From positions 1,520,729 through 1,584,728 of the forward strand of contig NC_011978.1 of NCBI RefSeq assembly GCF_000018945.1: 64,000 bases of DNA, in the 5' to 3' direction. The stretch is from Thermotoga neapolitana DSM 4359 (GTDB lineage Bacteria; Thermotogota; Thermotogae; Thermotogales; Thermotogaceae). The position numbers were made by a program, and so were the translations under genes. Under the pieces are notes generated by a model that worked only from the letters and a program-made list of their open reading frames with translations, searched no databases and was not told the origin of the DNA. This document shows, one piece after another, positions 1 to 64,000 of this stretch (position 1 is the first letter of the stretch; each line of letters starts with the position of its first letter).

Positions 1-93
1 CTGCCTTCCGGAAACATCGGGAGGCTGTGAGGAAAAATAAAAAACAAGCACCACCCAGATCGAAGCAAGAAGAAGCAAAAGAATCTTTCTCAC
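1..93 (-). CDS. VanZ-like membrane protein, N-terminal part only
   Basis: The complement of bases 93 to 1 reads an open frame from a GTG start, with a GAGGTGGT ribosome binding site just upstream, and runs off the left edge. The 31 visible residues are a basic start (RKI), a long leucine-rich membrane helix and then FYFSSQPPDVSG. An SSQP motif after the first helix is typical of the VanZ family of small polytopic membrane proteins, whose role is poorly known. The gene is divergent from the hydrolase that starts at 191, so the 97 bases between them hold both promoters. The family call rests on a short stretch only. Confidence 0.6.
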   Translation of the reverse strand, partial: MRKILLLLLASIWVVLVFYFSSQPPDVSGRQ

Positions 94-190
94 ACCACCA
101 CCTCAAATGAAATTTTATCATCGCTTTCCATCCTTGATAAATAAATGTTAAAATATTGTTGTCTTTAAAAACATCAGGGGAGGTGTCTTC

Positions 191-952
191 ATGAACTTTC
201 CTCGTTGCAGAACCGTGAGAAAATCCCTACCCATTTTCCTTGAAGGTGGAAGTGAAGGGGTTCTCTTCATTCATGGATACACCGGATCTCCCCACGACTT
301 TGAATATATGGCACAAGAAGTGAACAGAGCAGGCTTTACGGTCTCCGTGCCGAGACTGCCGGGACATGGAACGTGCGGCGAGGATTTCTTGCTGTCTTCT
401 GCAAAGGACTGGTTGAGACGGGCGTTCGATGCGTATTACGATCTGAGTGCGATCTGCGAAAGGGTACACGTCGTGGGCCTTTCGATGGGTGGTGTGATCG
501 CTCTGATCCTTGCTTCTCAGATGAACCCTCCAAAACTGGTCACGCTTGCTGCTGCAACACACGTTTTCGACAAAAGAATAGTCCTCACACCTCTTCTGAA
601 ACTCTTTTCAAAGAAGATGCCAAGGGAAAACACAGAAAGGTACGATGATCCAGATATTGAATACTTGAGAAAAGAATACTGGTCCTACAACTGGCCAAAA
701 CAGGCAGCAGAGCTCTACAAACTCATGAAACTGGCAAGAAAAAGTGTTTCAAAGATCACATCAGACACTCTCGTCGTCGCAGCAAGAAACGACAACATGG
801 TTCCCATGAAGGCAGCCGAGTTCATATACAACAACATCAGATCAGAAAAGAGGAAGCTTCTTGTTTTTGAAAAATCCGGTCACGTTCTGAGCAACGATGT
901 GGAAAAGGAAGATGTCACCAGAGCAGTTATCGAGTGGCTGAAGGGGGAATGA
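191..952 (+). CDS. Alpha/beta hydrolase (carboxylesterase / monoacylglycerol lipase type)
   Basis: This 253-residue cytoplasmic serine hydrolase of the alpha/beta fold probably cleaves short- or medium-chain carboxylic or glycerol esters. The oxyanion-hole segment FIHGYTGSP lies near residue 30, the nucleophile elbow GLSMGG near residues 96-101, the acid in ARNDNMVP near 198 and the catalytic histidine in KSGHVLSND near 227. Length and motif spacing match the Est30/monoglyceride-lipase group. There is no signal peptide. ATG 191 follows a clear AGGGGAGGTG site. Its stop codon overlaps the next gene, an MFS transporter, so the two are probably co-transcribed and one may import or export what the other handles. 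The substrate cannot be read from sequence. Confidence 0.85.
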   Translation: MNFPRCRTVRKSLPIFLEGGSEGVLFIHGYTGSPHDFEYMAQEVNRAGFTVSVPRLPGHGTCGEDFLLSSAKDWLRRAFDAYYDLSAICERVHVVGLSMGGVIALILASQMNPPKLVTLAAATHVFDKRIVLTPLLKLFSKKMPRENTERYDDPDIEYLRKEYWSYNWPKQAAELYKLMKLARKSVSKITSDTLVVAARNDNMVPMKAAEFIYNNIRSEKRKLLVFEKSGHVLSNDVEKEDVTRAVIEWLKGE

Positions 953-954
953 AA

Positions 955-2223
955 ATGGCAGTTATATTCATTCTGATTCTCATGGTTCTACTGAACGCGG
1001 ATCAGATGGTGATGTCTCCAAACATAGGAGCGATAGAACAGGAATTCAACATCACGGATGCTCAGATAGGTCTCGTTGCTTCGTCTTTCACGGTGATAGG
1101 AGCCCTTGTGAGTCTCGTATGGGGGTACCTCGCCGACAGATACAGCAGAAAAAACCTGCTCATCTACTCCATTCTTGTCGGTGAGATTCCCTGTCTCATG
1201 AGCGCATTTTCTCATTCTTACGGTGAACTCTTTTTCTGGAGAGCACTCACCGGAATAGGTGTGGGAGCGTCCTTCCCCATCGTTTATTCGATGATAGGAG
1301 ACATGTTCGACGAAGTGAAGAGAGGAAAAGTCGTGGCTCTCATATCTTCTGCGATCTCCATAGGAAGTGTTCTTGGAATGATCGTTGGAGGCTTTTTGGG
1401 ACCGAAATACGGCTGGAGAGTTCCCTTCATCGTGGTTTCTGTTCCAAACATCGCCCTTGCGATTTTATCCATTTTCGTTCTGAAAGAACCAAGAAGAGGT
1501 GCTTTTGAAAAAGGAATTGGAGAGCTCGTTCAATCTGGGTATGAGTACCCGAAAGCACCAAAACTCTCTGATTACGCAAAACTCGTGAAGGTGAAAACGA
1601 ATCTTCTTCTGTTCTTTCAGGGCATAGCAGGGACGATTCCCTGGGGTGCCATTCCTTATTTTCTCGTGGAATTCTTCAGAAGAGAAAGAGGTCTTTCGGT
1701 GGAGACGGCCACCCTCGTTTTCCTCGTGTTCGGTCTTGGAAATATCGTGGGGATCATCCTTGGAGGGCTGTGGGGAGCGAGCATCTACGTGAAATCCAGA
1801 CCATTCCTACCGCTGTTTTGCTCGATCACAACCGCTCTTGGAACTTTCTTCACTGTTATGACCCTGGACTACATGGGAAGTCTTCTCGTGCTCATGTTAC
1901 TTGGTTTCGTTGCTTCTTTCACCGCGAGCCTCACGGGCCCGAACGTGAAGTTCATGCTCTTGAACGTCAACGAACCCCAGGAGAGGGGAAGAATATTCTC
2001 CATATTCAACCTCACTGATTCGCTCGGAACGGGATTTGGAAAATTCGCGGGAGGAGTGATGTCCGTTACACTCGGATCTCTTGGGGCTGCCTTGAAGGTC
2101 TCCGCGTACTTCTGGCTTATCTGTGCGGTGCTGCTTTTCGTTCTGGTTTTTTACTTTGCAAAAGACGTGGAAAAGCTTCAGAAGACCATGATAGAACTTG
2201 CCAAGAATTCCCAGACAAGATGA
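955..2223 (+). CDS. Major facilitator superfamily transporter (spinster-like)
   Basis: A polytopic inner-membrane protein of about 423 residues with twelve predicted hydrophobic helices. MFS signatures are visible: an acidic residue in the first helix (LLNADQMVMSPN), the loop 2-3 motif WGYLADRYSRK near residue 60, and a loop 8-9 G-rich repeat. The overall pattern resembles the spinster/Spns-like branch, so the likely cargo is an organic anion, lipid or sugar derivative moved by ion symport or antiport; this is inference from the family. Two starts compete. ATG 949 overlaps the upstream TGA but sits too close to the AGGGGG site; ATG 955 has better spacing and I prefer it. Tight coupling to the hydrolase suggests a shared pathway. 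Confidence 0.85.
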   Translation: MAVIFILILMVLLNADQMVMSPNIGAIEQEFNITDAQIGLVASSFTVIGALVSLVWGYLADRYSRKNLLIYSILVGEIPCLMSAFSHSYGELFFWRALTGIGVGASFPIVYSMIGDMFDEVKRGKVVALISSAISIGSVLGMIVGGFLGPKYGWRVPFIVVSVPNIALAILSIFVLKEPRRGAFEKGIGELVQSGYEYPKAPKLSDYAKLVKVKTNLLLFFQGIAGTIPWGAIPYFLVEFFRRERGLSVETATLVFLVFGLGNIVGIILGGLWGASIYVKSRPFLPLFCSITTALGTFFTVMTLDYMGSLLVLMLLGFVASFTASLTGPNVKFMLLNVNEPQERGRIFSIFNLTDSLGTGFGKFAGGVMSVTLGSLGAALKVSAYFWLICAVLLFVLVFYFAKDVEKLQKTMIELAKNSQTR

Positions 2224-2300
2224 ATCTCTGCTTTTCTTTGACAAACAGCAGTTAAAAATGATATACTGAGTTATCTCAATCAAAGGGAGATGTTTATAAG

Positions 2301-5300
2301 GTGTTTAGATTCGTTATCCTTCCATTGCTTCTTGTGGCCTCCCTTTCCGTTGCTCAAATTCCCACTTACCAGGAGGTCAGAAATGATTTTGGAATGGCAA
2401 AGGATTTTGCGAGTCTTCTCGAAATACCCGCTGAGGAGTACAGCTTCTTTGTTTCAGGAGCCTCCAATTTTCTCGATGTTCTCGATGTCAGCGAAGGAAT
2501 TTCTTACTTGAAAGAAGGAAATTACGACAAGGCTTTCGAAAATTTCTCAAAAGTAGGCGTCTCCCAGATTGTGAACCTGATTCCTTACGTCAACACAATG
2601 CTCACCGTTCTAAGCTTCTCCCAGCCTTTCTGGGACAAAGTGGAAAAGTACGTTTTCGATCAGAGAATAAAAGAGTATTCACAGAAATTTGTGAATTTGA
2701 AGATGAAAGAACTGGAAAAAATCCTCGAGGAAGATCCGCTCGCTTTCAAGGGAGAGGATTTCAAAAGATGGTTGGAGACAGATGATTCCATCGAAGTCAG
2801 AGATTTCCTTGAAGACATATTCGTAAACGAGGGAATGAAGCACGGACTCTACAACGTGGGAAACAAGGTTTTGAACGAACGCGACTTCGCATCCAAACCC
2901 TGGTATGAGAAACTGAAAAAGCTGTATTTGAACTTCTCCTACAAAGCGTACACAGTAGACGAAGTCAAGCACTTCTGGATCACACAGTGGAGAAGGGAAC
3001 TTTTCAAACGTGGAGCGGAATACGTTCTCAAGAGAAAAAAAGAAGCACTGAACTACTTTCTCTCAGAAAGCACCGTGAACATCACTCTAAAAATCAACAG
3101 CCCTGAAGTGTTCGTTCTCACAGTTCCTGAACTCAACCTGAGTGCACAGGTACGGAAAGAACACAAGATCTCTTCTTCGCTGAAAGATATGAAATCAAGA
3201 CAGATCACCATCGTTTTGAAAGATCTCAAAGGCAACACTGTTTACGCAAAGGTACTCGATGAGAAAGATCTCTTCTCAAGATACGATCCGTGGCTTTCAG
3301 ACAAGAAGAGCACCTATTACGTTAAAACCGTCAACATAACTCCCACTTACAAGAGGGAAATTGTGAAAAATCTTCGCGTTCAGCTTCCTGAGGAGGTCAA
3401 ATCTGCCACGGTCACAATCAAGACTCAAAAAACAGATCTTCACGTTGAGAACTCTCCTTCTTTCTCGCTGTCAGACCTGGTTTTAACCCTGGACGAAGAA
3501 ATAAGGGTGGAAGCCGAGATAGTCGATTCTGCCACAAAAACACATCTGATGGTTTACGAAACGTTTGTTCCATCGTCCGGCGAAATCGTGTTGGATGAAC
3601 CGAAGGTGTCCAAAATACAATTCGAAAGTGAAGAAGAGTACAGTGCGTACCTCAAAGAATTAAAGAAAGAATTCCTCGAGAATGTGGATGATCCAAACGC
3701 CGTGAAGGTATTTCGGAAAAAACTGGAGGAAGCCTTCTACGCTTTTCACGCTAACCCACTCGCTCGGTCTTCTTTTGAAGTCATCTCGTATTCGCGAAAA
3801 TTCATAGGTGATGAATACAGACTCACGGACGAGGAATTTCTCTTCGAAAGTCTCGACGACGAATTCTCCTCCCTGAACCGGAAGTTTCAGGAAATCGATT
3901 CGGAATGGGGGAAAATCAGCTACAACGCTCGAAATCTCGAGCACATCTCTTCCAGAACACTCGATAAGGGAGCGGTCATACCGGCCTACTACAGGTACGT
4001 CGTACAGGCAAAAGAAGACCTCCAGAAAGAAATAGAAGAAATGAAAAGCAATCTTGAAGGAATTCTGAACAGATTCTCGGAAATTTTAGAGCAAGCAGAA
4101 GAACTCAGAAAGAATGTTGACCAAAAGATCGCACTCGATATTCTTTTCGAGACTCATCTGATCATGAAAACTTCACAATTGATAGGGAAAATTCAGGAGA
4201 AAATCGATGAAGCGATGAGCAGACTGAACGATCTGGAGAGTATGGAAATCAAAACCGAAGAATATCTCGATACCTTTTTGGCTCTGGTGAACAATACCTA
4301 CAAAAAGGCGGAGATTTACAATACACTTGTCGATCAATGGAATCTTCTGATGAAACAGGGCGATGAGATAAAAAGGAGTATTGAAGAATTCAAACCCGAG
4401 TACGTTCATCATCTGACAGAGCTGATGAAATACGAAGGTATCAACCTCTTTTATCTGAGAGAAAACGAGCATCTTGGAGCGATCGGAATCGACGAGATAG
4501 CAGCCAGAACTCTCCAGGAGTTTCTGAAAGAAGAAGAGCTCGCAGAGCGATCTGAAGCGTTCAACCAAGCCGTGAGAAAGACTCGAGAACAAATACAACA
4601 GTATCACGTTTTTCACTATTACATCTCTTTGACAGACAACGACCTGAAAGTTGACAAGAACTACAGATTGGTCGGTAATTATTATCGCTATTCGATCGAC
4701 TTCTTCGACAAAAATTTTCCGTACAAGAGCATAGGGATTTCACGTGAACTGGAAAACGTTCCTGAACTTTTGGAAAAGTTCTTTCGGCTCAGGGAGAAAC
4801 TAGAAGGAGAAGATCCGGAAGGAGACAGATTGAGAAAAACACTCGAAAGACTCTACAGCCTGTCTTCGTTTGACACCGTAGAGGAATTCAACGCAATTAT
4901 AGACGAATGGACAGATCTATACGAAGCCTACAAACAGGAAGATCCCTTCAAAACCAGCGTACTGTCTTACTCATACATAAACAAAGACGGTCGAACAGTT
5001 CAAAAAACATATCCAACCTATGACTTTCTGAGATGGCTTTCACAGAGAAACAGAAAAAATCAGGAGTACATCCTCAACAACTATCTCAGAAGAATCACTG
5101 ACGATCCAACAAGGGAAGGTTACGAGATTCGAGATCCCAGTGCTATTCTCGAGAATCACCTGGTCGAAGCCACAATAAAAGCCCTCACGAACTACAAATC
5201 CGGAATAATGTCGGAAATAGATTCCCTCAAAAAAATGAGCAGGATGAAAAGAAAGAGGAAAGAGGAAGAGATACAGAAGAAAATCATGACAGATCCGTTC

Positions 5301-5444
5301 GCTGCCGTGGGAGCAAAAGTGCCAGAAGAAATCAAAGACTGGCTCTTGAGACGTTTGGACGTCACACACCCGGATCTCTACGAAGAGTGGAACAGAACCA
5401 CCTCTGAACTTCAAGCGTATCTCGAGGAGGTGACAAAGCAGTGA
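2301..5444 (+). CDS. Large secreted coiled-coil protein, unknown function
   Basis: A 1,047-residue protein starting at GTG 2301, ten bases after an AAAGGGAGA site. Residues 1-18 form a signal peptide (hydrophobic core ILPLLLVASLSVAQ), so the protein is exported to the periplasm or toga. The rest is charged and mostly helical. A globular helical part (about 20-250) is followed by a beta-rich stretch (about 260-420), then long heptad-like coiled coils (about 440-760) and a second helical region. No catalytic motif or known domain was recognised. The stop codon overlaps the GTG of the next gene, so expression is coupled to a secreted propeller-like protein. The helical-plus-propeller pairing is echoed by the single protein at 26851-30720. 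Function unknown. Confidence 0.7.
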   Translation: MFRFVILPLLLVASLSVAQIPTYQEVRNDFGMAKDFASLLEIPAEEYSFFVSGASNFLDVLDVSEGISYLKEGNYDKAFENFSKVGVSQIVNLIPYVNTMLTVLSFSQPFWDKVEKYVFDQRIKEYSQKFVNLKMKELEKILEEDPLAFKGEDFKRWLETDDSIEVRDFLEDIFVNEGMKHGLYNVGNKVLNERDFASKPWYEKLKKLYLNFSYKAYTVDEVKHFWITQWRRELFKRGAEYVLKRKKEALNYFLSESTVNITLKINSPEVFVLTVPELNLSAQVRKEHKISSSLKDMKSRQITIVLKDLKGNTVYAKVLDEKDLFSRYDPWLSDKKSTYYVKTVNITPTYKREIVKNLRVQLPEEVKSATVTIKTQKTDLHVENSPSFSLSDLVLTLDEEIRVEAEIVDSATKTHLMVYETFVPSSGEIVLDEPKVSKIQFESEEEYSAYLKELKKEFLENVDDPNAVKVFRKKLEEAFYAFHANPLARSSFEVISYSRKFIGDEYRLTDEEFLFESLDDEFSSLNRKFQEIDSEWGKISYNARNLEHISSRTLDKGAVIPAYYRYVVQAKEDLQKEIEEMKSNLEGILNRFSEILEQAEELRKNVDQKIALDILFETHLIMKTSQLIGKIQEKIDEAMSRLNDLESMEIKTEEYLDTFLALVNNTYKKAEIYNTLVDQWNLLMKQGDEIKRSIEEFKPEYVHHLTELMKYEGINLFYLRENEHLGAIGIDEIAARTLQEFLKEEELAERSEAFNQAVRKTREQIQQYHVFHYYISLTDNDLKVDKNYRLVGNYYRYSIDFFDKNFPYKSIGISRELENVPELLEKFFRLREKLEGEDPEGDRLRKTLERLYSLSSFDTVEEFNAIIDEWTDLYEAYKQEDPFKTSVLSYSYINKDGRTVQKTYPTYDFLRWLSQRNRKNQEYILNNYLRRITDDPTREGYEIRDPSAILENHLVEATIKALTNYKSGIMSEIDSLKKMSRMKRKRKEEEIQKKIMTDPFAAVGAKVPEEIKDWLLRRLDVTHPDLYEEWNRTTSELQAYLEEVTKQ

Positions 5445-6535
5445 AGAGGGGTATTTTGATCCTGTTTGTTCTTTTCTCGGCTGTGCTCTTCACTCAGAGC
5501 ATCGACAAAGTTAGATTCGATTCCGGGAAATTTTTGGTTTTTGTGGGATCTGTGTCGAAAGAATCCGTTTCGTTCGAAGGAGTGGATCTGTGTTACATCG
5601 GGAACAACTACAACTACGTTGAAGATGCCATCATTGATGGAGAGAACATTCTCGAGATATACGCTTACAGGCGGGCAAGCGGAGATGGTTTCATCGTGAG
5701 GTACAGAAAAATCGACTCCAATGTCTGGGATTACAGAGAACCAACCTACAACAACATCTGGAACATTCCTTATGAAGATGTATCGCTCTACCATGGAGAA
5801 CTGTACAGTCTCAACAACGACTTTCTGTTTCTCGGAAGTGTCGGGCTCGATGGAGAGAATTTTCTATATCTGATGAGAATCGACAAGGAAGGAAACATTC
5901 TCGATGAGAAAGAACTGGATTTCGAGAATTTTCTGATCAACGAAGCGAGCGAATCAGGAGTAGAATTTCTTGCCTACAAGAGCATCGGTTCTGGACATTC
6001 CTCTGCTTACCTCTGTCAGGTGTTCTCTTATTCAGGTTCTCTCTCTGAGAAAGGAAAACAGTTCAAGCTGGATTATCTTCCGGACTTTTTCGCAAACGGA
6101 AAGTACTACAGAGCTGAAGGATGGATGAACAGAGAGATGACCGTTTACGAGTTCGGAAAAAAGAAGAGGAAAAGAACGGTGAAGATTCCTTTCTCCATAC
6201 CAAGCGGTGGCGGTGGATATCCGGTTCTCGGTCACACGGATGATTCTTTTTTCACTCTGGGCTTAGATTACTCAACGTCCCACACCGTCGTTATCGAAAT
6301 CGGTTTGGATGGAAAATTGAAAAAGACCTTCGACCTCACAAAGGCCATCATGGAAAAGTACGGCCTTGAGAGCCTTGACTATTTCGAGATTGGAGAAAAG
6401 AGGATATTTCCTGTTCCCTGGAGCATAAATCTGATACATGAAAACAACAGGTTGCACATCTTTTACCTTCTTGGCTTCACCGCGTACAATTATTATCGCG
6501 GAATAATGGTCCAGAGAATCTCTGTGGAATGGTAG
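5441..6535 (+). CDS. Secreted beta-rich (propeller-like) protein, unknown function
   Basis: A 364-residue protein starting at GTG 5441, which overlaps the previous stop (GTGA). An N-terminal signal peptide (ILILFVLFSAVLFTQS) predicts export. The mature part is almost entirely short beta strands with repeated aromatic and glycine turns, such as FLFLGSVGLDGENF and ILGHTDDSFF-like segments, which is the look of a beta-propeller. No enzyme motif was found. It is translationally coupled to the 1,047-residue coiled-coil protein, so the two exported products probably act together, for example as a scaffold and its recognition module. That role is inference. I do not recognise the family. Confidence 0.65.
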   Translation: MKRGILILFVLFSAVLFTQSIDKVRFDSGKFLVFVGSVSKESVSFEGVDLCYIGNNYNYVEDAIIDGENILEIYAYRRASGDGFIVRYRKIDSNVWDYREPTYNNIWNIPYEDVSLYHGELYSLNNDFLFLGSVGLDGENFLYLMRIDKEGNILDEKELDFENFLINEASESGVEFLAYKSIGSGHSSAYLCQVFSYSGSLSEKGKQFKLDYLPDFFANGKYYRAEGWMNREMTVYEFGKKKRKRTVKIPFSIPSGGGGYPVLGHTDDSFFTLGLDYSTSHTVVIEIGLDGKLKKTFDLTKAIMEKYGLESLDYFEIGEKRIFPVPWSINLIHENNRLHIFYLLGFTAYNYYRGIMVQRISVEW

Positions 6536-6608
6536 TTAGCTTTTCGAATTTCTTATAGTAAAATTTCAACTGTGATGCCATCACAGACAAAAACGCTGGA
6601 GGTATAAC

Positions 6609-7490
6609 ATGGATCTAAGAGTTCTTCTTTCAGGTCTTGCTTATTCCACGATATTCGGACTTTCTTTTCTTTTCACGAAGAACGCTCTCGATTATGTAAC
6701 TCCCCTGACTTTTCTTTCATTGAGATTCATCGTGGCTTTTCTCTCTTACCTTCTCCTCTTGATAACTGGTGCTGTGAAGCTTGGAAAGAAACCCTACTGG
6801 AAGCTCTGGAAACTCGTCCTGTTCCAGCCTGTGCTTTACTTTCTTTTCGAAACGTACGGTCTTCAAAGAGTGAACTCCTCAGAAGCCGGTATGATAATCG
6901 CCCTGATCCCAGTTGTTGTCAACCTCCTTGCTCCTTTCATTCTCAAAGAAAAGGGAGATCTTCTTCACTACCTTCTTGTGGGAATGGGTTTTCTTGGAGT
7001 TTCATTTATAGTTGGTTTCAACATCACACCGGGAAACATCGCCGGGAAAGTCTTCATGCTCCTCGCCGTTCTCTCTGGAGCGATGTACAGTGTGTTCTCG
7101 AGAAAGTTTTCAAAGGAGTTCACGCCAACTGAAATCACCTTCTTCATGATGATGACCGGAGCAGTTTTCTTCACCCTTTTGAGTCTTTCAACGGGTGATT
7201 TCAGACCGGTGTTCAACGTTGATGTGGTAATCGGTGCCCTGTATCTCGGTGTTCTCTCTTCCACCGTCGCGTTTTTCCTCCTCAACTACGCCATAAGGAA
7301 ACTGTCTCCCATCTTCACCACCCTCTTCTCCAACTTCACAACGGTGGTTTCTGTGATAGCGGGGGTTGTTTTTAGAAACGAAACGGTTGGGATTCAACAG
7401 ATTGCAGGGATGGGATTGATAATATCTTCTCTGATAATCATGAGTCTCAGAAGGAGTTATAAAAGGCTATCAAGAGCGCAGAAACTTTAA
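6609..7490 (+). CDS. EamA/DMT-family inner membrane exporter
   Basis: A 293-residue polytopic protein with ten hydrophobic segments arranged as two repeats of five helices, the hallmark of EamA-type (RhaT/YdcZ-like) drug/metabolite transporters. The first repeat carries STIFGLSFLFTKNAL near residue 15 and the second VLSGAMYSVFSRKF near residue 155. Such proteins usually export amino acids or other small metabolites. ATG 6609 follows a GGAGGTATAAC site. The C-terminus is a short basic tail that overlaps, on the opposite strand, the end of a small membrane protein. No neighbour reveals the substrate. Confidence 0.87.
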   Translation: MDLRVLLSGLAYSTIFGLSFLFTKNALDYVTPLTFLSLRFIVAFLSYLLLLITGAVKLGKKPYWKLWKLVLFQPVLYFLFETYGLQRVNSSEAGMIIALIPVVVNLLAPFILKEKGDLLHYLLVGMGFLGVSFIVGFNITPGNIAGKVFMLLAVLSGAMYSVFSRKFSKEFTPTEITFFMMMTGAVFFTLLSLSTGDFRPVFNVDVVIGALYLGVLSSTVAFFLLNYAIRKLSPIFTTLFSNFTTVVSVIAGVVFRNETVGIQQIAGMGLIISSLIIMSLRRSYKRLSRAQKL

Positions 7491-7889
7491 CGATCTAAAA
7501 CTTTCAAACACCACCAGGAAGGCAAAGAAGTGGTAAAGAACGATGAATGTGCTCACAATGAACAGATGTGTTCCTGTAAGTTCCGTGCTTCCATGTGCAA
7601 GCCCACTTACGTTGGCATAGACTTGTGAAACGATCAGATTGAGAAGCGCCAGCGAAAGAGCCACTGCCAACCTTCTGAAATCTTTTTTCATCAGTGCAAG
7701 GACAACTATAACACCCAAACCTCCCACCAGTGTGAAAACGAAGAGCTCCGCCGGCATGAAAAAATCGTAGAGAAATTTTCCCCTCGTCACAAGAACCAAC
7801 AACGAGAGAAAGACAGGAATCGCAAGTGGAAGTACTGTCAATGCCGAAAAGACAGTACCGATAATTTTTGCAATTTTATCTCTATACAT
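7470..7889 (-). CDS. Small four-helix membrane protein, unknown function
   Basis: A 139-residue protein with four strongly hydrophobic segments (about residues 10-34, 46-66, 74-92 and 105-130) separated by short basic loops such as KKDFRR. It begins MYRDKI and lacks a cleavable signal. No family motif was recognised. The last 21 bases overlap the 3' end of the EamA gene in a tail-to-tail arrangement, and its promoter region (7890-8036) is shared divergently with glutamate dehydrogenase. Codon use is like that of the core genes, so it looks native. Function cannot be assigned. Confidence 0.6.
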   Translation of the reverse strand: MYRDKIAKIIGTVFSALTVLPLAIPVFLSLLVLVTRGKFLYDFFMPAELFVFTLVGGLGVIVVLALMKKDFRRLAVALSLALLNLIVSQVYANVSGLAHGSTELTGTHLFIVSTFIVLYHFFAFLVVFESFRSLKFLRS

Positions 7890-8036
7890 CTCACATCACC
7901 TCGGGCTATATATTAAACCCTTTTGGTCACAGAATTCAAGAAATTTTTCATGAAATTTTTATTTTTGTTTCCAAAAATGATACAATAGGTAACGATATGG
8001 TTTATATCGCATACTTCTGTTCGAGGGGGGAAATGT

Positions 8037-9287
8037 ATGCCGGAGAAAAGCCTCTACGAGATGGCAGTTGAACAGTTCAACCGTGCCGCATCACTCATGG
8101 ATCTGGAATCAGACCTTGCAGAGGTTCTCAGAAGACCAAAACGTGTTTTGATCGTTGAATTCCCAGTGAGAATGGATGACGGCCACGTCGAAGTCTTCAC
8201 AGGATACCGTGTGCAGCACAACGTTGCGAGAGGTCCAGCCAAAGGTGGTATCAGGTACCACCCCGATGTCACACTCGATGAGGTGAAAGCCCTCGCATTC
8301 TGGATGACATGGAAGACTGCTGTGATGAATCTGCCTTTCGGTGGAGGGAAGGGAGGAGTCAGGGTAGATCCAAAGAAACTCTCAAGAAACGAGCTTGAAA
8401 GACTCTCAAGAAGGTTCTTCTCAGAGATTCAGGTGATAATAGGCCCGTACAACGACATACCTGCACCAGATGTAAACACGAACGCAGATGTGATGGCGTG
8501 GTACATGGATACATACAGTATGAATGTGGGTCACACCGTTTTGGGAATTGTCACAGGAAAACCCGTGGAACTGGGAGGATCAAAGGGTCGTGAAGAAGCC
8601 ACGGGTCGTGGTGTTAAGGTGTGTGCAGGGCTTGCAATGGATGTTCTGGGAATAGATCCAAAGAAAGCAACAGTTGCCGTTCAGGGATTTGGAAACGTGG
8701 GTCAGTTCGCCGCTCTTTTGATTTCTCAAGAACTCGGATCGAAAGTCGTTGCGGTGAGCGACAGCAGAGGCGGTATCTACAATCCCGAGGGGTTCGACGT
8801 GGAGGAGCTGATCAGATACAAAAAAGAACACGGAACGGTCGTTACATATCCGAAGGGTGAAAGAATAACCAACGAAGAACTTCTGGAACTGGATGTTGAC
8901 ATTCTCGTCCCTGCAGCTTTGGAAGGTGCTATCCACGCTGGAAACGCGGAAAGAATAAAGGCAAAAGCCGTGGTGGAAGGAGCAAACGGTCCCACAACAC
9001 CTGAAGCCGACGAAATCCTGAGCAGAAGAGGAATTCTTGTGGTACCAGACATACTCGCCAACGCCGGTGGAGTTACGGTTTCTTACTTTGAATGGGTTCA
9101 GGACCTTCAGAGCTTCTTCTGGGATTTGGATCAGGTGAGAAACGCCCTTGAAAAGATGATGAAAGGAGCATTCAACGATGTTATGAAAGTAAAGGAGAAA
9201 TACAACGTCGATATGAGAACAGCAGCTTACATTCTTGCGATCGATCGAGTTGCGTACGCCACGAAAAAGAGAGGTATCTATCCGTGA
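8037..9287 (+). CDS. gdhA: Glutamate dehydrogenase, NAD(P)-dependent
   Basis: This 416-residue cytosolic hexamer-forming enzyme interconverts glutamate with 2-oxoglutarate plus ammonia, linking carbon and nitrogen metabolism. The substrate-binding and catalytic lysine region PFGGGKGGVRVDP lies near residues 99-111, the PAPDVNTN acid motif near 142, GSKGREEATGRGV near 182, and the Rossmann dinucleotide fold VQGFGNVGQFAALL near residue 215. Length matches thermophilic archaeal and bacterial GDHs. ATG 8037 follows a long purine site (GAGGGGGGAAA). A TACAAT box at 7981-7986 may be the -10 element. A strong hairpin terminator follows the stop. In T. maritima this gene is, as I recall, TM1015. Confidence 0.97.
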   Translation: MPEKSLYEMAVEQFNRAASLMDLESDLAEVLRRPKRVLIVEFPVRMDDGHVEVFTGYRVQHNVARGPAKGGIRYHPDVTLDEVKALAFWMTWKTAVMNLPFGGGKGGVRVDPKKLSRNELERLSRRFFSEIQVIIGPYNDIPAPDVNTNADVMAWYMDTYSMNVGHTVLGIVTGKPVELGGSKGREEATGRGVKVCAGLAMDVLGIDPKKATVAVQGFGNVGQFAALLISQELGSKVVAVSDSRGGIYNPEGFDVEELIRYKKEHGTVVTYPKGERITNEELLELDVDILVPAALEGAIHAGNAERIKAKAVVEGANGPTTPEADEILSRRGILVVPDILANAGGVTVSYFEWVQDLQSFFWDLDQVRNALEKMMKGAFNDVMKVKEKYNVDMRTAAYILAIDRVAYATKKRGIYP

Positions 9288-9292
9288 AAAAA

Positions 9293-9318
9293 GCCCCACC
9301 GGGAAGGTGGGGCTTTGT
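9293..9318. terminator. Bidirectional terminator between gdhA and the DUF505 gene
   Basis: GCCCCACC (9293-9300), a five-base loop and GGTGGGGC (9306-9313) form a perfect 8-bp GC stem. It is preceded by an A-run and followed by a short T-run, so it can stop transcription from both convergent genes. Confidence 0.92.
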
Positions 9319-9323
9319 ATTCA

Positions 9324-11096
9324 TCAAACTTCAACCCATGGATACTCTTTTCTTGCTAGTTCATCCACTGCCTGAAGTAGTGCTACTCCCGCTTCTGTCA
9401 GTGCGTTTTCTGTGATGAATTTAGATATTCTGGCGAGGTTGACTGTATCATCGAAAGTTTCCGGGTCGACACCGAGTTCTCTTTCTACGACTTTCCAGCT
9501 TTCCGGGTTTATCCTGATCCTTTTCTCCCTCATCTGAAGTCCGCCGTGTGTTCTTATAGCCTGAAGAAGTCTGATCACAAGGGGTGTCACCGGTGCTTCC
9601 ACATCATCGGAAACAGCAGAGAGAGCTCTCTTCATGAGCTGACCCGCTTCTGTGAGCGTGACAACGTCTGTGGGCAAAATCTCCACCAGATTCTTCGCTT
9701 CGAGACTGTCGAGTGCTATTCTTTCCTCTTCTGAAAGATTCATATCTTCGATGAAAACACCCGTTTTGTACGGAACCTTTCTGAGAACCTTCATTTCTGT
9801 GTTCGTTATGAGCGGTCTTCTCTCGGCTTCGACAGAAAGCCTCGCGTAGAGACGACCAGAAGAAGTGGGAGCAGCATCGCTGACGAGGCCTTCTTTTCTT
9901 GCCTGTTCATACCATTCCATGTTTGGAGCTGCGAATTCTTTCTTCGTCATGGTAATTGATTTCACACCGACAGCCGTGACACTCCTGAGGCTCTTTCTCT
10001 GATCTTCAAGCACTTCTTCACCATAGCTGGTCAACTCGTAAACGAGCGTCCTCCTTGCTCCGTGTTTGTGTTCTCTCGATTTCAAAAGGCCGAAACCTTC
10101 AAGGTTGTAGAGTGCAAGCTTCACGGTGAGATCCTTTCTCTTCCACTCCCAGTCCACTGCCTTCTCTATCTGCTTCGGTTCTGGGAAGACATCATCTTCC
10201 TTTTCATGCCTCTTCCAGAGCTTGACGATCACTTCCAGGAGCCTCGCTTCGTCCTCCGAGATCTGGAAAGCGGGGGTCATGAGGTAAGGACCCTTTTTGT
10301 ATATCTTCCACGCAAGGTAGAGATGCTCCGCCATTGGGTGAAGCTCTCCCGTCCAGTCAATGAGGCCTCTTTCGAGAAGTGCGTTTCTTTCAAAATCACT
10401 CAACTGGTTCCCTTCGTAAGCCTTCGCGACAGTGTCCAGAATGAGTTCGTCGAGAATCAGTTCATCCGTCACAACAAGACCCTTTCTGAGTGCCGCCCTG
10501 ATCTGCTGTCCGAGTCCTGTGAGAGCGTAAACATCAGACCTTGGAACAGAGAAGGCTATCATCCTCATCGCTTCAAGCTGAAGGAGTTCATCTCCTCCCA
10601 CAGGAAGCGTGCTGGACTCCCCCGGACCCTCCACCATCTTTCTCAGGTACTCCGCAACTTTCAAGTTCACAACCAGTCTGGGATGTGACGCATGGTAAAT
10701 CTCATCGAGAGTATAAGCGTAAGGCGTGAGATTTCCTTCCTTCGCGAATCCTCTCTCTTCAAGCGCTTTAGCGACTTCTCCTCTCACTCTCGACTGAGCC
10801 AGCTTCGAGTATCTGATCATGGAAATGACTTCGGAGCCGATCCACCTGAACGAGTCGTCCCATTCCTCAGGATTCTTCAAGACACCTTCTCTTATCATGT
10901 CCGTGAGGAGTTCTCCAAGGATGTTACCAGAAAAGGTCAGATCGTACATCTCAACACCGACGGGTTTGACCAGGCCAGCAAGTTCAAGGTGCCACAGCGT
11001 TTCTCTGTCGAAGTCCTCCCATTCCTTTACGCTGAACTCTTCTCCCTTCTCGTAGAGCTTCTTCAGCACGATCGCATGCCTTTTTGTTACAATCAT
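9324..11096 (-). CDS. DUF505 family protein
   Basis: A protein of about 590 residues that I recognise as DUF505 (Pfam family of unknown function in Thermotogae and archaea). It reads as a string of winged-helix-like helical repeats: segments such as LWHLELAGLVKP, LYNLEGFGLLKSREHK and VLRKVPYKTGVF recur with the rhythm of helix-turn-helix modules. A nucleic-acid-binding or scaffolding role is therefore possible but unproven. There is no membrane segment or signal peptide. The open frame extends to a GTG at 11105, but that codon lies inside the AAAAGGAGGTG site; ATG 11096 has correct spacing and is chosen. It ends against the gdhA terminator. Confidence 0.8.
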   Translation of the reverse strand: MIVTKRHAIVLKKLYEKGEEFSVKEWEDFDRETLWHLELAGLVKPVGVEMYDLTFSGNILGELLTDMIREGVLKNPEEWDDSFRWIGSEVISMIRYSKLAQSRVRGEVAKALEERGFAKEGNLTPYAYTLDEIYHASHPRLVVNLKVAEYLRKMVEGPGESSTLPVGGDELLQLEAMRMIAFSVPRSDVYALTGLGQQIRAALRKGLVVTDELILDELILDTVAKAYEGNQLSDFERNALLERGLIDWTGELHPMAEHLYLAWKIYKKGPYLMTPAFQISEDEARLLEVIVKLWKRHEKEDDVFPEPKQIEKAVDWEWKRKDLTVKLALYNLEGFGLLKSREHKHGARRTLVYELTSYGEEVLEDQRKSLRSVTAVGVKSITMTKKEFAAPNMEWYEQARKEGLVSDAAPTSSGRLYARLSVEAERRPLITNTEMKVLRKVPYKTGVFIEDMNLSEEERIALDSLEAKNLVEILPTDVVTLTEAGQLMKRALSAVSDDVEAPVTPLVIRLLQAIRTHGGLQMREKRIRINPESWKVVERELGVDPETFDDTVNLARISKFITENALTEAGVALLQAVDELARKEYPWVEV

Positions 11097-11145
11097 TAAT
11101 GCCACCTCCTTTTCTATGTGTCTTCTCGCATTAATATTTTACCAC

Positions 11146-13653
11146 TCAGTTTCTTATGAAAAGTGAAATAGAAGGTAATCCATTCGGACTGGTACTTATT
11201 CCCACGTAGAAACTACCGGAGGAAATATCGTTCATGTTCAAAAATCCGCCAACTGTGATATAGAACTTGAGCCCTTCCATGTACACCTCTTGGAAAAGGT
11301 GATCATAGATAACGTGCTCCTCTTCTCCATTGGAAAATCTCAGTCGAGCGATTCCCAACGTGTTCCCCGTGTTTCTGAGAAGAATAAAACCATCGAAAAG
11401 CTCTGCACTGTTTTTGAAAAGCGTCTGGGCAAAAGACACGTCGTAGGAGAAATCCTCCGAGTTTAAAAGCTGAAACTTGATGTTTGCGGAGAAACTTCCG
11501 TCTTTTCCAAGCGCTGAAGTCAGGCCAGCGAAACAGAACAAACTGTTCAGATCGAAAAGGTGTGAGAGGTCGTCATTGAGAAGATTCAGGGACACCTTCA
11601 AAGAGGAAGGCATATCCAGCAGATACGTTCTGAGATCGACACCCACTCCAATGTTGTTAGCGGCTCCTGCTTCACTGTTCAGAGATGTTTGGGTCGAACT
11701 GAAGTTCATTTCAAAGGTAACGTCGAGTCGTGTGTTTGCGGAAACAGGAAAATCACCTAAAACCCCCGTCAAACCGAAACTGTAATCCCCAGAAGAGGAG
11801 TATTCACCGTACGCTGTGAAATTGTCCCTGGAAGCCACAAAGCCGGTGTATTGATTGAAATTTCCCTTCAAATCAACAGACGGCATCAAAAACAGGAAGG
11901 CGTTGTTTTCCACACTGGAGAAGGTGAAAAAGAGCGAAAAAGTACCGTCAAAATACACTGGAAACCACATCGCAGGCTGGAAAAACTTCCTCAGTCTGAA
12001 GCCGAACTCGTCTCCAGTGGAAAACTCTCTGTCTTCTATCACAAAAGGTTCACTCTTTTTCACTTCGACCACCACAGGTTCCATACTCAGACCTTTTCTG
12101 TAAACACCTGTTCCCCCTGTCTGGCCGTATGGGATGTAACTTATGTAGTAGATTTCATTTCCATGTATCACAAAATCTTCCACAAGGCTCTTCGATGAAA
12201 GTCTGTACAGTTCTTTCTTCTCAAGATCGTAGTAGCAGGAAACGGTGTGATCTCCTTCCACCTGAACGAATATTATTCCATCCTTCCAGAACTTCACGTA
12301 CGGCCCTTTCATTGTTCCATTGTTCAGTTCAAGAACGACTTCTCCGTTTGTTTTCAGAACGATAATGTCGTTCTTCTCTGTGAGAAGAGCAACAAAACGA
12401 CCTGATACGTCCATGTACCTTATGAACTCGTCGAGCGTGACGTGAAACTCCGGTCCTTCTATCGTTGTTTTTCCAGTCTTCGTATCGTAGAGGGCAAGGT
12501 AAACCTTTCCGTTTTCCACATCGAAAGCGCTTATGTTCCCCTTTGAAATCTGTCTTCCACCCTTCACATCCCACAGGACATTCTCGTATCGACCAGAGAA
12601 TTCTTCTTTAGAGAGTACATAAATCTTCTCTCCATCGATTTTCACGTCCAGAACGTTTCTCACGGGAATCTCCTGAACTTCTTTCCCATCCAGGTCAAGG
12701 ATCTTCAAAACCTGTTTTTTCATCCCCGTGTACGAAGTGGAGGGCCCGTACTCTTCCGAAAGGACAACCAGATGGTCCCCGTACAGATCGATCTTGTGAA
12801 GCCAGGTGTTTTTTGCGCTGTATACAAGATCTCCCTGAGGGTACTCGTGTTTTGTGAGAGAATAGATCCAGTCCGTGTAGATCTCTTCGCGCGTTTTTCC
12901 AAAGACCTTCTCGTATGGGTCCTTGAAACCCTCAAAGGCAAAAGTACTGAACGTTTTGGAAGTTTCCCTGAAAAACTCCTTCACTTTCTCAAGGCCGTAC
13001 GTCTCCACAAGGTAGCTGTAAAACCCGGCTGTGAAGTTGTAGTACAGAAGCCCGTCTCTGTAGTCGTCATCGGGTGCTACTTTTATGTAACCAGGAGATG
13101 GAAAGTTGGGAAGTGAGTAGTAGAACAGACCATTCGAGAAAAAAGGATTGTTTAGTCTTCCAGATGAGATCGAGAAAGAGCTCTCGTTGAAAACGGTAAC
13201 ACCCTCCACCAGGTCGCTGAAGAGTTGGGGATAAAGAGGAATTCCCGTGAGTTTTGTTACCGTCTTTCCTATTTCGTCCTGATAGGTGAGATGGCACATG
13301 TGGGAGAATTCGTGAATGAGAACGTAAGCGTACCAGTCCTCGAGAGAAAGGCGAAAGGAAAGCCAGCTTTCAGGGGGCCACAGGTAGACCACAATCGTTT
13401 TATGAAAGAAAGGCATCGTGTAGCCATTCGAGATGGTGCCCCTGTCTTTGAGGACAATAGTTATCCGTCCCGGGTCGTTTCCAACGAGCTCTATCACCTT
13501 CGGCCTGATCGCCTCGAAGATGTTTCCAACAAGAACGGCGTTTTCAAAGTATCCTTCTGGATAAACAACATCCGCGTGCTCGAAGTGGAGAACACCGGAG
13601 AAGAGTTCTGCAACAAGTAAAAGAACGACGGCAAAAAACAACCTCTTGATCAA
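11146..13653 (-). CDS. Secreted zinc metallopeptidase with propeller and beta-rich C-terminus
   Basis: An 835-residue exported protein. Residues 1-20 form a signal peptide (LFFAVVLLLVAELFSG). The HEFSH zinc motif is near residues 113-117, with a third ligand candidate in DLVEGVTVFNE about 35 residues later, the arrangement of gluzincin (M1-like or peptidase MA) proteases. The middle (about 270-520) is made of short beta strands like a TolB/WD propeller. The last 280 residues look like an outer-surface beta-barrel or beta-sandwich (FNQYTGFVASRDNFTAYGEY). It probably cleaves or binds peptides at the cell envelope. Only four bases separate it from the upstream nucleotidyltransferase gene, so the two form an operon. 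Confidence 0.75.
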   Translation of the reverse strand: MIKRLFFAVVLLLVAELFSGVLHFEHADVVYPEGYFENAVLVGNIFEAIRPKVIELVGNDPGRITIVLKDRGTISNGYTMPFFHKTIVVYLWPPESWLSFRLSLEDWYAYVLIHEFSHMCHLTYQDEIGKTVTKLTGIPLYPQLFSDLVEGVTVFNESSFSISSGRLNNPFFSNGLFYYSLPNFPSPGYIKVAPDDDYRDGLLYYNFTAGFYSYLVETYGLEKVKEFFRETSKTFSTFAFEGFKDPYEKVFGKTREEIYTDWIYSLTKHEYPQGDLVYSAKNTWLHKIDLYGDHLVVLSEEYGPSTSYTGMKKQVLKILDLDGKEVQEIPVRNVLDVKIDGEKIYVLSKEEFSGRYENVLWDVKGGRQISKGNISAFDVENGKVYLALYDTKTGKTTIEGPEFHVTLDEFIRYMDVSGRFVALLTEKNDIIVLKTNGEVVLELNNGTMKGPYVKFWKDGIIFVQVEGDHTVSCYYDLEKKELYRLSSKSLVEDFVIHGNEIYYISYIPYGQTGGTGVYRKGLSMEPVVVEVKKSEPFVIEDREFSTGDEFGFRLRKFFQPAMWFPVYFDGTFSLFFTFSSVENNAFLFLMPSVDLKGNFNQYTGFVASRDNFTAYGEYSSSGDYSFGLTGVLGDFPVSANTRLDVTFEMNFSSTQTSLNSEAGAANNIGVGVDLRTYLLDMPSSLKVSLNLLNDDLSHLFDLNSLFCFAGLTSALGKDGSFSANIKFQLLNSEDFSYDVSFAQTLFKNSAELFDGFILLRNTGNTLGIARLRFSNGEEEHVIYDHLFQEVYMEGLKFYITVGGFLNMNDISSGSFYVGISTSPNGLPSISLFIRN

Positions 13654-13657
13654 TGTA

Positions 13658-14134
13658 TCACCCCTTCCTTTCGTTTAACCACTTTCTCAACGTCTCGGCT
13701 TTCTCTACCCTGCCCAGTTTCAAATATGCCTGATATTCATACTCCAGGGATAAAACCGGTATTTTCATTCCATGTGTTTCTACAAACCTTTTGTATTTGT
13801 TCAAATCTACGGGATCTTCCCAGGTTCCATCTTCGAGCCGTTTTCGAATATCTCCCATAATTTCAACTTTTATTCCATCGATAATTAATTCACCGAAATG
13901 AGAACAGATTTTTTCCGTGGAAGAAAACCTGACCTTTTTGCTTACGAACTCAGAGAAAATGCGTTCGATTTCATAAGCTCCTTCTTCATCAGTTTGAATG
14001 TCGATATCGTGAACTTCAACAGGAACTCCCTGCAGCGCAAAACTGAGACTACCTGTAACTACCCAGTTCACTTTCTCATTTTTCAGTCGGTCGTATATTT
14101 TACGAAGAACGCGAAGATATTCGGGCCTTATCAT
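13658..14134 (-). CDS. Nucleotidyltransferase-fold protein (AbiEii / TM1012-like)
   Basis: A 158-residue cytosolic protein of the polymerase-beta nucleotidyltransferase fold. The diagnostic GS...DxD pattern is seen as VVTGSLSFALQG near residue 25 and VEVHDIDIQTD near residue 41, with a third acidic strand in IDGIKVEIMGD near 92. I recall the T. maritima homologue TM1012 as a solved structure of unknown function. It is divergent from an archaeal-type ATPase across a 150-bp region that carries two tandem palindromes, and lies just upstream of a secreted peptidase. Proteins of this type act in toxin-antitoxin systems (AbiEii) or as antibiotic nucleotidyltransferases; the true substrate is unknown. 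Confidence 0.75.
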   Translation of the reverse strand: MIRPEYLRVLRKIYDRLKNEKVNWVVTGSLSFALQGVPVEVHDIDIQTDEEGAYEIERIFSEFVSKKVRFSSTEKICSHFGELIIDGIKVEIMGDIRKRLEDGTWEDPVDLNKYKRFVETHGMKIPVLSLEYEYQAYLKLGRVEKAETLRKWLNERKG

Positions 14135-14225
14135 CTTCTCATCTCCCCAGACAGCTTTTCATCTAAATCATACTTTTCACCATTATGTTATCACTCCAGA
14201 AAGTCAAAAAGAGAAACTTTTGTAA

Positions 14226-14260
14226 CTTCCGCCCCCGGAAGCAACTTCCGACCCCAGAAG
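14226..14260. promoter_or_regulatory. Two tandem palindromes between nucleotidyltransferase and ATPase genes
   Basis: CTTCCGCCCCCGGAAG at 14226-14241 has perfect 6-bp arms around four bases. A near copy, CTTCCGACCCCAGAAG, follows at 14245-14260, giving a 19-bp period (about two helical turns). Both lie just upstream of the ATPase ribosome binding site and inside the divergent intergenic region, a good place for a dimeric repressor to bind twice on one face of the DNA. The binding protein is unknown. Confidence 0.6.
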
Positions 14261-14288
14261 TGATATGATAAGAATGGAGGTGATCGAC

Positions 14289-15371
14289 TTGCTTTTCTCC
14301 CTTACTCCCAAGACGAAAAAGGAAGATCTCTTCGATAGAGAAAGAGAACTGAAAGACCTCGAAAAACTGCTCGAAACCTATCCGATCGTTGTGATCACCG
14401 GCCTGAGGCGGGTTGGAAAGTCCTCCCTTGTGAAAGTCTTTCTGAACAAAAGCGATCTTCTACACATAACCGTGGACGGAAGAAGACTCTACGAGACATC
14501 GGGGGGTAACATCTCGTCCCATCATCTCACAAGGTTTCTCGGAGAGGAGCTGTCCAGAATATCGAAATCTCAGAAACTTCTGAACGTTCTCAAGAGGGTC
14601 CGTGGAATCACAGTGAGTGGAACATCGATAGAACTCAATCCAAAGGAATTCAGTCTTTCCGATCTTCTCGAAAAGCTGAACGAAACGGCAAAGAGGCGGA
14701 AGAAAAAGATAGTCATCTTCTTCGATGAGGCGCAGTATCTCAGATACTACGGTTCTCGCGGTGGAAACGATCTTCTGGCACTCTTTGCCTACTGCTACGA
14801 CAACTTCGAAAACGTGCGCTTCATCATCAGTGGTTCAGAAGTCGGCGTTCTTCACGATTTTTTGAAACTCGAAGACTACAGCTCACCCCTCCATGGCCGT
14901 GGAATAGGTTTTCTCACGGTGAGACCGTTCACCTTCGATCAATCCGTGGATTTCCTCATGGAAGGCTTCCGCGAAGTGGGAGAGAAGATCAACTTCGACG
15001 TGGAAGAAATTGTGAGAGAAATAGACGGTATAGTGGGGTATCTTGTCCTTTTTGGAGTGAAGTACCTCGAAAAGAAGAAAAAAGATGAAGCACTGAAAGA
15101 GGTGTTCCATGCCGTGAAGGCTCTTTTTGAAAAGGAAATGGAAGAGCTCAGAAAAAGGAGCGAAAGGTATCCATTCATATTGAGACAGATCGCAAGGGGA
15201 ATAAACACCTGGTCTGCCCTGAAAAACATCTTCCGCGCAAAAGGCGACTTCATCGGTGACTCCCGATTGTACTCCCTCCTTGAAACTCTGGAAAAGATGT
15301 CCTTCATAGAAAAAACGCAGAGCGGATACAGAATAGTTGATCCGGTTTTTGAGAGGATTCTGCGCGAATGA
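14289..15371 (+). CDS. Archaeal-type P-loop ATPase (COG1672-like)
   Basis: A cytosolic AAA/STAND-like ATPase of 360 residues. The opening, LFSLTPKTKKEDLFDRERE, is typical of this archaeal-type group. The Walker A loop GLRRVGKSSL lies near residue 40 and Walker B with sensor residues, KIVIFFDEAQYL, near 145. A helical lid and a winged-helix C-terminus follow. The frame extends to ATG 14265, but GGAGGTG at 14276 with eight bases of spacing points to TTG 14289, which also gives the family's usual N-terminus. Family members occur in many copies in archaea and have no agreed role; some carry a DUF234 nuclease-like tail, absent here. Two palindromes precede it. Confidence 0.8.
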   Translation: MLFSLTPKTKKEDLFDRERELKDLEKLLETYPIVVITGLRRVGKSSLVKVFLNKSDLLHITVDGRRLYETSGGNISSHHLTRFLGEELSRISKSQKLLNVLKRVRGITVSGTSIELNPKEFSLSDLLEKLNETAKRRKKKIVIFFDEAQYLRYYGSRGGNDLLALFAYCYDNFENVRFIISGSEVGVLHDFLKLEDYSSPLHGRGIGFLTVRPFTFDQSVDFLMEGFREVGEKINFDVEEIVREIDGIVGYLVLFGVKYLEKKKKDEALKEVFHAVKALFEKEMEELRKRSERYPFILRQIARGINTWSALKNIFRAKGDFIGDSRLYSLLETLEKMSFIEKTQSGYRIVDPVFERILRE

Positions 15372-15385
15372 AACGGAGAAATTCG

Positions 15386-15793
15386 TTACTTTCCTTCCGT
15401 GGCTTTCCGATACTCTTCTTCTGTAACAGATCCAAGCCACTCAGCAGGACCGAGGTGAACCTGTGTACTGATACCAATATGTACGAGTTCTTCATCGGGT
15501 GCCGCACCATGCCAGTGAACCACGTTTGGTGGTATCTCCACCACATCACCTTTTTTCAAAATTCTAGCGGGTTTTCCTCTTTCCTGGTAAAAGCCTTTTC
15601 CGCGAGTCACGATCAGAATCTGCCCTCCCGGATGGCTGTGCCAGTGTGTTCTCGCTCCTGGCTCGAACACCACGTTGTATACCTGTGTGTTGAATACCCC
15701 GTTTTCGTCAGTAACCAACATCTTCACCCAGACGTTCCCAGTGAAGAAGTCGCTCGAACCTTTAGAACCCCTTTCAAAGATATCATCCACCAT
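15386..15793 (-). CDS. Small cupin protein
   Basis: A 135-residue single-domain cupin. Metal-binding cupin motif 1 is THWHSHPGGQILIVTRGKG near residues 52-70, and motif 2 is PNVVHWHGAAPDEELVHIGI near residues 92-110; together they supply the histidines for one divalent metal. I recall the homologue TM1010 as a structural genomics target resembling carboxymuconolactone-decarboxylase-linked cupins. ATG 15793 sits seven bases after AAAGGAGG; the longer frame from TTG 15811 would start inside that site. It heads toward the ATPase gene tail to tail and follows an aldo/keto reductase gene in the same direction, so it may act on aldehyde or hydroxy-acid intermediates. Substrate unknown. Confidence 0.85.
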   Translation of the reverse strand: MVDDIFERGSKGSSDFFTGNVWVKMLVTDENGVFNTQVYNVVFEPGARTHWHSHPGGQILIVTRGKGFYQERGKPARILKKGDVVEIPPNVVHWHGAAPDEELVHIGISTQVHLGPAEWLGSVTEEEYRKATEGK

Positions 15794-15833
15794 GGTTGTA
15801 CCTCCTTTCAATAATAGTCCACGCGATGATTTT

Positions 15834-17917
<2,084 letters not shown>

Positions 17918-17928
17918 CAAACTCTACC

Positions 17929-18966
<1,038 letters not shown>

Positions 18967-19058
18967 CTACTCCGCAAACGTTAGAAAGATATTCTCGAAT
19001 ATTTGCCTGATTTTCCATCAAAGGGTAAAATTTTAGCAGAAAGGAGATGAAAGAAATC

Positions 19059-19958
19059 ATGGATGAATTCGATTACGTTCGGAGAAAGCTGATTGAAAGG
19101 ATTTTACATCTCACAGAAAAGCAACCCGTGGTGAGGCCACTTCCGGGTCTGACTGTGGGCAGGAGGGAGTCTCCTACAGAACCTTCCACTTACATCCTTC
19201 CGCCATCGATATGCATCGCTGTTCAGGGTGCAAAGCGCGTTCTCATTGGAGAAGAGTACTACGTTTACGACGTGGAGAATTTTCTTCTCAACTCCTTCGA
19301 TGTTCCCGTCGTTGCTCAGGTGATAGAAGCTTCTAAGGAAAAACCTTATATCGGAATGACTTGGGAGATAGACATGGAGATCCTTATGGAAATCGTTGTT
19401 GAACAAAAGCTCAATACAAGACCAATCACGTCATCCCGCGGTACATCACTGGGAAAAGTCACTCATCAGCTCCTGGACGCATTCAGAAGGATGCTGGAGC
19501 TCCTCGATGAACCGGAACACATTTCCGCACTCCTTCCCGTGATAAAAAAAGAGATCATCTATAGGCTCCTTGTGAGCGAACAGGGCCCGAGACTCATTCA
19601 GATCGCGTTGTCTGGAAAGAACGATGTGATAACAGCACTGAATTATCTGAAAGAACACTTCAATGAATCTGTGAATATGAAAAGGCTTGCCGAGATGGTG
19701 GGAATGAGCGTATCGACTTTTTATCAGAACTTCAAGATTCTCACTGGCATGACTCCTCTTCAGTATCAGAAGAAACTTCGGCTGTGCGAGGCAAGGAAGC
19801 TTCTCATGGCAGGAAGCGACGTCACAACCGCAGCCTACCAGGTGGGATACGAGAGCCTCTCTCAGTTCAGCAGAGAGTACAAAAGATTTTTCGGTGTCTC
19901 TCCTTCACAGGATGCAAAGAAGCTGAAGGAAGAACCTTACACGAGGATCCTTTATTGA
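19059..19958 (+). CDS. AraC-family transcriptional regulator
   Basis: A protein of about 299 residues with an AraC-type N-terminal effector domain (the type found next to oxidoreductase operons, with IAVQGAKRVLIGEEYYVYD near residue 55) and a C-terminal double helix-turn-helix. The two HTH units are NMKRLAEMVGMSVSTFYQNFK and TTAAYQVGYESLSQFSREYKR. It is divergent from the AKR/MFS/AKR operon and probably activates it in response to a carbonyl compound, by analogy with YqhC-like regulators. The start is uncertain: ATG 19047 touches the AAGGAG site, while ATG 19059 lies twelve bases beyond it; the second is listed. Confidence 0.88.
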   Translation: MDEFDYVRRKLIERILHLTEKQPVVRPLPGLTVGRRESPTEPSTYILPPSICIAVQGAKRVLIGEEYYVYDVENFLLNSFDVPVVAQVIEASKEKPYIGMTWEIDMEILMEIVVEQKLNTRPITSSRGTSLGKVTHQLLDAFRRMLELLDEPEHISALLPVIKKEIIYRLLVSEQGPRLIQIALSGKNDVITALNYLKEHFNESVNMKRLAEMVGMSVSTFYQNFKILTGMTPLQYQKKLRLCEARKLLMAGSDVTTAAYQVGYESLSQFSREYKRFFGVSPSQDAKKLKEEPYTRILY

Positions 19959-20831
19959 TTGCAGATAATGGTGCTTCTGTGCTACAATATGCTTGGAATC
20001 GATAATTAGGTAGGAATAATTAAAGAAGGGAGATTCCTATGGAAAGAGAAAAAGTGGAACTTTTTAAAGAAGTGCTGAAAAAACTCCACAAAGGTGAAGA
20101 CGTGGAATCTTTGAAAAAACAATTCGGAGAGTTACTCTCACAGATTCCTCCGTTCGAGATACCCGTCATCGAGCAGGAACTGCTGAAAAGCGGAGAGATA
20201 GACGTAAGAGACATCATCAAGATGTGCGATCTTCATGTTGAGTTCTTCAGAGGAGCCGTATCAGAAGCCGGAAGAGAAATAGAGAAGCTCCCGAATGGGC
20301 ACCCGTTGAGAACGCTCTACGAAGAGAACAAACAGATACTCAAAGATGCGGAAGCTTTGAGTTTACTCGCCTCCAGCATGTTCTCTCTTCCAAAAGACGA
20401 TCCCCGCAGGAAACAGTTCTATGAAAAGCTCGTTCAGCACGTCTCGGAGCTTCACAGGATAGGTCTCACCCATTACACGAGGGAAGAGATGCTGATATTT
20501 CCATACATTGAGAGAAGAGGCATCACAGCCGTTCCAACAGTCCTCTGGTCCAAACACGATGAGACCAGATTGAAGATAAGGCTCCTTCTCAATCTTTTGA
20601 AGAAAGAAGAATCCGATGAACGGCTGAAAGAAGAAGCACTGGAACTTTCAAGAATGCTCTCAGATATGGTCTTCAGAGAAAACAACATACTCTATCCGAC
20701 GCTGAAGGTGTTACTCACCGAAGGAGAATGGAAAGCGATAAAGATGCTGGAAAAAGACATAGGGTACTACAAGATTGAAGTGACAGAAGAGTGGGAAACT
20801 CCTGAGAAACCTCTCCTTCCTCACAGAAATT

Positions 20832-20876
20832 GTCTGCGGAGACCCATCCCCTTTAGGGGATTGGGAGGAAGCAGAC
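20832..20876. repeat. Left-end hairpin of the TnpB element
   Basis: An outer stem GTCTGC (20832-20837) / GCAGAC (20871-20876) encloses an inner stem CCCATCCCC (20843-20851) / GGGGATTGGG (20856-20865) with one bulged base. This is a typical IS200/IS605 subterminal palindrome. The core recurs near 26578 and 30990. Confidence 0.75.
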
Positions 20877-20932
20877 ATGTGTACCACCTCCAGATTCAAT
20901 AGTGTTAACATACAAATGAGGTGATTGAACAA

Positions 20933-22161
20933 ATGACTGTGACTCTGACCTGTAGATTCAAACTCGAACTCAGCAAGGACCAAAAACAGCAGTTCCTGGA
21001 TATTGCGACGGCTTACACAAACGCCGTCAACTATGTGCTCGAACAAAACCTCAAGGACAAATCGACGAACGTCAAAAAACTCCATAAGCTTTACTACAGC
21101 ACCATCCGTGAGAAATTTTGCCTTCCCGCTCAAATAGCCATCAATGTGAACAGAGACGTCTCTGCAATGTACAAAACTCTCTGGGCTCAGTTCAAAGAAC
21201 TCAAACGTCGAAAACCCGATTCGAAAGCAGTCAAGAAGTTCTGGGATAAACCACCGAAGCGAAAGAGCTTGATCGTCAAATACACGTACAACAGAACTGC
21301 AAGCTTCAAAAAGATCAACGGAGAGTGGCACGCTTCTCCACACTTCAAGGTCGAATCAAATGGATCCCGATGAAGGGCTGGTCCAAACACTTTGAGTACC
21401 TCAAGTCTGGCAAGATCGGCGATCCAATACTGACTTACGACAAATCATCCAAAACCTTCTTCTTGCTTGTTCCTGTAACGCTTGAAGTTCAGGAACATCA
21501 ACCAAAAGAAATCCTCGGTGTTGACGTTGGAGAAAGACACATTGCTGCTGCCACCTCGACCAAAGGCACCAGGTATCTGATAGACCTTCCTGAAGAGTTC
21601 AAACAAAGAAAACAACACTATCAACGTCTTCGCTCTGAACTCATGTCAAAAGGCACTCGCTCTGCTAAGAGAAAACTTGCCAGGATCAGCAGGCGAGAGA
21701 AACGGTTCACTGAGAACGTACTGCACATCATTGCAAAAAAGCTCATCACAAGCCACCCTGGTGCCAGGTTTGTTCTCGAAGACCTGACTCAGATCAGAGC
21801 TAACAGAATCACCTACCGCGGCAAAGACAAAGAAGCAAGAAGACAGTCAGAACAATGGCCGTTTGCAAGTCTTCAGCAAAAGATAGAGTACAAAGCGAAA
21901 TTGTACTACGGAGTTCAGTCCGAAAAGGTCGACCCCAGCTACACCTCGCAAACCTGTCCCAGGTGCGGCCACGTCTCGAAAGAAAACAGACCAGACCATG
22001 GAGAGCGTTTTGTATGTCAGAACTGCGGCTACGAAGAACACGCAGACATAGTTGGTGCGATCAACATAGCCCTGAGAGTTCTTGTCAAAGACCAGCAGGG
22101 TAATCTTGAAAAGCTTTTAGGGGCCGATGTCAGTCGGCCTGATGCTCCCCGTTTGGGTTGA
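20933..22161 (+). pseudogene. tnpB: tnpB, RNA-guided nuclease gene with a frameshift
   Basis: Two overlapping frames (20933-21373 and about 21325-22161) together encode a normal TnpB of about 409 residues. TnpB is the RuvC-type, omega-RNA-guided DNA nuclease of IS200/IS605 elements and the ancestor of Cas12. The second frame keeps the RuvC aspartate (GVDVGERHIAA), glutamate (FVLEDLTQI) and final aspartate (EHADIVGAINI), plus the zinc finger CPRCGH...CQNCGY. The first frame holds the N-terminal RNA-binding region. Around 21330-21345 one base appears to be missing (HA then FSTLQGR in the other frame). I see no slippery heptamer, so a real lesion or a sequencing error is likelier than programmed shifting. 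Confidence 0.85.
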
Positions 22162-22196
22162 GCAAGCCCTCCTCCTTCAGGGAGAGGGTAGCTGAC
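22100..22196 (+). ncRNA. Putative omega-RNA (reRNA) scaffold at the right end of the TnpB element
   Basis: In TnpB elements the guide RNA scaffold overlaps the 3' end of tnpB and runs through the right end, and the adjoining host DNA supplies the guide. Here a hairpin GGCCGATGTCAGTCGGCC lies near 22122-22139, and a second, CCCTC (22167-22171) / GAGGG (22184-22188), lies near the right boundary. The predicted guide would begin at 22197. The exact RNA ends are inferred from family knowledge. Confidence 0.5.
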
Positions 22197-22905
22197 GAGA
22201 TAGATCCCGTCGTTTCACCTGAAACTTATGAGAAACTTCCCGATGAGATCAAAAGGGTTGCCGGAATGCTCACACCAGACACAGAATATTCGCTGGTTCG
22301 AGACAACGACATAAAAATAGAAAGTGGTTATCTATCTTTAGAAGAACTGAATGCTATTTTCAAAACGTTGCCGTTCGATATTACCTTTGTGGATAAACAC
22401 GGCAGAGTTCGTTTCTTCTCTGGAGGTCACAGGATCTTCCACAGAGCTCCCACCGTTCTTGGAAGACCGGTCCAGTTCTGTCATCCCCCAAGGAGCGTTC
22501 ATATCGTGAACAAAATCCTCAAAGCTTTCAAAGAGGGAAGGAAAGAACCTGCGGAGTTCTGGATCAACATGGGTGACAGAAAGATCCACATACGCTATTT
22601 CCAGGTCCTGGACAAAGAAGGAAACTATCTGGGAACACTGGAAGTGGTACAGGACATCACGAGGATAAAAGAACTCGAAGGAGAAAAGAGGCTCCTCGAT
22701 TGGGAAAATTAATATTCGGGAAATCCTGAAACCTTCAGGTTCGGAGGCAAGGTTTGCTTCTGATGCTGTGAGCATAATCCTGTCATTACCTTAAAACCAT
22801 GTTATGTTATCATTTTCCATAGAGCAAGAATTGTTTGACAAAATCCTGCTACTTTTGAGCAGTTTGGATTCAATAGATTTTCTGTGACTGTGTTGGGGTG
22901 GTGAA

Positions 22906-23220
22906 ATGATGGAAATACTACAAATACTATCGGAATTCAAAAAAAGGGTTTCTGAAAAATTCGGTGAGGTAGAAGTTGTTCTATTTGGTTCTTGTGCAAG
23001 GGGAAGTACCAGAGAAGAGTCGGACATTGATGTTTTCGTGATACTGGATAGAGATGTCGATATTAAAGTAAAAGAATCCATTTACGATATCGCTTATGAG
23101 TTTAACCTCAAATACGACATTGTTCTGGATGTAAGCGTTTATTCAAAGAAGGAGTGGGATAGATACAGGAAGATCCTTCCTTTCATCGTCAACGTTGAAA
23201 AAGAAGGTATAATCGTATGA
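22906..23220 (+). CDS. MNT-type minimal nucleotidyltransferase (antitoxin)
   Basis: A 104-residue protein of the minimal nucleotidyltransferase (MNT, MntA-like) family. The catalytic signature VLFGSCARGSTREESDIDVFVIL near residues 25-48 supplies GS and two aspartates; a third acidic residue lies in DIVLDVSVYS near 66. In HEPN/MNT modules the MNT partner adds AMP to the HEPN toxin and silences it. Its TGA overlaps the ATG of the HEPN gene (ATGA), which indicates translational coupling. The pair sits right after the broken DUF438 gene in an accessory region. It could also act on another substrate, but the pairing makes the antitoxin role likely. Confidence 0.88.
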   Translation: MMEILQILSEFKKRVSEKFGEVEVVLFGSCARGSTREESDIDVFVILDRDVDIKVKESIYDIAYEFNLKYDIVLDVSVYSKKEWDRYRKILPFIVNVEKEGIIV

Positions 23221-23615
23221 ACGAAAAGGAAAAAATCATTGAATATTGGAGAAGAAGAGCAAGAGAATGTCTTGACGACGCGAAACTGCTTTTAAAAAAT
23301 GAGAGATTACATTCCGCAGTAAACAGAATTTATTATGCTTTATTTTATCAAGTTTCCGCGCTTCTTCTCGCCAAAGGTCTTTCATTTTCCAAACATAGTG
23401 GTGTTCTGGCAGCTTTTAACAGAGAGTTTGTAAAAACTGGAAAAGTAAACAAGGAACTGGGAAAGTTCTACAATCGCATGTTTGAGCATAGAAAGACAGG
23501 AGACTATGGAGAGCTTGTTGAATTTGAGGAGGAGAACGTGAAAGACTGGATAAGAAAAGCGGAAGGATTCTTGGATGCTATTGAAAAACTAATAGAGGAT
23601 TTGAAACGAGCATGA
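23217..23615 (+). CDS. HEPN-domain protein (putative toxin RNase)
   Basis: A 132-residue all-helical protein of the HEPN group that pairs with MNT proteins (COG1895-like). The conserved RIYYALFYQVSALLLAKG segment lies near residues 38-55, and the active-site region RMFEHRKTGDYGE near residues 84-96. The arginine-histidine spacing is shorter than the textbook Rx4-6H, but the following R..DY motif is usual for this branch, where the tyrosine may be the AMP acceptor. The family cuts RNA when freed from its partner. The start overlaps the MNT stop. The 3' tail and the next 49 bases are duplicated near 30.8 kb. Confidence 0.85.
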   Translation: MNEKEKIIEYWRRRARECLDDAKLLLKNERLHSAVNRIYYALFYQVSALLLAKGLSFSKHSGVLAAFNREFVKTGKVNKELGKFYNRMFEHRKTGDYGELVEFEEENVKDWIRKAEGFLDAIEKLIEDLKRA

Positions 23616-23626
23616 AAGAATATGAG

Positions 23627-23675
23627 GCAAGGCAATTTAAGGTTTGCTACATGAATTCTCCTGAAAAAGCGCAGG
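23627..23675 (+). repeat. 49-bp direct repeat, copy 1
   Basis: The 49 bases starting GCAAGGCAATTTAAGG and ending AAAGCGCAGG are identical to 30832-30880. The homology extends upstream into the HEPN coding tail with mismatches. The two copies bracket about 7.2 kb of accessory DNA. Confidence 0.92.
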
Positions 23676-23692
23676 AGAACCTGTGCTTTTTT
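23669..23692 (+). terminator. Terminator of the MNT-HEPN operon
   Basis: GCGCAGG (23669-23675), loop AGAA, CCTGTGC (23680-23686) and six Ts form a rho-independent terminator 54 bases after the HEPN stop. An overlapping alternative stem, TTCTCCTG (23656-23663) with CAGGAGAA (23672-23679), is perfect and mutually exclusive with it. Confidence 0.85.
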
Positions 23693-23768
23693 CAATTATT
23701 CGTTTTGTAACTCACAGGTCTTCTCTTCGTTGCTCAGTCTAAACGATGAAGTTTATCTTTTCTGATAG

Positions 23769-23790
23769 TATATAAGTGATCAATTATATA
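23769..23790. promoter_or_regulatory. ArsR-type operator palindrome
   Basis: TATATAA-G-TGATCA-A-TTATATA is a 22-bp palindrome with a single mismatched pair (23776/23783). It ends 13 bases before the ArsR start codon, next to the AAGGTGA ribosome binding site and over the likely -10 region. AT-rich palindromes of this size are typical ArsR/SmtB operators, so autorepression is expected. Confidence 0.72.
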
Positions 23791-23803
23791 AGAAGGTGAT
23801 TAT

Positions 23804-24130
23804 ATGAAGCTTCACGAGTTGTTCCATATCCTTTCAAACGAAACCAGGCTGAAGATTTTAACTCTTCTTCTGGAGAAAGAGATGTGCGTTTGCCAGATAC
23901 TGGCAAGTATAGGAACGACTCAGCCGAACATCTCACAGCATCTCCACGTTCTCAAAAACCACGGCATTGTCAAATCTCGCAGAGAAGATTCCTTCGTTTA
24001 CTATTCGATCGATGAAAGATTCCTCGAAAAATATCCCTTTCTGATCACTATTCTCGAACGTGCGAGAAAGGAATATGGTGTTAAAGCCGTTAACTCCTGC
24101 TCTTTACAAAATCTATCAAATAAGGAGTGA
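23804..24130 (+). CDS. ArsR-family metalloid-responsive repressor
   Basis: A 108-residue winged-helix repressor. The helix-turn-helix IGTTQPNISQHLHVLKNHGIV spans about residues 37-57. Directly before it, EKEMCVCQIL places two cysteines in the position of the ELCVCDL motif that binds arsenite or antimonite in classic ArsR proteins; a third cysteine is near the C-terminus (VNSCSLQ). Metal binding would release the protein from the palindrome just upstream. The next gene starts within its stop codon region, so repressor, permease and thioredoxin form one operon. An arsenic or organoarsenical trigger is inferred from the cysteines and neighbours. Confidence 0.88.
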   Translation: MKLHELFHILSNETRLKILTLLLEKEMCVCQILASIGTTQPNISQHLHVLKNHGIVKSRREDSFVYYSIDERFLEKYPFLITILERARKEYGVKAVNSCSLQNLSNKE

Positions 24131-24135
24131 GAAAC

Positions 24136-25224
24136 TTGGCGACCTTCATCCTGATCGCTCTGATCTTTGTGGCTTTCTATTTCGTTCCGTTCGGGCATCC
24201 GATTGTCGATCAGAGTATTCTGAACGGATTCTACCTGCTTCACGAATACGCACGTGAACACGTTCTTCTGTGTCTTGTTCCCGCATTCTTCATCGCCGGA
24301 ACGATATCAGTAATGCTCAAAAAGGACGCCGTTTTGAAACTCCTTGGTCCAAACGCAAAAAGGATCATTTCTTATCCTGTCGCTGCGATTTCCGGTGGTA
24401 TTCTGGCTGTCTGTTCCTGCACCATTCTTCCGCTCTTTGGAGGGATCTACAAAAAAGGTGCGGGTATAGGTCCTGCCACCACTTTCTTGTTTGCCGGACC
24501 TGCCATAAACATCGCTGCGATATTTCTGACAGCCCGAGTTCTTGGATGGGATTTGGGACTTGCCCGTCTCATTGCAACGATAACAGCAGCTGTCCTGATA
24601 GGCTTGATCATGGAAATGATCTATCAGGAAAGGGGAGAAGGTGGACTCGCGTTCACTTCCGATGACGATCAATACGGCGTAAGAGGAATAATATTTTTCC
24701 TGATACAGCTTGGATTTCTGGTAACGAGTTCTCTTGGTATCAACCAGACCCTCAAATATTCCCTGATGACATTGCTCGGAATCTCCGCACTTTTCATGGC
24801 TTTGTTTGGTTTCAAAAGAGACACCGTTGAAAACTGGCTGTACGAAACCTGGGACTTCGCAAAGAAAATACTGCCATATCTCTTCATCGGTGTGTTCTTC
24901 GCAGGTGTTCTGACCAGACTTCTGCCCCAGCAGGTGGTAACGGCACTTCTTGGAAGCAACAGTTTCTTGTCAAATCTTGTAGCGTCCGTCATAGGAACTC
25001 TCATGTACTTTGCCACTCTTACGGAAGTTCCAATAGTTCAGGCTCTGAGAGAACTTGGAATGGCAAAGGGTCCAACCCTTGCTCTTCTCATGGCCGGTAA
25101 TTCCCTCAGCCTGCCAAGCATGATCGTTATCACAAAGCTTCTTGGAAAGAAAAAGGCCTTCACTTACTTTGGCCTTGTGGTTGTTTTTTCCACTCTGTTT
25201 GGAATGATATACGGAGTAATTTAA
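24136..25224 (+). CDS. Permease of the ArsP/COG0701 (DUF318) family
   Basis: A 362-residue inner-membrane protein with about eight to ten helices. The family's signature loop is present near residues 92-122: AVCSCTILPLFGGIYKKG followed by GPATTFLFAGPAINIAAI. A matching second-half motif, EVPIVQALRELGMAKGPTLALLMAG, lies near residue 300. Members include ArsP, which exports trivalent organoarsenicals, and related metal(loid) permeases. The frame extends to GTG 24127, overlapping the arsR stop, but AAGGAG at 24122 fits TTG 24136 better. Flanked by an ArsR repressor and a small thioredoxin-like protein, it most likely exports an arsenical. Confidence 0.82.
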   Translation: MATFILIALIFVAFYFVPFGHPIVDQSILNGFYLLHEYAREHVLLCLVPAFFIAGTISVMLKKDAVLKLLGPNAKRIISYPVAAISGGILAVCSCTILPLFGGIYKKGAGIGPATTFLFAGPAINIAAIFLTARVLGWDLGLARLIATITAAVLIGLIMEMIYQERGEGGLAFTSDDDQYGVRGIIFFLIQLGFLVTSSLGINQTLKYSLMTLLGISALFMALFGFKRDTVENWLYETWDFAKKILPYLFIGVFFAGVLTRLLPQQVVTALLGSNSFLSNLVASVIGTLMYFATLTEVPIVQALRELGMAKGPTLALLMAGNSLSLPSMIVITKLLGKKKAFTYFGLVVVFSTLFGMIYGVI

Positions 25225-25237
25225 AAGGAGGGATAGC

Positions 25238-25480
25238 ATGGCAAAAAAGGTGGAGATACTAGGAAAAGGGTGTCCGAGGTGCAAACAGACAGAAAAAATC
25301 GTGAGAATGGCAATCGAAGAACTGGGAATCGATGCAGTTGTTGAAAAGGTTCAGGACATAAACGAGATTGTCTCAAGAGGTGTCGTGGCAACCCCCGCAG
25401 TAGCGGTGGATGGAAAAGTTGTCATCTCCGGTAAAATTCCATCCCTAGATGAAGTCAAAAAGGTCCTTCAGCAGGCTTGA
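25238..25480 (+). CDS. Small thioredoxin-fold protein (redox-active disulfide protein 2 type)
   Basis: An 80-residue glutaredoxin-like protein with the active site GKGCPRCKQTEK near residues 8-19 (CPRC) and the cis-proline loop VVATPAVAVDGK near 49. It matches the MTH895/'redox-active disulfide protein 2' family of mini-thioredoxins, which often accompany COG0701 permeases and ArsR repressors. The likely job is dithiol reduction of arsenate, or of a cysteine-bound metalloid, before export. It starts at ATG 25238 after GGAGGGATAGC, 13 bases past the permease stop, and is followed by a strong terminator, so it closes the operon. Confidence 0.9.
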   Translation: MAKKVEILGKGCPRCKQTEKIVRMAIEELGIDAVVEKVQDINEIVSRGVVATPAVAVDGKVVISGKIPSLDEVKKVLQQA

Positions 25481-25503
25481 GACAGAACTCTGTTTACGAC
25501 AAA

Positions 25504-25527
25504 GCCGCCTGAGAAGGCGGCTTTTTT
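25504..25527 (+). terminator. Terminator of the arsR-permease-thioredoxin operon
   Basis: GCCGCCT (25504-25510), loop GAGA, AGGCGGC (25515-25521), then six Ts. It is a textbook rho-independent terminator 23 bases after the stop codon. Confidence 0.95.
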
Positions 25528-25687
25528 ATCATCGTAACTCATTGAAAGCTTTTTTGAAGAGTTTTCCTCAATCTCTGACATCATTTTAACAGCTCTTACC
25601 TCACAAAACAAAAAACTGTGACATCATCTATTAAATTCATTTACAATTATGTTATAATTACTGCACCATATACGGGAGGTGATTTTC

Positions 25688-26238
25688 ATGAGCAGAAAAA
25701 TGTTACTTGTCCTTCTGTCCTTTCTTGTGGTCCTCGCCGGATGTACAGCGGTTGTAGGCATCATCGCTGAAGAAGGCATAAAACAAAGGCACAGGAATTA
25801 ATCGATCAGGCAAGAAACATCGTAACGGGTAATGACATCGACTATGTATCCCTGAGAGAGCTCATCCATGTTCCACAATCTGATGTAGACGATTTCGATG
25901 TCGAAAATACCGTTTTCGGAACAGGAGAGATCTTGGGTTATGATTTTACATTTCCCTCCACCATCACCAGTTGCAGTTTGGTTTCTGTGAGCGAACTCGA
26001 GACCACCAAGGCCATTCCATGGAGTTTGAGCAACAAACCAGATTTTGTGGAAAATGTTTATGCTCTAACGGTAGAGGGAATCACTCAGGACGGAACAAAG
26101 ACCTTCTTTTCGCTTCCAATGATAGAAGTTTCCGGCGAACTGTACTTCTGGACAATTTATATCTATTCCTATGAACAAAAGGATGTTGTCCCAACACCTG
26201 CCACAGAGGTGAGGATGTACCCAACACCTTCCCTTTGA
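25688..26238 (+). pseudogene. Frameshifted lipoprotein, unknown function
   Basis: ATG 25688, with a GGGAGGTG site and a TATAAT box at 25653-25658, opens a lipoprotein signal peptide whose lipobox LAGC sits at about residues 17-20. The frame stops after 37 codons at RHRN. Shifting by one base near 25785, in the AAAAC run, gives an open frame to 26238 (AQELIDQARNIVTGND, then FDVENTVFGTGEIL and so on). One lost A would explain the break. The rejoined product is about 183 residues, acidic and beta-rich, with no known domain. The lesion may be real or a homopolymer sequencing error. Between the operon terminator and this gene (25528-25687) I see only the promoter. Confidence 0.75.
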
Positions 26239-26244
26239 AGAGTC

Positions 26245-26605
26245 AACTAAAAGACAACGCGACCCAGAAAATCCACCGACGACAGTTCAGAAAGCTAATC
26301 GGGATGAATTATCCCGGAAGTGAACACAAGCAAGACGTGTCCCATCTGTGGTGAAAGGAATAAGCCAATCGTAAGAAGATACCACTGCAAAGCCTGTGAT
26401 TTTGAGTATCACGGGGACGGAGTAGGAGCAATTAACATCTGGAAAAGGTATCCTGGCACAGGCCAGGTAGTAGCGAGCTTGGCCCCCGTCAGAGGTGTGA
26501 GGTTCCACCCTCACTTCTGTGGTCATGGAGCATCTTTGACTCCATGGAAGGTGGCCTGAGAGCTACCAAAAGTCCCATCCTCTTCAGGGGATTGGAAGGA
26601 GGTCG
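26245..26605 (+). pseudogene. TnpB C-terminal remnant with right-end hairpin
   Basis: Degraded coding sequence of a second IS200/IS605-type TnpB. In one frame KIHRRQFRKLIGM is visible (about 26261-26310). In another, from 26320, the zinc finger CPICGERNKP...CKACDFEYHGDG and GAINIWKRY are followed by a tail that includes VRGVRFHPHFCGHG. The N-terminal two thirds and RuvC domain are missing, and there is an internal deletion and frame change near 26315. A hairpin, CCCATCCTCTTCAGGGGATTGG near 26574-26595 with mismatches, resembles the ends of the 20.8-kb element. The 240 bases after it (26606-26850) hold only the promoter of the next gene. Confidence 0.82.
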
Positions 26606-26788
26606 ACTTCTTTCAATTCCTTGAATCTGTAAAAGCGCTCGCTGTTAGATACATAGGGACTCTGATCTCCCTTTGAGTTTTTTATCCGTTAATACACAGA
26701 TTTTCTGAGAGGATATGTGTTTCCAGCTTCTTTATTGCAATCGATTTTTCTACACGTGTGAAAAATTTCATAGATTGTGAAAACTTAT

Positions 26789-26818
26789 TTGTATCTTTCG
26801 TAGAACAAATGCTATAAT
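26789..26818 (+). promoter_or_regulatory. Promoter of the 1,290-residue secreted protein gene
   Basis: TTGTAT (26789-26794) and TATAAT (26813-26818) are separated by 18 bases, a good sigma-70 type promoter. The gene's GGAGGG ribosome binding site follows at about 26838. Confidence 0.65.
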
Positions 26819-26850
26819 GGTAGGAATTCTGAACTTTGGAGGGATTAATA

Positions 26851-29800
26851 ATGAAAAAACTTGCTGTGGTAGTAGCTATTCTGTTGACATTTTATCTGTG
26901 CGTGTTTTCAAACGATAGCGACGCTTTGCGGTATCGCTTAAACACCATTAGCGAACTGAATAAAAGCTATTTGAAAGCAATTCAAAACATTGTCGGATAC
27001 AACGGATTGTTCAAATCAGGAAGCGATTTTTTCTTAGAGACGCTTTATTCAAACGACCCGCTTCTGGCCAGATATCAGAAAGAAAGCCAAGAGGCTATTC
27101 GAAAGGTTCAAGAAGCAAGAAGAGAAGGGGCTTCTAATGAAGAGATCTTAAAACTTCAGCTCGCATATCAAGAAGCTCGTTTGCGGGAAAACAAGCAATT
27201 TATCGCTTTAATTGAATCTAATTTGTATAACTCCATAGACTACCTTGCATCGGAAACGTTGAAAAATTCTTTGAAGACAGCGAATAAGATAATAGACGAT
27301 GTTTTGAAGAACTGGAAAGAGATTTTAAAACCGTTACTTGAAGGGGATTTCGGTGGAGTAATAAAAAATGCGATTCTTCAACTGATAGATTCAACGTACA
27401 AAATAACGTTTATTGATTACTGCAAAGCAAATTATGGTGCCACTGAAAAAATTGCTCAGTACTGGTGGAAAACGTATTTTGTCGAACCTTTTGAGTCTTC
27501 AGAGGAAAAGAAAGTCTTAGACGAGGTTCTCACCAAAGCTTCAGACGAACTAAAAGATAGATTAAAAGACAGGTTGACGGAAAGATTAAAATTGGAGATT
27601 GTCAGCAAAGGTAACGCACTGGCCGAAAAAGTGATAGAAGAAACTGCTAAGAAAAGCGCTGAATCGATTTTGAAGAACATTATAGAAACACCATCATTGA
27701 TTGTAGAGTTGTTCACAAAATACTACAATGTTGTCGATTTTCAGATCACGTTCAACGATATAGCCAGTAATGAGGTTGTGTTTATCAAGCAGATCAGGGA
27801 GTTAGTTGGTAACGATGAAAACGAGATAAACAGATGTTACTTCGACAGAGCTTATTTTCTATCAAAAAAGAAAGCCGCAAAGAAAGCTGCTATCAACGAT
27901 GTCGGGGAGAAGACACAACAGGGATCGACAAAAGGACAAAGAAAATCTGAAGAAGATGTTATTCCTCAAGAAGTCATAGCAAAAGCGGAGGAAATAGTAT
28001 TGGCAAAGGATCCCTTTCTCAAGGTGAGCGCGGTACAGAACATAGAGACGAGGATTGAAGAGATGAACGATTTGTCTTTAAGGGATGCACTGCCAGATCT
28101 TAACAGTGCCAAAAGATTAATCGAGTACACCTTTGGACAGCTTGAAAACAATGAGATAACTCTCGGAGAGTACAACTACGAAATCAATCGAATAGTAAGC
28201 GTTTATACGGGTCAATTAAATACCGCTAAAAAGACGATTGCCAACAATCTTGAATCTGAATACCATAAAGGATCGATCAGCCAAAGCGAATATTCGGAGA
28301 AGCTCAAACAATTGGATAAAGATGTCGAAGGAAACATTAGACAATTGAACGATTTTGTTTATTTGAAGCATCAGGAGATAGAGAAACAGCGACAGTTGTT
28401 CAAGGAAAAGCTATCACAACTGGTCAAAACCCTTGATCAAGGAAGTGAAATGAAACTATTACAGGATAGTTTGTTGGCAAAATTCAATCAGTTTTTGAAA
28501 CTCTACAAGCAGAAAATAGGACAGGCTGTCTGGTCGTTTGCATTTAGTAGCTTTTCAGAAATGATGGAAGGTTTTACTAATGGAATCGGCAAGGCATTCA
28601 TGAAGGAACTCAACTCCAAATCACCTTCATTTTTCTTGCTACAGAACGGCGGGTGGATTCTGGAAAACTTGCTGGCGATTTGTCAAGAGGACGAGCGTCT
28701 AACCAGAGCTCTGATTGAAAAGGTTGACAAATTATCTGAGGAAATCAAAGCTTTGTATGAGAGCTTCCCTCGGTATTGCTACACAGATGAAGATGGCTTA
28801 GTTTCATATTCAAAAAATGCGATGTTGATTGAGGAATTCAAAAGTTCTTTACTACAGAGATTGGAAAAAACACTCGAATGGAAAACTACAATATCTCAAT
28901 GGGTGTACATGACGGAATTGAAAAACGAAATGACGAAGCGGTATCTTGAGGTCTATTTGGCGTTTCTAAGAGAAAAAGTGAAAATATTCCAGGAAACGTT
29001 TCAGGTTGTTGTCGATAGTTTCGACTCTCTAAAATCGAGCTATCTGGAAAAATGGGAAGACAGGATCGAACAAATGGCCTTCACAATAAAAGATATGTGG
29101 AAACAGAAGATAACTCCAGATGAGGCCCGGAATGAATTAAAAAGAATCTCCCAAACCACCGAAGCTGTGGATTCAATGTATGAACACTGGATTGAGATGC
29201 GCGATATGTTGGAAGTTATGTCCTCAGATCTTTACAGAATAAGCTCAGCTGGTGTAGAAATGTTAAATCTTGAACCATCGAAAGAGTATTCCAGTTATAT
29301 AAATTCGATGATTGAAGAGAATAAGAGCCTTAAAAAGAGTGCTTCTCAGGTAATAGAAGAGTATGAAAAGGCTTCTCTTCATGACTACTCTCACGATCTG
29401 AAGGCTCTAATACTGGATTACTATAGATCGGATGACAACTCATATTTGTGGAAAGGAATCTCCACACAGATAGGAGGAATATCTTTTCTTTTGATACTTG
29501 ACGATCCAGACATAATGGGAGTTATTGGTGGAGATCTCGAAAAAGCCCTCAACCTTTGCCAAAGATTCGAAAAGTTTATCAAAGACGCTGAAGAACGTGT
29601 AAAGGCAACCAATGAAGCAGACAGAGTTCTGAATACTTATCTGGATAAGGTTGAAATCGAAGTAGAATCTATTGAAAAAGCAGGGGGATTCACAACTCTT
29701 ACGAAGAAAGAAGCTCTTACAGAATTACTTACTGAAGCGGAAAAAAAGGCAATCGAAGCATTCCAAAGTTACGGTTTTGAATGCACCAGCTGGCGTTCAT

Positions 29801-30720
29801 CAAGGTGGTGGGATTTGAAACGCAGGATAGAAAGCATTAGTGTTCCTGAAGAAAAGGTAGGTCAAGCTGTTGAGGGAAATGCAAGCAGTTTTCCTTCGAT
29901 TGAAAAGCCAGAGAGGATAATTTTTGGAGATCTTGTATGGCTGAACGTCATGCAGGATGGGTATCCCACCCATAGATTCAGCCTTTCACCTGATGGCAAA
30001 AAACTACTAATTGAGCGTCAAACCGGGTTTAGTCTATACAACATAGAGACGAAGACCCTGGAAGAGTTTTCTCTGCCCGAACCTGTAAAAGCGACTCTCT
30101 CAAGGGATTACAACTTCGAATGGATATCAGAAGATGAAGTGTACTTCTACGCGTACAATGGTGAAGGCTTTGAAATCGATGAATCTGGTAGCTACAAAGA
30201 AAAACCAGTTACAACTATTCAGGGAATGGGTTTTATACTACACAGTTTCAGCCCCTCAGGGGAATATATCCTTGCAAGTAGATTAACTTCAAATGGTGAT
30301 GCCATTCATGTGTTGAGAGTTAGTGATGCCAAGATAGAGCAAATTGGAACCACATATGACAAAAGTATTTTACAGTGGGTGCCAGGAACAGATTCCGTTT
30401 TCTTCAAAGATCAGAACTCAAAAATGAATATCTACGATGTTGAGAGTAAAACACTTAAAACGTATGATGTCACGCTGGAAAACTATGTCTGCGCTCTTTT
30501 GCCAGGTGGAAAATGGATTGTTTATGGAAATTCTCTTGAAGTTATTGCTCAAAACCTGAGCACGTCTGAAAAAATCACGCTGTGGAAAGGTAACGAAAGT
30601 GAACAGGGAGCAAACGTTCTGAGTGGAATATATCCCTTGCGTGGAAATATTGTTTTGCTTTTATGGATGCATCACACTGAGCCATTTGATTATGGAGTGC
30701 AGATTTGTGAAATTGAATAA
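26851..30720 (+). CDS. Giant secreted coiled-coil protein with C-terminal propeller
   Basis: A protein of about 1,289 residues starting at ATG 26851, eight bases after GGAGGG; an upstream TTG at 26836 lies before that site. MKKLAVVVAILLTFYLCVFS is a signal peptide, so the protein is exported. Residues about 25-1000 are helical and rich in Lys/Glu, with long coiled-coil stretches (for example RLKDRLTERLKLE and the region 430-560). Residues about 1000-1289 are short beta strands like a TolB/WD propeller, with FSLSPDGKKLLIERQTG and FSPSGEYILASRL as repeat cores. The gene is richer in A+T than the core. It stands between a TnpB remnant and a duplicated HEPN tail. Function unknown; the architecture parallels the two-gene pair at 2301-6535. 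Confidence 0.7.
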   Translation: MKKLAVVVAILLTFYLCVFSNDSDALRYRLNTISELNKSYLKAIQNIVGYNGLFKSGSDFFLETLYSNDPLLARYQKESQEAIRKVQEARREGASNEEILKLQLAYQEARLRENKQFIALIESNLYNSIDYLASETLKNSLKTANKIIDDVLKNWKEILKPLLEGDFGGVIKNAILQLIDSTYKITFIDYCKANYGATEKIAQYWWKTYFVEPFESSEEKKVLDEVLTKASDELKDRLKDRLTERLKLEIVSKGNALAEKVIEETAKKSAESILKNIIETPSLIVELFTKYYNVVDFQITFNDIASNEVVFIKQIRELVGNDENEINRCYFDRAYFLSKKKAAKKAAINDVGEKTQQGSTKGQRKSEEDVIPQEVIAKAEEIVLAKDPFLKVSAVQNIETRIEEMNDLSLRDALPDLNSAKRLIEYTFGQLENNEITLGEYNYEINRIVSVYTGQLNTAKKTIANNLESEYHKGSISQSEYSEKLKQLDKDVEGNIRQLNDFVYLKHQEIEKQRQLFKEKLSQLVKTLDQGSEMKLLQDSLLAKFNQFLKLYKQKIGQAVWSFAFSSFSEMMEGFTNGIGKAFMKELNSKSPSFFLLQNGGWILENLLAICQEDERLTRALIEKVDKLSEEIKALYESFPRYCYTDEDGLVSYSKNAMLIEEFKSSLLQRLEKTLEWKTTISQWVYMTELKNEMTKRYLEVYLAFLREKVKIFQETFQVVVDSFDSLKSSYLEKWEDRIEQMAFTIKDMWKQKITPDEARNELKRISQTTEAVDSMYEHWIEMRDMLEVMSSDLYRISSAGVEMLNLEPSKEYSSYINSMIEENKSLKKSASQVIEEYEKASLHDYSHDLKALILDYYRSDDNSYLWKGISTQIGGISFLLILDDPDIMGVIGGDLEKALNLCQRFEKFIKDAEERVKATNEADRVLNTYLDKVEIEVESIEKAGGFTTLTKKEALTELLTEAEKKAIEAFQSYGFECTSWRSSRWWDLKRRIESISVPEEKVGQAVEGNASSFPSIEKPERIIFGDLVWLNVMQDGYPTHRFSLSPDGKKLLIERQTGFSLYNIETKTLEEFSLPEPVKATLSRDYNFEWISEDEVYFYAYNGEGFEIDESGSYKEKPVTTIQGMGFILHSFSPSGEYILASRLTSNGDAIHVLRVSDAKIEQIGTTYDKSILQWVPGTDSVFFKDQNSKMNIYDVESKTLKTYDVTLENYVCALLPGGKWIVYGNSLEVIAQNLSTSEKITLWKGNESEQGANVLSGIYPLRGNIVLLLWMHHTEPFDYGVQICEIE

Positions 30721-30737
30721 GACAAACTAATATTGTT

Positions 30738-30809
30738 GTGCAAAGAATTCTTGGATTTGAAGAGGATGATGTGGAAGACTGGATAAGAAAAGATGAGAAA
30801 TTGAAATGA
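30738..30809 (+). pseudogene. Remnant of a HEPN gene 3' end
   Basis: Twenty-three codons and a stop encode a peptide containing GFEEDDVEDWIRKDEK, which closely matches the C-terminal FEEENVKDWIRKAE of the HEPN protein at 23217-23615. The rest of the gene is absent, and the 49-bp repeat copy follows. This is a leftover of a second HEPN gene or of a recombination event. Confidence 0.8.
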
Positions 30810-30831
30810 ACAGGAACATGAAAAGTATGGA

Positions 30832-30880
30832 GCAAGGCAATTTAAGGTTTGCTACATGAATTCTCCTGAAAAAGCGCAGG
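30832..30880 (+). repeat. 49-bp direct repeat, copy 2
   Basis: Identical to 23627-23675. Beyond it the two loci diverge: copy 1 continues into its terminator, while copy 2 reads TTCTCCTGC and loses the T-run. Another IS-end-like string, CCTCTTCCAGGAGATTGGGG, stands at about 30987-31006. No other structure is evident in 30881-31013 apart from a possible promoter. Confidence 0.9.
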
Positions 30881-30929
30881 TTCTCCTGCTACAGGATACG
30901 AGTCAGGAATCATATTCCATTGAGGGGGG

Positions 30930-30958
30930 TTGTGATAAACAGCTATATTAGTTAAAAT
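30930..30958 (+). promoter_or_regulatory. Possible promoter of the DUF262 gene
   Basis: TTGTGA (30930-30935) and TAAAAT (30953-30958) are 17 bases apart, 56 bases before the GTG start of the DUF262 gene. The match is moderate. Confidence 0.4.
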
Positions 30959-31013
30959 TCTAACGGATCAAGAGTGAAGAATCTACCTCTTCCAGGAGAT
31001 TGGGGGAAAAATC

Positions 31014-32768
31014 GTGAACGGTCTTTTGTTCAAGAAGGTAGATTACAGTGTAGGTGGACTGTTAGAGAATATCGATAGCGGTGAAATAGGTCTTCCTGAT
31101 ATTCAACGGCCCTTCGTCTGGGATACAACGCGTGTGCGTGATCTGTTTGATTCTATGTACCGTGGCTATCCTATTGGAACTCTTCTTTTCTGGGAAAATG
31201 GTTTCCCTGGTGAACACCGCACTATCGGGACAGGCCCCAAGAAGAAAGTGCCTCGCCTGCTCGTTGTAGATGGTCAACAGCGACTCACTGCCCTTTACTC
31301 CGTAATGAAGGGTGTTCCCATCGTAGACAAGAACTTTCGACAACGGCGCTTGAGAATAGCCTTCAATCCGTTGGAAGAAAAATTCGAGGTCACCAATACA
31401 TCTATTGAACGAGATCCTACCTGGATATCTGATATCAGTATCCTGTGGCAGGAAGGTTTCGCGCTGTACGATTTTATCTCCAGTTTCATGAAGAGATTGG
31501 AAGAACGGCGTGGTCTAACCGAAGAGGAACGGCAGCGGATTCCTCGATCCATTCAAAAGCTGGTCAACCTCGTCAATTATCCAATGACCGCTCTGGAAAT
31601 TTCTGCCAGCGCCACAGAAGAACAGGTTTCTGAGATCTTTGTTCGCATAAACAGCAGAGGTCGTACACTCAATCAGGCCGATTTCATCCTGACGTTGATG
31701 TCCGTTTTCTGGGATGAAGGGCGAAAACAACTGGAAGAATTCTGCCGGCGGGCTAAGAATCCACCTTCGGATAATCGTCCTTCACCCTATAACCCATACT
31801 TCAAACCTCAACCAGATCAGCTACTGAGAGTCGATGTGGCACTGGCTTTTCGTCGCGCCCGGCTGGAATACGTGTATTCCATTCTGCGAGGCAAAGATCT
31901 TCAGACCGGTGAATTCTCTCCTGAACGTCGTGATGCCCAGTTCGCTCTCCTGAGAAAAGCACAGGACGAAGTTCTCAACCTGCAAAACTGGCACGACTTT
32001 TTGAAAGTTATAAAGCGTGCCGGATATATTCATCCCAGTCTTATTACCTCTGAAATGGCGCTGGTTTACACTTATTCCCTCTGGCTCATTGGCAAACAAG
32101 ACTTTGGCCTGGACCAGCACACTCTCCGCAATCTGATGGCACGATGGTTCTTCATGAGTTCACTCACCAGCCGCTACTCCTCTTCCCCTGAAACTCGTAT
32201 GGAACAGGATCTCGCATTGATACGAGGCTGTACCAATTCAGAAGAGTTCATTCGGACACTGGAACAGGAAATATCAGCGGTTCTGACAAATGATTACTGG
32301 ACTGTCACGCTCCCCAACGAACTCGCCACAGCTTCCGCTCGCAGTCCGGGACAATTCGCCTTCTTTGCAGCTCTCTGTTTGCTTGATGCCCCGGTACTCT
32401 ACTCTTCTATGAAGGTTCGCGACCTGCTCGATCCCACATCACAATCGGGAAGGTCAGCCCTGGAGAGACACCATCTCTTTCCACGCAAATACCTTCAAAA
32501 ACTGGGCATCAAAGATAAACACGACATAAACCAGGTTGCCAATTTCGCACTGGTAGAATGGTACGACAACGTTGATATAGGAGATCGCCCTCCTTCAGAT
32601 TACGCGCCCGAGTATGAAAGACGTTTTCCACCCGACAAACTTAAAGAAATGTACTGGTACCATGCACTGCCCGAAGGCTGGTACAACATGGATTACTGGA
32701 CATTTTTGGAGGAACGCCGACGTCGAATGGCAGAAATCATTCGAAAAGGGTTTGAGAGTTTGAAGTGA
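31014..32768 (+). CDS. DUF262/HNH protein (GmrSD-like, type IV restriction candidate)
   Basis: A 584-residue cytosolic protein. The N-terminal DUF262 (ParB/sulfiredoxin-like NTPase) domain shows LPDIQRPFVWDTTRVRDLFD near residue 27 and the catalytic DGQQRLTAL near residue 87. The C-terminus carries an HNH-like nuclease motif, LERHHLFPRKYL near 484, followed by NQVANFALVEW, as in DUF1524 of GmrD. Fused proteins of this type cut modified (glucosylated, methylated or phosphorothioated) DNA. GTG 31014 follows GGGGGAAAA. Arginine codons are often CGN, unlike neighbouring AGA-rich genes, a sign of recent transfer. It is convergent with the methyltransferase/ATPase/helicase operon, 24 bases apart, which suggests a shared defence island. 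Confidence 0.85.
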   Translation: MNGLLFKKVDYSVGGLLENIDSGEIGLPDIQRPFVWDTTRVRDLFDSMYRGYPIGTLLFWENGFPGEHRTIGTGPKKKVPRLLVVDGQQRLTALYSVMKGVPIVDKNFRQRRLRIAFNPLEEKFEVTNTSIERDPTWISDISILWQEGFALYDFISSFMKRLEERRGLTEEERQRIPRSIQKLVNLVNYPMTALEISASATEEQVSEIFVRINSRGRTLNQADFILTLMSVFWDEGRKQLEEFCRRAKNPPSDNRPSPYNPYFKPQPDQLLRVDVALAFRRARLEYVYSILRGKDLQTGEFSPERRDAQFALLRKAQDEVLNLQNWHDFLKVIKRAGYIHPSLITSEMALVYTYSLWLIGKQDFGLDQHTLRNLMARWFFMSSLTSRYSSSPETRMEQDLALIRGCTNSEEFIRTLEQEISAVLTNDYWTVTLPNELATASARSPGQFAFFAALCLLDAPVLYSSMKVRDLLDPTSQSGRSALERHHLFPRKYLQKLGIKDKHDINQVANFALVEWYDNVDIGDRPPSDYAPEYERRFPPDKLKEMYWYHALPEGWYNMDYWTFLEERRRRMAEIIRKGFESLK

Positions 32769-32792
32769 AAAAGTCAGTCTAATTGGAAGAAA

Positions 32793-35700
32793 TCACCTCC
32801 TGCGGTATATTTTCTGTCCGAGTGAAATGACGTATCGTTGTTTTGTTTTTATTGTCGATCCAAATATTTCGGTGATATCAATGTCTTTATTCTCGTGAAC
32901 CAGGTATATTCTTCTTTTTTCATCATCGAACGGGCTGAAGATCTTTAAAATTACGGGCTTTTTACCTCCAAGGTTGGAAACTATGTAGATCCAGTATCTA
33001 TCCCGATTGTCATTTGCGAATCTGTGCTCAGCCGCGGTCAACTCAGCGGACAGCCACAAGGGTTTGTGTCCCTTGACTTCTATGTACTTCTCACCTTCTG
33101 GTTCAGAGACTTTTATATCGTAGTGTTCCTTCAAAGAAACATCCTCTACCTTCCAGTCAGAGCTTTCCCCATACTTTTCAATTAGACGCTTCTTTTCTAT
33201 GTTCATAACAATTTCCATGGCTTTTCTTTCACTTTCAAGAATATCTTCGAGTGGAACGAAACCTCTTTCCATCCATCTTTCATAGTCGTTCGATGGAAGA
33301 TCAAAGCTGTCTGGAGGAAGGCCGAGGATTTCAAGAATGGAAGGATGAAATAGTTTAAAAATGGAAAATTCCCTGTCGGATACACCCTCAACTCTCAAAA
33401 TCTCAGATGACTTCGTGTCCAGATTTATGAACAGTGAGCCTGTTTTCATAAAAGATTCATTCAGTTCAGTGTCATAATCTGTGTGTTTATTCATGATGCT
33501 TTGTAAATCTTTGGCACTCCGATCTATCAATTTCGCGGTTTGAATATCCATCTTCTCTTTTGGATTTGCCCATTCAATAACGAACCATTCTTTTGAAAAC
33601 ACATCTGCCAGCTTTTCCAAAAGAGAAGTACCACGGTAGAGCTGAGGTGAAACGTTTCCACCGATTTCAATTAGTACAGGATACTCGTATATCTTTCTTC
33701 CTCGATCGATGACTTCCACCTGGAAAAGTCTGTATTCTTTTGACTCATTTTTAACGGCTATTTTTAAACACTTCTCGTTCAGAAGTGGTTCATGTATTCT
33801 ATCTGTCAGAATTTTAAAAAGGTATGAACCTATACTATTGATAAAACTATTTTCAAAAACTGATATGTACTTTTTAAGTTTCTCGAAAACGATCTCCGAT
33901 TCCATATCGTCAGGTAAAAGAACACTGTTCAGTTCTTCTTGAATTTCATTACAGGTGTTCAAAGGAACGACTTCTTCGATCTTCGTTCTGAGAGATTTCA
34001 AAGTGCTGATTATACGTTTTGTCTGTTCATCTAAATTCCTCCTTTTGATGGCAGAGAGCATCAGTTCGAACTCGGACACAGGAGAATCCGAAGTTTCCTC
34101 GTCCTGAACGTTCTCCAGCCGATACTCGAAATTTCCACTGAGCGTTCTCGTTCCAAAAACTGGCTTACCAACGTTCGGCCCAGTTCCAACAGCATCAGTT
34201 ATGTTCAGGATCTTCTGATAAAGGCTTTCCAGTATCTGAAGATCTGCCTCGTGGTTGAGAAGAAGGGTGTAAGCGATCGTTTCTTTTGTCTGATTCAGTC
34301 TCCAGATTCTTCCCACCCTCTGTTCGAGCTTTATCGGACTCCAAGGGATTTCGTAATTGATCAGGATGTTTGCCACCTGCAGGTTCAATCCCTCGGATGC
34401 CACATCGGTTGAGATCAGTAGTTTTCCATCGTTTGCAAATTTCTCCACCTGTTTTTCTATTTCTTCGCTTTTCATTCCGCCATGAAGTACAGATATATCC
34501 TTTTCCTCAGAAAGGTGAATACCTTCTTGTTCGAGGAGTGTTGGAAGATTGTTCCTAAGGTATTCCAGTGTGTCCTTGAATTCTGTAAATACGATCACCT
34601 TTTCGTTTTTCTTCAGGTGATATGCGAGAACTTCGGCAAGAGTTTTCAACTTGCTGTCGTTTTTTCCGATGGCCTTTCCAATCTTCAGGATCTTTTCTAA
34701 CGCGTTAATCTGTCCTTTATCAAGAGGGTATCTTTTGGCCACGCTGTTTATTATGCTACTGATCAGATCGTCTATTTCTGAATTTTCTTCCAGTTCCATC
34801 TCATCGTACCCGAGGCCGAATATCTGCTTGATCTGATCTTCCAGCACGTCTTCACCTGAAGCCCCGGAATACTGATTTTTGATGATGTTGTTTATAGTTT
34901 TCAAAGCGGATTCGTAACTCGAAGCCGCTCTTTTTCTCAAAAGTACAGCAAGAAGAGCAACAGGAGAGTTCATATGAACATCCTTGACCATTTCAAAGAG
35001 CACTTCATCCAGTTCCTCAAAGAAACGTTTTTCTTCTTCGGTAATATCAACTATCACAGCGTTGAAATCGCACTTTTTGAAGATCTCTCTCTTCTCCAGA
35101 TCGTTGACAACCTTTTTTGTTCGACGAAAAACCAGAACCCCGTGAGTTCTTCTGTAGAACTTCTCGCTGTCCAGAGCGTTCCAATCGGCTGTCAGTGTTG
35201 GATCAAGGAGTCTGAGCCTTTCTATATAGTCTTTCGGATTACCTCTGTGCGGTGTTGCGGAGAGAAATACGATGTTGAGGTCCTCTTTTGATTTTTCGAT
35301 CAGACTCTTCAAAAAGTTGTATCTCTGTGTGTTGTAAGTTACATTATGAACCTCGTCAACGATTAGAAGATCCCAATCTATCGCCGAGAACTTTTCTGAA
35401 TGGTTTTGACTCTTTGCCAGATCGATTGACACCACAAAATACTCGGCAGCATTATTAAAAGTAGCCTTTCTGAGAAGTTTTCTTTCCACTTCGCTTCCAT
35501 TCGTTATGACAACCGGTTTTCCTCCCAATCTTCTTATCTCCTGTTTCCACTGCTCTCTGAGGATCTTGGGAACGAGGATCAGAATCTTTTTTGCTTCACC
35601 TTGAAGCTCTAAATATCTCGCTATTGCAAGAGCCTGGATGGTTTTTCCGAGGCCTATCTCATCGGCTATTAGAATTCTCACAGGCCTTGAAAGCATGGCA

Positions 35701-35834
35701 TGACAGAGCGTCTGAAACTGATGCTTGAAAGCTTCTATTCTCCTTCTGTTCGAGGGAGAAGTCAGCGAGGAATAAAAGAGAGCGGGATTGCTCAGTGTAA
35801 CTTTTCTGAGTATGACCTCAGGTAACCTTTCCAA
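32793..35834 (-). CDS. SNF2-family helicase with DUF3883/PD-(D/E)xK-like C-terminus
   Basis: A 1,013-residue superfamily 2 DNA translocase. The Walker A motif ADEIGLGKTIQA lies near residue 60, the DEAH-box variant VDEVHNV near 160, motif III LSATPHRG near 192 and motif VI QRVGRIWRLNQT near 508. Residues about 880-960 contain HYDIKVSEPEGEKYIEVKGH, whose Asp and ExK spacing matches DUF3883, a PD-(D/E)xK nuclease-like fold, so DNA cleavage is plausible. TTG 35834, nine bases after GGAGGTAG, overlaps the previous gene by 17 bases. It is the last gene of the four-gene defence operon. The architecture recalls helicases of Hma/DISARM-like systems, but no DUF1998 or PLD partner is present. Confidence 0.88.
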   Translation of the reverse strand: MERLPEVILRKVTLSNPALFYSSLTSPSNRRRIEAFKHQFQTLCHAMLSRPVRILIADEIGLGKTIQALAIARYLELQGEAKKILILVPKILREQWKQEIRRLGGKPVVITNGSEVERKLLRKATFNNAAEYFVVSIDLAKSQNHSEKFSAIDWDLLIVDEVHNVTYNTQRYNFLKSLIEKSKEDLNIVFLSATPHRGNPKDYIERLRLLDPTLTADWNALDSEKFYRRTHGVLVFRRTKKVVNDLEKREIFKKCDFNAVIVDITEEEKRFFEELDEVLFEMVKDVHMNSPVALLAVLLRKRAASSYESALKTINNIIKNQYSGASGEDVLEDQIKQIFGLGYDEMELEENSEIDDLISSIINSVAKRYPLDKGQINALEKILKIGKAIGKNDSKLKTLAEVLAYHLKKNEKVIVFTEFKDTLEYLRNNLPTLLEQEGIHLSEEKDISVLHGGMKSEEIEKQVEKFANDGKLLISTDVASEGLNLQVANILINYEIPWSPIKLEQRVGRIWRLNQTKETIAYTLLLNHEADLQILESLYQKILNITDAVGTGPNVGKPVFGTRTLSGNFEYRLENVQDEETSDSPVSEFELMLSAIKRRNLDEQTKRIISTLKSLRTKIEEVVPLNTCNEIQEELNSVLLPDDMESEIVFEKLKKYISVFENSFINSIGSYLFKILTDRIHEPLLNEKCLKIAVKNESKEYRLFQVEVIDRGRKIYEYPVLIEIGGNVSPQLYRGTSLLEKLADVFSKEWFVIEWANPKEKMDIQTAKLIDRSAKDLQSIMNKHTDYDTELNESFMKTGSLFINLDTKSSEILRVEGVSDREFSIFKLFHPSILEILGLPPDSFDLPSNDYERWMERGFVPLEDILESERKAMEIVMNIEKKRLIEKYGESSDWKVEDVSLKEHYDIKVSEPEGEKYIEVKGHKPLWLSAELTAAEHRFANDNRDRYWIYIVSNLGGKKPVILKIFSPFDDEKRRIYLVHENKDIDITEIFGSTIKTKQRYVISLGQKIYRRR

Positions 35835-36327
35835 GCCTTTCTACCTCCAGGATACGCCTTGCAAGATAATTCAGCACTCTCCGATTCTTGGCTTTCCAGA
35901 AAGTGTATTTTATCTTCGAGCCCCAGAACCGTAGAGTTAAAGGTTCCATTGAAAGAACGAGATCCTCGAGATACCCCCACTCCACAGGATTCTTCAAAAC
36001 AGACATCAAAACACCGTAGATCATCAATCTCAAGTACGCGTAGTCATCCGAGACCTTCAGTACAAGCTTTCTGGATCGATCATTTTCCATCTGAAAAAGG
36101 CTGATCTGTTCATCGTGTATCGCTCCTACTTTTTTCGCAAAGTTCAAAAACTCTGGCAAAAACACCTTCGCACGTGCCTCTGCTTTCCCGGGTATCTGCT
36201 CTTCTTTACCGTTTTTTCCAGCGATAAAAACCGGAACGAACTCCGCCAGCTTCTGAGTTCTCTTCACAGGAAGAGTGGACTTTTTGACGTACTTCAAAGA
36301 TATGCGGTATTCGATCGCACTGTTCAT
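35818..36327 (-). CDS. 169-residue component of the methyltransferase/ATPase/helicase operon, unknown family
   Basis: A basic 169-residue protein starting at ATG 36327, whose ATGA overlaps the stop of the ATPase gene; its own end overlaps the helicase start. The first 30 residues form strands (AIEYRISLKYVKKS), followed by an Arg/Lys-rich loop and a helical C-terminal half (YLRLMIYGVLMSVLKN, RRVLNYLARRILEVERLG). I recognise no catalytic motif. Its place between two essential-looking components, with overlaps on both sides, says its product is needed in stoichiometric amounts, perhaps as an adaptor joining ATPase and helicase or as a specificity factor. That is inference. Confidence 0.7.
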   Translation of the reverse strand: MNSAIEYRISLKYVKKSTLPVKRTQKLAEFVPVFIAGKNGKEEQIPGKAEARAKVFLPEFLNFAKKVGAIHDEQISLFQMENDRSRKLVLKVSDDYAYLRLMIYGVLMSVLKNPVEWGYLEDLVLSMEPLTLRFWGSKIKYTFWKAKNRRVLNYLARRILEVERLGKVT

Positions 36328-39300
36328 TTCTGATCTCCTTTCTTTAGAATGAATGATACTTTTCCATTCAGAGGTTTCAGTTTCTCAAAGATAAGGTCAT
36401 TGATCATCTGTGGTTCCGACAAACGGAAGTTCACATCGAGCAAAGCCTTTGTTCCCAGAAAATCTTCGAGCTCACCGGCAATGTATTCAAAAGTTTTTCT
36501 GTCGGTTTCACTGAACTGAACTTTCCACTCAGGCTTTTCCGTTTCGAGACGACCACTCACCACTCCTTCGAAGTCCTCTGGTAGAGATTTCAGTGTATCG
36601 AGATCTCTGATGGATTTCACGGAAACAAGAAACATTCCTTTGTGAGTTTCGTCCAAGGTATTTGTCTCAAGAACACTCGATTCAACTTTCGGTACAAGAA
36701 CGATCTCCTTGGGAATCATTTTCTCTTCACTTTTTGCCTCTATCTTCACAACTTTCTTCTCAGACGGTATGGTCATATTCCATAGAATTTCAAGAGATTC
36801 ACCCTCTCTGAGAAAAACGTTCTGATAGGAAAGTTCCCCGTATTCGGATGAGAGTTCGATCTCGGCATCACCAAAAGCGGTTATCCTAACGGGGATCTCT
36901 ACTTTCTCGCCCGGTTTTCCTTCAACGCTTCGTCGGGCTACCTCAAGGTCGAATTCTCCTTTTTTAATCTCCACTTCTTCCTTTTTTTCCAGGATTAAAC
37001 CGTACATAACGGCTTCTTCGTCCCCTATCTGACATTCCTCGTTCTCCACAGTAACCAGGTTCTTCAAAAGCTCTGAAAATTCCGAACTCGGAAGATAAAT
37101 TTCGTACCACACGCGATATCTTTTTCCATCCCTAATCTCATCCTTTTCCTGTTTCAAAAGCTCGCAGACTTGTCTTCTGAGAGCTTCATTAGCTGGCAGA
37201 ATTATGTCATCGGGCTCAACTTTGGAGATCTCCACGCCGCTTTCTTGTGCAAAGTCGGGAATCTCCGAATAGACCTTTTTGAATAGTATCTTTCCTTTTC
37301 TTTCAAGGCCGATCTTGAGCTTTCGAACAGCCTCCTTTATCGACTTCTTGAGATTCTCAAAGTCCACCATGGGTGCAGAGGGATTCGAACAGATGATTTT
37401 TCTCAGTTCTGACACGTAGTATCCTTCTGGTTTCAGAATATTGAGGCCGATGTTTTCTTTCAACCAGTTAGCGAATTCGATGAAATCGAATTCCTCTACG
37501 ATCTTTCCTCTGCCTTTCAGAGCAGAATACACGTTTTCGACAACAGATTTCGAGCTGGCAGGAGCGTCAGCGGTGTCTATACCATCTTTAACCGGGTAAG
37601 CTACTTTTCTGAAAGAGCCCACAATTTGATTCTCAAGGTCTTCAAGGGCCCTGTTTCTTATATCTCTGAGCTGGTTCAGCTGTATTTTCACCACGTCTTC
37701 TCCATACTTTCCATACATCTCTTTTACCGTGTCCATCACCCTCTGGCATGCCATATCTCTTGCCGTCGTCATTATCAGATGTTTCATCGTTCCCGGAATG
37801 GGATAACAGACAACCACAGTGTTCTTGTAAGTTCTGCTTCCAGAACCGATCTGGAACATAATGCCTTTCAGTAATTTCTCATCGACATCCTCACTCACCA
37901 GTACGAAGAGCTTGTACATTTCATTGTCCATAAGTTCCTGTGGTTCTTTGCTAACGATCACCTGTTCGAAGAACCTCACGTGTTCTTCTACAGTGGATCC
38001 CTTACCTCTTGCTGCGATACTCCTTTTTTCCCTCACTAACTGGTCCACATATCGGACAAGCTGGTTCCAGATCTCACCATAGCTGCTTTCGATGAGCTCC
38101 TCAGTTTTGCTGTCAACCATCTTTGTCACGTTGGCAACTCTCCAGAACCAGAAAACACCGTCTTTTCTGTTCAGAAAGACGAAGTGTGGATGGGATTCTA
38201 TCTCTTCGACGGTGTCTTTTATATCAGCGGGAATCCACTGTTTTTTGGAGAAAGTTTCTGGGTCGTAGATCGCTCTCGATATGGTGGTCAGCGTTGGGAA
38301 ATCATTTAGAGGAGTCGGTGCATCGAATGGATATGTTCTCAAAAAGATGTAAGTGAGAATCATCCTTGCAAGCTCTGGATGTCTGAAAGCTCTGTACTTC
38401 TCATCGTTGACCAGTTCAGCATCTATAATCGAAGCGTAATCAGCGAACTTCGACTTTTCTCCAAAGAGCATTCCCCTTATTCTGTCATTTGTAAGATCGA
38501 TGTGAATAGGAAGTATGATAGCAGGTGCAAATCCCTCTTTCTCGTAGCGATCGATCAGGTTTCTCACAACGATTCTGGTTATTCTGATCATGTCCCTCGT
38601 TCTCTGAAGATCCGTCTTTTCTATGATCGTTCTCAGAATCTGTATGTATTCGGGATGGAACGGATAGGTTCTGGGTATTTCATGAGTGAATCCTCCGTGA
38701 CCGAAGATTTCCACATCGTTATTTTCAGATCTTATTCTTTCCAGTGTTCTTCTTCGGATATCGGGATCCACACGCTTGAATATCCTCTTTTTCAAGACCT
38801 CGACGAGTTCGTCGTTTATGCCAACGGTTCTCACAGGTGTGTAAGAATCAGCCCCACCAACTCTTCTGACAGCATCCCACAGAGCCCTTACAACACTGTG
38901 GTTGTATTCTTCCTGAGTCCTCAGATTGCCTCCTTCCTCTGTCATGGGAAGTGTGATCACCATAGAACTCGTAGAGCTTGAAAGAGCCGTGGAGAGCCTG
39001 TCGATGAAGTTGTCCACGTTTTTTGCGTAACGGCGGTCCTCTTCCGCTCCAGAGTTGTAAAGGTTGTCAACGTAATCCGCAATTTCGTCGATCAAAAGCA
39101 GTACTTTTTCGCCTCTGAATAAATCCCTCAGAGTTTCAATGTCCGGCACCGTGAGATTTTTATCGTTTTTCTCGACGATGGAGTACTTTCCAAGGGAATG
39201 TGCTATGTACCCCCAGATCGTCTTCACACTGTAGGGGCCCACGTCCAGAGGAATACTTGGCTGACCTACCCTTCCCTTACCATACACGGGAACGACCTTT

Positions 39301-39692
39301 ACGCTTTCTCCAAGGAGCTTTATCCTCTCTGCCAGTTCTCTTATGGTTTCTCTTTTTTCGGGAATGTATCCCTCGAGGACCTCTGGGTCTTCCAGAGCTT
39401 CAGGTGTTTTGAAGGCGTGATACAGGGTGAGGAGCAGATGCGTCTTTCCACCACCGAAGAGAGAGTAGATCAGAAATATGTTTCTTCTCTCTTTTCCCTC
39501 GAATGTATCAAGGATTCTTTTCAATATCTCCACCGTTGCATCGGTGAAATACGTCCTTTTGAAAAACTCCTTCGGATCTCTGTATATCTCCGGCGCTTCA
39601 CCGGTGTACACATCCCCTAATTCCGGCGCAACTTGAGAATCAAAACTCTCATCCAGAACGTCCTCCCAAACTTCGTAAGGACCGAATTTCAT
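36324..39692 (-). CDS. DUF499 family AAA+-like ATPase (COG1483)
   Basis: A 1,122-residue cytosolic ATPase. The N-terminal P-loop is YSLFGGGKTHLLLTLYH near residues 75-91, and Walker B is KVLLLIDEIADYV near 200. The N-terminal half matches DUF499 (COG1483), a family noted in defence islands beside DUF1156 methyltransferases; the C-terminal third has two beta-rich domains (around 890-1000) of unclear role. ATG 39692 overlaps the methyltransferase stop (TGATG), and the 3' end overlaps the small gene. In related systems the ATPase is proposed to drive DNA loading or checkpointing, like BrxC in BREX. A role in restriction of unmodified DNA is inferred. Confidence 0.87.
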   Translation of the reverse strand: MKFGPYEVWEDVLDESFDSQVAPELGDVYTGEAPEIYRDPKEFFKRTYFTDATVEILKRILDTFEGKERRNIFLIYSLFGGGKTHLLLTLYHAFKTPEALEDPEVLEGYIPEKRETIRELAERIKLLGESVKVVPVYGKGRVGQPSIPLDVGPYSVKTIWGYIAHSLGKYSIVEKNDKNLTVPDIETLRDLFRGEKVLLLIDEIADYVDNLYNSGAEEDRRYAKNVDNFIDRLSTALSSSTSSMVITLPMTEEGGNLRTQEEYNHSVVRALWDAVRRVGGADSYTPVRTVGINDELVEVLKKRIFKRVDPDIRRRTLERIRSENNDVEIFGHGGFTHEIPRTYPFHPEYIQILRTIIEKTDLQRTRDMIRITRIVVRNLIDRYEKEGFAPAIILPIHIDLTNDRIRGMLFGEKSKFADYASIIDAELVNDEKYRAFRHPELARMILTYIFLRTYPFDAPTPLNDFPTLTTISRAIYDPETFSKKQWIPADIKDTVEEIESHPHFVFLNRKDGVFWFWRVANVTKMVDSKTEELIESSYGEIWNQLVRYVDQLVREKRSIAARGKGSTVEEHVRFFEQVIVSKEPQELMDNEMYKLFVLVSEDVDEKLLKGIMFQIGSGSRTYKNTVVVCYPIPGTMKHLIMTTARDMACQRVMDTVKEMYGKYGEDVVKIQLNQLRDIRNRALEDLENQIVGSFRKVAYPVKDGIDTADAPASSKSVVENVYSALKGRGKIVEEFDFIEFANWLKENIGLNILKPEGYYVSELRKIICSNPSAPMVDFENLKKSIKEAVRKLKIGLERKGKILFKKVYSEIPDFAQESGVEISKVEPDDIILPANEALRRQVCELLKQEKDEIRDGKRYRVWYEIYLPSSEFSELLKNLVTVENEECQIGDEEAVMYGLILEKKEEVEIKKGEFDLEVARRSVEGKPGEKVEIPVRITAFGDAEIELSSEYGELSYQNVFLREGESLEILWNMTIPSEKKVVKIEAKSEEKMIPKEIVLVPKVESSVLETNTLDETHKGMFLVSVKSIRDLDTLKSLPEDFEGVVSGRLETEKPEWKVQFSETDRKTFEYIAGELEDFLGTKALLDVNFRLSEPQMINDLIFEKLKPLNGKVSFILKKGDQK

Positions 39693-42600
39693 CACACAGC
39701 ACCCCCTACATAACCCAGGAGTCTTCTCATCAAAACGACTTCGAGGAATCCGTCCTTTTCCAGCTCCCTGTCTATCTCTGAAGCGAACTCTTCTTTCATC
39801 CTCCTGACAGGATCTATTTTCCTGATGTAGATCTCCGCGTAGTACTCAGACACGAGCCTCGCGATAAAAAGGGCCTCTTCTACCTCACCAGCCCACATTT
39901 TTCTGAGTTTTTCTATCTCCTCTTTCACTCTGGAGCGTCCAAGCAGTGAGTAGTACTCGAGAAGCTGAAGCACATCCACACTGTTTTTTGGTTTTGGCTC
40001 TACCGGATCGAGTTTCTTTTCATGAAGGAACTTCTGGAACTCCTTCGTGTCCAAAGCTTTCTTGCCGAGAAGATCCGGTGTGTAGAGCGTGTATTCTTTA
40101 CTGCTTGAAGATCTCTTCTCTTTGAGAACTCCACTGCTGATCAACTCACTCGGATCTGTTGATGTTGCGAGCCTGAGGAGGACGATATCGTTCGCGCTCA
40201 AAGATGCGTTTCCAAATAGTATCTTGTAAGCGGTGTAGAACATGGCAGTGCCAGAATGGAGTGTTCCAGTTCCTTCGATCTCCGCAATCGCGTTCACAAT
40301 TCCTCTTATAGTAGCGGGATATACGTATTCGTTCAAAATTTCTTCTGTCGTAAGAGGACCTTTCAGGGAGGAAATTTCTCTGTACTTTGTGACTTCCTCG
40401 AGGGCAGCCGCCATCACACCGTACAGCAGATCGAGTCCTTCATAACCATACTCTATGAATTCACGAGCCGAAGACTTTGCTTTTCTCTCGATCTCTTCCT
40501 TCAGAGTCGATATTTGAACGGTTTTTTCCTCTTTCTGTTTTCTCCAGACAGCAACGATCGAGGTGTCGAGACTCATTTTACCCCTGCTCACGATGCTCGT
40601 TTCCGATTCGGTTGTCAGAGGGATTGCCCTCGTTATTTGAAGTCTTGCTCGCCTCCAGCCGGCTTCAATGAGGTTTATCCAGCTTCCCGGATCTGTGTGA
40701 GCGTAGTAGGTGACAAGAACCCCATCGTCCTTGAGGTGCTCCCTCATGGCCACGAAGGCCTGACTGAAGAGGTTTTCGAAGTGTTGGACGGCTTTCTCCT
40801 TTTTGTTTTCGTCTTCCATGAAACGACCCGGATTCGTCGAAACTTCTTTCTTCGCAAATTCCTGCCACTGGGTCTTGATTTCCACCCATTTGGGGCCGAT
40901 TCTTTTGAAAAACGCTTCCTTGTGGAACCTTGGAATGAGTTTTCCGTTCTCAACGTCGCTCAGAGCCCTTTTGAGCCAGACGTAGTAGAAGTCAGAAAGT
41001 TCTGTGTATGGGACATCATCTGCATAGGGTGGATCAGTTACGATGACGTCGAACTTCTCTCCAAGGTTGAGCGAGGTCGCGTCGCCCTGGAGAACTTTAA
41101 CGGAGTTTTCTGTGAAATCCGCAAGGGTTCTCTGGGAGGAGGAGAGAGCGGAGGTGAGGTATTTAACACCCCTTAATATTGCAAGGAGTGTTTTGATCAT
41201 CCCACCAAAACTACTAAACCAAGGACTTTCTGTCCAGTTCCAATTCATTGCGATTCCACGGGTGGACATTGTTTCCCCAATTTTCCACCAAGTAGAATCC
41301 CACCGGGTAACGATTGAATTGTAGTACGCATACTTCAACATCGCCGTGCTCAAATACGTTGCCACTGCCTCCGCATACTCAAATGCCCTTTCTTTATTCC
41401 AGCCCTCGGCAATCTTTTCCTCCTCGACCTTTCTGCCAACTTCCCTTATCAGCCTCACGATCTTTATGAGGGTGAGAAGCTGACGGGGGTTGAAGAACTG
41501 ATACCATTTTTCTGCACTGAGTATTGGAGTAATACGGCGGTTCTCGTAAAGAGGTATTGCTTCACTCGGCACGTCCAGATCTCCCTTCTCAAGCATCTCC
41601 CTGACCTTCTCCTTCGCTTTCCAGAGTTTTTCGCTGTCTTCCTTTGTCGCTGGTTCAAAGATCAGATCTCCATCCTTGACTTTCACCTTCACGAGCAGTC
41701 TCTGCCTTGCGAAGCGCTCATCACCTTCGTGGTACTTTCTCAGCGCGAACTTCACATAAAAATCCCCGTTTTTCAGCTTCATGTGGTGATTTCCATTTTC
41801 ATCCGCGTACTTTATGACATTTCCACACATAAGACAGGTGAGCTGGCTCCGTCTTAATTCGATATTCGCCGAAGGAACTTCGAAGATAACCGTGTTTCCA
41901 TCTATCTTCACATCACTCTGTTTCAGCTTTCCATCTCTTACAGCTTCTTCTACTGTTTTCACGTAGTTTTCTCCTTCGAAGATGATCTCATTGCCGTCAA
42001 CATTCGCTTTAGAAATATCGTCCAGGATTTCGTTGAGGTCAATCACCCTTATTTCAATCTCATCGCCCTTCCTCTCAGGCTTCATGTAGGCGAGCCTCTT
42101 GTAGCCCTTGCCGTCCTTAACTCTTGCCAGCCAGAAATTTCCTATCGCAGGAGTCCACCGCCCACAGTGAGGGCACCTGATTTCCCACGTTCCGATGTAA
42201 ACGGCCACGTCATCGTCGTAAAGCTCCCTGATTTCAGGGTCATTCTTGAGTTGCTCGGTTATCCACTCACCCCACCTTTCAACGTCTTTCACGAGGGATT
42301 TCCCGAACTTCTTTGGATATTCGAGAACGGCCTTGAGAAAAATGTAGGTTGTTGGTAGAAGTTCAACAGCCGTGACATCAAGGCCGAGTCTCAGCCCTTC
42401 GAGGGGAATCGAACCGAACCCAGCGAAGGGATCGAGCAACTTTTTCCCTTCAAAGTACTTCGCAAATTCCGCGGGAATTTGAGGGTTCTCTCTGTGGGGT
42501 GTGGGCGAAGAAAGTCTTACAGCCGCTTTGAATAGATTTTCATCCACGTTTTCGGGAAGCAGTGCCCCCGCTATTACAGACCTTGCACCTACGAGAGGTT

Positions 42601-42718
42601 TCCTCGTCCAGTAAAACACCATCTCCCAGTACGGAGGCCTTCCAGGTCCTTTCTCGCCGGAACTTTTTTTATTTACTTCCTGGACCGGGAATTTGAGACT
42701 TTCAAGGAATGTTTTCAT
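39692..42718 (-). CDS. DUF1156 DNA methyltransferase (COG1743), probable N6-adenine
   Basis: A 1,008-residue SAM-dependent DNA methyltransferase. The DUF1156 start RKPLVGARSVIAGALLPEN leads to motif I LLDPFAGFGSIPLEG near residue 95. The catalytic motif IV is VIVTDPPYADDVPYTEL near 560, so N6-adenine (or N4-cytosine) methylation is expected. A zinc ribbon, CPHCGRW near 180 with CLMCGNV near 295, is inserted between the motifs. ATG 42718 follows AAAGGGGGATGTACA. It opens a four-gene operon with DUF499 ATPase, a small protein and an SNF2 helicase. The enzyme would mark host DNA so that the ATPase/helicase components attack only unmarked DNA. Confidence 0.9.
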   Translation of the reverse strand: MKTFLESLKFPVQEVNKKSSGEKGPGRPPYWEMVFYWTRKPLVGARSVIAGALLPENVDENLFKAAVRLSSPTPHRENPQIPAEFAKYFEGKKLLDPFAGFGSIPLEGLRLGLDVTAVELLPTTYIFLKAVLEYPKKFGKSLVKDVERWGEWITEQLKNDPEIRELYDDDVAVYIGTWEIRCPHCGRWTPAIGNFWLARVKDGKGYKRLAYMKPERKGDEIEIRVIDLNEILDDISKANVDGNEIIFEGENYVKTVEEAVRDGKLKQSDVKIDGNTVIFEVPSANIELRRSQLTCLMCGNVIKYADENGNHHMKLKNGDFYVKFALRKYHEGDERFARQRLLVKVKVKDGDLIFEPATKEDSEKLWKAKEKVREMLEKGDLDVPSEAIPLYENRRITPILSAEKWYQFFNPRQLLTLIKIVRLIREVGRKVEEEKIAEGWNKERAFEYAEAVATYLSTAMLKYAYYNSIVTRWDSTWWKIGETMSTRGIAMNWNWTESPWFSSFGGMIKTLLAILRGVKYLTSALSSSQRTLADFTENSVKVLQGDATSLNLGEKFDVIVTDPPYADDVPYTELSDFYYVWLKRALSDVENGKLIPRFHKEAFFKRIGPKWVEIKTQWQEFAKKEVSTNPGRFMEDENKKEKAVQHFENLFSQAFVAMREHLKDDGVLVTYYAHTDPGSWINLIEAGWRRARLQITRAIPLTTESETSIVSRGKMSLDTSIVAVWRKQKEEKTVQISTLKEEIERKAKSSAREFIEYGYEGLDLLYGVMAAALEEVTKYREISSLKGPLTTEEILNEYVYPATIRGIVNAIAEIEGTGTLHSGTAMFYTAYKILFGNASLSANDIVLLRLATSTDPSELISSGVLKEKRSSSSKEYTLYTPDLLGKKALDTKEFQKFLHEKKLDPVEPKPKNSVDVLQLLEYYSLLGRSRVKEEIEKLRKMWAGEVEEALFIARLVSEYYAEIYIRKIDPVRRMKEEFASEIDRELEKDGFLEVVLMRRLLGYVGGAV

Positions 42719-42731
42719 TGTACATCCCCCT

Positions 42732-42761
42732 TTGGATTTGCTGTATCCAACTTAAATTGTA
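42732..42761 (-). promoter_or_regulatory. Promoter -10 box and palindrome ahead of the defence operon
   Basis: On the minus strand TACAAT (42761-42756) is followed six bases later by TTGGAT-ACAGCAA-ATCCAA (42750-42732), a perfect 6-bp inverted repeat that would span the transcription start and lie just before the ribosome binding site. It could be a repressor site or a 5' leader hairpin. No convincing -35 box was seen. Confidence 0.5.
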
Positions 42762-42768
42762 CACAAAA

Positions 42769-44097
<1,329 letters not shown>

Positions 44098-44120
<23 letters not shown>

Positions 44121-47100
44121 CGATAAAATCCGCCCCGATGAAAAGCACATCTGGATCTGTATGAGCATAGAGACCACGAGAATACATCGGATAAACCCGT
44201 GCCGGAAGAAGATGAAACACCCCCTCTGCAGTCGCCCTCCAGACGTAGTCAAAGCTATTACCGTAAAGATATCGGGCAAAGAGCGCCACCCTGTCCGTTC
44301 GAATCTCCCTTCCAGAGTACCATGCGTTCCATGAAGAGTACCAGCTGTACGAGAACTTGTTTTCCTCGATCCCTTTTTCTCTGTAGTTCGAGAGCACCTG
44401 CGCACAGGACGGGATGAAATCCTCCACTATGAGATAATTTCCATCTCCTTTAACCCTCACCACCGTTTTGATTATGTCTCCCAATTCTATCTTCACGTCT
44501 CCAACATCGAAGACCACCTCGAAAACTCTGTTCCGAAGAGTTTTTGAAGATCCACTGAAGCGTATGTTCTCCGCAACCAGCTTCTTCCCATCCCAGAAGA
44601 ATACCCTTCTGGCAACAAACGGAAGATCCACGAACTCTCCGTTCCTGTACCAGTACGTTTTGTTTTCTCCCCTCAGCAAGATTTCGTCCATCGTGCAGGA
44701 CAGTCCCGTAACGTCTTCGGGAACGGGTATCTTTTCATCACCGACCAGCACGAATCCCTTCATGAGAAAGACGGGACCACTTCTCATGAAACCTGCGTCC
44801 GTTACATCCAGATACCTGGTGATGGTGTTCTTTTCCGTATCGTAGATGAGCGCTTCGTTTCTGAAAAAAACAAGAATCAAGCCGTTGAACGTTTCGATCC
44901 TGAAGAACGTGTAAGTCTCTCCCTTTATTTTCACTTCTGCACCGTTTATCTCGAGGGGAACTCCTCTGTATTCGATTGTCTTCTTCCAGTACTTGTACGG
45001 CAGGATGTAGAGCTCTTCAGTTTGCTCTTTCTCGACAGGGTGTATCGAGCGCGGTACGTATCCTCTCCCGATCGGCACGAAGGCATCCACAATCATTTTA
45101 TTCTCCTCTATGAGCAGTTCGTACCTTTTGTAGAATTCTCTTTTTATCTCCAAACCTTCGCTCACAGCCTCTTTCGGAACTTCGATGTAAACTACCTCCA
45201 CTTCCACAATGCCTTTTCCAGAGACGGTCAGTGAACCGGGAACGAGGGACCTTTCTTCACCTGGCTTCAGTTCGAAGGTGTTTTCGGAGTTGATGACTTT
45301 CAGTGTGGTTGAAGCGTACTCCGGCATCGCCTCAAGGAGCGCCAAAATAACAAAGGACGTGTCTTTTGTGGAAGTCCAGAAAGCGCTGTCTTTTTTCAAG
45401 AGAAGGTAATTTGTCACTTTTCTTTCCAGTTCTGGAAATTCTTTCCACTTCGCAAGAGCCCTGAGGAAGACGCTGTTGAGCTGGATCTCACTGATGAGGG
45501 GATTATTAGAATATACATTCAGATAGGCCTTCTGCTCGTCCTGGACGACGTAGTTCATCAGCTGTTTCAGAGCCTCTTTTGAACTCAAACTCAGAAACAC
45601 CAGATCCGCTTCGCTTTCTGGCTTGAACGGCTCGTGATTCACTCCGTACAGATCGAGAACATACGATCCGTAGGCCGATGGATGTTTTCTGAGATACTCT
45701 ATTCCTCTCTGCAGAACGCTTTCTGCGACATCGTATCCTGCCTTCATGGTAAAGTACAGCCCTTCCATCACGTAGCAGGTCATGAAGTCATCGGATTCGC
45801 CGAATCTGAACCATCCCCAGCCACCATCGTTGTGCTGGTAAGAGTAGAGTTTGAACAGCCCCCTCTGGATGATCTCTTCCAGGTTTTCCACCTCTATTCC
45901 TGCGCTTGCTGCAACCACAGCCGGGAAGAACCGGCTCATGGTCTGTTCGACACAACCGTACGGGAAGTCTATCAACCTTTTCAGGCTATCCTCGACAAGC
46001 GGAACGATGCTGTCCAGAAACCTTATCCTCGATGAGATGAACTGCCCTGGAATTTCCAGCGTTTCTTTCCCGTCCAAGAGCATGATGCGGTAGAATTCCC
46101 TTTCGAAGGCGAATCTTTCAACGGGCAGTCTCATGGAGACCGCATCGTTCAGATCTTCTCCGACCGCAACGAACTTCACGAAACTTCCTTCAGAAGCGGA
46201 GACAGCCTTCACTGTCCAGGTCTCTGTGTGTGAGGAGTTCGCCTCCATCAAAAAGTGCCTTGAAGAACTCCCCTCGAGGAGTTCTATGTTCTCGGGAAGT
46301 TCCACCGTGAGTTGAACCGGAAGCGTCTTTGAAGTCCTGTTGAAAACGGTTGCGGATATTTTTATCACATCACTCTCCCTCAGAAAAGATGGAAGATGTG
46401 GCATCAGATAGAACTTTTTGGAAACGACCATTTCGCTTTCTGTCTGGGAAAATCGATCCTTTGAGAAACCGTAGGCCGTTGCCCTGAAAGAAGTGATGCT
46501 GTCTGGTACCTTGAAGCTCACCCTTGCCGTTCCGTTGTGAAGCTTCAGTGATGGGATCCAGAGGGCCGTGTCGGGGAAGTACTCCCTGACGTTCAACTTG
46601 GATGGAAGGGCGTTCTGCTTGAAATCGGCAAAGGTCTTCTCCTCCGGGAGGGAAGCGAGTTTGTTTCGGAACGAATCCCTTGAAACGTAGAGCCTCCAGT
46701 AATGCGGAAATCCTCCTCTTGTCCGGGGATAGTTCATGTATGGATAGAGGAAGTTTTCGAGCACCGGTGGTTCTGCTCCAACCATGGCGTATATCGCTTC
46801 ATCAACGAGGAAAAGACAGACTCTGTCCACATTCGATTCGATCGTGATCTGTGCCATTTCTCCAGGTTCATACTGATCTTTGTCGAACAGAATCTTCATG
46901 GTGGTGAAATTCGTGTCGAGCAGAACGTTCAGCCTTTCCAGCTTGTAGATACGCCCATTATCGTCGAGTCCAACGAAGCTGATGAATAGATTCTTCTCGG
47001 GGATATCTTTCGGTATTCTGACACGCAGGTTGACAGATCCGGTGAAGGAGACGGGAATAGTGTCGTAAACCCTGTTTGAGACGATTCCCAGAACTCCCAT

Positions 47101-48702
47101 CACCTTACCAGGTGCAAGGATCTGAACCGAAAGTTCATCCCCGGGTTTCACTGTGTTCGTTGCCGGATTGATTACGAACTCGCTGCTTGTTCCTGCACCG
47201 CAGTAAGCGTACACGTAGAAGTGAGTTTTCGCTTTTCCAAAGGAGAGTTCTATTCTGTAACTTTTTGGCTCTTTTGGGGTGAAAGTGACGATCGCCTCAC
47301 CGTTTTCCACGGCCACCGTGCTCGTTGAATCCTCAGAAGAGGTGGTGAGCAGTCCATTTAAAGGATTTCCTGAAAGATCCGTCACTTTCACCTTCACCCT
47401 CACCTGCTTGCCCGGTGAAGTGGAAACGTACCGATCCAGAGGAGATATCAGAACGTTGTCGGCGTACACCTTCACAGACCTTGTTTCCTCGATCTGACGC
47501 TGGCTCTCATCCGTCACAATCACCTCCAGCCGGTAAGAGCCCTGAAACCCTTCTTCTGTTTTCACACCGAGCCTGAGGTTTCCCTCTTCGTCCGTGAAGT
47601 CCGTTCCCCTGTAAACTAGATAGCCGCTTCCTTCCTCTGGAAAGGCCCGAACGTAGTAGGCAACCTGCGCCTTCGCGACGGGCTGGCCGTTGAAGTACTT
47701 CACCCTGACAAGGTAGTTCACAACTTCGCCAGATATGTACACGTCTTTATCCGTTTCGATTTCGACTTTGTACTCCGGTTTCCTGTATTCTTCCACCAGA
47801 AAATATTCGTAGTAGCGTCTTCCTCCGTGATCGACATTCACCTTGTAGAGTCCGACCGAGGCTGTGTCTGGAAGTTTCATGGAACCGCTGAATCCACCGA
47901 GCTCGTCGGTTTCGAACTCCGATCTGTAAACCTCGTTTTTCTTTGTGTCGAAGATGGAAACGGTGACTTTCGTCTTCTCAAAGGCTTTGTAGAGACCCTC
48001 TTCAAAAGAGAAGATCTGACCTCTGAAGTGGACCGTGTCGGACGGTTTGTAGATCGGCCTGTCTGTGACAAAGAAAAGCTTTTCTCTTTCAAGCCCTCCA
48101 CCTGAAAAGTACACCCCTCCAAAAAATCGAGAGTCCCCGTACCTGATGTAGAACGTGTCGAAGTGTTTCGTGATAGAAACGACCCCGTCTTTGCCGGTGA
48201 AAACTCTGTCGATCAGTTTTGAATCTTCAAAGAGGAGGACCTCCGCTCCTTCTACAAAATCACCGTCTGAGTCGAATACGTGGAGCCTCAGCTTTTCGCT
48301 GTCGGAAAAGTAGATCGCTTCCAGATCGGTGACGATGAACAGGCTCCTGTCAATCACCCTTCTGAAAACCGTCCCCTCGTTGGAAACCAGAGTCGCAAAG
48401 TAAAATCCCCTGTCTTTGAGCGGAAATGAGAATTCTTTCCACTCTTCTGAGGAGAACTTTTTACTGTAGATAGGACGTGTTATCTCTAACAGTGAAAAGT
48501 TAAAGCTTTCTGGATCAAAAACTGCTTTCAAAAAGTCTTCTTCACTTATCTTCCACACGTTCAGGGTGATATTCTCCAGATCTGAGATCACAAAGGAGAG
48601 CCCCTCATCTGGGTGCAGAACAGGATATCTAGAGAAATAGGCGTATCCTCCAAAAAGACTGAAGCTGATCAGAAGAAAAACCAAGAAAATCAATCTCTTC
48701 AT
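44098..48702 (-). CDS. Bacterial alpha-2-macroglobulin (thioester protease trap)
   Basis: A protein of about 1,534 residues with signal peptide MKRLIFLVFLLISFSLFGGY. It contains repeated MG beta-sandwich domains, including RPIYKPSDTVHFRGQIFSF near residue 215, which is the hallmark MG motif. The thioester site is YGCVEQTMSRFFP near residue 915 (CxEQ), followed by the helical TED domain (NDGGWGWFRFG). Such proteins trap invading proteases by a bait cleavage that exposes the thioester. ATG 48702 fits the GAGGGGG site better than ATG 48708. Unlike the E. coli tandem with penicillin-binding protein 1C, it is paired here with HExxH and DUF1175 genes. It faces away from the sulfur operon across 200 bp. 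Confidence 0.92.
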
Positions 48703-48814
48703 ACCCATCCCCCTCTTTCACGTTTTTAAAATGTTAATACTATGATACCACTTAACGAAAGAAAATCAGAAGATCAATCTTTAAACGTGATCATTTGGTT
48801 AATTTACCATATCG

Positions 48815-48856
48815 TAATATTATTCAACGTCTATGTAACATTAGAATATTATTATT
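48815..48856. promoter_or_regulatory. Imperfect inverted repeat upstream of the sulfur operon
   Basis: TAATATTATTC at 48815-48825 and AGAATATTATTA from 48843 are inverted copies with small offsets around a centre near 48835. It is the best operator candidate in the 48709-48907 gap and could be the binding site of the HTH-TusA regulator encoded at 51265. Confidence 0.45.
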
Positions 48857-48866
48857 TTCACGAGGA

Positions 48867-48892
48867 TTGAGATTTTTTTCACAAAAACTCAA
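48867..48892 (+). promoter_or_regulatory. Leader hairpin touching the tusA ribosome binding site
   Basis: TTGAG (48867-48871) and CTCAA (48888-48892) extend into T5/A5 arms, giving a ten-pair stem with one bulge. The GGGGAGG ribosome binding site begins at the next base, so folding could modulate translation or act as a transcript-stability element. Confidence 0.4.
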
Positions 48893-48907
48893 GGGGAGGT
48901 GTGCAGT

Positions 48908-49147
48908 ATGGCGAAGTACCAGGTCACCAAGACTTTGGATGTGAGAGGAGAGGTTTGTCCAGTGCCTGATGTTGAAACCAAAAGGGCTCTGCAGAACATG
49001 AAGCCAGGAGAAATCCTTGAAGTGTGGATCGACTATCCAATGTCGAAAGAAAGAATCCCGGAAACTGTCAAAAAACTTGGCCACGAAGTCCTGGAAATCG
49101 AAGAAGTGGGTCCGAGCGAATGGAAGATCTACATCAAAGTGAAATAA
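48908..49147 (+). CDS. tusA: TusA/SirA-family sulfur carrier
   Basis: A 79-residue cytosolic sulfur-transfer protein. DVRGEVCPVPDVETKRAL near residues 11-28 gives the persulfide-carrying cysteine (Cys17) in the conserved CPxP motif, followed by PGEILEVWIDYP. I recall the homologue TM0983 as an NMR structure. ATG 48908 follows GGGGAGGTGTGCAGT; the frame's earlier GTG lies inside that site. It heads a five-gene operon with a YeeE/TsuA transporter and DsrE, DsrF and DsrH, so it probably accepts sulfane sulfur from imported thiosulfate or from a rhodanese and hands it to the DsrEFH complex or to thiolation enzymes. Confidence 0.94.
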   Translation: MAKYQVTKTLDVRGEVCPVPDVETKRALQNMKPGEILEVWIDYPMSKERIPETVKKLGHEVLEIEEVGPSEWKIYIKVK

Positions 49148-49162
49148 GGAGGTGCAGAAGTC

Positions 49163-50161
49163 ATGGTCTGGACCGGTCTACTAATCGGAGTTCTGTTCGG
49201 TGTAATCCTTCAGCGTGGCAGGATCTGCTTTAACTCCGCTTTCAGAGACGTTCTGATCTTCAAGGACAATTACTTGATGAGGCTCGCTGCGCTGACACTC
49301 GGTCTCGAATCCATCACGCTCTTGATCTTCGCTCAGGCCGGCATCATAACTCTCAACCCCAAACCCCTCAACTGGATTGGAAACATCATTGGTGGATTCA
49401 TCTTCGGAATGGGAATGGTGCTCGCTGGTGGATGTGCTTCGGGAGTGACTTACAGAACCGGCGAAGGAATGACAACAGCGTGGTTCGCAGCTCTGGCCTA
49501 CGCTCTGACGGCCCACGCTACAAAGAAGGGATTGTTCTCGGGATGGATCAAGTGGCTGAGCAACTACACGGTGACAGTTTCGAACACAAATCCCGTTTAC
49601 GCACCAAAGACAGGGCCAACTATCGCAACGGTGCTCGGTATCAGTCCATGGATCGCCTCAATTATCTTCCTTGCGCTCATGCTCTGGTACGCCTTCGGAG
49701 TGAAAAACAAGTCCCAGAGGCCTTCCAAATTGAACTGGATCGCTGCTTCTGTTCTCATAGCGATACTCGCACCCATAGCCTGGTGGGCAAGTGCGAGTAC
49801 AGGAAGAAACTATGGTCTTGGTATCACAGGGGGCTGGATAAATCTGGTTTCTGTTTACGCAAACAACGCCTCTCTGAACTGGGAAGGTGCTGAGATTCTC
49901 GGAATAATAATAGGAGCTGCCATATCTGCCATTGCAGGAAAAGAGTTCAAACTGAGAATGCCAAAGAACCCCAAAACCTACGCTCAGGTTCTTCTGGGAG
50001 GATTTCTCATGGGATTCGGTGCGGTAACAGCTGGAGGATGTAATATAGGTCATTTCCTCACCGGTGTTCCGACACTGGCCATCTCATCGATAGTAGCATC
50101 TATCTTTTTCATTCTCGGAAACTGGACAATGGCCTGGTTCCTGTTTGGAAGACAGAAATGA
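49163..50161 (+). CDS. YeeE/YedE (TsuA-type) thiosulfate or sulfur-compound transporter
   Basis: A 332-residue inner-membrane protein with about nine to ten helices. The cysteine motifs of the TsuA/YeeE family are all present: QRGRICFNSAFRD near residue 18, LAGGCASGVTYRTGEG near 92 and TAGGCNIGHFLTGVP near 294. In the characterised YeeE homologue these cysteines line the thiosulfate path. The gene lies between tusA and dsrE, matching the known yeeE-tusA (yeeD) pairing in other bacteria. Thermotoga reduces thiosulfate and sulfur, so uptake of thiosulfate for a cytosolic sulfur relay is the likely role. Start ATG 49163 follows AAGGAGGTGCAGAAGTC. Confidence 0.9.
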   Translation: MVWTGLLIGVLFGVILQRGRICFNSAFRDVLIFKDNYLMRLAALTLGLESITLLIFAQAGIITLNPKPLNWIGNIIGGFIFGMGMVLAGGCASGVTYRTGEGMTTAWFAALAYALTAHATKKGLFSGWIKWLSNYTVTVSNTNPVYAPKTGPTIATVLGISPWIASIIFLALMLWYAFGVKNKSQRPSKLNWIAASVLIAILAPIAWWASASTGRNYGLGITGGWINLVSVYANNASLNWEGAEILGIIIGAAISAIAGKEFKLRMPKNPKTYAQVLLGGFLMGFGAVTAGGCNIGHFLTGVPTLAISSIVASIFFILGNWTMAWFLFGRQK

Positions 50162-50183
50162 AACTTCAAGAGGAGGAAAAACT

Positions 50184-50540
50184 ATGAAGATAGGAATACA
50201 GGTGATGGTTCCACCCTATACATATGAAGATCTGGATACCGCTATAAAGATCGCTGAAGCCGCAATGGAAAAAGGTCATGAAGTAACACTCTTTCTCTTC
50301 GCGGATTCCGTCATTTGTACTAACAAGAACATAAAGCCAATCAAAATCGACAGAAACATTCCACAGAAACTTGTAGAACTGATGCAAAAAGGAAACTTCG
50401 AGGTTCACATATGTGGAATATGTATGGACTACAGAGGGATAACCACAGACATGATAATAGAGGGTTCGAAACCGAGCGGTCTTCCAGAACTCGCAAACCT
50501 GATTGCCACCTGCGACAGATTCATAAATCTGATGGCTTGA
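50184..50540 (+). CDS. dsrE: DsrE/TusD-like sulfurtransferase subunit
   Basis: A 118-residue protein of the DsrE family. The active cysteine region VHICGICMDYRGIT near residues 72-85 matches the TusD/DsrE sulfur-accepting cysteine. The Rossmann-like start KIGIQVMVPPYTYEDLDTA and the preceding helix fit the fold. An AAGAGGAGGAAAA site fixes ATG 50184; the longer frame overlaps the transporter. Together with the next two genes it would form a DsrEFH (TusBCD-like) heterohexamer that relays persulfide sulfur from TusA. The operon lacks DsrC and Dsr reductase genes, so use in tRNA thiolation or sulfur trafficking is more likely than sulfite reduction. Confidence 0.88.
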   Translation: MKIGIQVMVPPYTYEDLDTAIKIAEAAMEKGHEVTLFLFADSVICTNKNIKPIKIDRNIPQKLVELMQKGNFEVHICGICMDYRGITTDMIIEGSKPSGLPELANLIATCDRFINLMA

Positions 50541-50549
50541 GGTGAGATC

Positions 50550-50903
50550 ATGAAGAAACTTCTGTTTGTAGCCTATCAATCACCGGTTGGAAGTGTCTGG
50601 GTCAACGAAGCATTCAGAACTGCCTTTGGAATGTACGGAGAGGATCTGGAACCAAATGTTCTCCTAATTGAAGAGGCTTCTGTTGCGTTATCCAAAAATA
50701 CGAAGCCGGAGATGCTGGGACTACTTCCTCTCTCGATCTGTCACAAATACATCAAAAGATACGGTACCAAAGTTTACGCAGTCAAACAGCATCTCGAGAA
50801 GTACAGGGTAAAAGAACTGGACGAAAATTTCGGGGCAGAAGTGATCGACGAAGCGAATCTCCCAGAATTCTTACACAGTTTCGACTACGTTATATTCATG
50901 TGA
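50550..50903 (+). CDS. dsrF: DsrF/TusC-like sulfur-relay subunit
   Basis: A 117-residue protein of the DsrE/DsrF-like fold, beginning KKLLFVAYQSPVGSVWVNEAFRTAFG, the family's usual first strand and helix. A single cysteine lies in LLPLSICHKYIKRYG near residue 71. It starts nine bases after the dsrE stop with a TGAGGTGA site and is followed 11 bases on by the dsrH start. In TusBCD the C subunit is structural and lacks a strictly conserved active cysteine, which fits. It probably forms the middle layer of the complex with the flanking gene products. Confidence 0.85.
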   Translation: MKKLLFVAYQSPVGSVWVNEAFRTAFGMYGEDLEPNVLLIEEASVALSKNTKPEMLGLLPLSICHKYIKRYGTKVYAVKQHLEKYRVKELDENFGAEVIDEANLPEFLHSFDYVIFM

Positions 50904-50914
50904 GGTGATAGGAG

Positions 50915-51178
50915 ATGGCACTCGTACTCGTTAAGTACGGAACGGATCACCCAGTGGAAAAACTCAAAATAAGATCTGCAAAGGCAGAAGATAAGATAGT
51001 TCTCATACAAAACGGTGTCTTCTGGGCTCTGGAAGAACTCGAAACACCAGCAAAGGTCTACGCAATCAAGGACGATTTTCTTGCGAGAGGATATTCCGAA
51101 GAGGATTCAAAAGTTCCACTGATCACTTACAGTGAATTCATAGATCTTCTGGAGGGTGAAGAGAAATTCATCGGCTGA
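50915..51178 (+). CDS. dsrH: DsrH/TusB-like sulfur-relay subunit
   Basis: An 87-residue protein with the DsrH fold signature DKIVLIQNGVFWALEEL near residues 26-42 and the C-terminal YSEFIDLLEG. I recall the T. maritima homologue TM0979 as a solved DsrH structure. It contains no cysteine at all, so it cannot carry persulfide as some DsrH proteins are proposed to do; here it must be structural within DsrEFH. It starts after GAGGTGATAGGAG, and the operon appears to end with the terminator at 51225. Confidence 0.88.
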   Translation: MALVLVKYGTDHPVEKLKIRSAKAEDKIVLIQNGVFWALEELETPAKVYAIKDDFLARGYSEEDSKVPLITYSEFIDLLEGEEKFIG

Positions 51179-51224
51179 TGAGATTTAGATGTGATAAAAT
51201 AAGAATACGCTAAGTCAACAGCAG

Positions 51225-51247
51225 GCCGCGGCTCGTCCGCGGCTTTT
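51225..51247 (+). terminator. Terminator or attenuator between sulfur operon and HTH-TusA regulator
   Basis: GCCGCGG (51225-51231), loop CTCGT, CCGCGGC (51237-51243), TTTT. It lies 47 bases after dsrH and 18 before the regulator's ATG, so it can end the operon or attenuate read-through into the regulator gene. A GATAAAAT string at 51193-51200 might be a -10 box for a separate transcript. Confidence 0.85.
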
Positions 51248-51264
51248 GCAGAAGGTGGTAACCC

Positions 51265-51819
51265 ATGGGACAGCGCGGAAGCGTTTTGACACTCTTTAAA
51301 ACCTTATCGAATCAGACACGACTCGACATCCTGATGCTTTTGAGAGACAGTTGTCTCACCGCTTCAGAAGTGGCGGAGAAGCTGAAGATCAATCCCTCAA
51401 CCGCTTACAGGTATTTGAACCAGATGGTTAAAGCGGGGATCCTCAAAGTCGTAAAGACACCCGAGGGTGACAGGTACGATTTTTCTTCTGTTCAGGTGTT
51501 CAGGATGCTCGAAGCAGCGGTGGAATTGCTCCACGAGAACGAAAAAGAAAAGAAAATTTCCAGTATCATCTCAGTAGAAGAGTCGCCTGGGTCGAAGAAA
51601 TTTCTCGATATGCGGGGACAAATATGTCCCGTTCCAGAGATCACGACCAGAAAAGAACTGGAAAAACTCCAGCCTGGAGAAACCCTGATCGTGATGTGCG
51701 ACTATCCACTCTCGGGAGAGAGGATCACAAGTTTCTCTCTGAGGGAAGGCTATGAAGTGGCCACTGAACAGATCGGACCCGTAACCAAGATCTACATAAA
51801 GAAACCGCAATCTCTTTAA
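51265..51819 (+). CDS. Fusion of an ArsR-like HTH regulator with a TusA sulfur-carrier domain
   Basis: A 184-residue two-domain protein. Residues 1-85 form a winged helix of the ArsR type (LFKTLSNQTRLDILMLL; recognition region ASEVAEKLKINPSTAYRYLNQ). A charged linker leads to residues 112-184, a complete TusA domain with DMRGQICPVPEITTRKEL and Cys121 in CPVP, then PGETLIVMCDYP. It follows the tusA-tsuA-dsrEFH operon. The obvious model is a regulator whose DNA binding depends on persulfidation of, or sulfur transfer to, its own TusA domain. Both domains are intact and in one frame. That regulatory logic is inferred; the domain fusion is directly visible. Confidence 0.9.
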   Translation: MGQRGSVLTLFKTLSNQTRLDILMLLRDSCLTASEVAEKLKINPSTAYRYLNQMVKAGILKVVKTPEGDRYDFSSVQVFRMLEAAVELLHENEKEKKISSIISVEESPGSKKFLDMRGQICPVPEITTRKELEKLQPGETLIVMCDYPLSGERITSFSLREGYEVATEQIGPVTKIYIKKPQSL

Positions 51820-52090
51820 AAATTGAAAAGGATGGGAAAGAGAAGAGTGAAAATCACAAAAGTGACCAGAACGTGAAGGTAGAGCGTGTTGAGAACGAGT
51901 TGCATGTCTTTTTGATTCCTCTCACTTATGAACAGCGGCATTATAAACGGTGGCGGAAGAACCATAAGGGTGATCAGAGTTCGCTCAAATCCTCTGTCAA
52001 GATGCAACACCCTCACAAACAGAATCTCACCGATCGCGACGGCAAGAGTAAGTGTAATCATCGTTCTGACGCTTGTGAGGCTGTAAAATC
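51816..52090 (-). pseudogene. C-terminal fragment of an AEC-type (auxin efflux carrier family) transporter
   Basis: About 90 residues of membrane protein in one frame, including SVRTMITLTLAVAIGE and the end segments LVTFVIFTLLFPILF. The pattern resembles the last two or three helices of PF03547 membrane transporters. Upstream of about 52090 the frame hits a stop and the homology ends, so the N-terminal three quarters of the gene is gone. The fragment is convergent with the HTH-TusA gene and overlaps its stop by a few bases. Confidence 0.6.
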
Positions 52091-52651
52091 AAACACGTTT
52101 TCTCATCACCAAGTGTGTGGGTCTGGCATAGCGAGGTGCCAAAACGAACTTAAGCAAGGACTACCGAACAACAAGGGTGTTGTGAGAAGAAAATGCTATG
52201 AGTTTTTGCGCGGTGGGCAAGGAGACAAGCGTATCAAAGCCATAGACTCGGACTGGAAGATCATCTCAGCCCTTCAACGATTTTTTTGAAGCGTACTCGA
52301 CCAGAGTATTGAATGACGTTCATTTCTTTCTGGAGATGGTATTGCGGTTTTAACCATCTCAAGAATCGGCCATTTCGCTGCCAGGTTTTTGGTTTGAGTG
52401 TTTAAGTTATGTTGATTATTACTGCTGATCTGATTTTTGATTAGTGCCACTTTTAATGCCTTGACCACAGTTTATCATCTTTTTCTCGAGATTCTCAACG
52501 TCATGAAAAATACTCTTGATCCGGTCAGAAAGTTAGATTATAATTTCAAGCAGAAGAAAGCTGATTTGTATCGAGTCGCTCTTCACGCAAAACTTTGCTG
52601 GACCGTTCACGTGAAAATTCTCGGCGATTCTTTGAAAGGGGGTTGTGTCGA
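52091..52651. other. Gene-poor scar region
   Basis: About 560 bases lie between the broken transporter and the next start codon. A frame fragment on the plus strand ending near 52289 (GGQGDKRIKAIDSDWKII) and one on the minus strand (52468-52274) are too short and unlike known families to call. The base composition becomes A+T rich toward 52600. I take it as debris of rearrangement plus the promoter of the gene at 52652. Confidence 0.5.
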
Positions 52652-54001
52652 GTGGTTACGGGATTCCAGTTTATCCTTGTAGCGATTGCTTTCCTGGCAC
52701 TCGGGGTCTCAGTGGGTTTATTCGTAAGTACAATGAGAATGAGAAGAAAACGTACTGTAGATCCTAAAAAATCGGCAGCGGAAGAATCGTCGATGGGTAT
52801 GAGCAATACTACGGAAAAAACACTCAGTTCGTCAAAGGAGCCAGAGAAGGTTGAGAAAGTGATCATAGAAGATGAGTTCAATTCACCAGTACTACAGATT
52901 GAACCATACACTGGTGATTATGTTGGGAGATGGGAGAAAGTAGAATTACCGCAAAAGGTCCTCTCGAAACTGTCTGCAGCGTTCTCGAGCATGCCATTGC
53001 TGCTTTTCAGCGTTCCTCTATCCTCACCTCGAGTCTACCTGGTGAGATTCAGTCAGCCTTTTGATCATCTCATGCGCTCGAATGGGGTTTATAAAGCTGT
53101 AGCACTTAGACCAGATGGTACGATCACAGGGCTTCCCAACGTTTTGTCTCCCGGGTTTTACAGATTCTTAGGTTCGGCAGCAACGGTCTGGGCTATACTG
53201 GCGGTGATAACGAGACAGAAATATTTGCACGATATCGAGCAAAGGTTGAAGAAAATCGAAGAGGGTGTTGCTGACATAAAGGAATTTCTTGAAAAAGAGC
53301 GGGATACCGGAATTCAGGGTAATCTGCTTTACTTGAAACAGGTATACGAGGCTTTGAAGAACGGAGATCTTTCAGAGTACGATATCAATAGTTTCAATAG
53401 CCAACTTGAATCCATAGAAAGGCAATGTCAGCAGGCCGTCTTACATTATCAAATCGATATGGAAAACTGCTTCAAGAAATTGGAAGAATTCGAGATTGGC
53501 GCTTGGATTGGAAAGGGACTAAAGAAGCAAGGAGAAGAATTCAGGAAGGTCTTGAACAGTTTTTTCCACTATTCTAAGTATCTTTTGTTGGTCTTTCAAG
53601 AAAGGTTAGTCACGATTTATCTTAAGACATTCTTACCAGTTGGTAAATCGATCTTGAGGGTTAGAATCAATGACCTGAAGGAATCACTGAGATTTTTGGA
53701 AAGAACAAGAAAGATCGAAGAATTCATAGAGCAAAGTTTAGACAGAATTGAAGAGTTTTGGGCATTGTTCACAAGCGAAAAAACGGAAAACCAGATTAAA
53801 AGGTCATTAAGACAGGACGTCAGAAGGAATTTGCGCGAACTTGAAGAAATGAGAGAAAGGCTGTACGAATCCTTAGCTAATTTTGAGGAACGGTTGAACC
53901 AGCTTGAGGCGGAAAAACAGGTAAACTTGGTTGTTTTCATGGACCAAGACCACAAGCAGATAAAAGAAGTGCGTATGATTCCCGCCGGCGGTTCAGCATA
54001 G
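52652..54001 (+). CDS. Membrane-anchored helical protein, unknown function
   Basis: A 449-residue protein starting at GTG 52652, nine bases after AAAGGGGG; the open frame extends upstream without a ribosome binding site. One N-terminal membrane helix (FQFILVAIAFLALGVSVGLFV) is followed by a basic MRRKR stop-transfer and a low-complexity linker. A small mixed domain (about 85-170) then leads to a second hydrophobic segment (GSAATVWAILAVITR, about 175-190) and long charged helices with coiled-coil character to the end. No known family or catalytic motif was found. Its position among truncated genes suggests an accessory or defence-related origin, but there is no direct evidence of function. Confidence 0.6.
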   Translation: MVTGFQFILVAIAFLALGVSVGLFVSTMRMRRKRTVDPKKSAAEESSMGMSNTTEKTLSSSKEPEKVEKVIIEDEFNSPVLQIEPYTGDYVGRWEKVELPQKVLSKLSAAFSSMPLLLFSVPLSSPRVYLVRFSQPFDHLMRSNGVYKAVALRPDGTITGLPNVLSPGFYRFLGSAATVWAILAVITRQKYLHDIEQRLKKIEEGVADIKEFLEKERDTGIQGNLLYLKQVYEALKNGDLSEYDINSFNSQLESIERQCQQAVLHYQIDMENCFKKLEEFEIGAWIGKGLKKQGEEFRKVLNSFFHYSKYLLLVFQERLVTIYLKTFLPVGKSILRVRINDLKESLRFLERTRKIEEFIEQSLDRIEEFWALFTSEKTENQIKRSLRQDVRRNLRELEEMRERLYESLANFEERLNQLEAEKQVNLVVFMDQDHKQIKEVRMIPAGGSA

Positions 54002-54066
54002 GTAGGATAGTTGAACAACGATCGCTGCTGTGTGGGCTTCAAAAGATGAGCCCAGGGTTGTCTGTC

Positions 54067-54420
54067 TCAACTTCTAATCCTGTCCAGGTCGGCGCGCATG
54101 AATAGCAGTAGGTAATAAACCGGCTCGTCACGGCCTTCAACGTAGATCCAGCGGGACATCTTCAAAAATTCTTCGGCGTCGATCAGGTTCTGCACGTGTT
54201 CCGCTTCCTGCCGGGTGCAGGGTTCTATGACCTGCTCGATCCTGGAAATCTTTGCATCCTTCAAACTGTTGAAGAACAGTTTGGCGAGGGATTTTGTCAA
54301 ATCTTCGTTTTCGAACGATTTTGAAACCTCAGGATGGAAGTAGGACTTTTCCACCACGATGGGGCCTTCGTCGACGTACCTGAGCCGCCACCCCAGTACG
54401 GTTGAAGGACCAGACCAAAA
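54067..54420 (-). pseudogene. GntR-family regulator remnant (UTRA domain only)
   Basis: About 115 residues on the minus strand match the C-terminal ligand-binding UTRA domain of GntR/HutC-type regulators ([20 protein letters not shown], and YVEGRDEPVYYLLLFMRAD at the end). The DNA-binding N-terminus is missing. The sequence fuses near 54415 to an oppositely oriented chemoreceptor fragment, so the join is a rearrangement breakpoint. UTRA alone cannot bind DNA, so the gene is almost certainly dead. Confidence 0.7.
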
Positions 54421-54747
54421 CTGCCAGGCTGTGTCTGCAACAGGTTGTTGCAACTGTATCGAGTATTGCCGAACAGACGAATTTACTTGCCCTCAATGCC
54501 GCCATAGAAGCTGCAAGGAGTGGAGAAGCCGGAAGAGGTTTTGCAGTGGTTGCTGATGAAATCAGAAAGCTTGCCGAAGAGAGTCGAAGCTCCTCTTCAA
54601 AGATAGCAGAATATCTATCGACCATAAACACGGGTATTCGACGATACAGAATTTCTTCTCCCAGTTGAAGGTTGTTCTCGATAGTGTGAACGAAACCATA
54701 AATCTACTTTCGATGATTAAGGAAAACTTCGAGGACATGGTGCTGTG
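54415..54747 (+). pseudogene. Chemoreceptor (MCP) C-terminal remnant with frameshift
   Basis: The highly conserved MCP signalling tip is present: [20 protein letters not shown], then [19 protein letters not shown]. The sensory and HAMP regions are absent. Near 54625 the frame breaks; one frame over it continues to the natural end [19 protein letters not shown] at 54747. A strong terminator follows. This is the 3' end of a former chemoreceptor gene, cut at about 54415. Confidence 0.85.
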
Positions 54748-54773
54748 AATCTGCGGAAAAACCCACAATACGG

Positions 54774-54795
54774 GGAGCCTCTGGCTCCTCTTTTT
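54774..54795. terminator. Terminator between MCP remnant and GGDEF gene
   Basis: GGAGCC (54774-54779), TCT, GGCTCC (54783-54788), then TCTTTTTC. It serves the MCP remnant and, in reverse, may help end the convergent diguanylate cyclase transcript. Confidence 0.85.
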
Positions 54796-54796
54796 C

Positions 54797-56047
54797 TTAA
54801 TCACAACAGGACTTTTTCTCTCTCTTCATTCCATACATCTCTTCGTCCGCTTTTTGAAGGAATTTCAAATAGTTGTCACCTGGATTGAGTTCAGCCACAC
54901 CGTAGCTGATATCGACATCCACTCCCAGTTCATTCGAGTTTCTGATTTTCTCCCTTATCCTCGAAGCGACCCGTTCTGCTTGTTGTTTGCTGGTGTTGTA
55001 AAGGACAACTAAAAATTCATCCCCACCGTAGCGCACTGCAAAATCCGAAGAGCGAATCGAATCGCTAATACATCTTGCAACGAATTTGAGCACCTTATCT
55101 CCGGTTAAATGTCCGTATGTGTCGTTGATCTGTTTGAAATCGTCAACATCGATCATTATGAAAGACAGCGGAACGTTCTGGAACTGCGCTTTTCGAACTT
55201 GATCCTGAATCCACTCGTTGAAAAACGCCCTGTTGAAGAGCCCTGTTAAACTATCGCGATGAGCGATTTCCTTGAGTTTTTCTTTTTCTTCGTGAAGTTC
55301 AAACAATAGAGCTCGAACAGGATTCGCCAAAGCGTTCACTATCATTCCCCTCAAAATCACCATGTACGAGAGAAATCTGAAAACATGTCCCAGGAAATTG
55401 AAAAAACCATAGACATCTGAATACAGTGTGAAAGAGAGCTCTCCAAAGATCGTGAGAATTACTGCAGCTACGAGAGGTTTTCGGAATGTAGAGATCGAGA
55501 TATCTTTACTTCTGAGCGTTCGAACAAGCACCGCAAGTAGAACAAAAATTATGATGTACTCCATTGATATTTTGAACTCTGTTAAACCGAAACCTTCGAT
55601 GAAACAGTCTGGGAAAACTCCAGTCCAGATGGATGTGATCAGAAATGTGGTCAGAGGGCCGAACAGAAAAAACAATGTTCTCTCGCTGAGCTTAGGAAAA
55701 TACAGGATCAGAACAAAACCGAGTGTTTCAAGCAATCTTCCTGCGATCCAAAACTGGGTGGGCTGGTTTGACGTCCAGTTTGGAAAAACTCCCATACCCT
55801 TATACGCAAGCGTATGAAGGAAGTCGACAATTGCAACGAATATATAAACGATTCCAAACTTTATGAAGATTCTGTTTTGATTGAATCCACGTGTGGCATA
55901 CGCTATTAAACCAATCGACAGACCGGTAAATATCGCAAAGAACTCTATTACTGTATGATAAAGCAGGTAGTTTATCCTTGAGAGAAAAAACAGCGCAGCG
56001 AGAACTGGTATGTAAATGAAAATGAATCTTTTGGTGATCGCTTTCAA
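54797..56047 (-). CDS. MASE3-GGDEF membrane diguanylate cyclase
   Basis: A 416-residue inner-membrane enzyme that would make cyclic di-GMP from two GTP. Residues about 1-235 contain seven or eight helices of the MASE3 sensory type (HTVIEFFAIFTGLSIGLIAYA; FLHTLAYKGMGVFP; TQFWIAGRLLE). The GGDEF domain follows a short coiled coil (HEEKEKLKEIAHRDSLTGLFNR). The active site RYGGDEF lies near residue 337, and the inhibitory I-site RSSD sits five residues before it, so product feedback is expected. The frame reaches GTG 56065, but GGAGGGG points to TTG 56047. It lies beside a broken chemoreceptor gene. The signal sensed is unknown. Confidence 0.9.
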   Translation of the reverse strand: MKAITKRFIFIYIPVLAALFFLSRINYLLYHTVIEFFAIFTGLSIGLIAYATRGFNQNRIFIKFGIVYIFVAIVDFLHTLAYKGMGVFPNWTSNQPTQFWIAGRLLETLGFVLILYFPKLSERTLFFLFGPLTTFLITSIWTGVFPDCFIEGFGLTEFKISMEYIIIFVLLAVLVRTLRSKDISISTFRKPLVAAVILTIFGELSFTLYSDVYGFFNFLGHVFRFLSYMVILRGMIVNALANPVRALLFELHEEKEKLKEIAHRDSLTGLFNRAFFNEWIQDQVRKAQFQNVPLSFIMIDVDDFKQINDTYGHLTGDKVLKFVARCISDSIRSSDFAVRYGGDEFLVVLYNTSKQQAERVASRIREKIRNSNELGVDVDISYGVAELNPGDNYLKFLQKADEEMYGMKREKKSCCD

Positions 56048-56160
56048 AGCCAATCCCCTCCACACAAAAGTGAATCACAGGAAATTATATCATGGTGAGA
56101 GGACCGCATGTACCTGCTTTTTTCACTCCAGAATTAAACGGTAGATGTTTCTCAAATCGC

Positions 56161-56190
56161 GGTGTCGTAAAATTGACATTTTACGACACC
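56161..56190. repeat. Perfect 13-bp inverted repeat upstream of a broken ATPase gene
   Basis: GGTGTCGTAAAAT (56161-56173), spacer TGAC, ATTTTACGACACC (56178-56190). Every base pairs. It lies about 100 bases before the ATPase start, is not followed by a T-run and so is not a terminator for the plus strand. Confidence 0.95.
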
Positions 56191-56221
56191 AAAGTCTTCC
56201 TCCCAAAAATATAAATCTGAA

Positions 56222-56245
56222 TTTACTAAATTCACATTTAGCAAA
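56222..56245. promoter_or_regulatory. Second inverted repeat next to a -10 box of the broken ATPase gene
   Basis: TTTACTAAA (56222-56230), TTCACA, TTTAGCAAA (56237-56245) pair with one mismatch. A TATAAT box follows at 56254-56259, so the repeat overlaps the -35 region and is a good operator candidate. Confidence 0.6.
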
Positions 56246-56292
56246 TCATCATTTATAATTTTTATTGTAAGGAATCTCAAGGGGGAATGGGC

Positions 56293-56863
56293 ATGCTGAT
56301 TGACAGGGAAAGGGAATGTGAGTTTTTAAGAAGAAAGATTTCAAGCAACAAATCAGAACTTTTGATCATCAGTTGTTGAAAAACTGAGCCACGGTATCAC
56401 CGAGATAGACATCGACTCGATCAACAACCAGAAACTCCACCAGATGCCGTATGGAAAGTTTCTCAGCAAACTGAAGTACAAAGCCGATCAAGTAGGAATC
56501 AGAGTTATTGAAGTGCTCGAAACGCACACCTCACAGACATGTTCTATATGCGGTGCTGTGGACAGATGAAGCCGAGGTTTGTACGTTTGCAAACACTGTG
56601 GTTCGGCGATGAACAAGGATGTAGAGATAGATATCGTAGGAATAAAAGGAAACACCCTATACGTTGGCGAATGTAAGTGGTCAAACAAGAAAATAGATGT
56701 TCGTGTTCTGGATCGATTGAGAAGCAAAGTTCCATACCTTCTAAAGGATCTTCAAGTAGATAATCTCTCCGTTGTTTACTATCTCTTTTCCAGAAGTGGT
56801 TTCGATGGACTAAAAGAGACCGAAGAAGTGAAACTGGTCGAACTCAAAGATCTGTTTCGGTGA
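56293..56863 (+). pseudogene. Archaeal-type ATPase with DUF234-like tail, core replaced by a TnpB fragment
   Basis: ATG 56293 (AAGGGGGA site) begins LIDRERECEFLRRKISSNK, the usual N-terminus of archaeal-type ATPases, and stops after about 28 codons. From about 56610 the C-terminal nuclease-like DUF234 domain resumes (VEIDIVGIKGNTLYVGECKW, with the E-x-K/D pattern of restriction-endonuclease folds) and runs to 56863. The Walker motifs and about 250 middle residues are missing, and a TnpB remnant fills the gap. The gene is dead as an ATPase; the tail has an open frame from ATG 56579 but no obvious ribosome binding site. The inverted repeats upstream belonged to the intact gene. Confidence 0.8.
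56378..56622 (+). mobile_element. TnpB remnant inside the ATPase gene
   Basis: The plus frame reads VEKLSHGITEIDIDSINNQK, then KYKADQVGIRVIEVLETHTSQTCSICGAVDR, a stop codon, and GLYVCKHCGSAMNKDV. This is the C-terminal RuvC/zinc-finger part of an IS200/IS605-type TnpB with the CxxC pairs intact. It joins the ATPase tail at about 56610-56622, where GAINI would be expected. It comes from a different TnpB lineage than the 20.8-kb copy. Confidence 0.82.
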
Positions 56864-57392
56864 GGTCTTCCCATTCACTCTTCAGCAAGCCCATCACGAT
56901 AACGTCGTGATACCTTCCTTCTCTGAAAAGTTCTTGTCTTAAGATACCCTCCACTTTGAAGCCTATTTTCTCGTAAACTCTCTTTGCCCGCTCGTTGAAA
57001 CTGAACACGTGGAGCTTGATCTTGTTCATATTCATCTCGTTGAAAATGAACCGCACCAGTACCCTCATAGCGTCCGTTCCATATCCCTGGCTCCAGTAAG
57101 GCCTCCCCAGAAATATGCCGACCTCTGCCACAGAGTTTTTCCAGTCGATTTTGTTAATGCTGCATCCCCCTATGTACTCTCCATCACTCAACTTCTCGAT
57201 GGCGAACGAGTAGGAATCTGTGCTGAAGGGATTCAAACTTTGGTACCATTTTTCTTCGTCTTCTTTTCTCCACGGAAAAGGAATACCCGGAACGAGGCAC
57301 TTCTTCACTTCAGGATCGTTGGCGAATTCCAGGGCTTTCTCTATGTCTTCTTTTCTGTAGGCCCTGAGCCTCACCAGCTTTCCTTCAAACAT
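56844..57392 (-). CDS. GNAT N-acetyltransferase (RimJ/RimL type)
   Basis: A 182-residue cytosolic acetyl-CoA-dependent acetyltransferase. The N-terminus MFEGKLVRLRAYRKEDIEKA and the acetyl-CoA loop GRPYWSQGYGTDAMRVLVRF (Q/RxxGxG/A motif near residue 95) are typical of RimJ/RimL-like GNATs, which acetylate ribosomal proteins or small amines. The C-terminal NERAKRVYEKIGFKVEG completes the fold. ATG 57392 follows GGAGGGATTCT; the longer frame is not supported. Its end overlaps the broken ATPase tail by 20 bases, and it is divergent from the Xer recombinase gene. Substrate unknown. Confidence 0.9.
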   Translation of the reverse strand: MFEGKLVRLRAYRKEDIEKALEFANDPEVKKCLVPGIPFPWRKEDEEKWYQSLNPFSTDSYSFAIEKLSDGEYIGGCSINKIDWKNSVAEVGIFLGRPYWSQGYGTDAMRVLVRFIFNEMNMNKIKLHVFSFNERAKRVYEKIGFKVEGILRQELFREGRYHDVIVMGLLKSEWEDLTETDL

Positions 57393-57455
57393 AGAATCCC
57401 TCCGTTCGTTTTTTGATTTATAGTGTAACATAAATTATTGGGAAGGTGATCTTCG

Positions 57456-58217
57456 GTGGACGAATACCTGGAGTACCTCAAAGTGGTTAAAAAAAGAAGC
57501 GAAAGGACGCTGTATCAATACAGATCTATTCTAAGAGAATTCACCAGGTTCGAGCCCATCACTCCAGAAACCTGGAAGGAGTATCTCAACACAATATCGA
57601 AGAACGCTCCCGCTACCCAGAGGAACAAGCTCGTCGTTGTGAAGAACTACCTGAACTGGAGAGCGGATAGAGGACTGCTGAACGCGGAAGAGCGCTTCTG
57701 GAACGAAGCAGAGCCTCCCCGTCATACGGTGTTACCAAAAGCCATTGAACTCGATGAAGTCCGTCGTATTATCGAAGCGTGTGACAACCCTCTGTACAGA
57801 GCGATATTCAAAGTGCTCGCCAATACCGGGATGCGAGTATCGGAGATTGTGAATCTGTCAGTTCACGATATTTCGGTGAACGAAACTGCCAGGATAAGAA
57901 TAAAGGGAAAGGGAAACAAGGAAAGAATCATCAACGTCTCAAAGGAACTGGTAGAAGAACTCATGAATTCCGGCTTTTTCGAGAAGAAACCTTCCGTTCG
58001 ATCGATACAGAGAGCCGTCAAAAGATACGCAAGGAAAGCGGGTATAAAGAAAAAAGTGACTCCCCACATATTCAGACATTCTTTCGCTGTGGCGCTGATT
58101 GAACGAGGTGTTCCCCTGAACAAGATTCAGGCCCTTCTGGGTCACGCAAACATCTCCACCACTTCTATATACCTAAAGATAGCAAGTGAAGGAATTGAGA
58201 TTCCAAAAATTATTTAA
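57456..58217 (+). CDS. Xer-type tyrosine recombinase
   Basis: A 253-residue integrase-family recombinase. All catalytic residues are present: Arg127 in NTGMRVSEI, Lys152 in KGKGNKER, His204 and Arg207 in HIFRHSF, His230 in LGHANIS and the nucleophile Tyr239 in TSIYLK. The N-terminal SAM-like core-binding domain spans residues 1-85. It is short, as in archaeal XerA, and I recall it as the T. maritima TM0967 Xer protein that would resolve chromosome dimers at dif. GTG 57456 follows GGGAAGGTGA. It is not next to an element or phage, which supports a housekeeping role. Confidence 0.92.
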   Translation: MDEYLEYLKVVKKRSERTLYQYRSILREFTRFEPITPETWKEYLNTISKNAPATQRNKLVVVKNYLNWRADRGLLNAEERFWNEAEPPRHTVLPKAIELDEVRRIIEACDNPLYRAIFKVLANTGMRVSEIVNLSVHDISVNETARIRIKGKGNKERIINVSKELVEELMNSGFFEKKPSVRSIQRAVKRYARKAGIKKKVTPHIFRHSFAVALIERGVPLNKIQALLGHANISTTSIYLKIASEGIEIPKII

Positions 58218-58395
58218 TGAAATAAATGACAATAACGATTTTGAAACAAAGAAGATATTAATATTTGCTAATCTAAACTAATATTAAACAATATACTCTT
58301 TGTTATTTAATTTACCCTAAATTTTACTATTCAATATTTATAATTATGTACAACTTGATTGCGTAAACTAATATTACTGGAACATTGCCAGAACA
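58218..58395. other. Very A+T-rich spacer after the Xer gene
   Basis: A 178-bp gap between convergent genes that is extremely A+T rich. It repeats AAACTAATATTA (near 58277) and AAACTAATATTAC (near 58365), plus several AATATT/TATTTA strings. No terminator hairpin or coding frame was seen. Confidence 0.7.
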
Positions 58396-59202
58396 TTACT
58401 TTGACATACCCTCTATCGTCCTGTTCAGCTTTCCGCTGGCAAAACCTTCCAGATCCAGCGTCACAAAAGAAAAACCGATCTTCTGAAGTGCCAATACAAT
58501 ATCTGTTCTTTTGCCCATGAGGAGTTCCATCTCATCTCTTCCCACTTCGACAACAGCGGTTTTGTACGGGAAAAATCTCACCCTCACCTCTCTGAATCCC
58601 AGTTCTCTGAGAAAGTTCTCCGCTTTTTCCACCATTCGAACGCGCTCTTCGTTCAATCCAAATCCGTAAGGAAACCTCGAACACAGACAGGCCATGGCGG
58701 GTTTGTCCCAAGTTGGAAGCCCCAGCTTCTTGGAGTACTCTCTTATCTCTTCCTTCGTCACTTCAAAATCTATGAAGGGATGCCAGATGCCGTCTTCCGT
58801 GGATGCCTTCACTCCCGGCCTGTAATCCTGAAGGTCTGAAAAATTCAACCCATCAGCTATCACATCGAAACCATTCTCCCTTGCCCAGTTCTTTACGATG
58901 TTGTCTCTCAGCTTTCTGCACAGGTAACACCTGTCTGGAGGATTCTCTATGAGGTGTCTGCTCTTGAGCTCGTTCAGTTCGATGAATTCATGCCTTATTC
59001 CAATGAGATTTGCCAGATTCTTCGCTTCTTCTATCTCTTTTCTTGGAATCACCGGGGAGTCTATCGTGAGTGCCACGGCGTTTTTTCCCAGCACTTCACG
59101 TGCCAGTTTCGCTAAAAGGGTGCTGTCGACCCCACCGGAGAACATGACGACGAGTTTTTTCTTGCTTTTAATAGCTTCACTTATTCTCTGAAGTTTATCC
59201 AT
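58396..59202 (-). CDS. larE: LarE sulfur insertase for nickel-pincer nucleotide synthesis
   Basis: A 268-residue cytosolic PP-loop ATP pyrophosphatase. It adenylates a carboxylate of the pyridinium precursor and inserts sulfur, forming thiocarboxylates of the nickel-pincer nucleotide cofactor. The PP-loop VMFSGGVDSTLLAKL lies near residue 20. Cysteines occur in PDRCYLCRK near 92 and in the C-x-C motif MACLCSRFPYG near 170. LarE proteins with clustered cysteines use a [4Fe-4S] cluster as sulfur carrier rather than sacrificing one cysteine; a T. maritima LarE is reported to be of this type. The start overlaps the larB stop by eight bases. Confidence 0.93.
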   Translation of the reverse strand: MDKLQRISEAIKSKKKLVVMFSGGVDSTLLAKLAREVLGKNAVALTIDSPVIPRKEIEEAKNLANLIGIRHEFIELNELKSRHLIENPPDRCYLCRKLRDNIVKNWARENGFDVIADGLNFSDLQDYRPGVKASTEDGIWHPFIDFEVTKEEIREYSKKLGLPTWDKPAMACLCSRFPYGFGLNEERVRMVEKAENFLRELGFREVRVRFFPYKTAVVEVGRDEMELLMGKRTDIVLALQKIGFSFVTLDLEGFASGKLNRTIEGMSK

Positions 59203-59950
59203 CTTTCCTTATCCTCCTTAAAATTCTCACGGCGGCCGCTGCGGCTCCAACGGTGTTCCCTATGTTCACCACAACAAGACCCGGAACACACGTTTGAAGC
59301 ATCGTGGAAAGCGCTCCCAGTCCCTCTCCACCGAATCCATAACCAACGGGTGTGGGAACGGCTATCACCGGAAGATCTGTGAGAGAAGCTATGAGAGAAG
59401 GAAGAATTCCTTCCATTCCGGCAAAGACTATGAGAAGGTCAGAATCTTCTGTCTTGCTGAGTGCGTAAAAGGATCTGTGTATCCCCGCAACTCCCGCGTC
59501 GTAAACCTTCTGAACGTTGACACCGAGTTCTTCAAGTATGAGAGAAGTCTCCTCGGCGAAGGGAACATCAGAAGTTCCAGCAGTTATCACTCCAACTTTT
59601 CCGTTCAACTTTTCCAGAGTTGTATTTTCTCTCTTTAAAACCACGAGTCTCCCAGCTTCTTTTATCACGTAGCCAAAAAATCTATCTTTCAACTCCCGTT
59701 TTTTCTCCTCGTCCAGACCGGAGACAAAGGCGATTCCCTTTCTCTCTAAAAACTTCTCCACAGCGGCTATCGTCTGCTCCTTAGTTTTCCCCAGTGCAAA
59801 GACGATTTCGGGAAATCCCTGCCTTTTGTCTCTTTCCATGTCGAGCATCAACTCGTTTGTTCTTTCAAAAAATTTGCTCAAAATCTTCTCTTCCGCTTCT
59901 TGAATGGTTATCTCACCACTTGCGAGAGATCTCAGTACATCTTCAAACAT
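59195..59950 (-). CDS. larB: LarB, nicotinate-nucleotide carboxylase/hydrolase
   Basis: A 251-residue PurE-like enzyme that carboxylates nicotinic acid adenine dinucleotide at C5 and hydrolyses its phosphoanhydride, the first step of nickel-pincer nucleotide synthesis. The AIR-carboxylase-like core is clear: [15 protein letters not shown] near residue 120, [11 protein letters not shown] near 145 and [15 protein letters not shown] near 170. The N-terminal helices ([14 protein letters not shown]) match LarB. ATG 59950 fits GGAGGTTCGAAACG; the longer frame runs into larC. It lies in the order larC-larB-larE with overlapping ends, so all three are co-translated. The lactate racemase gene larA itself is not in the window. 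Confidence 0.93.
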
Positions 59951-61151
59951 CGTTTCGAACCTCCGAAACACTCTTGTAGACCGCTCTGTATACTTCTTTG
60001 AGAGGAATTCCTTTCTCCTGTGCAACCTTCTTGCAAGCCTCGTACTCTGGTGAGATGTTCACGATCTCCGAATCGAAACTCGCTATCTTGACTGGAATCT
60101 CCCCGTATTCGGTCTTTACCGTCTTCAATGTGCGGGTCGCTTCTACCTTTTCGGGATAGAAAACCCTCGCACCTATGCTGGTGCTTTCTTTGAAGAGCAG
60201 TTTCAGGATCTCATCTTTTTTCGACTCGTGACAGAGAACAGAAACCTTGACAGCCGGACGGTTCTTCTTCATGTATATGGGTGTGAAGAAGACATCCTTT
60301 GCCCCCGCTTCAAACAGTCTCTCCATGAGATGACCGAACAGCTGTGGATTCATATCGTCCACATTCGTTTCTATGAGAACATCTCCGGTTCTTTCGGAGG
60401 GTTCGATGTAACCGAGATACCCCCTCAAAACGTTCGGTATTTCGAGATCCATCGTCCCAGCTCCGTATCCCACTTTTTCTACTCTCAAGATCGGTGTCCT
60501 GAACTCGTCAACCAGGATCTTCAAGATCACTGCTCCCGTCGGCGTGACCAGTTCCGCGCGCACTTTCTGATCCATATAGATCGGAATGCCTTTCAGCAGC
60601 TCAGCGGTGGCTGGAGCGGGAACCGGGTATCTGCCGTGTTCTGTCATCACAAAACCGCTTCCCGTGTTGACAGTGCCACAGAAAACCTTCTCTACTTCGA
60701 GAAGCTCCAATCCAACTACAGCTCCCGCGATCTCTATCACAGCGTCCATGGCCCCAACTTCGTGGAAATGAACCTTTTCTTTTGAGAGGCCGTGGATCTT
60801 GCTTTCCGCTTCTGCGAGAGCTTCAAACATCCTTATCGCTTTCTCTTTCAAAGGATCTTCGAGTCTGCTGAGTACTTCAACGATCTCGGAGAGATGTCTT
60901 CCATGGTGATGGTGGTGATCATGATCCGACACAATGTGATCCTCGTGGTGCTCTTTTCTAGGGAAAACAACGTCAACTTTTGTGGCGGTTACTCCTTTTT
61001 TGTTTACCTTTTTCACCACGAGATCGAATTCGACGTTGAGCTTTTCAAGACGGGATTTTATCTTTTCTGGATCCACCCCAAGATCGACCAAAAGGCCAAG
61101 GAACATGTCCCCAGATATCCCTGAGAAAGGATCGAGATATAGTATCCTCAT
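59943..61151 (-). CDS. larC: LarC, nickel insertase, single-frame form
   Basis: A 402-residue CTP-dependent enzyme that inserts nickel into the pincer cofactor. The N-terminal [18 protein letters not shown] matches LarC1. A histidine-rich loop ([11 protein letters not shown] near residues 75-85) likely binds nickel, and the C-terminal half ([18 protein letters not shown] onward) matches LarC2. In Lactiplantibacillus the two parts are joined by ribosomal frameshifting, whereas here one continuous frame encodes both. ATG 61151 follows GGAGGTGCGAATACG. A TATACT box (61188-61183) may be the -10 element. The operon presumably serves LarA-type racemases encoded elsewhere. Confidence 0.94.
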
Positions 61152-61295
61152 CGTATTCGCACCTCCATATCTTTTTTAAGTAAGTATACACTAATTCTTG
61201 ATGCGAACTAAGTAACAGTTGATTTAAATTGGGAAGCTTCGAAGCATCCTTGCCGCAAAATAATAATGGAGAACCCAACAAGGAGGGCATGTACA

Positions 61296-62939
61296 ATGCG
61301 CTGGGAAGAGGTTGAACCGGTTGTTCGAGAACTTCTGGATTTTCAGATCAGTTCTCCTGAAGAATTCAGAACCTTCATCAACAAAGTGACGGACTTCTTC
61401 GACCGGGTAAGAGAAGAACACGGATGGCTCTACATCAAAATGACTGTGAACGCAGACAAGGAAGAGTTCGCAAAAGCTTACGAGGAGTTCCAAAAAGAGA
61501 TCGTGGCAAAACTCAAGCCTTACGAACAGAAGATAAAAGAGAAAATCGTAGAAAACGAACACTTCGCTCCGCGTGGTTACGAACACATGATAAAGGTGAT
61601 CAAAAACGATGTGGAACTGTTCAGAGAGGAAAACGTTCCTCTTCAGGTGAAAGAGAGTATCCTCTCTAGAAACTACGGCACGATCGTGGGAAACATCGAA
61701 GTCGATTTCGAAGGAGAGAAAAAGACGCTTCAGCAGCTTTCCGTGTACCTGAGAGATCCCGACAGATCTACGAGGGAACTCGCCTGGAGGAAAAGGTACG
61801 AAGGAATCTGGGAAGTACGGGACAAGCTCAACAAACTCTTCGACGAACTCAAAGAAATCAGGCACCAGCAGGCCCTGAACGCGGGTTTTTCCAACTACAG
61901 AGATTACATGCACAGACTTAAGAGCAGGTTCGAATACACCCCGGAAGACCTGTACCGTTTCCACGAAGCGGTGGAAAAAGAAGTCGTTCCCTATCTGGTG
62001 GAAAGAACAAAAATCAGGCAGAGAAAGCTGGGAATCGAAAGCGTCAGACCCTGGGATACAGCGGTAGATGTGGATGGAAAGGTCTTGAAACCTTTTTCCT
62101 CAGTGGAAGAATTCATGGAAAAAACCGAGAGAGCACTCAAAAGGTTGAACCCCACCTTCGCGGAAAGATTTCGCCTCATGAGGGAAAAGAATCTCCTTGA
62201 CCTTGAAAACAGAAAAGGAAAAGCTCCTGGTGGATACAACCACACGCTTCCAAAGACGGGAGCTCCCTTCATCTTCATGAACGCGGTGGGACAACCGGGG
62301 GATGTGAGGACGATCTTTCACGAACTGGGACACTCGATGCACTCGTTTGAAACGCTGAGCCTTCCGGTCTTTTACAGACCGCATAGAATGGAAGTTGCGG
62401 AGCTCGCCTCCATGTCGTTGGAACTCATCTCCATGGAATACTGGGACGAGTTCTACACCGACCCCGAGGATCTGAAAAAGGCAAAGATCGAAGAACTCGA
62501 AGGTGCACTCTACTTTCTGCCGTGGTGCATGATCGTGGACGCCTTCCAGCACTGGATCTACACCAACCCAGATCACACACCAAAAGAAAGGGACGAGTAC
62601 TTCGCTTATTTGATGGACAGATTCAACCCGGGAGTGGACTGGAGCGATCTGGACGAAGAAAAGAAAACGAGGTGGCTCTTTCAGCTTCACATCTTCGAAG
62701 TACCTTTCTACTACATCGAGTACGGCATAGCACAGATAGGAGCCCTGGCAATTTACAGGAACTACATAGAAGATCCAGAAAAAACACTGAAAGACTATCA
62801 GAGATTTTTATCCGTGGGATGTTCGATGCCGGTGGACGAAGTTTATAAAACCGCGGGAATAGAGCTCAAATTCTCGAGGGATTACATAAGAGAGATCGTG
62901 GATTTTGTGGCAAAACAGATCGAAGAAATAGAAAAATGA
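61296..62939 (+). CDS. M3-family oligoendopeptidase (PepF-like)
   Basis: A 547-residue cytosolic zinc metallopeptidase that degrades short peptides. The M3 signature FHELGHSMHSFE near residue 340 provides HExxH, with the third ligand in MEVAELASMSLELISME about 25 residues later. The helical N-terminal half that closes the narrow cleft matches oligoendopeptidase F. The catalytic-channel tyrosines lie in HIFEVPFYYIEYGIAQIGA near 475. ATG 61296 is nine bases after AAGGAGG; an upstream in-frame ATG at 61266 lacks a site. It is divergent from larC and ends at a strong terminator. A role in peptide recycling is standard for the family. Confidence 0.92.
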   Translation: MRWEEVEPVVRELLDFQISSPEEFRTFINKVTDFFDRVREEHGWLYIKMTVNADKEEFAKAYEEFQKEIVAKLKPYEQKIKEKIVENEHFAPRGYEHMIKVIKNDVELFREENVPLQVKESILSRNYGTIVGNIEVDFEGEKKTLQQLSVYLRDPDRSTRELAWRKRYEGIWEVRDKLNKLFDELKEIRHQQALNAGFSNYRDYMHRLKSRFEYTPEDLYRFHEAVEKEVVPYLVERTKIRQRKLGIESVRPWDTAVDVDGKVLKPFSSVEEFMEKTERALKRLNPTFAERFRLMREKNLLDLENRKGKAPGGYNHTLPKTGAPFIFMNAVGQPGDVRTIFHELGHSMHSFETLSLPVFYRPHRMEVAELASMSLELISMEYWDEFYTDPEDLKKAKIEELEGALYFLPWCMIVDAFQHWIYTNPDHTPKERDEYFAYLMDRFNPGVDWSDLDEEKKTRWLFQLHIFEVPFYYIEYGIAQIGALAIYRNYIEDPEKTLKDYQRFLSVGCSMPVDEVYKTAGIELKFSRDYIREIVDFVAKQIEEIEK

Positions 62940-62940
62940 A

Positions 62941-62963
62941 GCCCTGGCAATGCCAGGGCTTTT
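62941..62963. terminator. Terminator after the oligoendopeptidase gene
   Basis: GCCCTGGCA (62941-62949) and TGCCAGGGC (62951-62959) form a perfect 9-bp stem followed by TTTT. It also lies at the end of the convergent TPM gene. Confidence 0.93.
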
Positions 62964-63679
62964 CACCATCCCCTCGAAGCACCTCCACCACCGGAAGATC
63001 CTTCACCGAATCCCCCAAAACCTCCTGATCCACCTCTGGAACCACCGAACCCACCAGGAAACCTTGGGCCTCTGTACCAGCGCCTTCCTCTTCCCATGAT
63101 GGAAGAGAAGATGATGAACGCGATGACAATTACAATGATCGAAATACCGCTGATGTCCGTTCCTCTTTCAGGAAGATCAGAAGTCCCGGTGAGTTCCACT
63201 CCGTACTCTTTCGCCACCTCGTTCGCGATGGCAAGGTAGCCGTAATAGATCCCTTTCGAGTACTCTCCGTTTTTGAAATAGGGAATCACGTATTCATCGA
63301 GGATCCTTCCCGCTTTTCCATCTGGAATGGCACCTTCCAGACCGTAACCAACTTCTATTCTCACCTTTCTGTCGTTCATGGCAACGAGGAGCAGCACACC
63401 GTTGTTCTTCTCTTTTTGTCCTATTCCCCACTCTCTGAAAAGCCGATTCGCATACTCTTCGACCGTGAGGCCGGAGAGGGAAGGTACAACGACAACCACC
63501 ACCTGGGCTGTCGTTTTGTTTTCCAATTCTTTTCCAACGGAGATGATCTTTTCCACGGTAGTTTTATCGAGAACACCTACGTAGTCGTTCACGTACTTGT
63601 ACGGGGTCGGCTTTGGAAATTCAACTGAAAGCAAAAGAACCGATGAAACAATGAAAATCAACAGAAAGATCTTTCTCAT
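62963..63679 (-). CDS. TPM-domain membrane protein (YgcG-like)
   Basis: A 238-residue envelope protein. Signal peptide MRKIFLLIFIVSSVLLLSVEFP is followed by a TPM (TLP18.3/Psb32/MOLO-1) domain of about 145 residues, with VNDYVGVLDKTTVEKI at its start and NNGVLLLVAMNDRKVRIEVGYGLEG in the middle. A membrane helix (ISGISIIVIVIAFIIFSS near 175) leads to a glycine-serine-rich tail ending GGGGASRGW. The arrangement matches the YgcG group, which is nearly always paired with LemA, as here: the start codon overlaps the lemA stop. The role may be in membrane-protein quality control or stress; it is not established. Confidence 0.9.
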   Translation of the reverse strand: MRKIFLLIFIVSSVLLLSVEFPKPTPYKYVNDYVGVLDKTTVEKIISVGKELENKTTAQVVVVVVPSLSGLTVEEYANRLFREWGIGQKEKNNGVLLLVAMNDRKVRIEVGYGLEGAIPDGKAGRILDEYVIPYFKNGEYSKGIYYGYLAIANEVAKEYGVELTGTSDLPERGTDISGISIIVIVIAFIIFSSIMGRGRRWYRGPRFPGGFGGSRGGSGGFGGFGEGSSGGGGASRGW

Positions 63680-64000
63680 CAGAACTTCACCTCGGGAACT
63701 TCCTCGGCTCCCGGTTTCGCTTCAAAGTACTGCTTTTCTTCGAATCCGAACATCTTCGCGAAGATCACACCGGGGAATTTTTTTATAGCGGTGTTGTATT
63801 TCTTCACCGCTTCGTTGTAGTCTCTTCTTGCAACGGCGATTCTGTTCTCTGTTCCGGCGAGCTCATCCATGAGCTGTCGGAAGTTTGCGTCTGCCTTCAG
63901 ATTTGGATAGTTCTCGGCTATGGCAAGTAGTCTCGAAAGGGCCGAAGAAAGCTCTGCATCGGCCTGAGCACTTTCCTGAGGAGTTTTCGCACCTATCAAC
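63679..64000 (-). CDS. lemA: LemA family protein, C-terminal part
   Basis: About 106 codons of the 3' part of a lemA-type gene run off the right edge. The helical-bundle signature is clear: LLAIAENYPNLKADANFRQLM, then ELAGTENRIAVARRDYNEAVKKYN and FPGVIFAKMFGF, ending in a short acidic tail. LemA proteins are anchored by an N-terminal membrane helix (outside this window) with a four-helix coiled-coil domain outside the cytoplasm. It overlaps the TPM gene start by one base and the two form a standard operon. Function unresolved. Confidence 0.93.
   Translation of the reverse strand, partial: LIGAKTPQESAQADAELSSALSRLLAIAENYPNLKADANFRQLMDELAGTENRIAVARRDYNEAVKKYNTAIKKFPGVIFAKMFGFEEKQYFEAKPGAEEVPEVKF

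What the first reader, a model, noticed from the sequence alone, without database searches (positions are those of the whole stretch)
48908..51819. Sulfur-relay operon next to an HTH-TusA fusion that could sense sulfane sulfur
The sequence shows tusA, a YeeE/TsuA transporter, dsrE, dsrF and dsrH in order, then a single gene joining an ArsR-like winged helix (1-85) to a complete TusA domain (112-184) with Cys121 in CPVP. TusA proteins carry persulfide on that cysteine. A DNA-binding protein that is itself a sulfur carrier would let the relay report its own loading state, without a separate metal or redox sensor. The regulatory role is inferred. The fusion itself is plain.
Basis: partly seen in the sequence, partly recalled or inferred. 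Interest (0 to 1): 0.8.

Follow-up and report, generated by a model that had tools for sequence, protein, structure and literature searches.

The report
Sulfur-carrier-fused regulator of thiosulfate uptake operon
A heat-loving Thermotoga bacterium carries a DNA-binding protein fused to a copy of the sulfur carrier TusA, and comparison of about 100 related genomes ties it to one conserved promoter site in front of the thiosulfate-uptake and sulfur-relay genes, so it is probably the missing switch that turns them on when the carrier part is loaded with sulfur.

Summary
tusA-tsuA-dsrE-dsrF-dsrH (48908-51178) is followed by one ORF (51265-51819) joining an ArsR-type winged helix to a full TusA domain with Cys121.

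The fusion is conserved across Thermotogota: about 38 of 103 genomes, 36 of them with tsuA. In every locus examined it lies beside the sulfur-relay operon or its remnants, except in two fragmented assemblies where they sit on separate contigs. Cys121 is invariant in all 35 fusions aligned.

Motif discovery found a dyad (TTTACCAAATCGTAAC; window 48803-48818) upstream of tusA. It is present with 30 of 31 fusions that keep the recognition helix, and absent with 3 fusions whose helix changed and with 3 fusionless operons. It is unique in the window's genome. It sits 32 nt upstream of a -10 hexamer with no -35, which is an activator geometry. A Rex (NADH) operator just downstream completes the promoter.

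Published data show tsuA/yeeE of T. maritima, which is identical here, induced 42.6-fold by thiosulfate with no regulator named. Best reading: HTH-TusA is the local thiosulfate/sulfane-sulfur activator.

Persulfide loading as the signal, and activation rather than repression, remain inferred. I rate this a new variant of a known kind.

The parts
48803..48818 (+). candidate operator of the HTH-TusA protein, TTTACCATATCGTAAT (dyad TTAC-N6-GTAA)
   Evidence: EM motif discovery; unique in the genome, also with 2 mismatches; present with the fusion, absent without it
48850..48855 (+). inferred -10 hexamer TATTAT, 31 nt after the dyad; no -35 hexamer
   Evidence: fixed spacing of the -10 to the dyad in 26 loci, 0 of 2000 rotations as good; -35 no better than background
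48866..48883 (-). Rex (NADH-responsive repressor) operator, TTGAGA-N6-TCACAA, at about +5 to +22 of the inferred start
   Evidence: strongest motif in all Thermotogota operons; half-sites identical to the crystallised T. maritima Rex operator of TM0201 (PMC8836258); two Rex-type proteins in the genome
48908..49147 (+). tusA, free sulfur carrier (ortholog of TM0983; PDB 1jdq)
   Evidence: PF01206 1.9e-25; 1jdq matched by the fused domain
49163..50161 (+). tsuA (yeeE), thiosulfate transporter
   Evidence: NF052577 571 bits over cut-off
50184..50540 (+). dsrE-like sulfurtransferase subunit
   Evidence: PF02635
50550..50903 (+). dsrF/tusC-like subunit
   Evidence: TIGR03010 1.4e-5, below cut-off; position between dsrE and dsrH in all relatives
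50915..51178 (+). dsrH/tusB-like subunit (TM0979 ortholog)
   Evidence: TIGR03011 above cut-off
51221..51249 (+). strong GC hairpin with a short T run between dsrH and the fusion; possible (weak) terminator or attenuator
   Evidence: -18.3 kcal/mol, z -3.6; only 4 T, so the terminator scan did not list it
51265..51819 (+). HTH-TusA fusion regulator (TM0978/CTN_1600 ortholog): ArsR-type winged helix 7-93, linker 94-110, TusA domain 111-180, Cys121
   Evidence: conserved in Thermotogota

Best explanation
The fusion is a single-target transcription regulator of the thiosulfate-uptake and sulfur-relay operon. Its ArsR-type winged helix binds, probably as a dimer, the dyad at 48803-48818, just upstream of where RNA polymerase's -35 contact should be, and recruits polymerase to a promoter that has a -10 but no -35. 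Its TusA domain reports the sulfur status of the relay. When thiosulfate enters through TsuA and sulfane sulfur is passed along TusA, Cys121 of the fusion becomes persulfidated and the protein switches to its activating state, giving positive feedback on uptake. Rex at 48866-48883 adds a second condition and represses when NADH is scarce, so the operon is on when there is both sulfur to reduce and NADH to dispose of. Shown here by comparison: the fusion, its linkage to the operon, the dyad and its association with the fusion, the promoter geometry, and the Rex site. Known from the literature: strong thiosulfate induction. Inferred: direct binding, activation rather than repression, and Cys121 loading as the signal.
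For: (1) Co-occurrence: 36 of 38 genomes with the fusion have tsuA, against 5 of 65 without it (Fisher 6e-20, uncorrected for phylogeny). Where both lie on one contig they are adjacent, in several different arrangements. (2) Operator: motif log-likelihood 217 vs 50-57 for shuffles. Present at 30 of 31 fusion loci with recognition helix STxxR(H/Y)L. Absent at the three whose helix changed (SLVYK, SEIQK, ASLYK) and at three fusionless operons. Always in the same orientation. One site in the whole genome, even with 2 mismatches. (3) Activator geometry: a -10 starts 32 nt after the dyad across five families (0 of 2000 rotations), and the -35 equals background, although T. maritima promoters generally have a strongly conserved sigma70 consensus (PMC3636130). 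(4) Cys121 is invariant in 35/35, and DYPLSxERI is kept, although the fused domain diverges much faster than the free TusA (e.g. 47% vs 91%). (5) T. maritima yeeE (TM0982, same sequence as here) rises 42.6-fold with thiosulfate and only slightly with S0; no regulator was named (PMC9431562). (6) The Rex site matches the T. maritima Rex operator.
Against: No binding or expression data exist for the protein itself. A dyad near -52 could also serve a repressor, and most characterised ArsR proteins are repressors. One fusion locus (L064) lacks a clear site, and L065's is weak. The recognition-helix/operator correlation rests on clades, not many independent events. The fused TusA domain could act as a docking module (to TsuA or DsrEFH) without carrying persulfide. 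Cys30 or a linker cysteine accompanies Cys121 in 34 of 35 fusions, so a dithiol mechanism is possible.
Confidence: 0.58

Rival explanations
1. Same protein, same operator, but a classical ArsR-type repressor: apo HTH-TusA blocks the promoter and persulfide on Cys121 releases it.
For: Nearly all characterised sulfane-sulfur-responsive ArsR proteins (SqrR, BigR, SoxR, sHdrR) are repressors. The 42.6-fold induction fits derepression too.
Against: The dyad lies at about -60 to -45, upstream of the core promoter, at fixed spacing to a -10 that has no -35. A promoter without a -35 is unlikely to need repression. Rex already occupies the repressor position.
Confidence: 0.2
2. Transporter- or relay-docking sensor: the TusA domain does not carry sulfur for signalling but docks on TsuA (as TsuB does) or on DsrEFH/TusA, and is sequestered or released according to thiosulfate flux.
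For: The fused domain's closest solved structures include the TsuB domain of the TsuA-TsuB complex. It keeps the DYPLSxERI face shared with the operon TusA.
Against: Strict invariance of Cys121 (35/35) in a fast-evolving domain argues that its thiol chemistry is used. It does not exclude docking plus transfer.
Confidence: 0.15
3. Dithiol sensor of the SqrR/BigR type, in which Cys121 pairs through a (poly)sulfide bridge with Cys30 or a linker cysteine.
For: 34 of 35 fusions have at least one extra cysteine before Cys121, either Cys30 (19) or one in the linker.
Against: The second cysteine changes place between lineages and is missing in L053, so it is not a conserved pair. SqrR-type proteins have two conserved cysteines within the winged-helix domain.
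Confidence: 0.12
4. The dyad belongs to another local factor, and the fusion regulates something else or is a sulfurtransferase with a vestigial DNA-binding part.
For: No direct binding evidence exists for the fusion, and no tool call here tests binding; the case for the fusion is comparative only.
Against: The dyad is absent from fusionless operons and from operons whose fusion has a changed recognition helix. Being unique in the genome calls for a local regulator, and the fusion is the only regulator consistently next to the operon.
Confidence: 0.08

Closest known systems
ArsR-family sulfane-sulfur-responsive regulators (SqrR, BigR/YgaV, SoxR, sHdrR, HlyU)
   Same: ArsR-type winged helix (closest folds HlyU, CzrA, AntR, BigR), encoded with sulfur-trafficking and thiosulfate genes, presumed persulfide signal
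   Different: They sense with cysteines inside the winged-helix domain. Here the conserved thiol sits in a fused sulfur-carrier domain, and the promoter geometry suggests activation.
Regulators fused to a rhodanese domain (ArsR-rhodanese, mentioned in PMC3817168; ChrB)
   Same: HTH joined to a sulfurtransferase domain
   Different: A rhodanese domain, not TusA. I found no report of a TusA-fused regulator in the searchable library, which lacks most subscription papers.
TusA/TsuB sulfur carriers (TM0983 1jdq, E. coli TusA, S. thermophila TsuA-TsuB 8k1r)
   Same: TusA fold, CPxP persulfide cysteine, DYPxSxERI motif
   Different: C-terminal to a DNA-binding domain, with much faster divergence
Rex of T. 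maritima
   Same: The downstream element matches its experimentally bound operator
   Different: A different, global protein; an additional input on the same promoter

Membership tests
ArsR/SmtB family | ArsR-type winged HTH with C-terminal dimerisation helix | tested here: met
   PF01022 44.1 bits and PF12840 44.6 bits, above cut-off; AF2 helices, wing and alpha5 at 76-93; Foldseek HlyU/CzrA/BigR
Metal-sensing ArsR/SmtB | conserved metal-ligand cysteines/histidines, metalloregulator model | tested here: not met
   No conserved Cys pair in the HTH; NF033788 34.7 bits, below its cut-off of 55
SqrR/BigR dithiol sulfane-sulfur sensors | two conserved cysteines in the winged-helix domain | tested here: not met
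   Cys30 in 19 of 35 only, no second one in the HTH; NF040642 BigR 16 bits, cut-off 155
TusA family (PF01206) | TusA fold with CPxP cysteine | tested here: met
   64.2 bits, cut-off 28.6; Cys121 in 35/35
TusA family (PF01206) | carries and transfers persulfide | not testable with these tools
   needs protein chemistry
Local regulator of the tusA-tsuA-dsrEFH operon | genomic linkage and cognate operator in the operon promoter | tested here: met
   linkage and association only, not binding:
Transcription activator | site upstream of the core promoter at fixed spacing, missing -35 | tested here: met

The most novel reading that the evidence does not exclude
A self-reporting sulfur relay: a diverged copy of the carrier TusA, fused to an ArsR-type winged helix, is loaded with the relay's own sulfane sulfur and directly activates transcription of the transporter and relay, with Rex adding an NADH gate. 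This would be an ArsR-fold activator whose ligand is a covalently transferred sulfur atom delivered protein to protein rather than a diffusible molecule.
Probability: 0.4. Interest if true: 0.85.

Novelty: new variant of a known kind. Interest (0 to 1): 0.72.

Why it matters
Thiosulfate reduction is a hallmark of Thermotogales, yet the switch behind the 42.6-fold thiosulfate induction of its uptake operon was not identified. This names a candidate protein, a single 16-bp site and one cysteine, so the question becomes testable with a single purified protein and a few mutants. If loading of the carrier domain is the signal, it shows how a trafficking pathway can read its own flux through protein-to-protein sulfur transfer.

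Tried and rejected
Chance ORF fusion or assembly error: rejected, as the fusion is conserved in about 38 genomes. Metal sensor: rejected for lack of conserved ligands. Autoregulation through 51.18-51.26 kb: no dyad there or upstream of the fusion in other genomes, except one weak site in L062. Independent second origin of the fusion in L067/L068: the TusA tree suggested it, but the AU test does not reject one origin (p 0.50) and the HTH tree puts all fusions together, so I do not claim convergence. A wider regulon: no other site in the genome. Fusions outside Thermotogota: one HTH-pattern scan of 84,980 genomes gave close relatives only in Thermotogota, and 399 Pseudomonadota gave none; both are limited and do not prove absence. 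Plasmids: no match. The dyad of L050 (TTTTACG-N9-CGTAAAA) may be an altered operator but is a single case.

Full report
WHAT IS THERE. The window (48908-51178) holds tusA, tsuA/yeeE, dsrE, dsrF and dsrH on the + strand, then after 86 bp a 184-residue ORF (51265-51819) with an ArsR-type winged helix and a complete TusA domain. The genes correspond to TM0983-TM0978 of Thermotoga maritima, where TM0978 is annotated only as 'hypothetical protein' (PMC4331810). AlphaFold2 on an alignment of 26 relatives gives two confident domains and a disordered linker at about 94-110. Foldseek finds HlyU, CzrA, AntR and BigR for the first domain, and TsuB and TusA for the second.

IS IT CONSERVED AND LINKED. In 103 Thermotogota genomes the fusion is found in about 38, counting one cut by a contig end (G087) and one broken by a frame change (G031). 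tsuA is found in 41. Both occur in 36; fusion without tsuA in two (G039, G045), tsuA without fusion in five; Fisher p = 6e-20 (not corrected for phylogeny). The absences are clean within the genus: four Thermotoga have both, three have neither. In every locus read, the fusion lies next to the operon or its remains, except where the two are on separate contigs (G046, G079). Arrangements vary: directly downstream on the same strand, convergent next door, convergent with one or two genes between, or first gene of the operon. Decay is joint: G028 retains a degraded tusA and a remnant in which tsuA runs into the fusion's TusA domain (L069).

WHAT IS CONSTRAINED IN THE PROTEIN. Across 35 aligned fusions (window plus 34) the only invariant cysteine is Cys121 (CPxP), and D(Y)PLSxERI is retained. 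The fused TusA domain diverges far faster than the free TusA of the same genomes (for example 47% vs 91%, 42% vs 91%), so an invariant thiol stands out. No metal site and no conserved dithiol pair exist in the HTH. However, 34 of 35 fusions have some cysteine before Cys121, either Cys30 or one in the linker, so a resolving thiol is possible. Fused TusA domains form one strongly supported clade of 34. L067/L068 fall with the free TusAs in that tree, but a single origin is not rejected (AU p 0.50), and the HTH tree unites all fusions.

THE OPERATOR. Unbiased EM motif discovery on 34 non-redundant upstream regions gave two motifs. Motif 1, TGTGAAAAAAATCTCA, is in the operons with and without the fusion. 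In the window it reads TTGAGATTTTTTTCACAA, and its half-sites and spacing (TTGAGA-N6-TCACAA) are those of the T. maritima Rex operator of TM0201 (PMC8836258). Two Rex-type proteins are encoded in the genome. Motif 2, TTTACCAAATCGTAAC, scores 217 vs 50-57 in shuffles. It is upstream of tusA in 30 of 31 loci whose fusion has the recognition-helix signature STxxR(H/Y)L. It is absent in the three fusions with changed helices (L050, L067, L068) and in three fusionless operons (L070-L072). It keeps one orientation. A pattern for it occurs once in the window's genome, at tusA, also with two mismatches. Across the phylum 18 of 61 exact hits are the tusA site and the rest look like chance (reversed-pattern control 93 hits). 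It is not found in front of the fusion gene itself, apart from one weak site in L062.

PROMOTER GEOMETRY. Aligned on motif 2, a -10 hexamer starts 32 nt downstream (mean 4.15 of 6 consensus bases; best of 2000 random rotations 3.15), while the -35 position is at background. In T. maritima the sigma70 consensus, including a -35, is generally strongly conserved (PMC3636130). The dyad is therefore centred near -52, upstream of the polymerase core contacts, and the Rex site lies at about +5 to +22. The simplest reading is an activator site plus a repressor site.

FUNCTIONAL CONTEXT. T. maritima yeeE transcript rises 42.6-fold with thiosulfate and only slightly with S0; the authors named no regulator (PMC9431562). 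The operon in the window is at or near 100% identical to that of T. maritima, so those data bear directly on it.

MECHANISM AND ITS STATUS. Shown: the fusion, linkage, operator association, geometry, Rex site. From literature: induction. Inferred: that the fusion binds motif 2 (about 0.85), that it activates (about 0.65), and that Cys121 loading is the signal (about 0.6). Rivals are a repressor version, a docking sensor, and a dithiol sensor.

NOVELTY. Sulfane-sulfur-responsive ArsR proteins and regulators fused to rhodanese domains are known. A TusA-fused regulator was not found in the searchable papers, a library that lacks most subscription journals. I file it as a new variant of a known kind.

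Noticed in passing
window 1-64000 and L097 (next 19 kb): The window and the next 19 kb are 99.2% identical over 83.3 kb to another species' genome (G091, 1,860,725 b, the size I recall for T. maritima MSB8); 44001-83272 is essentially 100%, while another region of the genome is only 78% identical. This implies a very recent transfer of more than 80 kb between species, or a contaminated or mixed assembly; borders not reached.
   Followed up: partly
L056:4548-6280, L054:6082-7422, L061:4127-5845, L050:3237-4595, L070:6331-8051, L072:308-2101: In many other Thermotogota the cluster also carries a dihydrolipoyl dehydrogenase and, often, a GcvH-like lipoyl protein, suggesting an NADH-lipoyl-DsrEFH route for reducing sulfane sulfur; the Thermotoga window lacks both next door.
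   Followed up: partly
L057:9186-9617: In G039 tsuA is lost and one ORF joins the N-terminal part of TusA to the C-terminal part of DsrE (in-frame deletion), while the dyad and the fusion regulator remain.
   Followed up: partly
L048:2603-3610, L057:11149-11916: SLAC1/TDT and TauE/SafE family transporters (sulfite-exporter-like) near the cluster in two f10 (g32) genomes (one Marinitoga lauensis by its contig), as expected if thiosulfate is split into sulfane sulfur and sulfite.
   Followed up: no
L050:253-275: A 7-bp perfect inverted repeat TTTTACG-N9-CGTAAAA upstream of tusA where the standard dyad is missing and the recognition helix differs; possible shifted operator.
   Followed up: no
window 44098-48708 (-): A 1536-aa ORF divergent from tusA that looks like a bacterial alpha-2-macroglobulin-type protein; it shares the intergenic region with the operon promoter.
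   Followed up: no
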